DNA from: a virus
IMG/VR virus record: IMGVR_UViG_3300038369_000505
Coordinates: 1-28,205 of that record
DNA: 28,205 nt
Strand: one strand, 5' to 3'
The position numbers were made by a program, and so were the translations under genes. The number at the start of each line of letters is the position of its first letter. Within the stretch, counting starts at the first letter, position 1. The notes under the pieces are model-generated. The model ran no database searches. It saw only the letters and a program-made list of their open reading frames with translations, and had not been told where the DNA came from. This document shows, piece by piece, positions 1 through 28,205 of the stretch.

Positions 1-2
1 TA

Positions 3-3000
3 ACGGATTTTAATGTCAGCCCTTATTATGATGATTTTGCTGACAGTAATAATTACCATAGAGTATTATTCAGACCATCTTTTGCTTTGCAAGCAAGAGA
101 ACTTACTCAAGCACAAACTATTCTTCAATCTCAAGTAGAGAGATTTGGTAACCATGTTTTCAAAGAAGGCGATGTGGTTGTACCAGGTTCTGTTCAAACA
201 GTTGCCAGAGCTACAATTAAATTAACCTCATTTACAGGAACTAGTACTTTATCTGATTTAAAAGATGTTGTATTAACAGGTGGTACTTCAGGTGTAAAAG
301 CAAAAGTAATAGAAACCTTTGCAACTGATGGTACTGATCCTAATACTCTTTTTATTGAATATCAAAATAGTGGTTCAAATAATACTTCAACTACTTTTAC
401 TGCAAGTGAAACTATATCAGGTACAGCAACAATAAGTGGTGTTAGTACTAGTGTTTCTGCTGTTGTTAATACACTACATAGAGGACTTCTTGCAAATATA
501 TTGCCTGGCATATTTTATGTTAGAGGATTTTTTGTACAAACAACTGCTCAACAAATAATATTAGCAAAATACTCTGATACTGAACAGCTTAGTTTTCGTG
601 TTGGTCTTACAATAGAAGAAAAAATTGATACACCTACTGAAAATAGCAATCTAAATGACAATGCGGCTGGTTCTTCAAATGAAAATGCACCAGGTGCTCA
701 TAGATTAAAATTTAACTTAACATTAGCAAAAAAGACTATTGACTCAACAGACGATACAGACTTCATTGAATTATCAAGAGTAATTAATGGTATAGAAGTA
801 CAAAATAAAAGTAAAACCGAATATAATCAATTAGGAGAAACTTTAGCAAGAAGAACCTTTGATGAGTCAGGCGATTACTCAATTAGAGATTTTGAGTTAG
901 AATTAAGAGAAAGTGTTGCCTCAGGAAATAATAGAGGCATATATTCAGACGGGGCCACAACTAATGAAGGTGGTACAGCTGCAACTACAAAATTAGCAGG
1001 ATTATTATCACCTGGAAAAGCGTATGTTAAAGGTTATGAAATAGAAAAAACAGGTCCAAATATTATAGACATTGATAAGGCAAGAGAGTTTAAAGATGTA
1101 AATGCTAATGTAACCCAGTTTACTTTAGGTAATTTTGTTCATATAACAAATATGTACAATGTTCCTGATATAGGAAAAGGTTTTGGTACAGGTGCAGCTG
1201 ATATTAAACCATATGCAAATGTAAAATTATTCGATACTGCTACAAGTTCTAGAGGAACTTCAATCGCAAACACAAATGCTGATATAAAAGAAATCGGTCG
1301 TGCTAAATGTAGAGGGATTGAAAATGTGGCAGGTACTGCAAGTGCAAGTATATATCCTACTAGTTCAGTACATAAAGCATTCTTATTTGATATAGAGATG
1401 TTTACACATATTGAAGTAGATGGTACAATTAGTAATGCTGCTGGATTTACAACTGGTGAATTTGTAACCGGTGGTACTACTGGTGCTTCTGGTGTTGTAG
1501 AAAGTATATCAAGTGAAAATAGCGCAACTATAACTGGTGCTTCAACTGCTACTCCTGTTGTGGTTACTTGCTCAGGCGGCCATAACTTCAAAGAAGGTCA
1601 AGTGGTTACGATTGCAGGTGTTTCTGGTATGACTGATATTAATGGTAACTTTACTGTTAAAAATCCTACTAGTACAACTTTTGAGGTATTCTCAGACGCA
1701 AGTTCAGGCGGTACACCTACCGCTGTAGGTTCTTCACAAACATATTCTGGTTCAGGTGCAACTGTAAAGCACGATGTAGTAGTTTTATCTAATACTCAAG
1801 GAGAGTTTTCAGAAAGTGAAACTATAACTGGTGCAACTTCAGGATATACTGCTGTTATTCAGTTTAGTGCTTTCGGTAGAAAAGGTATTAATCCAAGAAA
1901 ATTCTTTGAAACTAGACAACTGTTTAGTGATGTTACCGATATTGACTTTACTGCTGATACTACGATTGATTCAACTTATGGTGAGGTTACAACTTTAACT
2001 GGTAGTATATCAGTAGCAAATAGTGGTACTGCTGTATCTGGTTTCGGTACAAGTTTTACTACTGAATTAGTGATTGGTGATACGATAGAGTTTATAGATG
2101 ACGCTGGCTCAACTACAACAAAAATTGTCGAAAGTATTGAAAGTAATACTAAGTTAGAAATAACAGCTGCTGTTGGTGGTTCTGGTGTTGCAACAAAAAC
2201 GATTGCAAATAGAAAAAGAGCAAAAAGACAAGAGGCAAATAAAAATATTCCTTTATTTAAATTACCCTATACTCCTGTCAAAACTCTAAAAACAACTGCT
2301 AATAGTAATGTTTCTGATACTTCATTTACAGTAAGAAGAACCTTTGTAGAAACATTATCATCAACTGGTGGTGCAACTCTTAATGCGGCTTCTGGTGAAA
2401 CATTCCTTGCTAGTAGTAATACTGATTATATAATGACTATTGTTTCTACTGGTAGTGGTGGATCAGGTGCTGTTGGTGATGTAATTACACCTACAATATC
2501 AGGAACAGGAACACAAACGCTAACTATTAATATGGGTAGTGGTTATAATGGTCACAAAGTTAAAATTATTGCAACAATAACTAGAAGTGCTGCTGGTGAA
2601 AAATCAAAAACTGCAAATGCAGGTACAACTTTACAAGTTTCTACACAGGCAGCTGCTCAGGCAGATGTAATTAATTTAGGTAAGGCAGATGTTTACGAAC
2701 TTAATAGTGTTCATATGGCAGCAGATTTTAGTACAAATGCAACAACTGGTGATACAGATGTTACCGATAGATTTACACTAGATACTGGACAAAGAGATAA
2801 TTTCTATGATGTAGGTAGATTGGTTAAAAAAGTTAATTCAATCGCTGTAACCGGTAGATTATTAATTACATTTAAATATTACTCACACGGTGCTGGTGAT
2901 TATTTTAGTGTTGATAGTTATCCAGATGATTATGCAGATATTCCACAGTACACTTCAGACACAACTGGAGAAATATTTAATTTAAGAGATTGCTTAGACT

Positions 3001-6000
3001 TTAGACCTAGAGTAGATGACGCTTCAACTATTGAATCTGGCGGACCTGATAGAGAATTTGACGGTACTGGTGCTTCAACTTCAGATACACCTAAGTTTAA
3101 TAGTTTAATATTTACAGATTTAGAATACTATTTACCTAGAATAGATAAATTATATATTGATAAAGTAGGAAAGTTTAGAATTAAAAAAGGTGCAGCTGCA
3201 TTAAATCCTGTGGCACCTGAAGATTTAGAGGATGCCATGCATTTATTTACATTAGGTATTTCTCCTTATACTTTTGGTCCTGAAGATGTACAAATAATTC
3301 CTCAAGATAATAGACGATATACAATGAGAGATATCGGTAGATTAGAAAAAAGAATACAAAATGTTGAATACTATACTCAACTTTCTTTATTAGAGGCAGC
3401 AGCAGAAAATTTACAAATACAAGACTCTGATGGTTTTGATAGATTTAAAAACGGATTTATTGTAGATAACTTTACAGGTCATAATGTGGGTGATGTAAAC
3501 AATGAAGGATATAATATTGCAATGGATATGGCAAGAGGTGAGGCAAGAAGTCCTCACTTTACAGACGCTGTATCTTTAGTAGAATCAACCGATACTGGTA
3601 GTACCTCAGCTACAGATTTAACAGACGCACATAGAACTAGTAAACATTATAAAAAGAATGGTGATTTTATTACACTACCTTTTACTGAAGAAAGTTTAAT
3701 ATCACAACCGTTTGCTACAACATCTGAAAATATTAATCCATTTGATGTTATTGTATGGTCAGGAACGGTTGTTCTTGATCCGCCAAGTGATGAGTGGAGA
3801 GAAGTAAGAAGGCAACCTGATTTACAAGTGGTTACAGATGGTGCCTTTGATACATTCGTTGCCGGCAGAACAACAAATAGAGATGGTTCATTTACGACAG
3901 GTACAGTATGGAATGAATGGGAAGATTTTTGGACTGGGGCGACAACTTCAACGGTAACTGGATCAGAAGCTGCTACAACACAAAGAGACAGAGTAGATAT
4001 TATAAGACGAGATACTAGAGTTAGACAAAGACGAACTGGTGTAAGAACTGACATAGTGCCACGAATAGTACAAAGAGCAAGAGGCGATAGATTAGTTAAC
4101 CTTGCCTTTATACCATTTATTAGAAGTAGAACAATTACATTTACTGCAACTGGATTAAAACCAAGTACAAGAGTTTATCCTTTCTTTGATAATGTCGCAA
4201 TTACAAGTTATGTGACCCCTAATGGAGGTTCACTTGGTGGTTCTTTAATTACAGATGCTAATGGTGCTGTATCAGGAACATTCGCTATACCTGATTCAAC
4301 AGTAGATTCAAATCCTAGATGGAGAACTGGAACAAGAATATTTAGATTAACTGGTAGTAGCACTAACTCCCAATTAGAATCAGATGTTCAAACAGCTGCA
4401 GAAGCTAGATATACTGCCGAGGGTAGATTAGAAACTAGACAGGCAACTGTACACTCAACTAGAGAAATAGAATTTAGAAGAACAAACCTAACAGGCACTC
4501 AAGAAATAACAAGAAGTCAAACTACTAGAGAATCTATTGCTGGTACACAGTTACCAACACCTTTTCTTGGTTGGCCTTTTCAATTTAATTTCAATTTTGC
4601 TATTGAATGGCCAATTAACTTTATTGGTTTTGATCCTCTTGCACAATCATTTGTTGTTCCTATCGAGGGCGGTGCTTTCATATCTTCAGTAGATATATAT
4701 TTTAAAACTAAAGATAGTGCAATTCCTGTAGAATTACAAATTAGGACAATGAATAATGGTTATCCTACCAATCAAATTGTACCTTTGGCAAGAAAAAGTA
4801 TAAACCCAGGTTCAATAAGTACTTCGACTGATGGTTCAACTGCAACTAGATTTACTTTTGATGCGCCTGTGTATTTACCTGATACGGATGAATTTGCTAT
4901 AGTGTTATTAGCAAATAGTACAGAATATAATGTTTATGTTTCTGAGACTGGTGAAAAGACATTAGATTCTAATAGACTAGTATCTAAACAACCATCCACA
5001 GGAGTTTTATTTAAATCTCAAAATGGTTCTACTTGGTCTGAAGATCAAACTAAGGATCTGAAGTTTCAATTAAATAGGTGTAAATTTGATACATCTAAGA
5101 CAGGAACATTAACACTTGTAAATGACTCTACTCCTACCAGACAATTAGGGGCAAATGCTTTACAAACAACTAGTGGTTCTGCTGTTATTAGAGTTAGACA
5201 ACCAAATCATGGTATGCACGGAACAAGTAATAATGTAACCATATCAGGTGCAACTGCAACAAATAATATACCTGCAAGTGAAATTAATACTACACATACA
5301 AGTATTTCTAATATTACAATAGACTCATATGATATTACAGTTTCTACTAATGCAAATGCAACATCAACTGGTGGTGGTTCTAATATCGTTGCTACACAAA
5401 ATATGATAATGGATCAAGCCATGATAAGTATTCAAACTATGAATTTACCTGAGTGTACAACAAATGTATTCTTGAGAACAACAACTGCTAAATCAGTAAA
5501 TGGTTCGCAAACAGAATTTTCTTTACTTGCTGCTACTGCAAAAGAACCGGTTGATATATTTCAAAATATATTATTTACAACACCTCAAATGATTGCTTCA
5601 GATATCAACCAAACAAACGAAATGTCAGGTAGTAAGTCGTTATTTAATACATACGAAATATCTTCTACAATAGATAATGTTTCTCCTGTAATTGACCTTG
5701 CAAGAAGAAGTATTTTCTGTACTCAGAATAGACTGGATAGTCCTACTTCTAGTAATCATCCAGAGTTTGTTGCTGAAACTAAAAATGTAGGCGGTAGTTC
5801 AAGTTCTGCTTATATTACAAGACCGATAGAATTAGATAATGAGTCAACTGCTTTAGATATCAGACTTAGTGCTAATATTAGATCATCTTCTTCGGTAGAA
5901 TTATATTATAGAGTATCTGGTGGTTCTGAAACTAGAAAGATAGATGATATTGACTTTAGACCATTTAACTCAACTGGTGCTTCTGATAGTACAGTACCAC

Positions 6001-6155
6001 CTGCTGAAGATTATGAAACCTTTAGTGAATACAAATATAGTGTAGATGGATTAGAAGGATTTACTTCATTTCAACTCAAGGCAGTTCTAAAAGGAACTAA
6101 TAGTGTTTATCCACCTAGACTAAAAGACTTGAGAGGTATTGCATTGGCTTTATAA
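3..6155 (+). CDS. Giant DUF4815 virion structural protein, 5'-partial
   Basis: The frame is open from base 3, so the gene starts upstream of the window. The first residues (TDFNVSPYYDDF, HRVLFRP, then QARELTQ and ERFGNHVFKEG) are the N-terminal signature I know from DUF4815 proteins of T4-like marine phages, so few residues are probably missing. About 2050 residues are visible. In order: the DUF4815 region; modules with the motif GE-x-(V/I)-TG-x-(T)SG; near codons 518-575 a module resembling the E1-FCCH fold (GHNFKEGQVVTIAGVSGM); an Arg-rich stretch near codons 1328-1360; a segment RSRTITFTATGLKPSTRVY near 1373; and FDPLAQSFVVP near 1543, which opens a beta-rich C-terminal part. The role is inferred to be a large baseplate or tail-fibre-associated structural protein assembled outside the host membrane. 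The TAATG at the end overlaps the next start. An internal TTG at 87 is not the real start. The family call is firm; the exact place in the virion is not known. Confidence 0.88.
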   Translation, partial: TDFNVSPYYDDFADSNNYHRVLFRPSFALQARELTQAQTILQSQVERFGNHVFKEGDVVVPGSVQTVARATIKLTSFTGTSTLSDLKDVVLTGGTSGVKAKVIETFATDGTDPNTLFIEYQNSGSNNTSTTFTASETISGTATISGVSTSVSAVVNTLHRGLLANILPGIFYVRGFFVQTTAQQIILAKYSDTEQLSFRVGLTIEEKIDTPTENSNLNDNAAGSSNENAPGAHRLKFNLTLAKKTIDSTDDTDFIELSRVINGIEVQNKSKTEYNQLGETLARRTFDESGDYSIRDFELELRESVASGNNRGIYSDGATTNEGGTAATTKLAGLLSPGKAYVKGYEIEKTGPNIIDIDKAREFKDVNANVTQFTLGNFVHITNMYNVPDIGKGFGTGAADIKPYANVKLFDTATSSRGTSIANTNADIKEIGRAKCRGIENVAGTASASIYPTSSVHKAFLFDIEMFTHIEVDGTISNAAGFTTGEFVTGGTTGASGVVESISSENSATITGASTATPVVVTCSGGHNFKEGQVVTIAGVSGMTDINGNFTVKNPTSTTFEVFSDASSGGTPTAVGSSQTYSGSGATVKHDVVVLSNTQGEFSESETITGATSGYTAVIQFSAFGRKGINPRKFFETRQLFSDVTDIDFTADTTIDSTYGEVTTLTGSISVANSGTAVSGFGTSFTTELVIGDTIEFIDDAGSTTTKIVESIESNTKLEITAAVGGSGVATKTIANRKRAKRQEANKNIPLFKLPYTPVKTLKTTANSNVSDTSFTVRRTFVETLSSTGGATLNAASGETFLASSNTDYIMTIVSTGSGGSGAVGDVITPTISGTGTQTLTINMGSGYNGHKVKIIATITRSAAGEKSKTANAGTTLQVSTQAAAQADVINLGKADVYELNSVHMAADFSTNATTGDTDVTDRFTLDTGQRDNFYDVGRLVKKVNSIAVTGRLLITFKYYSHGAGDYFSVDSYPDDYADIPQYTSDTTGEIFNLRDCLDFRPRVDDASTIESGGPDREFDGTGASTSDTPKFNSLIFTDLEYYLPRIDKLYIDKVGKFRIKKGAAALNPVAPEDLEDAMHLFTLGISPYTFGPEDVQIIPQDNRRYTMRDIGRLEKRIQNVEYYTQLSLLEAAAENLQIQDSDGFDRFKNGFIVDNFTGHNVGDVNNEGYNIAMDMARGEARSPHFTDAVSLVESTDTGSTSATDLTDAHRTSKHYKKNGDFITLPFTEESLISQPFATTSENINPFDVIVWSGTVVLDPPSDEWREVRRQPDLQVVTDGAFDTFVAGRTTNRDGSFTTGTVWNEWEDFWTGATTSTVTGSEAATTQRDRVDIIRRDTRVRQRRTGVRTDIVPRIVQRARGDRLVNLAFIPFIRSRTITFTATGLKPSTRVYPFFDNVAITSYVTPNGGSLGGSLITDANGAVSGTFAIPDSTVDSNPRWRTGTRIFRLTGSSTNSQLESDVQTAAEARYTAEGRLETRQATVHSTREIEFRRTNLTGTQEITRSQTTRESIAGTQLPTPFLGWPFQFNFNFAIEWPINFIGFDPLAQSFVVPIEGGAFISSVDIYFKTKDSAIPVELQIRTMNNGYPTNQIVPLARKSINPGSISTSTDGSTATRFTFDAPVYLPDTDEFAIVLLANSTEYNVYVSETGEKTLDSNRLVSKQPSTGVLFKSQNGSTWSEDQTKDLKFQLNRCKFDTSKTGTLTLVNDSTPTRQLGANALQTTSGSAVIRVRQPNHGMHGTSNNVTISGATATNNIPASEINTTHTSISNITIDSYDITVSTNANATSTGGGSNIVATQNMIMDQAMISIQTMNLPECTTNVFLRTTTAKSVNGSQTEFSLLAATAKEPVDIFQNILFTTPQMIASDINQTNEMSGSKSLFNTYEISSTIDNVSPVIDLARRSIFCTQNRLDSPTSSNHPEFVAETKNVGGSSSSAYITRPIELDNESTALDIRLSANIRSSSSVELYYRVSGGSETRKIDDIDFRPFNSTGASDSTVPPAEDYETFSEYKYSVDGLEGFTSFQLKAVLKGTNSVYPPRLKDLRGIALAL

Positions 6156-6385
6156 TGACTAAACTAAAAGTAGAAGGACACGAAAATTTGGTAAGAGATG
6201 AAAAAAGTAATGCTATAATTAATACTGATAAGTCCTCATATGAAGTTTATATGAGAAAGGTAACTGCAAGAAGAAATGATAAAGAAACAGTTAGAGGATT
6301 AGTTAGAGAAGTAAACGAATTAAGAGAAGATTTTAAAGAGATAAAAAATTTATTAACAAAGATGGTAGATACAAATGGCAGATAG
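6155..6385 (+). CDS. Small charged coiled-coil protein
   Basis: A 76-residue protein of unknown function. It starts at the ATG that overlaps the stop of the DUF4815 gene (TAATG), which suggests coupled translation. It is rich in Lys, Arg and Glu. The C-terminal half (VRGLVREVNELREDFKEI, then KNLLTKM) has hydrophobic residues spaced as in a short coiled coil. No signal peptide or membrane segment is seen. Its 3' end overlaps the next gene by 11 bases. Lying between a structural giant and fibre genes, it may be an assembly factor or a minor virion protein, but that is inference from position alone. Confidence 0.75.
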   Translation: MTKLKVEGHENLVRDEKSNAIINTDKSSYEVYMRKVTARRNDKETVRGLVREVNELREDFKEIKNLLTKMVDTNGR

Positions 6386-7085
6386 AAATGTAACCTCATC
6401 AAATACTCTAGAGGAGTTTAGAGTCGAGTTTAATGAACTCGCTGTAGATGTAGGTGAAATCGCAAGTATAACAGGTGCTTCAGGACAAATTGCTTCTGCT
6501 ACTGATATAGTAGAGGCCGTGGTAGCACTAAACTCTGGTAGTGCAACTGCAGCTAGTCCTACATTTACAGGTGTTGCAAGTTTTCCAGATGGTTCTGCAA
6601 GTGCTCCATCTATCACAAATACTGGTGATACTAATACAGGTATATTTTTTGGTGCTGCAGATCAAGTAGATATAAGCGTTGGTGGTACAGCAATCGCCTC
6701 AGTAACCTCTACTGGTTTAGGGGTCACAGGTAATATTACCGCAACTGGTAGTATTACAATGGGAGACGCTGATACAGATAATATTACATTCAATGCTGAT
6801 GTAAATTCTAACATTGTGCCTAATACTCACGATAGTTTTAGTTTAGGTATTGATACTAAATCGTGGCAAAATTTATTTTTAAGTAATGGAATTGTATTTG
6901 AAGGATCATCTGCTGATGCTCACGAAACTACTTTAGTAGCAGCAAATCCTACTGCGGATGCAACGGTAACTATACCTAATGAAACAGGTACAATTATAAC
7001 AACGGTAACAACAGATGCCGTATTAGGTACTTCAAGTATCTCAACAAAAGGGTTTTCTATTGCTATGGCAGTAGCATTAGGATAA
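6375..7085 (+). CDS. Short tail-fibre-like structural protein
   Basis: A 236-residue protein. The N-terminus (residues 1-50) looks helical (NTLEEFRVEFNELAVDVGEI) and may trimerise. The rest is the low-complexity beta-type sequence seen in marine phage fibres: SPTFTGVASFPDG, TNTGIFFGAADQ, VTGNITATGSITMGD and the TVTIPNETGTI block. There is no S74 chaperone or known C-terminal tip domain. The start at ATG 6375 overlaps the previous gene by 11 bases. By context it is a virion fibre or fibre-like subunit; receptor binding is not shown. A standalone shaft fragment left by gene rearrangement among the neighbouring fibres is also possible. Confidence 0.72.
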   Translation: MADRNVTSSNTLEEFRVEFNELAVDVGEIASITGASGQIASATDIVEAVVALNSGSATAASPTFTGVASFPDGSASAPSITNTGDTNTGIFFGAADQVDISVGGTAIASVTSTGLGVTGNITATGSITMGDADTDNITFNADVNSNIVPNTHDSFSLGIDTKSWQNLFLSNGIVFEGSSADAHETTLVAANPTADATVTIPNETGTIITTVTTDAVLGTSSISTKGFSIAMAVALG

Positions 7086-7106
7086 TAAATATAATAGGAA
7101 AACAAA

Positions 7107-7445
7107 ATGGCAAACGATTTTAAAAAGGCAGTACAATCAAGTATAGGTGTCACAGCATCACCGACTAGTTTATACACAGTACCATCAGGCAAAACTTCGA
7201 TTTTGATTGAGTTAGATTTGTGTAATAAAACTAATGCGTCAGTACAATGTACGGTTATACTATCTGATGGAGGAAGTACAGACATTAATGTAATTAAAAA
7301 TGTACCTATTCCTGCTGGTTCAACTTTAAAAGTTATATCAGGACAAAAGATAGTGGCTGAAGCAACTGATGTTGTAAAAGTGTCTTGTAATACGGCAAGT
7401 TCCGTTGATGCAATACTCTCAATACTTGAAGATGTTAATTCTTAA
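7107..7445 (+). CDS. Small beta-rich structural protein
   Basis: A 112-residue protein with alternating hydrophobic strands (TSILIELDLCNK, VQCTVILSDGG, GSTLKVISGQKIVAEATDVVKV), as expected for a single small beta sandwich. Proteins of this look occur beside fibre genes in marine phages, but I do not recognise a named family. A ribosome binding site TAGGAAA lies about 10 bases before the ATG, and an AATAAATA motif lies at 7084-7091, one base off the T4 late promoter consensus. It sits in the 21-base and 13-base gaps between two fibre genes, so it is likely a virion component or fibre accessory. No catalytic motif is seen. Confidence 0.7.
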   Translation: MANDFKKAVQSSIGVTASPTSLYTVPSGKTSILIELDLCNKTNASVQCTVILSDGGSTDINVIKNVPIPAGSTLKVISGQKIVAEATDVVKVSCNTASSVDAILSILEDVNS

Positions 7446-7458
7446 TAAAGGATAAAAA

Positions 7459-9405
7459 ATGGGTAATTTTATAGGACCAGAACCGGTTAGAAGTTTTGCA
7501 CCATTGGCTGTAAAAGATGACTTTAGCGGTGATGGATCTACAACTACATTCGATCTATCTAGAGATATACCAGCTGGGGGTCAAAATAGTTTATTACTTT
7601 TTGTTGGCACAACTATACAAGAACCTGGCGTTGATTACACAATAGGTAATGATGGTTCAGGTAACCCTAGAAGAATAACATTTACCTCTGCACCTGCAAA
7701 TGGTACAAATAATATATTTGCTATTCATAGAGATAGAGAGACAGGAAGATTTACACCTGATGATAATTCAGTAGGTAACAGTCAACTAGAATCAACTGCT
7801 ATTACAGGATTTTCTAATGTGAGTGCTGCAGCTGGCGATAGTGTTCTAATATCAGACGCTTCAGATAGTGGTAATTTAAAAAAGACATTAGTTTCATCTT
7901 TAAATTCTCTTACAGGCACAGACCTAGTTAATGACACTTCACCTCAACTTGGTGGTGACTTAGATGTAAATAGTAATGATATTGTTTCTACTTCTAATGC
8001 TAATATTAGTTTATTACCAAACGGCACTGGTAAGGTAGTTATTGACGGTAATGGAAGTAGTGGCGGTGTATCTATTGATGATGGTAATATTGATATCAGA
8101 ACAGCAAATGGTGCTGTATCAAAAATAAAATTCTATTGTGAATCATCTAACGCACACGCTCAAACGCTTCAGGCACAACCTCACTCAGCTGCAAGTAGTG
8201 CTGTATTAACATTACCAGTAGCAACAGGAACTCTTGTAGGTACTGGAGACACTGGTTCAGTTTCAAATACAATGTTGGCAGGTTCAATCGCTGCTTCAAA
8301 ACTTGCAGGTAGTATTGGTAATGCAAAATTAAGTAATTCATCTATATCTGTTTCAGATGGTTCTAGTTCTACTGCAATCGCTTTAGGTGGTACTGCAACA
8401 TTTTCAGGTACTGCAAATGAGGTAGATGTTGCTGAGAGTTCAGGAACAATCACTATCGGTTTACCTAATGATATAGTTGTCGCAGGTAATCTAACTGTTA
8501 ATGGTACTACAACAACAATAAATACAACTAATCTTGCCGTTACGGATAATTTAGTTGAATTAAATCAAGGTCTTACTGGGGCTGCTTCTAATGATTCAGG
8601 TATTTTAATTGAAAGAGGTTCAACAGGTAATAATGCAATTATAGCTTGGGATGAAAGTGCTGATAGTTTCATAGTAGGTACTACAACTGCTACAGCTTCA
8701 GATACAGGTAATTTATCAATTACAGCTGCACCTTTTGCTGCTTCTACTATGTCTGCTACAGAATTAAGTTTGGGTGATGATGAAAAAATTAAACTAGGTG
8801 CAGGTAATGACTTAGAGATATTCCATGAGGCATCAAATAATAGAGGTATAATTAAAGAAAGTGGTACAGGAGATTTACATATTCAAGCAGATGATTTTTA
8901 TATAAAAAATGCTGCTGGAACTGAAACATTGTTTTATGCACTAGAAGATGGTGCGGTTGGTTTATACCATGATGACTCTGTTAAATTAGTAACCACTGCT
9001 GCTGGGGTTACGGTAACAGGAACAGTAACCGCAACACCACCTGCTGCTGGCGATATAGGTTCATTCTCATATTTTACTTTATTTTCTAAAGATAGTAATA
9101 ATCCTACTAATACAGATATTGATATTGGAGCAGAGGTTGCTGTTGCTAGTTATGAGACAGGTAATTTACATTTAGCAGCTAACTTTGATGATTTTGGAGG
9201 AGAAACTGGAGCAGCAGTTATTGGCGGTATGGGATTTGTTTTATCAGGCGCTAGGGCAATTACATCATCAAGTAATGCAAAGGCAGTAAGAACAACACTA
9301 ACAGGCACTTGGAGATTTATAGGTAAATGTGCTTACAGAAGCGGTGGTGGCGGTGGTAGTGCATACGCTCAATCTCAAAGTGCATTAGCAATAAGGATAT
9401 CATAA
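7459..9405 (+). CDS. Long tail fibre protein (paralogue 1)
   Basis: A 648-residue fibre. Residues about 5-95 form an N-terminal beta domain (GDGSTTTFDLS, EPGVDYTI, RRITFTSAPANGTN) of the kind that begins many marine phage fibres. The middle is shaft-like repeat sequence and includes SDASDSGNLKK, ANISLLPNGTGKVVIDG, and a block at residues about 344-425 (NLTVNGTTTTINTTN to GNLSITAAPF) that is nearly copied in the next gene. The C-terminus ends in GTWRFIG and a Gly-rich loop before ALAIRIS, a common fibre end. There is no S74 domain. AAGGAT precedes the ATG, and the stop overlaps the next ATG (TAATG). It is expected to be a trimer outside the particle, used for host contact. The fibre class is clear; the receptor is unknown. 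Confidence 0.85.
   Translation: MGNFIGPEPVRSFAPLAVKDDFSGDGSTTTFDLSRDIPAGGQNSLLLFVGTTIQEPGVDYTIGNDGSGNPRRITFTSAPANGTNNIFAIHRDRETGRFTPDDNSVGNSQLESTAITGFSNVSAAAGDSVLISDASDSGNLKKTLVSSLNSLTGTDLVNDTSPQLGGDLDVNSNDIVSTSNANISLLPNGTGKVVIDGNGSSGGVSIDDGNIDIRTANGAVSKIKFYCESSNAHAQTLQAQPHSAASSAVLTLPVATGTLVGTGDTGSVSNTMLAGSIAASKLAGSIGNAKLSNSSISVSDGSSSTAIALGGTATFSGTANEVDVAESSGTITIGLPNDIVVAGNLTVNGTTTTINTTNLAVTDNLVELNQGLTGAASNDSGILIERGSTGNNAIIAWDESADSFIVGTTTATASDTGNLSITAAPFAASTMSATELSLGDDEKIKLGAGNDLEIFHEASNNRGIIKESGTGDLHIQADDFYIKNAAGTETLFYALEDGAVGLYHDDSVKLVTTAAGVTVTGTVTATPPAAGDIGSFSYFTLFSKDSNNPTNTDIDIGAEVAVASYETGNLHLAANFDDFGGETGAAVIGGMGFVLSGARAITSSSNAKAVRTTLTGTWRFIGKCAYRSGGGGGSAYAQSQSALAIRIS
8481..8735 (+). repeat. 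Fibre module shared with 10286-10536 (copy 1)
   Basis: About 85 codons encoding NLTVNGTTTTINTTN through ERGSTGNNAI and AWDESADSFI to SITAAPF. A near copy lies in the next fibre at 10286-10536. The proteins match at most positions, and the order of motifs is the same. Confidence 0.85.
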
Positions 9406-11249
9406 TGGGATTAGACACATATATAGGAAGAGAACCAACAATCGGTGATTTAGAAAAACAAACTATTACAGGTGATAATAGTACAACTACATTTACCTTA
9501 GATTTCGCTGTTGGTGATACTGCACATATTTTAGTTATATCAAATGGTGTTGTATTAACACCAGGTACTGCTTATTCATTAAATGGTACAGGTACTCAAA
9601 TAACATTTTCTGTTGCACCTTCATCAAGTCAGTCTCACCATATATTATTCTTAGGTAAACAACTTCAAGTCATATCTAGTGTAATTGACGCAAATGGTCA
9701 AGAGTTTACTTTAGATGCTGATGGTGACACAAGCCTTACAGCTGATACAGACGATAAAATAGATATTAAGATAGGCGGATCAGATATTGGTTTCTTTAAT
9801 GCTTCAGGATTCACTACAACAGGAGGAGTCACCTCTGCTAGTTTTACAATCGGTAGTGCTGTAATAACTGAGTCAGAATTAGAAATATTAGATGGTGCTA
9901 CAGTTTCAACTGCTGAATTAAATGTATTAGATGGCATTCCTGCTACACTAACTGCTACAGAATTAGGATATGTTGATGGTGTCACCTCTGCTATTCAAAC
10001 ACAATTAGATGCTAAACAGGCAACTATTACAGGTTCTGCAACAACGATTGATACAGAATCTTTAACTGCAAATAGAGCAGTTATTTCTAATGGATCACAA
10101 AAAATTGCTGTAAGTGATGTAACCGATACTGAGTTAGGATATTTAGATGGAGTTACCTCTTCTGTTCAAACACAATTAGACGCAAAGGCAGGAACTGCTT
10201 CACCTACATTTACAGGAACAATAACAGCTGCACAAGCAAACTTTAGTGGTGATGTTGGTTTAACTGGTAGTGCAAACTTAACGATTGCAGGAAATTTAAC
10301 AGTAAATGGTACAACGACAACAGTTAATACTACAAACACTACTATTACCGATAATTTACTTGAGTTAAATAGTGGTGTAACCTCAAATGCTAACGACTGT
10401 GGTATTATTATTGAAAGAGGTTCAACTGGTAATAATGCAATTATGGCTTGGGATGAAAGTGCTGATGGATTTATATTTGGTACTACAACTGCGGCCGCAG
10501 ATGGCACAGGAGATTTAACAATCGCAGCTGCACCTTTAACTGTTAGTCAATTAGATGTAGGAGATGACGGTCAAATTAGACTTGGTGATTCTCAAGACTT
10601 ATTAATATTTCACGATAGTAGTAATGGTCTTAGTGTAATTAGAGATGCAGGTACTGGTGGTTTAGATATAAGAGCAAGTGCTTTAGCAATCGAGAATGAT
10701 GGCGGTACAGAAACTATGGCAACTTTCGCTGTTGATGGTGCTGTTTCTCTTTATCACGATAATACTCTTATATTTGCGACAGCTTCAGATGGTATTGATG
10801 TAACCGGTAAGGTTGATGCAAGTGGTGCTATTGAGGGTGTTGGTGCAACAATCACAGGTTCTACTGAACTAACTTCACTTGGTGTTGGTACTGCTGCTTC
10901 AGGAACTACTGGTGAGATAAGAGCAACTAATGAAATTACTGCCTACTATTCTTCAGATGTTGCACTAAAAGAAAATATTACAACAATAGATAATGCTTTA
11001 GATAAAATTAATTCTCTACAAGGTGTTAAATTTGACTGGACAGATGAGTATATTGAGTCTCGTGGCGGCGAAGATGGATATTTTGTTAGAAAACACGATA
11101 CAGGAATAATTGCTCAAGATGTTGAAAAAGTTTTACCTGAAATTGTTGCTGAAAGAGCAGACGGTTATAAAGGTGTCAAATATGAAAAACTTATGGGGTT
11201 AGTAATTCAAGCAATTAAAGAATTATCTAAAAAAATGGATGAGAAATAA
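9405..11249 (+). CDS. Long tail fibre with C-terminal S74 self-cleaving chaperone (paralogue 2)
   Basis: A 614-residue fibre. Residues 1-95 repeat the N-terminal beta domain of the preceding fibre (STTTFTLDF, PGTAYSLNG, ITFSVAPSSS). Two similar units (LGYVDGVTSAIQTQLDAK near 185-204 and LGYLDGVTSSVQTQLDAK near 242-261) form part of the shaft, followed by the NLTVNGTTTTVNTTN block shared with paralogue 1. Residues about 517-614 are an intramolecular chaperone of the S74 (endosialidase) family: SDVALKENI, then HDTGIIAQDVEKVLPEIV and a terminal helix. Ser517 and Lys522 have the spacing of the known Ser-Lys cleavage pair, so the chaperone is expected to fold the trimer and then cut itself off just before Ser517. 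It starts and ends with one-base stop/start overlaps. Confidence 0.9.
   Translation: MGLDTYIGREPTIGDLEKQTITGDNSTTTFTLDFAVGDTAHILVISNGVVLTPGTAYSLNGTGTQITFSVAPSSSQSHHILFLGKQLQVISSVIDANGQEFTLDADGDTSLTADTDDKIDIKIGGSDIGFFNASGFTTTGGVTSASFTIGSAVITESELEILDGATVSTAELNVLDGIPATLTATELGYVDGVTSAIQTQLDAKQATITGSATTIDTESLTANRAVISNGSQKIAVSDVTDTELGYLDGVTSSVQTQLDAKAGTASPTFTGTITAAQANFSGDVGLTGSANLTIAGNLTVNGTTTTVNTTNTTITDNLLELNSGVTSNANDCGIIIERGSTGNNAIMAWDESADGFIFGTTTAAADGTGDLTIAAAPLTVSQLDVGDDGQIRLGDSQDLLIFHDSSNGLSVIRDAGTGGLDIRASALAIENDGGTETMATFAVDGAVSLYHDNTLIFATASDGIDVTGKVDASGAIEGVGATITGSTELTSLGVGTAASGTTGEIRATNEITAYYSSDVALKENITTIDNALDKINSLQGVKFDWTDEYIESRGGEDGYFVRKHDTGIIAQDVEKVLPEIVAERADGYKGVKYEKLMGLVIQAIKELSKKMDEK
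10286..10536 (+). repeat. Fibre module shared with 8481-8735 (copy 2)
   Basis: This is the second copy of the module, encoding NLTVNGTTTTVNTTN through ERGSTGNNAI and AWDESADGFI to TIAAAPL. Long stretches such as the codons for RGSTGNNAI are nearly identical at the DNA level, a substrate for recombination between the two adjacent fibre genes. Confidence 0.85.
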
Positions 11250-12925
11250 TGACACTACAAGCTTCAGGTGCTATTTCACTATCTGATATAAAAAATGAAC
11301 ACGGTGGTGGTTCAACAAATATTGCATTAGGAAATTATAAAAAACAAATAGATAATGCAGATGGCTATGCTTACTATATAGTATCGTGGACAGGTCATCA
11401 CTTTCAGATTGCTGGCACTTCTCCGTTTACAACTTTAACTTTTTATGCACATACACACACGACAGATATATTTCTTTTATTAGATAGTAGTGTTACCGTA
11501 CCTGTTAATGTAACCACTACTATTACTACCGATGGTTCAAATTTGGTATCAAGTGGTGTTTCTAATAATGGTTCTACCTACAATGCAAGTAGTGCCTATC
11601 ATCGTGGATCATATACACAAATTCATATAAAATCTCTAGGTACAGCAACAGGTAATACAGGTACTGATACTTTCGATTCTTTTATATATCTATCAACAAA
11701 TCAATTACAAGTGCAAAGTGGTAGTGACTCATCTGCTAGGTATAATGCATTTAAAGCAACGCCTGCTACTGGCGAGGTTAAACATCATCAATCTTATTCT
11801 GATCTTGCATTTCCATCCGCTTTAGATGGTGGTAGTGAAGATGCAAAAGTAGGTGGCGGAACATTTTTCTCTACAAGTTCAACTTCATATCCGGGATTAA
11901 TTAAAAATGGTCAATCTTTAACAATGAAAGGCACAATGGAAACTGCACCTGGCGGTGTTTTTTCAGGTGGTGGTAATGCGATCTATCTATATTTTTCAGG
12001 TTATCAAATAACAAGATCAGACTCAAATAATAATACACACGGTCAGTCTTTTAGTGCCTTAGGGGCCCTTAGATTTGATAAAACAGGTATTAGTGGTGGT
12101 TGGACAAATAGTGGTTCAGGTTTTGCAAGTTTTTTTGCTGCTAATATACCTTCAACACCAAATGCTGCTACTGGAGGATTTACGACTTCGGGATGGTCTT
12201 TATCAGATACATCTTCGGGTTCTACTTATCAGGTTACCCTTACTAATAACACAGGTAATGATTATCTTCTCATTTCAAATAATTCACAAGATGGTACAAA
12301 AAATCTACCTTATTATTTTGCTTGGGGTGATTCTGGTGGTCAATTTGATTTTAGTACCACTAATAATGTGGGAACAGGTGGTTTAACAGAAAGATATGGT
12401 CAAAATCTTTACTCTCAGCTTACAATACAAAAAAATTCCTTTAATGGTTCAAATATAGGAACTCAAAATTTTTATGCATATCATACCTCAAGTGCAAATA
12501 GAGCAACTGTTATAACTCAACTTTTAGAATTATTTAATGAATTTGATGGTCAAGGAATAAATGGTGGTGACTTTAGAGATGAAGGAATAACTCCTGGAAA
12601 TTCTTATGGATTAGACGGAATAGCTAATAGTCTTAGAGCCCAAGAAATAACTACAGGAACTTTAAGAATATTTGACAATATTCAGCAAAGCTCTTCAACT
12701 GGTGGTGAACTAAATATTACATATTCAAACTATCATAGTGCAAGTGCTTTTGGTGGACCTACATATGGTTCTACCTCAGCTCAGGGTGCTACAAACTTTA
12801 GTCCAACTATAACAAAGGATGGTCGATATACAGGAAGTGATACGGATGCTTCAAGATATAATGCTCCTGTTAAATATTATAAACAAAATATGAAATTTTC
12901 ACACTATTACGATACACAGGCTTAG
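11249..12925 (+). CDS. Putative receptor-binding/fibre protein with SGAIS N-terminal motif
   Basis: A 558-residue protein. The N-terminus ASGAISLSDIKNEHGG matches a short motif common at the start of fibre-tip or adhesin-like proteins in marine phages and found again in the gene at 13172. The rest is rich in Ser, Thr, Gly, Asn, Tyr and His, with no shaft repeats like those of the upstream fibres. It contains clusters such as TFYAHTHTTDIF, SSTSYPGLIKNGQSLTMKG and YLYFSGYQITRSDSN, which look like beta-structured surface protein. There is no signal peptide, S74 domain or known enzyme motif. It follows the S74 fibre with a one-base overlap, fitting a separate tip or short fibre. The function is inferred from context and composition. 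Confidence 0.65.
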   Translation: MTLQASGAISLSDIKNEHGGGSTNIALGNYKKQIDNADGYAYYIVSWTGHHFQIAGTSPFTTLTFYAHTHTTDIFLLLDSSVTVPVNVTTTITTDGSNLVSSGVSNNGSTYNASSAYHRGSYTQIHIKSLGTATGNTGTDTFDSFIYLSTNQLQVQSGSDSSARYNAFKATPATGEVKHHQSYSDLAFPSALDGGSEDAKVGGGTFFSTSSTSYPGLIKNGQSLTMKGTMETAPGGVFSGGGNAIYLYFSGYQITRSDSNNNTHGQSFSALGALRFDKTGISGGWTNSGSGFASFFAANIPSTPNAATGGFTTSGWSLSDTSSGSTYQVTLTNNTGNDYLLISNNSQDGTKNLPYYFAWGDSGGQFDFSTTNNVGTGGLTERYGQNLYSQLTIQKNSFNGSNIGTQNFYAYHTSSANRATVITQLLELFNEFDGQGINGGDFRDEGITPGNSYGLDGIANSLRAQEITTGTLRIFDNIQQSSSTGGELNITYSNYHSASAFGGPTYGSTSAQGATNFSPTITKDGRYTGSDTDASRYNAPVKYYKQNMKFSHYYDTQA

Positions 12926-12927
12926 AT

Positions 12928-13155
12928 ATGACAACAGAAAAAAAATATGTTACCAAGAACGGTTTTGTAATTAGAGAGGTAAAACGCAAAAGTGGAACTA
13001 CGGATACCTATATATATCACAAAGATGACCCTATGAAATATATGCACGAAGGCGGAGCACCTAATATAAGTGAAGAAAAGGTAAAACGAGATATAGAAAA
13101 ACTCCAAAGAGAGCAGGCATTCGAATTAGAGTGTTCTAACGAGATGAATAAATAA
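12928..13155 (+). CDS. Small charged protein of unknown function
   Basis: A 75-residue protein starting 3 bases after the preceding stop. The N-terminal half has two likely strands (KYVTKNGFVIREVKRKSGTT, TDTYIYHKDD). The C-terminal part (SEEKVKRDIEKLQREQAFELE) is a strongly charged amphipathic helix or short coiled coil. I do not recognise a family. It lies between two adhesin-like genes that share an N-terminal motif, so it could be a chaperone or connector for one of them. That is inference only. Its last codons (aat aaa taa) form one of two tandem late-promoter-like motifs for the next gene. Confidence 0.68.
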   Translation: MTTEKKYVTKNGFVIREVKRKSGTTDTYIYHKDDPMKYMHEGGAPNISEEKVKRDIEKLQREQAFELECSNEMNK

Positions 13156-13163
13156 TATAAATA
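13147..13163 (+). promoter_or_regulatory. T4-type late promoter motif pair before the glycine-rich gene
   Basis: A perfect TATAAATA lies at 13156-13163, with a one-mismatch AATAAATA directly before it at 13147-13154. In T4, transcription begins a few bases after this box. Here the ATG of the next gene is at 13172, only 8 bases beyond, and no ribosome binding site is visible, so the transcript would be almost leaderless. Confidence 0.6.
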
Positions 13164-13171
13164 ATAGTATT

Positions 13172-14305
13172 ATGGCAACACCATCAGGCGCAATTAGTTT
13201 TGAAGATATAAGAACAGAGTTTGGTCAACCACAGGCCAACAACTCTCTTAATGGTTACTATAGCGGTGGATCTGCATTAGGGGCACCTCTGGCAAATGTA
13301 CCAGCAAGTGGAGCAATCTCAATGTCTGAGTTAAGAATTATTGAAAAAACATCAGGTAGTGGTAATAAAGTCAATGCTGCTAGTGGTGTGCCAAATGGTA
13401 CTCATTTAATATTTTTTACTAGCGATATTTGTTATTCAGATGATTCTGCTCAAGGTGCTCTTCAAGTGCCTGGTAGTAGAACAGGTGCAACGACAGTAGT
13501 TATTAATCATAACATAGCTGGTAAAGGTGGTGGAGGTGGTAATGGTCAAGCCGTATCCAGTAATACAAGTAACCACGATGCCTCACCGAGTGGTTCTGCT
13601 GGTAATGGTGCAAGTGGAGGTCCTGCTGTAGTATTAGGTTCTCCTACACATTTAGATAACAATTCAAATATTCGTGCTGGTGCTGGTGGAGGCGGCGGAG
13701 GTTCTGCTTTCGGAGGTGAACACGGATTTGCCTCAAATGGTATAACTTGTAATTCAACTAATTTAAAAGGTATCATCACAAATACCAATGGTAATACAGC
13801 ATTTTTGATAGGTTCAGCTGGGGGAGGTGCTTCTGGTGGTAACAGTCAAATTAATAATAGTGCTGATGGTGCTGCTGGTAATGCTGGTGGCGGAGGCCAC
13901 GCAACTAATTTTACAAGTTCTAATAGAAATATTTATGTGACCGGTACACAATGTGGTTCTAATGGAATATATTATACAGGTAGACGAGTAAGAATGATTG
14001 CAAATAGTAATGCTGGAACCACAAACTCTCAAGCTGGAGGTGGTTCAGGTATAAGTAGTGCTTGTAATGGTGGTGCTGGTGGTGTTGATGGTAATGCTGG
14101 GGCATCAACAAATGCTTCTAGTAATTTAAGTCACCCTACAATAAGTGATAATGGCAACTCTGTAAGTAGTACATCAGCAACAGGAAGTCCAGACGGAGGT
14201 TCTGGAGGCGGCGCTGGTAATGCAATACAAGGTTGGAATTCATTTAGTATAACCGTACACGGTATCGTTTCAACTCAAGGCACATTTACAGGAGGAATAA
14301 CTTAA
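13172..14305 (+). CDS. Glycine-rich adhesin-like protein (gp38-like in style)
   Basis: A 377-residue protein. It opens with PSGAISFEDIRTEFGQ, the same motif as in the gene at 11249, and carries a second shorter copy, SGAISMSELRI, near residue 47. From about residue 118 on it is dominated by polyglycine islands (GKGGGGGNG, GAGGGGGGSAFGG, GSAGGGASGG, GNAGGGGHA, QAGGGSG, GGSGGGAGNA) separated by variable Asn/Ser/Thr loops. Such islands recall the polyglycine sandwich of T4-like gp38 adhesins, in which Gly strands form the core and the loops bind receptor; this is analogy, not proven homology. Two cysteine-containing loops (TSDICYS, GITCNST) may be exposed. The late promoter abuts the start and there is no clear ribosome binding site. 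Confidence 0.7.
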   Translation: MATPSGAISFEDIRTEFGQPQANNSLNGYYSGGSALGAPLANVPASGAISMSELRIIEKTSGSGNKVNAASGVPNGTHLIFFTSDICYSDDSAQGALQVPGSRTGATTVVINHNIAGKGGGGGNGQAVSSNTSNHDASPSGSAGNGASGGPAVVLGSPTHLDNNSNIRAGAGGGGGGSAFGGEHGFASNGITCNSTNLKGIITNTNGNTAFLIGSAGGGASGGNSQINNSADGAAGNAGGGGHATNFTSSNRNIYVTGTQCGSNGIYYTGRRVRMIANSNAGTTNSQAGGGSGISSACNGGAGGVDGNAGASTNASSNLSHPTISDNGNSVSSTSATGSPDGGSGGGAGNAIQGWNSFSITVHGIVSTQGTFTGGIT

Positions 14306-14544
14306 TGGCAATAACATGGAAAACTGCTGAAACAAATGAAGGTGGTACTGAAATAGAATTTTCTGATGGAACTTATAAAGTGTATATTAGAATGAGTGAA
14401 AAATTTGAGAGTCTTAAAACCTCTGGTACATTAGAGTTTGAGGATGTTGATAAATATTTAGCGATTCACCAAGATCATATAAGAGCTATGTTTACCGATC
14501 AAACTGGTGATGACTTTAAGGATGAAGGTGTATTTTTATTATGA
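14305..14544 (+). CDS. Unknown 79-aa acidic protein, first gene of the accessory cassette
   Basis: A 79-residue protein starting at an ATG that overlaps the stop of the glycine-rich gene by one base. The N-terminal half is beta-like (ITWKTAETNEGGTEIEFSDG, TYKVYIRMSE). The C-terminal half is likely helical and acidic (EDVDKYLAIHQDHIRAMF). I do not recognise a family. It opens a run of six genes that overlap one another, so it is probably translated together with the genes after it. Nothing in it points to an enzyme. Confidence 0.68.
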   Translation: MAITWKTAETNEGGTEIEFSDGTYKVYIRMSEKFESLKTSGTLEFEDVDKYLAIHQDHIRAMFTDQTGDDFKDEGVFLL

Positions 14545-14870
14545 AATATCAAAAGGGTGAACTGCCTGATCAACCTGAAGCTAAGATAAATGTATTAGAA
14601 GATTATGTAACCAAACAAATACAATATCGAACTAAAGGTAGAGTTTTAAAATATTTAACAGAATTTGAATTTTCTGAAATTGTATATGATGGTGAATTTA
14701 TTAATTCTGAAACAAAAGAAACAATACTATGGTGTGAGTATGGAGATATTGTAATTAATAATGTTAGAACTATGCGAGAAGATAATACTTTAATATGTTC
14801 TGCTCTAGGAAAAAAATATACTATGAAAAGTTTGAACCCTTCTGGAGGAAAAATTTATGCCTTTATATAA
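14541..14870 (+). CDS. Unknown 109-aa protein
   Basis: A 109-residue protein that begins in an ATGA overlap with the preceding stop, suggesting coupled translation. It looks like a small mixed alpha/beta domain: a helix near residues 18-45 (LEDYVTKQIQYRTKGRVLKYL) followed by strands (FSEIVYDGEFIN, ETILWCEYGDIVINNV, YTMKSLNPSGGKIYAF). I know no family for it. Its 3' end overlaps the next gene by 14 bases and contains that gene's strong ribosome binding site. Confidence 0.66.
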   Translation: MKYQKGELPDQPEAKINVLEDYVTKQIQYRTKGRVLKYLTEFEFSEIVYDGEFINSETKETILWCEYGDIVINNVRTMREDNTLICSALGKKYTMKSLNPSGGKIYAFI

Positions 14871-15636
14871 AAGATTAGATGTAGCCAGTGAAGCACAAAT
14901 AAACGAACCTATACTAGAAGAAACTATTGAAAAGGCAACAACTGGTAATGTTAGAACTTCTAAAGTAGAATTACTACAAAAAAATATAGTCGTTAGATGT
15001 TTACCAAATATATACTATCATACTATTGCAGAGGGCGAAGGTCCTATATTTAACAATGGTGCGATACCAGAATATTGTAGAACTAATTTATCAGTACAAG
15101 TAATATATCCAAATGGCATATGGTTTCCTTTAAGTAATGGTGATGAAGTAAATCTTCCTGCTGGTTCTTATCAAACACTTAACGATAACAATAATTTTGT
15201 AATGAAATATAGAAATGAAATTTGTACTACAAAAGCAGGTACACTTTTAGATGATATAAAATATGATGGTGAAGAAATTTATTTTCCCAAAAGTGCTCAA
15301 TATACAGATAAAAGAGCTGACTTTAGAGGTGGGTTTTATTTGTTTATGGGTATCATTCACGATATTACATATACAGCACAGGCTTGGTATCCTAAAATAG
15401 TCAATCATTATACAGAAAAATCATTTACTATAACAAAAGCCGATAATGTTATACAGCATTTTTTGTATATAACTTCAGGTATGGTAAATGTAAGTGAAGG
15501 AATAAAAAATAGAAATTTTAAAAAAGAATCTTGTCTTTTACTACAAAAAGATAAAACTTATACAATATCACAAATTGGTGATGAACCTATGAATGTTTAT
15601 GAATTTAAATCTGTTAAGAAAGCCGCTACTAACTAA
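14857..15636 (+). CDS. Unknown 259-aa protein with a possible cupin-like C-terminal domain
   Basis: A 259-residue protein with a good ribosome binding site, GGAGGA at 14844-14849, seven bases before ATG 14857. It is strongly beta-like, with many aromatic residues. Residues about 40-115 read as one beta domain (NIVVRCLPNIYYHTIAEGEG, LSVQVIYPNGIWFPLSNGDEVNLPAGSY). Residues about 190-252 (FTITKADNVIQHFLYITSGM, VNVSEGIKNRNFKKESCLLL, EPMNVYEFKSV) have the rise-and-fall pattern of a cupin barrel, but a full metal-binding His/Glu set is not obvious, so the cupin idea is weak. No signal peptide is seen. Its last 44 bases overlap the desaturase frame. It may be structural, regulatory or a metabolic partner; I cannot choose. 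Confidence 0.65.
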   Translation: MPLYKRLDVASEAQINEPILEETIEKATTGNVRTSKVELLQKNIVVRCLPNIYYHTIAEGEGPIFNNGAIPEYCRTNLSVQVIYPNGIWFPLSNGDEVNLPAGSYQTLNDNNNFVMKYRNEICTTKAGTLLDDIKYDGEEIYFPKSAQYTDKRADFRGGFYLFMGIIHDITYTAQAWYPKIVNHYTEKSFTITKADNVIQHFLYITSGMVNVSEGIKNRNFKKESCLLLQKDKTYTISQIGDEPMNVYEFKSVKKAATN

Positions 15637-16378
15637 AAGAGGTCTGAATAATGTTAAATTAGCAGGTCGAGAAGCGTGGGAGTCCACAGTTTTTCAACTT
15701 ACAATTTATACACTTGCAGTATGTTTTTTGTTATTCTATCCTGTTAATTATATATTAGCACCATTTACTTCTATTTCAGTTTCACTTGTTATGGGATTTG
15801 CAATAGGTATATTTCTACACAGAGGTTTTGTACATAAACAATTTAAGACTTACTCTTGGTTACAAAAACCTGCCTTGTTTATTGCAAGTATGGTAATGTT
15901 TACAACTTCTATTCGTTGGTCTTTTGCTCATATGTATCATCATAAATTTGTAGATACAGACCAAGACCCACATAATCCTTTAAGTATAGGTCTAATAGGC
16001 TCTGCATTTCCTATATTTTGGAATAAGTTTCCTGTATCAATGCGAGATATGCTAAGACTTAAAAGTCATTTTAAAGACCCATATCATAGATTTATGGAAA
16101 AATATTTTGCATATGTAGTTATAGGATTTTATAGTTTACTTGCATTAATCAGTTTTGAGTTTTTTGTTTACTTTGTATTGGGTTGTGCTTTGACTAATAT
16201 ATTTGTTGCTATGGTAAATCAACTTCACGCTTGGGAAAATCCTGAAGGTGTATGGTGGTCGTTGATATCTGGCGGAGAGGGTTTTCATAATAAACACCAC
16301 GAGAATATGAGAGACTATCAAGATGGCAGTCCTTTTATCTGGTTTATAGAGATGGTAAAAAAGAATGAACGAAGATGA
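15593..16378 (+). CDS. Membrane fatty-acid (acyl) desaturase, delta-9-like
   Basis: A 261-residue integral-membrane di-iron desaturase, expected to use O2 and electrons to put a double bond into a fatty acyl chain in the host membrane. All three histidine boxes are present: HRGFVH (76-81), HMYHH (113-117) followed by TDQDPHN, and GEGFHNKHH (228-236). A further His in NQLHAW (212) is near the extra ligand position of this family. Hydrophobic spans near 33-75, 94-108 and 172-208 fit its four membrane segments. Length is normal for short bacterial and cyanophage forms. Lipid desaturases are known in cyanophages. The start is uncertain: ATG 15593 or 15599 lies inside the previous gene, while the only good ribosome binding site (AAGAGGT) points to an out-of-frame ATG at 15651. 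The 3' end overlaps the next gene by 14 bases. The electron donor is not encoded nearby. Confidence 0.9.
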   Translation: MFMNLNLLRKPLLTKRGLNNVKLAGREAWESTVFQLTIYTLAVCFLLFYPVNYILAPFTSISVSLVMGFAIGIFLHRGFVHKQFKTYSWLQKPALFIASMVMFTTSIRWSFAHMYHHKFVDTDQDPHNPLSIGLIGSAFPIFWNKFPVSMRDMLRLKSHFKDPYHRFMEKYFAYVVIGFYSLLALISFEFFVYFVLGCALTNIFVAMVNQLHAWENPEGVWWSLISGGEGFHNKHHENMRDYQDGSPFIWFIEMVKKNERR

Positions 16379-16913
16379 AAGAGTAAAAAAACTTATAAGA
16401 AGTAATGTAGTAGGCACAGGCCATAGTGATTTATTTGTAAAAGAGACAAATTGGCGAAGTGAACCTAAACAATCAGAAACTTATTGTAAAGAGGTAGTCA
16501 AAAAATTAAAAGATCAAGACCCAACTCAATGTGAATTCTTTAGAAGTCCTTATCCTCTAAATCAAAACTCTTGTATAAAAATAGAAAATGATAAAGACTA
16601 TATAGAGGAACTTGAAAGAATGGTTTATGAATTAAGAGATCAAGTTAATTATAAGGATGAAGAATGGTATTGGTACTGGATACCTGAAAGATTAAAATAT
16701 AAATTATTATCTGAGGAGCAAAAACAAGAAATAGATTTATTAAAAGATGAAAATGCTCAACTTAAATCTAAAAATATGCATTATTTAAAAAATATTGCAA
16801 GATGGCGAAAAGTTGCAAGACACTTAAAAGAAATTATATTAACACTAGATTATGAAACAAATAATACTTCACACAGGAAGGTGCGGCTCGACAAAACTAT
16901 GGGCGATACTTGA
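16365..16913 (+). CDS. Unknown 182-aa protein with C-terminal coiled coil
   Basis: A 182-residue protein overlapping the end of the desaturase by 14 bases. Residues about 1-70 are polar with two Cys (ETYCKEVV, TQCEFF). Residues about 75-100 (DYIEELERMVYELRDQV) and 115-165 (QEIDLLKDENAQLKSKN and onward) are predicted coiled coil by heptad spacing, joined by an aromatic patch, EEWYWYWIPERL. There is no membrane segment. Its last 62 bases overlap the sulfotransferase-like gene in another frame, so its final 20 residues are encoded twice over. The function is unknown. A scaffold that links cassette proteins, or a minor structural protein, would fit. Confidence 0.65.
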   Translation: MNEDERVKKLIRSNVVGTGHSDLFVKETNWRSEPKQSETYCKEVVKKLKDQDPTQCEFFRSPYPLNQNSCIKIENDKDYIEELERMVYELRDQVNYKDEEWYWYWIPERLKYKLLSEEQKQEIDLLKDENAQLKSKNMHYLKNIARWRKVARHLKEIILTLDYETNNTSHRKVRLDKTMGDT

Positions 16914-17694
16914 TAGGTATTATCGTGCTAAATACAATAATGATACCAAAGAAGGATCATTAAAAAGATTAGATAGAAGATATAATCTTCTCGAAGATAA
17001 CTATTGGGGATTATTTGAGTTTTATGCTCCTAGATTTTCTGAGTTAAGAATAAAGTACCCATATCTAACAATAAGAGTTAGAAAGAAAAATGGTCTTTAT
17101 CCTAAGTTTGATATTACTCCTGAACAAGATTTGAATGAAACTAAACTTAGATTTGAGTTGTGGGACTATGTTCACCATATCACTTGTGATCATTTTGGAA
17201 AAAACTATTTGATAAAGTATCCTCCTTATATGCCAACTTATGACGAGGAACAAAAATATTTTAAAGGCGAAATATCTTTAGATGATTTTCCTCTTCATAT
17301 ACCACCTACTTATGGCACAGATTTTATAGTACTAAGAAGGAGAAATAAAATAAAACAAGGTATATCTAGATGGTTAACTAGAAAGTCAGGTCTTATGATA
17401 CGAGAAAGAGATAATGATTTACGAGATATTGTGGATGATTATAAGAATAAGTTTTCATATAGATTGTCAAATGAAGTTCCTTCTTGGGCCGTTCCTATAT
17501 CATTGATAGATAATTTGATGAATAGACTTGTAAGTCATTTAAAGAAAGTATCTACAAATATAAGAGAGATATATTATGAAGATTTTGAAGATATGAAACC
17601 CTATGAAGTCTTAGAATTTATGGGTATTACTGATTATGAGAGATATTTAGATAAGAATTTTACTATACCATTTATTAAAACCTGGACAAGATAA
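16852..17694 (+). CDS. Sulfotransferase-like protein
   Basis: A 280-residue protein with features of PAPS-dependent sulfotransferases, cytosolic enzymes that move a sulfuryl group from PAPS to a sugar, lipid or protein hydroxyl. Residues 3-16 (QIILHTGRCGSTKL) match the N-terminal strand and 5'-phosphosulfate loop (usual form GRSGST). Residues 157-175 (DFIVLRRRNKIKQGISRWL) match the 3'-phosphate site, with Arg162 or Arg163 and Ser172 as candidate contacts. YYEDF at 241-245 followed by VLEFMGI matches the conserved late YEDL segment. Length is usual for bacterial forms. The substrate is unknown; lipopolysaccharide, capsule or a lipid are candidates. It starts inside the preceding gene (62-base overlap), has no clear ribosome binding site, and is the last gene before a late promoter. 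A diverged nucleotide-binding protein is the main alternative. Confidence 0.72.
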   Translation: MKQIILHTGRCGSTKLWAILDRYYRAKYNNDTKEGSLKRLDRRYNLLEDNYWGLFEFYAPRFSELRIKYPYLTIRVRKKNGLYPKFDITPEQDLNETKLRFELWDYVHHITCDHFGKNYLIKYPPYMPTYDEEQKYFKGEISLDDFPLHIPPTYGTDFIVLRRRNKIKQGISRWLTRKSGLMIRERDNDLRDIVDDYKNKFSYRLSNEVPSWAVPISLIDNLMNRLVSHLKKVSTNIREIYYEDFEDMKPYEVLEFMGITDYERYLDKNFTIPFIKTWTR

Positions 17695-17698
17695 AGGT

Positions 17699-17706
17699 TA
17701 TAAATA
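17699..17706 (+). promoter_or_regulatory. T4-type late promoter motif before gene 17722
   Basis: A perfect TATAAATA sits in the 27-base gap after the sulfotransferase-like gene. AAAGGA at 17711-17716 and the ATG at 17722 follow, giving a very short leader that still holds the ribosome binding site. This separates the second fibre block from the accessory cassette. Confidence 0.7.
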
Positions 17707-17721
17707 GTATAAAGGATAGAT

Positions 17722-18060
17722 ATGGCAGCACTAGCAAACTTACAAATAGATCAAGGGGCAAACTTTTCTGCTACGGTTAATGTAAATAACTTAGATGGTA
17801 CAGACTTTGGATTGTCTGGATATACTGTGGCTTCTCAGATGGCACGATCTTATGCTAGTGCAACAAAAACGACTATTACTGCGGCTATTAATAATGCAAC
17901 AACTGGTGAGATTGTTTTAAGTCTTACGGCCGCACAAACGGGTGCTTTAACAGCAGGTCGTTATGTATATGATGTAGAGATAACTCAAACTTCAAGTGGA
18001 ACTAAGACTAGAGTTATAGAGGGACAAATTACAGTCTATCCACAGGTAACTAGTACTTAA
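17722..18060 (+). CDS. Small virion structural protein, baseplate/fibre adaptor-like
   Basis: A 112-residue beta-rich protein: LQIDQGANFSATVNV, then GYTVASQMARSYASATKTTITAAI, GEIVLSLTAAQTGAL and GRYVYDVEITQ, ending with GQITVYPQVT. This order resembles the small Ig-like or BppU-N-like domain that many phages use at the baseplate or at the base of fibres, but the match is by pattern only. It has its own late promoter and ribosome binding site, and it opens the second fibre block. It is expected in the virion. Confidence 0.72.
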   Translation: MAALANLQIDQGANFSATVNVNNLDGTDFGLSGYTVASQMARSYASATKTTITAAINNATTGEIVLSLTAAQTGALTAGRYVYDVEITQTSSGTKTRVIEGQITVYPQVTST

Positions 18061-18064
18061 AGGA

Positions 18065-18072
18065 TATAAATA
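18065..18072 (+). promoter_or_regulatory. T4-type late promoter motif abutting the start of gene 18078
   Basis: A perfect TATAAATA lies between an AAGGA (18060-18064) and the ATG at 18078, only 5 bases before the start codon. If it is used as in T4, transcription would begin at or next to the ATG, giving a leaderless message; the AAGGA would then serve only read-through transcripts from upstream. Confidence 0.6.
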
Positions 18073-18077
18073 GAAAT

Positions 18078-18311
18078 ATGACAACAGTAGTAGCGTCAAT
18101 CGGATCAACTTCTCAAGGTAGAAATCAGGTAACTGTTAAGGCAGGTGCTCAAGCAGCAACAACACTCGTTGCTTTATCAGATGTAGATGCGAGTTCAGTA
18201 GGTGATGGTTCTATATTAATGTTCAATAGTGCAACAAGTAAATTTACAACCACTAACAGTATTGAGCCTGTGTCAGGTGGTACTATAACAATTAACGGTG
18301 GTAATTTCTAG
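18078..18311 (+). CDS. Small fibre-associated structural protein
   Basis: A 77-residue protein. Residues about 1-30 (TTVVASIGSTSQGRNQVTVK) are beta-like. The C-terminal part (LVALSDVDASSVGDGSILMF, then NSATSKFTTTN) is the repeat often found at the base of marine phage fibres, in the form LSDVD-x-DG-x-L-x-(Y/F)NS. It is too short to be a fibre and may be a detached fibre N-terminal or connector piece. The next gene begins 10 bases after its stop. Confidence 0.66.
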   Translation: MTTVVASIGSTSQGRNQVTVKAGAQAATTLVALSDVDASSVGDGSILMFNSATSKFTTTNSIEPVSGGTITINGGNF

Positions 18312-18321
18312 GAGAGATTAA

Positions 18322-20445
18322 ATGGCAACGATATTAAAAATTAAAAGATCAACTGCCAGCGGAACAACAGCCCCAGGTTCATTATCGGCGGGTGAATTAG
18401 CAGTAACCTACGGAGGTGGTACTTCAGGAAACCTTGGTGAAAGGTTAATGATTGGTAATTCAGATGGTTCTGCTGTATTAGTAATTGGTGGTAAATATTT
18501 CGCTGATTTATGTGATCATACATTAGGTACATTAACTGCAAGTTCTGCTGTGCTTGTAGATTCAAATAGTGCAATTAGCACTTTAAAAATAGGAAACAGC
18601 ACAACCACTGGCGGTTCATTAGAAATACAAGAAGGAACTAATAATGGTTCTAATTCAATTTCATTAAAAGCACCTAACTCTATTGCTTCTGATTTAGTTT
18701 TAACATTACCAGGTGCTGATGGCTCTGCGGGTCAACCAATCGTAACCGATGGTTCTGGTACATTATCTTTTGGTACAATTTCAACGGCACTTAATATTGC
18801 TGCTGACTCTGGATCAACTGATCCAGTTAGTACGGAAGAAACAATTACTTTTGCTGGTGGTACAGGTATTGATACAACTGTTTCAAATAATCAGATTTCA
18901 ACTGCAATAGATTCAACTGTTGCAACACTCACAGGTTCACAAACACTTTCAAATAAAACACTTGCAAGTCCTGTTATTACTACACAATTCTCAATCGGTT
19001 CTGCTGTAATATCAGAAGCAGAATTAGAAACGATTGATGGTATTACTGCTGGTACTGCCTCTGCTTCTAAAGCACTAATTGTTGATACAAATAAAGATGT
19101 ATCGGGTATTAGAAACTTAGGAAACACAGGAACAATAACCTCTGGTGGTGTGGTAACTGCTACAGGATTTACAATTGGTTCTGCAACAATGGTAGAAACA
19201 GACCTTGAGCAAGTAGAAGATATTACTGCTGGTACTGCAGCTGCAAATAAGGCAGTCGTACTTGACGCAAACAAAGATGTAGGAACAATTAGAAATTTAA
19301 CAACTGACGGTTCATTCTCTGCTGCTTCTGGTACATTTACTGGTAATATCGTAATTGGTAATGGGGCATTTATAGGTTCTACAAGTGATACAAATGCAAT
19401 ACAAATTGAGGCTGATGGTGATGTAGTTCTTACTCAAGATTTGGCTGTAACCGGTTCTCATACAGTAACCGGCACAACTACAATGAATGGTGCTGTAAAT
19501 ATTGGTAATGCGTCTGCTGATGCTATTGCAATCGGTGGTACCGCAACATTTACACCTAGTGCAGATTTTGATGGTGGATTTACAGTTGCTTCATCTCAAA
19601 CTATTGATATGGGAGGTAACCAAATTACTAATGTTGCCGATCCGACTGCTGCTCAGGCAGCTGCAACAAAAGCATATGTTGATGCTGTTAAAACAGGATT
19701 AAATGTTAAAGATTCAGTTAAACTTGCCACGACTGCAGCTCTTGCTGCTTCTACTTATGCAAATGGTTCAAGTGGTGTTGGTGCAACATTAACTGCTAAT
19801 GCAAACGGTGCTTTAAGTTTAGATAGTGTTGCTGTTTCTACAAGTGATAGAGTTTTAATTAAAGATCAGGCAGATGCCTCACAAAATGGTGTTTACACGG
19901 TAACAAATACTGGTGGTGCTTCAGCTGCATTTGTATTAACAAGAGCAACAGATGCCGATACAGGCGCTGAATTAACTGGTGGTACTTTTGTATTCGTAAC
20001 CCAAGGTTCTTCTCAGGCTGATAACGGTTATGTATTTACACATAACGGCACACCAACTATGGGAACAACTGATTTAACAGTTGCACAATTCTCTGGTGCT
20101 GGTCAAATTGATGCTGGTGCTGGTCTTACAAAATCAGGTAATACACTGGCAGTTCAAGTTGATGATAGTTCAATAGAAATAAATTCAGATACACTAAGAG
20201 TTAAGGCAAGTGGTATTACAAATGCTATGTTGGCTGGTAGTATTGATCTGACTGCAAAAGTAACCGGTTCATTACCTGTTGCAAATGGCGGTACAGGTGC
20301 TTCTAGTTTAACTGCAAACAGATTATTACTTGCAAACGGAACTAGTGCGATATCTGTTCTTGCTGCTGGTACTGCAGGACAAGTAATGACTTCAAATGGT
20401 GCTTCTGCACCTGCATTTGGTGATGTGGATGGAGGAACATTTTAA
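18322..20445 (+). CDS. Long tail fibre protein with IKRS adaptor N-terminus
   Basis: A 707-residue fibre with the ribosome binding site AGGAGA before ATG 18322. Residues 1-30 (ILKIKRSTASGTTAPGSLSAGELAV) form an N-terminal adaptor shared in outline with the gene at 20657. The shaft holds LTGSQTLSNKTLASPVI and a tandem duplication (FSIGSAVISEAELE to DVSGIRNL, then FTIGSATMVETDLE to DVGTIRNL). At residues about 446-470 AATKAYVDAVKTGLNVKDSV begins a region common in marine fibres. The end holds LPVANGGTGASSL and a short tail, GDVDGGTF. No S74 domain is present, so it must fold with a separate chaperone or unaided. Host attachment is the expected role. Confidence 0.85.
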   Translation: MATILKIKRSTASGTTAPGSLSAGELAVTYGGGTSGNLGERLMIGNSDGSAVLVIGGKYFADLCDHTLGTLTASSAVLVDSNSAISTLKIGNSTTTGGSLEIQEGTNNGSNSISLKAPNSIASDLVLTLPGADGSAGQPIVTDGSGTLSFGTISTALNIAADSGSTDPVSTEETITFAGGTGIDTTVSNNQISTAIDSTVATLTGSQTLSNKTLASPVITTQFSIGSAVISEAELETIDGITAGTASASKALIVDTNKDVSGIRNLGNTGTITSGGVVTATGFTIGSATMVETDLEQVEDITAGTAAANKAVVLDANKDVGTIRNLTTDGSFSAASGTFTGNIVIGNGAFIGSTSDTNAIQIEADGDVVLTQDLAVTGSHTVTGTTTMNGAVNIGNASADAIAIGGTATFTPSADFDGGFTVASSQTIDMGGNQITNVADPTAAQAAATKAYVDAVKTGLNVKDSVKLATTAALAASTYANGSSGVGATLTANANGALSLDSVAVSTSDRVLIKDQADASQNGVYTVTNTGGASAAFVLTRATDADTGAELTGGTFVFVTQGSSQADNGYVFTHNGTPTMGTTDLTVAQFSGAGQIDAGAGLTKSGNTLAVQVDDSSIEINSDTLRVKASGITNAMLAGSIDLTAKVTGSLPVANGGTGASSLTANRLLLANGTSAISVLAAGTAGQVMTSNGASAPAFGDVDGGTF
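18988..19302 (+). repeat. Tandem duplication inside the 707-aa fibre
   Basis: Two units about 180 bases apart encode FSIGSAVISEAELETIDGIT to NKDVSGIRNL and FTIGSATMVETDLEQVEDIT to NKDVGTIRNL. The DNA has drifted while the protein pattern is kept, so the duplication is not recent. Confidence 0.75.
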
Positions 20446-20466
20446 TAATTAGAAAGTGAAATTATA

Positions 20467-20700
20467 ATGGCTAAATTTGATGATGCCCAAACTATAACGG
20501 GTGAAGTAAATATAAATTATGTATTGACTGCTTACTCAAAAAAACTGAATAGTATTCTGGGTGAGAATATTTTATTACAGGCGAAAGTGTCTGAGTTGGA
20601 AGAACAAAATAGTAATTTAAGTAATGAATTAACTAAATTATATGCAAAGGTAAATAATGGCAACAGTAATAAAACCAAAACGAAGCGAGTCCGCAGGTAG
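20467..20700 (+). CDS. Small coiled-coil protein with basic tail
   Basis: A 77-residue protein. Residues about 20-62 (AYSKKLNSILGENILLQAKV, SELEEQNSNLSNELTKLYAK) form a clear coiled coil with leucines and isoleucines at heptad positions. The last 12 residues are basic ([10 protein letters not shown]). It overlaps the next gene by 44 bases. A small trimeric coiled coil next to fibres could be an assembly chaperone, as gp57A is in T4 or whisker-type proteins are, but no homology is claimed. Confidence 0.7.
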   Translation: MAKFDDAQTITGEVNINYVLTAYSKKLNSILGENILLQAKVSELEEQNSNLSNELTKLYAKVNNGNSNKTKTKRVRR

Positions 20701-21217
20701 TGTTCCAGGTACAAGTGATATTGTAGTTGGAGAAATGGCAGTTAATACTGCTGATAAAAAAATATATGTAAGAGATTCTAGTGATAATATTGTTTCTTTA
20801 GGTGGCGAAGGTGTAACTGGCGCAACATCAAACGCTGTGACTAGACAAAATCTTTTAACTGGTACTACATCAGATGCTACTGAAACAGAAATATTTGTTG
20901 GTGGTGTTTCTAACACTAGGGTAAGTATTGCAAATAATTCAACTGTAATGTATAGTGTTGATATCGTTGCAAGAAGAACAGATTCAGATGGTGTCGGTGC
21001 AGGATATCATCTTAAAGGTGTAATAGATCATAACACAGGAACTACTGCTGATGTAGGTAATCTGTATGAAATTATACTTGCTGAGGATAATACTGCATTG
21101 GCTGTTGATGTTGGTGCCGATGCAACTAATGACGCAATTTATGTAAAAGTAACCGGTATAGCAGGACATACTTATAGGTGGGCTGCTTTACTAACAACTG
21201 TGGAGGCGAAAGAATAA
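20657..21217 (+). CDS. Structural protein with adaptor N-terminus and beta C-terminal domain
   Basis: A 186-residue protein. Residues 1-45 ([39 protein letters not shown]) are the same kind of N-terminal adaptor as in the fibre at 18322 and in many phage fibres. Residues about 65-186 form a beta domain: [60 protein letters not shown] know this C-terminal pattern from other marine phage structural proteins, without a set function. Its stop overlaps the next ATG (TAATG), and GGAGG inside its end serves the next gene. It is probably a virion surface or fibre-connector subunit. Confidence 0.74.
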
Positions 21218-22077
21218 TGGCAAGAACGAGAAGTGTAAGTATTGACGGTGTATCAGGTAAGGTCGATATTGATCCGATAACCGATCAACCCACGATTACA
21301 AGTGGTGCTTCAGATGATTTAATTCTAGTATCAGATACCTCTGATTCTGGAAATATGAAAAAAATAACTATTGCAAATGCAGGTCTAACTGGACCTGCAG
21401 GACCTGCTGGGCCTGCTGGGCCTGCAGGACCCGCTGGACCTGCTGGACCTACAGGACCTGCTGGTAATGATGGTAATGATGGGTCGACTGGACCTACAGG
21501 ACCTGCTGGGCCTGCTGGGCCTACTGGACCTGCTGGACCTGCTGGTAGTGATGGTAATGATGGAGGCACTGGACCTACAGGACCTGCTGGACCTACTGGG
21601 CCTGCTGGTGGTTTTACTACTAACTCTGATGCTCAAGTTAATTCATTGGGTGTTGGTACTGCTGGTTCTGGTACTGCAGGTGAGATTAGGGCAACAAATA
21701 ATATTACTGCTTTCTATTCAGATGAGAGATTAAAAAATGTTCTTGGTGAAATAGATAACGCATTAGAGAAAGTAAAAGAATTACGAGGTGTTTACTTTGA
21801 AGAAAATGAAACTGCAAAGTCTTTAGGTTATGATAATGATAAAAGACAAGTAGGAGTAATTGCTCAAGAGGTAGAAAAAGTATTACCAGAAGTGGTAACT
21901 CAAGCACCGATAGACGAAAAATACATAACAGTTTGGTATGATAAGTTAGTTCCTTTATTGATTGAAGCAATAAAAGAATTATCAGCGAAAGTAGAGGAAC
22001 TAGAAATTAAACCAAATAGAAAATTAGATTTAGGTGAACAAGGTTTTAGTCCTGAAGATTTAAAAAAAGAGGAATAA
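21217..22077 (+). CDS. Collagen-like short fibre with C-terminal S74 chaperone
   Basis: A 286-residue protein. I chose ATG 21217 because it overlaps the previous stop by one base and follows GGAGG at 21202-21206; an upstream ATG at 21178 lies inside the previous gene. Residues 1-55 are an N-terminal segment with [12 protein letters not shown], shared with the fibre at 7459. Residues 56-130 are 25 unbroken Gly-X-Y triplets, mostly GPA, GPT, GND and GSD, as in a collagen triple helix. Residues about 131-167 lead into an S74 chaperone ([19 protein letters not shown], then [17 protein letters not shown]). Ser168 and Lys173 are the expected self-cleavage pair. The trimer would thus be a collagen rod topped by a short tip, matured by loss of its last ~119 residues. 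Confidence 0.88.
21382..21606 (+). repeat. Collagen Gly-X-Y tandem repeat
   Basis: A 225-base run of 9-base units encoding 25 Gly-X-Y triplets, mainly variants of ggacctgct. It is much richer in G and C than the surrounding sequence and is prone to length change by slippage or recombination. Confidence 0.92.
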
Positions 22078-22080
22078 CAT

Positions 22081-22890
22081 ATGGCTGTACCAAGTTCAAA
22101 AGCAACACTAAAAGAGTATTGTCTAAGAGCATTAGGTAAACCTGTAATTGAAATTAATGTAGATGATGACCAGGTTGATGATAGATTAGACGAAGCACTA
22201 CAATACTTTTCACAATACCACTATGATGGTATTGAAAGAATGTATATGAAATATCAGGTAACTGCTGATGATATTACTAGAGCAACTGCAACTGAAAGTG
22301 TTGGTTCTGGAACGGATGGTTCTGTATCAAATTCATTTACAAATCAAACTAATTTTATAGTAATGCCATCTCCGGTATTATCTGTTTTAAATATTTTTCC
22401 GTTTAACGATAAATCGAATTTAAATATGTTTGATATTAGATATCAAATGAGATTAAATGATCTTTATGATTTTTCTTCTACCTCAATATTACACTATGAA
22501 ATGACTATGAGACATTTAGATTTTCTAGATCATATCTTGGTCGGTGAAAAACCAATAAACTTTAATATGCATAATAACAGATTGTATATTCATATGGATT
22601 GGAAAAACGATATAAATGCCGGCGAGTACATAATTATAGAATGTTATAGAAAGTTAGACCCAGATACTTATACGGATGTTTATGATGATATGTTTTTAAA
22701 AAGATATGCTACTGCTTTGGTTAAGCAACAATGGGGTGCTAATTTATCTAAATTTCAAGGTATTCAAATGTTAGGTGGGGTTTCATTAAATGGTGGAGAA
22801 ATATATTCACAAGCACTAGAGGAAAAGAGAAAACTAGAAGAGGAGATCCGAACTAACTTTGAAACGCCTGTCAATTATATGATAGGATAA
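22081..22890 (+). CDS. 13: Neck protein gp13 (head completion)
   Basis: A 269-residue homologue of T4 gp13, which with gp14 forms the neck at the portal vertex after DNA packaging and readies the head to bind the tail. The N-terminus (LKEYCLRALGKPVIEINVDD, DQVDDRLDEALQYFSQYHYDG) is the conserved opening of this family in marine T4-like phages. Further marks are FNMHNNRLYIHMDW and YDDMFLKRYATALVKQQWG. It is somewhat shorter than T4 gp13 (about 309). GAGGAA lies 9 bases before the start. It is followed, after 3 bases, by gp14. The call rests on sequence pattern plus gene order. Confidence 0.9.
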   Translation: MAVPSSKATLKEYCLRALGKPVIEINVDDDQVDDRLDEALQYFSQYHYDGIERMYMKYQVTADDITRATATESVGSGTDGSVSNSFTNQTNFIVMPSPVLSVLNIFPFNDKSNLNMFDIRYQMRLNDLYDFSSTSILHYEMTMRHLDFLDHILVGEKPINFNMHNNRLYIHMDWKNDINAGEYIIIECYRKLDPDTYTDVYDDMFLKRYATALVKQQWGANLSKFQGIQMLGGVSLNGGEIYSQALEEKRKLEEEIRTNFETPVNYMIG

Positions 22891-22893
22891 AAA

Positions 22894-23697
22894 ATGCCTA
22901 CTAATGTATATTTCGATCACGGAACAACTAGTGAACAAAGGCTATACGAAGATTTAATTATAGAACAATTAAAAATTTACGGCCAAGATGTTTACTATTT
23001 ACCTAGAACGATAGTAAATCAAGATTCTATTTTAGGTGAAGATACTTCATCAAAATTTACAGATGCATATGCTATTGAAATGTATGTTGAAAATACAGAT
23101 GGTTTTGCAGGTGAACAGGAAATAATTAGAAAGTTTGGATTAGAATTAAGAGATGATATTACTTTAGTTGTTTCTAAGACTAGATGGCTACAAACAACTG
23201 AGATAGAAAATAATTTAATTGTTGACTCTAGACCTAATGAAGGTGATTTAATTTGGTTTCCTAGAGTTAATGCATTTTTTGAAATACAGTTTGTTGAACA
23301 CGAACAGCCGTTTTATCAAGTACACGATTTACCTACTTTTAAACTTAGATGTACTAAATTTGAATATGCGTCTGAAGAAATATCAACTGGATTATCTGAG
23401 ATTGATACTCTTGAAGATGAACGCTCAACTAATATGCTTGACTTCCAGGTTAGTCTTGAGGCAGGATTACCTGCTGGTGCTATAATGATGGAATCTGATA
23501 TACCTGGTGAAAAGAACTTTATTTTACTTGAGACTGCACCTGCTGAACTTGGTGAAAGACAAATTGTGGATCAAAGTCATAAATTTGAAGCAGCTGCAGG
23601 CACTACAACGCCAAGTGATACTTCAGATGATATACTAGATTTTAGTGAAAGAAACCCATTCGGTGAGGCTGACTATCACTTTGGGAAGGACTTTTAA
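22894..23697 (+). CDS. 14: Neck protein gp14 (head completion)
   Basis: A 267-residue homologue of T4 gp14 (about 256), the partner of gp13 in the neck. The N-terminus (TNVYFDHGTTSEQRLYEDLI, IEQLKIYGQDVYYLPR) and the C-terminal motif FSERNPFGEADYHFGKDF are typical of the family in marine phages. Other landmarks are EQEIIRKFGLELRDDITLVV and DLIWFPRVNAFFEIQFVE. AGGAT precedes the ATG. The stop overlaps the start of gp15 by one base, so the neck genes are probably translated as a unit. Confidence 0.92.
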   Translation: MPTNVYFDHGTTSEQRLYEDLIIEQLKIYGQDVYYLPRTIVNQDSILGEDTSSKFTDAYAIEMYVENTDGFAGEQEIIRKFGLELRDDITLVVSKTRWLQTTEIENNLIVDSRPNEGDLIWFPRVNAFFEIQFVEHEQPFYQVHDLPTFKLRCTKFEYASEEISTGLSEIDTLEDERSTNMLDFQVSLEAGLPAGAIMMESDIPGEKNFILLETAPAELGERQIVDQSHKFEAAAGTTTPSDTSDDILDFSERNPFGEADYHFGKDF

Positions 23698-24509
23698 TGT
23701 TTGGACAATATTTTTATAATAAACATTTAAGAAATACTGTTATTGCTTTCGGCACAATATTTAATACCATCGGTGTAAGAAGATATGACTCTGATGGTAA
23801 TGCTGTTGCAAGTTTAAGGGTGCCATTAATGTATGCACCAAGAGAAAAGTTTTTAGCAAGACTAGAACAGCAAACATCATTGGGTTCTGGTACTGAAGAA
23901 CAAGTTGCAATCACTCTACCTCGATTGAGCTTCGAAATGACTGGGATTTCTTACGATCCCAGTCGTAAGATTAATAAAAATTTAAAGTATAAAAAAGCGA
24001 AAAGTGCTGATGATAATAAAGTCTTTACACAATTTGCACCTGTACCTTATAATATGGGGTTTAATTTATACTCGTTTACTTCTAACTCAGATGATGGTTT
24101 GCAAATAGTTGAACAAATATTACCATTTTTTCAACCAGACTACACGGTAACAATGATTGAAGATAGAACTATGGATATTAAAAGAGATATTCCTTTTGTT
24201 TTAAATAGTGTAGATTATGAAGATACTTATGATGGTGATATGACTTCTAATCGAAGAATAATTTATACAATGAATTTCACTGCTAAAATTTACCTATATG
24301 GTCCAATAACAAGTGGTGCTGTAATTCGTCAGGCAGGTGTTGATCTATACACTAAACCACAATCTGAAAATCCATCTAGACAAGAAAGAGTTAAGGTTAC
24401 ACCTAATCCTACATCAGCTGATTATGATGATGATTACACATATACTGAAACTTTAGAATTCTTTGAAGATGGATTAAATTATGATGAACAGACAGGACTT
24501 GATAAATAA
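23697..24509 (+). CDS. 15: Tail completion / sheath stabiliser protein gp15
   Basis: A 270-residue homologue of T4 gp15 (272), the hexameric ring that caps the tail tube and sheath and joins the tail to the neck. The start MFGQYFYNKHLRN and the blocks VPLMYAPREKFLARL, LPRLSFEMTGISYD, LQIVEQILPFFQPDYTVTM and RDIPFVLNSVDYED align by eye with T4 gp15 (for example VEQILPYFQPHF). AAGGA precedes the start. Inside codons 81-92 the DNA holds two overlapping perfect inverted repeats, listed separately, although the protein there (FEMTGISYDPSRK) is the normal family sequence. Confidence 0.94.
   Translation: MFGQYFYNKHLRNTVIAFGTIFNTIGVRRYDSDGNAVASLRVPLMYAPREKFLARLEQQTSLGSGTEEQVAITLPRLSFEMTGISYDPSRKINKNLKYKKAKSADDNKVFTQFAPVPYNMGFNLYSFTSNSDDGLQIVEQILPFFQPDYTVTMIEDRTMDIKRDIPFVLNSVDYEDTYDGDMTSNRRIIYTMNFTAKIYLYGPITSGAVIRQAGVDLYTKPQSENPSRQERVKVTPNPTSADYDDDYTYTETLEFFEDGLNYDEQTGLDK
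23939..23970 (+). other. Overlapping alternative hairpins inside gp15
   Basis: GACTGGGAT (23939-23947) pairs perfectly with ATCCCAGTC (23956-23964) across an 8-base loop. The loop itself holds TCTTACG (23949-23955), which pairs perfectly with CGTAAGA (23964-23970). The two stems (9 bp and 7 bp) interleave and share one base. With no bases between the third and fourth arms, a full pseudoknot is sterically unlikely, so they are best read as two competing hairpins in RNA or single-stranded DNA. Confidence 0.75.
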
Positions 24510-24524
24510 TTTCCTACATAAATA
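24501..24524 (+). promoter_or_regulatory. Tandem late-promoter-like motifs before gp16
   Basis: GATAAATA (24501-24508) and CATAAATA (24517-24524) each differ from the T4 late box TATAAATA at the first base only. The gp16 start codon at 24530 lies 5 bases after the second, and no ribosome binding site is visible. The first overlaps the stop codon of gp15. Confidence 0.45.
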
Positions 24525-24529
24525 TTAGT

Positions 24530-24961
24530 ATGAGTAAAATTGATGATAAACTAAATGAAATATTAGATGTAACCGCTGAGCAAATATTGGCACCTAAACC
24601 AATAGAACCAAAAGAGGTTACTGTAATACCAGAGTCGGCTGATCCTCAAGATGATTTTGAACACGGCCGAGAAAATCTTTATAAGTTAATAGAAAAAGGT
24701 AATGAAGCAATAGATGGTATTTTATCACTTGCTAAAGAGAGTGAGCATCCTAGAACATATGAGGTTGCAGGACAATTAATTCAAACAGTAAGTCAAGTAT
24801 CGCAAGATTTATTAGGTCTACAAAGTAGATTAAAAAGACTAAAAGAAGTTCCTAACAATGCGCCTAAAAATGTAACCAACGCATTGTATGTAGGTTCTAC
24901 AAATGAATTACAAAAACTATTAAAGAAAACAAAAAAAGATGACGGAGAATCTGAATCCTAG
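24530..24961 (+). CDS. 16: Small terminase subunit gp16
   Basis: A 143-residue homologue of T4 gp16 (164), the DNA-recognition and regulatory subunit of the packaging motor. It has a variable acidic N-terminus and a central helical hairpin (ENLYKLIEKGNEAIDGIL, SEHPRTYEVAGQLIQTVSQ), in which the SPR-x-x-EV pattern of T4 gp16 is recognisable as HPRTYEV. The tail is NVTNALYVGSTNELQKLL, matching the T4 GSPTEL segment. The central helices would form the oligomeric ring. It overlaps gp17 by 23 bases, and its start has tandem late-promoter-like motifs but no ribosome binding site. Confidence 0.88.
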   Translation: MSKIDDKLNEILDVTAEQILAPKPIEPKEVTVIPESADPQDDFEHGRENLYKLIEKGNEAIDGILSLAKESEHPRTYEVAGQLIQTVSQVSQDLLGLQSRLKRLKEVPNNAPKNVTNALYVGSTNELQKLLKKTKKDDGESES

Positions 24962-26576
24962 AGAACAGTATCTAGGCAATCCTAATTTAAAGAAAGCATT
25001 TACATCTTCAGAATTTACTGAAGATCAAATTGTTGAGCTGTCTAAGTGCATTGAAGATCCAAAATATTTTATAACTAATTTCATAAACATTGTCACCATT
25101 GATAAAGGTCTTGTACCATTTGAAATGTATGAGTTTCAAGAAAAAATGGTAGATACTTTTCACAATAATAGATTTACAATTTGTAAATTACCTAGACAGT
25201 CTGGTAAATCAACAATCATTATTGCATATCTTTTACACTATGTTTTATTTAATGAGAATGTGAATGTTGCTATTCTTGCAAACAAATCATCAACTGCTCG
25301 TGATCTATTAGGTCGTTTACAACTTGCATACGAACATATGCCTAAATGGATGCAACAAGGAGTGATGAACTGGAATAAAGGTTCATTAGAATTAGAAAAT
25401 GGTTCTAAGATTGTTGCGGCCGCAACATCATCATCTGCTATTCGAGGTGGGTCTTTTAATGTAATATTTCTTGATGAGTTTGCCTACATACCAAACAATA
25501 TTGCTGATGAGTTTTTTAGTTCAGTTTATCCTACGATATCTTCTGGTAAGTCATCAAAGATTATGATGGTATCTACACCGCACGGAATGAATATGTTTTA
25601 TAAAATATGGACCGATGCTGTAAATAAAAATAATACTTACATACCTATTGAAGTGCATTGGTCTGAGGTGCCAGGTCGTGATGAAAAATGGAAACAAGAG
25701 ACAATACAAAATACAAGTGAACAACAATTTCAAACAGAGTTTGAGTGTGAGTTTTTAGGTTCTGTAAATACACTTATCGCACCAAGTAAATTAAAAAATT
25801 TAGCACATATTGATCCACAAAGAAGTGGCGACATAGATATTTTTGAAATGCCTAAAAAAGATCATATCTATACTTGTACAGTTGATGTATCTAGAGGTAC
25901 AAATAATGACTATTCTGCTTTTCTTATTTTTGATACAACACAAATGCCATATAAACTTGTAGCAAAATATAGAAGTAATGAAATTAAACCAGTCGTGTTT
26001 CCTAATATCATAAATGAAATTTGTAGAAAATACAATATGGCATATGTCTTAGTAGAGACAAATGATCTAGGTCAACAGGTTGCAGATGCTTTACAGTTTG
26101 AATGTGAATATGATAATATGTTAATGTGTACACAAAAAGGTAGATCAGGTCAGATATTAGGTGGTGGATTTAGTGGTAGAGGTTCTTCACTAGGTCTTAG
26201 AATGACTAAGGCTGCAAAAAGAGTAGGATGTTCTAATTTAAAATCTTTACTTGAAGGCGATAAACTAGTAGTTCAAGACTTTGATACGATTGCAGAATTG
26301 TCAACATTTATATCTAGGGGTAAATCATATGAGGCTGAAGATGGATGTAATGATGATTTAGTTATGTGTTTAGTAATATTTGCCTGGGTTGCGAATCAAC
26401 AGTATTTTAAAGAATTAGTTAATATTGATATGCGTAATGCCTTATTTGCAGAGCAACAAAATGCTCTTGAACAAGATATGGCACCTTTTGGATTTATGGA
26501 TGATGGGTTAAATGAGACTGAGACTGAGACAGATGAGTACGGAGATGTCTGGCATCCAGTGGATGTAGTCAGATAG
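24939..26576 (+). CDS. 17: Large terminase subunit gp17 (ATPase-nuclease)
   Basis: A 545-residue homologue of T4 gp17 (610), the packaging motor that cuts concatemeric DNA and pumps it through the portal. ATPase domain: Walker A LPRQSGKST (84-92), Walker B VIFLDE (175-180) with the catalytic Glu180, and the coupling motif STP (212-214). Nuclease domain of RNase H type: Asp316 in TVDVSRG, Glu373 in LVETND and Asp472/473 in GCNDDLVM are the expected metal ligands. All key residues are present, so the enzyme should be active. The start ATG 24939 lies inside gp16. A 14-bp palindrome containing GCGGCCGC lies in the coding sequence at 25413-25426. No intron or intein interrupts the gene. Confidence 0.97.
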   Translation: MTENLNPREQYLGNPNLKKAFTSSEFTEDQIVELSKCIEDPKYFITNFINIVTIDKGLVPFEMYEFQEKMVDTFHNNRFTICKLPRQSGKSTIIIAYLLHYVLFNENVNVAILANKSSTARDLLGRLQLAYEHMPKWMQQGVMNWNKGSLELENGSKIVAAATSSSAIRGGSFNVIFLDEFAYIPNNIADEFFSSVYPTISSGKSSKIMMVSTPHGMNMFYKIWTDAVNKNNTYIPIEVHWSEVPGRDEKWKQETIQNTSEQQFQTEFECEFLGSVNTLIAPSKLKNLAHIDPQRSGDIDIFEMPKKDHIYTCTVDVSRGTNNDYSAFLIFDTTQMPYKLVAKYRSNEIKPVVFPNIINEICRKYNMAYVLVETNDLGQQVADALQFECEYDNMLMCTQKGRSGQILGGGFSGRGSSLGLRMTKAAKRVGCSNLKSLLEGDKLVVQDFDTIAELSTFISRGKSYEAEDGCNDDLVMCLVIFAWVANQQYFKELVNIDMRNALFAEQQNALEQDMAPFGFMDDGLNETETETDEYGDVWHPVDVVR

Positions 26577-26657
26577 TCTGTAATTTTTGATACTTATAAA
26601 TAGTTTAAAGGGTTGACAAAAATTAAGGGTAATTTAAATAATTAAGGAGAAAACACT
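26577..26657 (+). promoter_or_regulatory. gp17-gp18 intergenic region with late promoter
   Basis: This 81-base gap is the longest in the window. It holds a perfect T4-type late box TATAAATA at 26595-26602 and a strong ribosome binding site AAGGAGA at 26644-26650, seven bases before the sheath ATG. The leader would be about 50 bases, much longer than at the other late motifs here, which fits high expression of the sheath. I see no hairpin followed by a T-run that would serve as a terminator. Confidence 0.8.
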
Positions 26658-28205
26658 ATGGCATTCCAACTATCACCAGGTGTTCTCGTACAAGAAACAG
26701 ACCTAACAAATATTATACCTGCAGTAGCCACTTCTATTGGCGCAACAGCTATCGTATGTGAAAAAGGTCCTATGGATGAAATCGTAACCATTTCATCTGA
26801 AAAAGAACTAGTAGATACATTCGGTAAACCAGACGGTAATACATACGAATATTGGTTTACGGCTGCTAACTTTTTACAGTACGGTAATACTTTAAAAGTG
26901 GTTCGTGCTACAACAGGTAATGTAAATGCTTGTGTATCAGGTACTGCTATACAGATAAAAAACACCCAACACTATCTTGATAACTTCGCAAGTGGTCAAG
27001 CTGCTGTTGGTCCATGGGCTGCTCGTACTGCTGGAACTCACGGAAACAATTTAAAAGTTTCTATGTGTACAAATTCTAGTGCATTTTCATCTACTGCAAC
27101 TTCACTCGTCAACAATGGATCAGGTATCGCTGTCGGTGCTACTACGGTCGCTGTTGATAATGGTTCAGAGTTTGTAGTTGGTGATTTATTAGAGTTTGGT
27201 GACGCAAGTAGCAATTTCAATGCTGCTCCGTCAGGAGAGTTCTATGAAATTACGGCAATCGACACAAATAACCTAACGGTTAAAAGACATAACAGCACAG
27301 GTTCTCAAGGCCTAAAACACGCAGTAGTAGATAACGCTGTGATCAAAAGATACTGGAAATTCTTTGATCAAGTTGATGCTGCTCCAGGAACAACAACTGA
27401 TGTTTCTAATAATAACGGTGCGAATGACGAAATGCATATCGTTATTATTGATGAAGATGGCGGTATCACAGGTACTGCTGGAACTATCTTAGAAATATTT
27501 GAAGGTGTTTCACAGGCTTCAGACGCAAAAAATGAATCAGGTGCTACTAACTACTACGCTGATGTAATATACAATCAATCAAATTATGTATATTGGATGG
27601 ATCACGAAACTACACTGGCAAATGCTGGTTCTGCTAAGGCAGGTCAGACATTCGATAATGCTGGTTCAAGTGCAACTGCTATATTCAATAATTCACTTGC
27701 TAGTGGTACAGATGACAACGCACCAACAAACGGTGAGTTGGCACTTGCATTAGATAAGTTTAAAGATGGAGAAACAGTAGATATTAATTTATTAATTACT
27801 GGTCCGTCTGCAACTAGTGCTGATGCTACTGGTGCTACATATGCTACGGCTGCGATTGATGTTGCTGAGTTTAGAAAAGATATTGTTGCATTTATTTCAC
27901 CTGCTTCCGCAGATGTTGTAAATGTTGCTGATCCTATCGCTCAGACTGAAAATGTAAAAGCATTTGCTGATGCATTATCTTCAACTTCATATGCTGTTAT
28001 TGATAGTGGTTACAAATATATGTACGACAAATACAATGATGTATATAGATTCGTTCCATTGAACGGAGATATTGCTGGTTTATGTGCTAGAACTGACAAT
28101 GTTGCAGACTCATGGTTCTCACCTGCAGGTCTCAATAGAGGTCAAATTCGTGGTGCTGTTAAACTTGCATACAATCCTAACAAATCACAAAGAGATACAC
28201 TATAT
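26658..28205 (+). CDS. 18: Tail sheath protein gp18, 3'-partial
   Basis: The frame is open from ATG 26658 to the window end (516 codons), so the C-terminal part is missing. The N-terminus (FQLSPGVLVQETDLTNIIPA, TSIGATAIVCEKGPMDEI, ELVDTFGKP, FTAANFLQYGNTLKVVRA) is the classic contractile sheath opening. Residues about 150-230 include a variable beta insert (VAVDNGSEFVVGDLLEFG), then YYADVIYNQSNYVYW, and near 400 ATAAIDVAEFRKDIVAFISP. The visible end (NGDIAGLCARTD, WFSPAGLNRGQI) is the conserved core that leads to the C-terminal domain used for contraction. Hundreds of copies surround the tail tube. It has its own late promoter and strong ribosome binding site. Confidence 0.95.
   Translation, partial: MAFQLSPGVLVQETDLTNIIPAVATSIGATAIVCEKGPMDEIVTISSEKELVDTFGKPDGNTYEYWFTAANFLQYGNTLKVVRATTGNVNACVSGTAIQIKNTQHYLDNFASGQAAVGPWAARTAGTHGNNLKVSMCTNSSAFSSTATSLVNNGSGIAVGATTVAVDNGSEFVVGDLLEFGDASSNFNAAPSGEFYEITAIDTNNLTVKRHNSTGSQGLKHAVVDNAVIKRYWKFFDQVDAAPGTTTDVSNNNGANDEMHIVIIDEDGGITGTAGTILEIFEGVSQASDAKNESGATNYYADVIYNQSNYVYWMDHETTLANAGSAKAGQTFDNAGSSATAIFNNSLASGTDDNAPTNGELALALDKFKDGETVDINLLITGPSATSADATGATYATAAIDVAEFRKDIVAFISPASADVVNVADPIAQTENVKAFADALSSTSYAVIDSGYKYMYDKYNDVYRFVPLNGDIAGLCARTDNVADSWFSPAGLNRGQIRGAVKLAYNPNKSQRDTLY

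What the first reader, a model, noticed from the sequence alone, without database searches (positions are those of the whole stretch)
21217..22077. Collagen rod joined to a self-cleaving S74 chaperone
25 unbroken Gly-X-Y triplets are followed by a short linker and an S74 domain with Ser168 and Lys173. The chaperone would register and start the collagen triple helix from the C-terminal end and then leave, so the mature fibre would be a bare collagen rod with a tiny tip. In bacteria without prolyl hydroxylation this is a compact way to fold collagen.
Basis: partly seen in the sequence, partly recalled or inferred. Interest (0 to 1): 0.5.

Follow-up and report, generated by a model that had tools for sequence, protein, structure and literature searches.

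The report
Phage collagen fibre with self-cutting cap
A marine bacterial virus makes a short collagen rod ending in a self-cutting folding helper, and its relatives with lysine-bearing collagen rods carry an animal-like enzyme predicted to hydroxylate and sugar-coat collagen, a modification known from animals and giant viruses.

Summary
Window 21217-22077 encodes a 286-aa protein: 55-aa N-terminal module, 26 unbroken Gly-X-Y triplets (reader said 25), a conserved 34-aa tip, and an S74 chaperone with Ser168/Lys173. Both Pfam families score over cut-off; the chaperone model matches the solved S74 folds. The gene sits directly before neck gene gp13 of a T4-like marine myophage. Collagen+S74 fibres and collagen repeats in pelagimyophages are already in print, so the window protein alone is a new member of a known kind; cleavage, trimer and place on the virion are inferred.

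Relatives at this locus show three architectures and very different rod lengths. Lys-free rods like the window's lack any PLOD-like gene nearby. Lys-bearing rods, many with an S74 cap, are followed by a ~600-aa protein whose three domains best match procollagen galactosyltransferase, the LH3 glucosyltransferase and mimivirus lysyl hydroxylase: 29 of 32 Lys-rich loci with at least 6 kb downstream, against 0 of 29 Lys-poor loci. Cultured Synechococcus phages S-PRM1 and S-CAM9 and Roseobacter phage CRP-6 have the pair. I found no description in the library searched. 'Collagen without hydroxylation' fits this fibre, probably not its Lys-bearing relatives.

The parts
21202..21206 (+). GGAGG ribosome-binding site of the collagen-S74 gene
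   Evidence: read from sequence; judged by eye
21217..22077 (+). collagen-S74 fibre gene, 286 aa (P0001)
21217..21381 (+). N-terminal 55-aa module (anchor / N-cap of the rod); resembles the pre-collagen module of the Roseobacter phage CRP-6 fibre
   Evidence: 23 loci; 42% over 50 aa, E 9e-6
21382..21615 (+). 26 Gly-X-Y triplets, residues 56-133; Pro only in X, mostly Ala/Thr/Asp in Y, no Lys
   Evidence: DNA tandem array
21616..21717 (+). conserved tip, residues 134-167, ending ...[13 protein letters not shown] before the predicted cut
   Evidence: (A1)
21718..22074 (+). S74 intramolecular chaperone, residues 168-286; Ser168 codon 21718-21720, Lys173 codon 21733-21735
9405..11249 (+). second S74-capped fibre (614 aa, no collagen) with the same kind of tip (SLGVGTAASGTTGEIRATN); S74 core at 10953-11147
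20657..21217 (+). upstream 186-aa fibre-like protein, conserved neighbour
22081..22890 (+). gp13-like head-tail adaptor directly downstream

Best explanation
The gene encodes a short trimeric fibre of a T4-like marine myophage. Three chains are brought together and put in register at the C-terminus by the S74 chaperone; a 26-triplet collagen helix (about 22 nm) winds up from there towards the N-terminal module; once the trimer is correct, Ser168, activated by Lys173, cuts the chain before itself and the chaperone leaves. The mature fibre is N-terminal module + collagen rod + 34-residue conserved tip that keeps the chains capped. The rod is of the Lys-free, unmodified type (GPA/GPT). It belongs to a wider family of capped phage collagen fibres in which Lys-bearing members are probably hydroxylated and glycosylated by a phage-encoded three-domain enzyme encoded just downstream. 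Shown here: sequence, domains, predicted fold of the chaperone, conservation, gene order, co-occurrence. Inferred: trimer, helix, cleavage, virion location, enzyme action on the fibre.
For: Both domains over Pfam cut-off. Ser and Lys of the dyad invariant in 23 of 23 aligned caps: 22 chosen from the 40 rows plus the window's second S74 protein. Chaperone model: MyRF ICA Z 8.8 (115 aligned, 4.2 A), EndoNF 7.2 (102, 4.0 A), T5 pb1 6.1 (94, 3.3 A), GA-1 appendage 5.4 (90, 4.1 A), next row 2.5. In the 10 short-form relatives rod make-up and length differ (24-32 triplets) while N-module and cap stay 82-95% and 82-94% identical, as expected of a length-tolerant rod. 22 of the 46 loci have gp13 after the capped gene.
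Against: No experiment. The tip is predicted with pLDDT about 31 as a monomer, so its trimer fold is unproven. The T5 folding-sensor Arg lies 14 residues before the Ser, here a conserved Arg158 lies 10 before it, and L012/L014 (identical caps) have Leu there. A 22-nm unhydroxylated GPA/GPT helix may be only marginally stable. In four loci the N-module protein has no S74 at all, so the chaperone is not indispensable for phage collagen.
Confidence: 0.72

Rival explanations
1. It is a collar whisker: a collagen replacement of T4 fibritin (wac), attached at the neck, not a host-binding tail fibre.
For: Gene lies immediately before gp13, the place of wac in T4 (12, wac, 13, 14, 15, 16, 17, 18), and the window order 13, 14, 15, 16, 17, 18 is the same. 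Like fibritin it would be a thin trimeric rod set in register by a C-terminal trimeriser.
Against: No fibritin match in Pfam. In T4 gene 12 (short tail fibre) is next door as well. Pelagimyophage genomes fill this region with many fibre genes, called a host recognition cluster (PMC7029224), so position says little.
Confidence: 0.2
2. It is a shrunken adhesin: a longer collagen fibre, or two adjacent collagen genes, collapsed by recombination between the repeats, leaving rod and cap without the binding part.
For: At the same locus relatives have a long chain with inserts plus S74 (L017, 118 triplets) or two genes: N-module-collagen without S74, then a separate short collagen-S74 protein (L019, L020, L022, L040). 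DNA repeats make such collapse easy.
Against: The short form is kept open in 10 loci besides the window with 24-32 triplets and different repeat make-up, so it is maintained rather than decaying; direction of change was not tested by a tree.
Confidence: 0.25
3. The S74 domain does not cut and stays as the distal head, itself the binding part.
For: Cleavage untested; the sensor Arg spacing differs from T5.
Against: Ser/Lys dyad invariant in 23 of 23 rows; cutting is described for the characterised S74 fibres (PMC4690869).
Confidence: 0.08

Closest known systems
T5 L-shaped tail fibre pb1 and K1F endosialidase (S74 / CIMCD intramolecular chaperones)
   Same: C-terminal S74 domain, Ser-x4-Lys dyad, same fold by model; chaperone follows the trimer and is cut off
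   Different: There the chaperone folds a beta-structured head that binds the host; here it caps a collagen rod with only a 34-aa tip
Polinton-like virus fibres with collagen repeats fused to C-terminal S74 (PMC12220804, passages)
   Same: Same two-domain logic, collagen then S74
   Different: Viruses of protists; no collagen-modifying enzyme mentioned in the passages seen
Collagen repeats in pelagimyophage structural operons (PMC7029224, passages)
   Same: Same phage group and region; 'triple collagen repeats' listed among putative receptor-binding proteins
   Different: No S74 cap, rod lengths or modification genes in the passages seen; glycosyltransferases of the region are read there as LPS-related
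E. coli prophage EPclA/EPclB collagen side tail fibres (PMC3368898, passages)
   Same: Phage collagen rods shown to be trimers, with a C-terminal trimerising domain
   Different: PfC domain instead of a self-cutting S74; 0 occurrences of S74 or chaperone in the text
Animal PLOD/LH3 + COLGALT1 and mimivirus L230/R699/R655 (for the enzyme in Lys-bearing relatives)
   Same: All three activities' domains and the glucosyltransferase catalytic residues
   Different: Single ~600-aa chain in tailed phages, order galactosyltransferase-glucosyltransferase-hydroxylase; Lys607 where LH3 has Arg in the alignment

Membership tests
Peptidase_S74 (PF13884) intramolecular chaperones | profile match over curated cut-off | tested here: met
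   55 bits vs 22, residues 168-228
Peptidase_S74 (PF13884) intramolecular chaperones | Ser-x4-Lys catalytic dyad at the domain's first residue | tested here: met
   S168/K173; invariant columns S37 and K42 in A1
Peptidase_S74 (PF13884) intramolecular chaperones | fold of the S74/ICA domain | tested here: met
   model block means 81-94 over most of the domain; best four entries are the S74/ICA structures, Z 8.8-5.4 against 2.5 for the next
Peptidase_S74 (PF13884) intramolecular chaperones | folding-sensor Arg from a neighbouring chain | tested here: inconclusive
   Arg158 conserved but 10, not 14, residues before the Ser; Leu in L012/L014
Peptidase_S74 (PF13884) intramolecular chaperones | self-cleavage and release | not testable with these tools
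   needs protein
Collagen-like proteins (PF01391) | uninterrupted Gly-X-Y | tested here: met
   26 triplets, 40.7 bits vs 27.2
Collagen-like proteins (PF01391) | triple helix | not testable with these tools
   needs CD/EM
T4 fibritin (wac) | position before gene 13 | tested here: met
T4 fibritin (wac) | fibritin sequence family (coiled coil + foldon) | tested here: not met
   no fibritin family among Pfam hits up to E 0.01
Collagen hydroxylysine glucosyltransferase (PLOD GT, PF25342), for relatives, not the window | profile match and metal/catalytic residues (R699 D83/D86, E114, D162/D163, N218 named in PMC11838735) | tested here: met
   PF25342 at 98-176 bits vs 27 in the proteins; D281, D284, E310, D359, D360, N413 invariant in 33 of 33; the residue correspondence is my reading by motif
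Procollagen galactosyltransferase (GT25/COLGALT), for relatives | GT25 profile and closest solved structure COLGALT1 | tested here: met
   PF01755 over cut-off; COLGALT1 E 4e-27 by profile, Z 23.5, 207 aligned, 2.3 A
Procollagen lysyl hydroxylase, for relatives | HxD...H iron triad in a 2OG-oxygenase fold nearest to lysyl hydroxylases | tested here: met
   H548, D550, H595 invariant; mimivirus L230 E 3e-13, Z 20.0, 173 aligned, 2.5 A, against 16.0 for algal prolyl hydroxylase
Procollagen lysyl hydroxylase, for relatives | Arg binding the 2OG carboxylate (recalled for LH3) | tested here: not met
   Lys607 in 33 of 33 where human LH3 shows Arg in the alignment; prolyl hydroxylases use Lys there (recalled), so the residue hydroxylated is not settled by sequence. 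I therefore call it lysyl-hydroxylase-like, acting by co-occurrence with Lys-rich rods

The most novel reading that the evidence does not exclude
Marine tailed phages of bacteria run the animal collagen pathway: one phage-encoded polypeptide hydroxylates lysines in the Y position of the phage's own collagen tail fibres and adds galactose and then glucose, giving bacterial-virus fibres up to about 440 nm long coated with glucosyl-galactosyl-hydroxylysine, while an S74 cap registers many of them and then leaves the chain. The window's Lys-free rod is the unmodified member of this family. Part of what is read as LPS glycosyltransferases and orphan 2OG oxygenases in marine phage genomes would be fibre-modifying enzymes.
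Probability: 0.7. Interest if true: 0.85.

Novelty: new variant of a known kind. Interest (0 to 1): 0.62.

Why it matters
A self-removing trimeriser is a compact recipe for registered collagen in bacteria. More important, the relatives suggest that lysine hydroxylation and glycosylation of collagen exists in bacterial viruses, with the substrate and a single-chain enzyme side by side. That would move the known range of this modification beyond animals and giant viruses, give a function to 'hypothetical' and '2OG-Fe(II) oxygenase' genes of cyanophages and roseophages, and offer a bacterial system for making hydroxylated, glycosylated collagen. It is directly testable on cultured phages.

Tried and rejected
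Vertebrate-type prolyl hydroxylation of the window rod: rejected, no Pro in Y (0 of 26 triplets) and no 2OG or PLOD-like gene found in the window. The 2OG-oxygenase clusters of HTVC008M and Mosig, which sit in the same place before gp13, as partners of collagen: not supported, both genomes have no Pfam Collagen match. Fibritin membership: no family match. N-terminal 55 aa in named phages: no tblastn match. A junction query for collagen-tip-S74 in named phages gave no record at 80% coverage, but BLAST's low-complexity filter hides collagen, so this is no evidence of absence. The antisense 'collagen' ORF 21285-21569 (-) is a mirror of the repeat, not a gene. No fibritin chain appeared; not counted as a test.

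Limits of my counts. Regular expressions missed some S74 ends: L037/L038 (SDPALK, NAKE) were scored '-' although the sequences or 19 show the cap; L007 and L009 were missed (tip variant EGRFT). A1 uses 22 of the 40 rows (the window row among them; duplicates, fragments and several near-identical rows left out) plus the window's second S74 protein. A2 uses 33 of 53 distinct enzyme sequences (64 ORFs); cultured-phage sequences were left out of it. In some searches the collagen of record G017 was not classed for Lys; one search counted it as not Lys-rich. Fisher values (1e-9; 3e-6) treat related contigs as independent and are therefore too small. All 37 distances measured are same-strand; one locus with both domains, L114, has the enzyme on the opposite strand. 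L123, L131 and L158 have Lys-rich collagen, 6 kb or more downstream, and no enzyme. L001 and L002 carry the same protein.

Full report
WHAT IS THERE. The gene at 21217-22077 (+) encodes 286 aa. Residues 56-133 are 26 Gly-X-Y triplets in one frame: 13 GPA, 5 GPT, 3 GND and five others; Pro is in X 18 times and never in Y; there is no Lys. Residues 168-286 are an S74 chaperone starting exactly at Ser168 (Pfam 55 bits against a cut-off of 22; Collagen 40.7 against 27.2). Between them is a 34-residue stretch...[26 protein letters not shown], that is nearly invariant in relatives. The rod's DNA is a tandem array of period 9 with a higher-order unit of 72-81 bases.

CONTEXT. The window is a 28,205-base virus record. 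Downstream of the gene lie gp13, gp14, gp15, small and large terminase and tail sheath homologues of T4-like phages; the nearest named DNA is Pelagibacter phage Mosig, Methylophilales phage Melnitz and Pelagibacter phage HTVC008M at 69-72% identity over part of the query. In pelagimyophages the stretch before the neck genes is described as a hypervariable host recognition cluster with tail fibres and glycosyltransferases, and collagen repeats are listed among its putative receptor-binding domains (PMC7029224, passages). In T4 the two genes before 13 are 12 and wac. The window has a second, non-collagen fibre with the same kind of tip and an S74 cap, 9405-11249, so tip plus S74 is a module put on different rods.

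THE CAP. An AlphaFold2 model of tip + S74 from 23 sequences is confident over the chaperone (block means 81-94 over residues 41-130 of the model) and not over the tip (31-33), as expected if the tip folds only as a trimer. Its best matches are the solved S74/ICA domains: MyRF Z 8.8, EndoNF 7.2, T5 pb1 6.1, GA-1 appendage 5.4; the next row is 2.5. In T5, Ser1264 with Lys1269 cuts after trimer formation is sensed through an Arg of the neighbouring chain (PMC4690869, section 3.7). Ser and Lys are invariant here; Arg158 is conserved except in L012/L014, but at a different spacing.

RELATIVES AND ROD LENGTH. Of 46 IMG/VR loci found with the protein, 22 have gp13 straight after the capped gene. Three arrangements occur at that one place: (a) short single chains, 24-32 triplets in all, in 10 loci besides the window; (b) a long single chain with inserts (L017, 118 triplets in 11 runs, open at its start); (c) two genes, an N-module-collagen protein of 613-715 aa without S74 (97-125 triplets) followed by a 219-231-aa collagen-S74 protein with another N-terminus (L019, L020, L022, L040). 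So rod length is evolutionarily loose, and collagen in these phages does not always depend on an S74 on the same chain. Elsewhere a close version of the same cap (79% identical over 124 aa in L033) ends rods of 450-514 triplets (L023, L026, L028-L033, L044), which at 0.286 nm per residue (recalled value) would be about 390-440 nm.

THE UNEXPECTED PART. Those giant rods carry about a hundred Lys, all in Y. Downstream of them lie a 2OG-FeII_Oxy_3 gene, an FkbM methyltransferase gene and a 618-622-aa gene with Pfam GT25 and PLOD-GT domains (L030 and L033; GT25 and PLOD-GT also in L026, and L046). Against the PDB that protein's N-terminal part matches procollagen galactosyltransferase 1, its middle LH3 and mimivirus R699, its C-terminal part mimivirus lysyl hydroxylase L230 and the LH3 oxygenase domain (phmmer; same for S-CAM9; by profile LH3 4e-56, R699 2e-41, COLGALT1 4e-27, L230 3e-13). 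A model (mean pLDDT 89.8) gives residues 1-210 COLGALT1 Z 23.5 (207 aligned, 2.3 A), 208-429 LH3 glucosyltransferase domain Z 31.2 (215, 1.6 A), 431-615 L230 Z 20.0 (173, 2.5 A). The residues reported as metal-binding or catalytic in R699 (D83/D86, E114, D162/D163, N218; PMC11838735, passages) correspond by motif (my reading) to D281/D284, E310, D359/D360 and N413, invariant in 33 of 33; the iron triad H548, D550, H595 is invariant too. Lys607 replaces the Arg of LH3, which leaves some doubt about the residue hydroxylated.

DOES IT GO WITH LYSINE? Forward: of 24 loci found with the enzyme, 13 show a same-strand collagen ORF with 10 or more Lys in Y upstream, one (L094) a glycine-rich frame with a single Lys, and 10 none; 6 of those 10 have under 1.2 kb upstream and the other four 1.9-3.4 kb. 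Reverse: 79 loci found with a Lys-type collagen query; in 12,216 triplets there are 3,913 Lys in Y and 1 in X. Of the 32 with at least 6 kb downstream, 29 carry both PLOD-GT and hydroxylase domains (25 of 28 distinct collagens); all 37 measured distances are same-strand, 16-5,649 bases after the collagen stop. Control: Lys-poor collagen loci of the first search, 0 of 29 with the enzyme, 0 of 15 with at least 4 kb downstream; Lys-rich ones of that search, 7 of 13 (7 of 9 with at least 4 kb, the two others being L035/L036 with only 5 Lys). Whole records: of 26, the enzyme is in 9, all 9 with Lys-rich collagen; the tenth Lys-rich record (L028) ends 656 bases after the collagen gene; 0 of 11 other collagen records and 0 of 5 without collagen. 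The contigs are tailed phages where it can be seen: terminase in 18 of 30 records. In cultured phages the order is fibre - small gene - 2OG - 2OG - enzyme in S-PRM1 and S-CAM9 (fibres of 1,825 and 1,831 aa with S74 and 23 and 22 Lys in Y) and fibre - small gene - enzyme in CRP-6 (99 triplets, 26 Lys in Y, no S74). S-8S56 has a fibre end with 24 Lys in Y, S74 and the enzyme. The cyanophage caps are only about 37% identical to the window's, so there the family tie is at the level of S74, not of a near copy. A scan of bacterial and archaeal genomes found the enzyme once, on a Marinimicrobia MAG contig. Enzymes differ down to 39% identity to L033's while the pairing holds.

WHAT IS IN PRINT. Collagen+S74 fibres: polinton-like viruses (PMC12220804, passages). 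Phage collagen trimers: EPclA (PMC3368898, passages). A review says that giant viruses can hydroxylate and glycosylate collagen (PMC8968730, passages). One AMG survey notes viral prolyl 4-hydroxylase with cryptic use and collagen in tail fibres (PMC9301287, passages). The CRP-6 paper has no 'collagen' or 'hydroxylase' in its main text (PMC6918029, passages). A catalogue of injection-system fibres names S74 and collagen shafts in different fibre groups (PMC12923769, passages). My searches for phage collagen lysine modification (open-licence PMC only) listed no paper describing it; I read listings and passages, not every paper, and subscription papers and preprints were not searched.

JUDGEMENT. 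Alone it is a new member of a known kind: an S74-capped phage fibre with a collagen rod. Its likely working (C-terminal registration, helix, cut before Ser168) rests on homology. That claim is strong as co-occurrence and homology, untested as chemistry, and does not apply to the window's own rod. The label 'new variant' is given for the family so described; the window protein by itself would be 'new member'.

Noticed in passing
L033:8408-10273; L030:8032-9885; L102:18001-19839 (S-CAM9); L103:10130-11896 (CRP-6): Three-domain protein (COLGALT1-like, LH3-glucosyltransferase-like, lysyl-hydroxylase-like) downstream of Lys-in-Y collagen fibres in marine tailed phages.
   Followed up: yes
L028:57-5624, L033:387-5465 and similar: Capped phage collagen rods of 450-514 triplets, about 390-440 nm if fully helical.
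   Followed up: partly
L037:1373-3159: A 2OG-FeII_Oxy_3 gene overlaps the stop of a Lys-free collagen-S74 gene (59 triplets); its substrate is open since this rod has neither Lys nor Pro in Y.
   Followed up: partly
L033:7249-8411, L030:6874-8035, L026:8016-9241: A stand-alone 2OG oxygenase and an FkbM-type methyltransferase sit between the Lys-rich collagen gene and the three-domain enzyme in these loci; role unknown.
   Followed up: no
L019, L020, L022, L040 before gp13: The fibre is split: an N-module collagen protein without S74 and a separate short collagen-S74 protein, raising the question whether the second helps fold the first.
   Followed up: partly
window 9405-11249: Second S74-capped fibre sharing the tip pattern SLGVGTAASGTTGEIRATN with the collagen fibre; a reusable tip-plus-cap module.
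   Followed up: partly
window 15593-16378: Fatty acid desaturase-like gene (PF00487, 32.1 bits) inside the fibre region, among proteins without PHROG matches (11249-17694).
   Followed up: no
L049:10942-13181 (HTVC008M), L050:6894-10749 (Mosig): Clusters of four 2OG-Fe(II)/phytanoyl-CoA-type oxygenase genes occupy the place just before gp13 where the window has its collagen fibre; these genomes have no Pfam Collagen match.
   Followed up: partly
L185:10001-11818: The three-domain enzyme on a Candidatus Neomarinimicrobiota MAG contig, possibly a phage contig binned with the host.
   Followed up: no
window 21285-21569 (-): Antisense frame of the repeat also reads as GPA/GPV collagen; mirror artefact of GGACCTGCT repeats.
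   Followed up: yes
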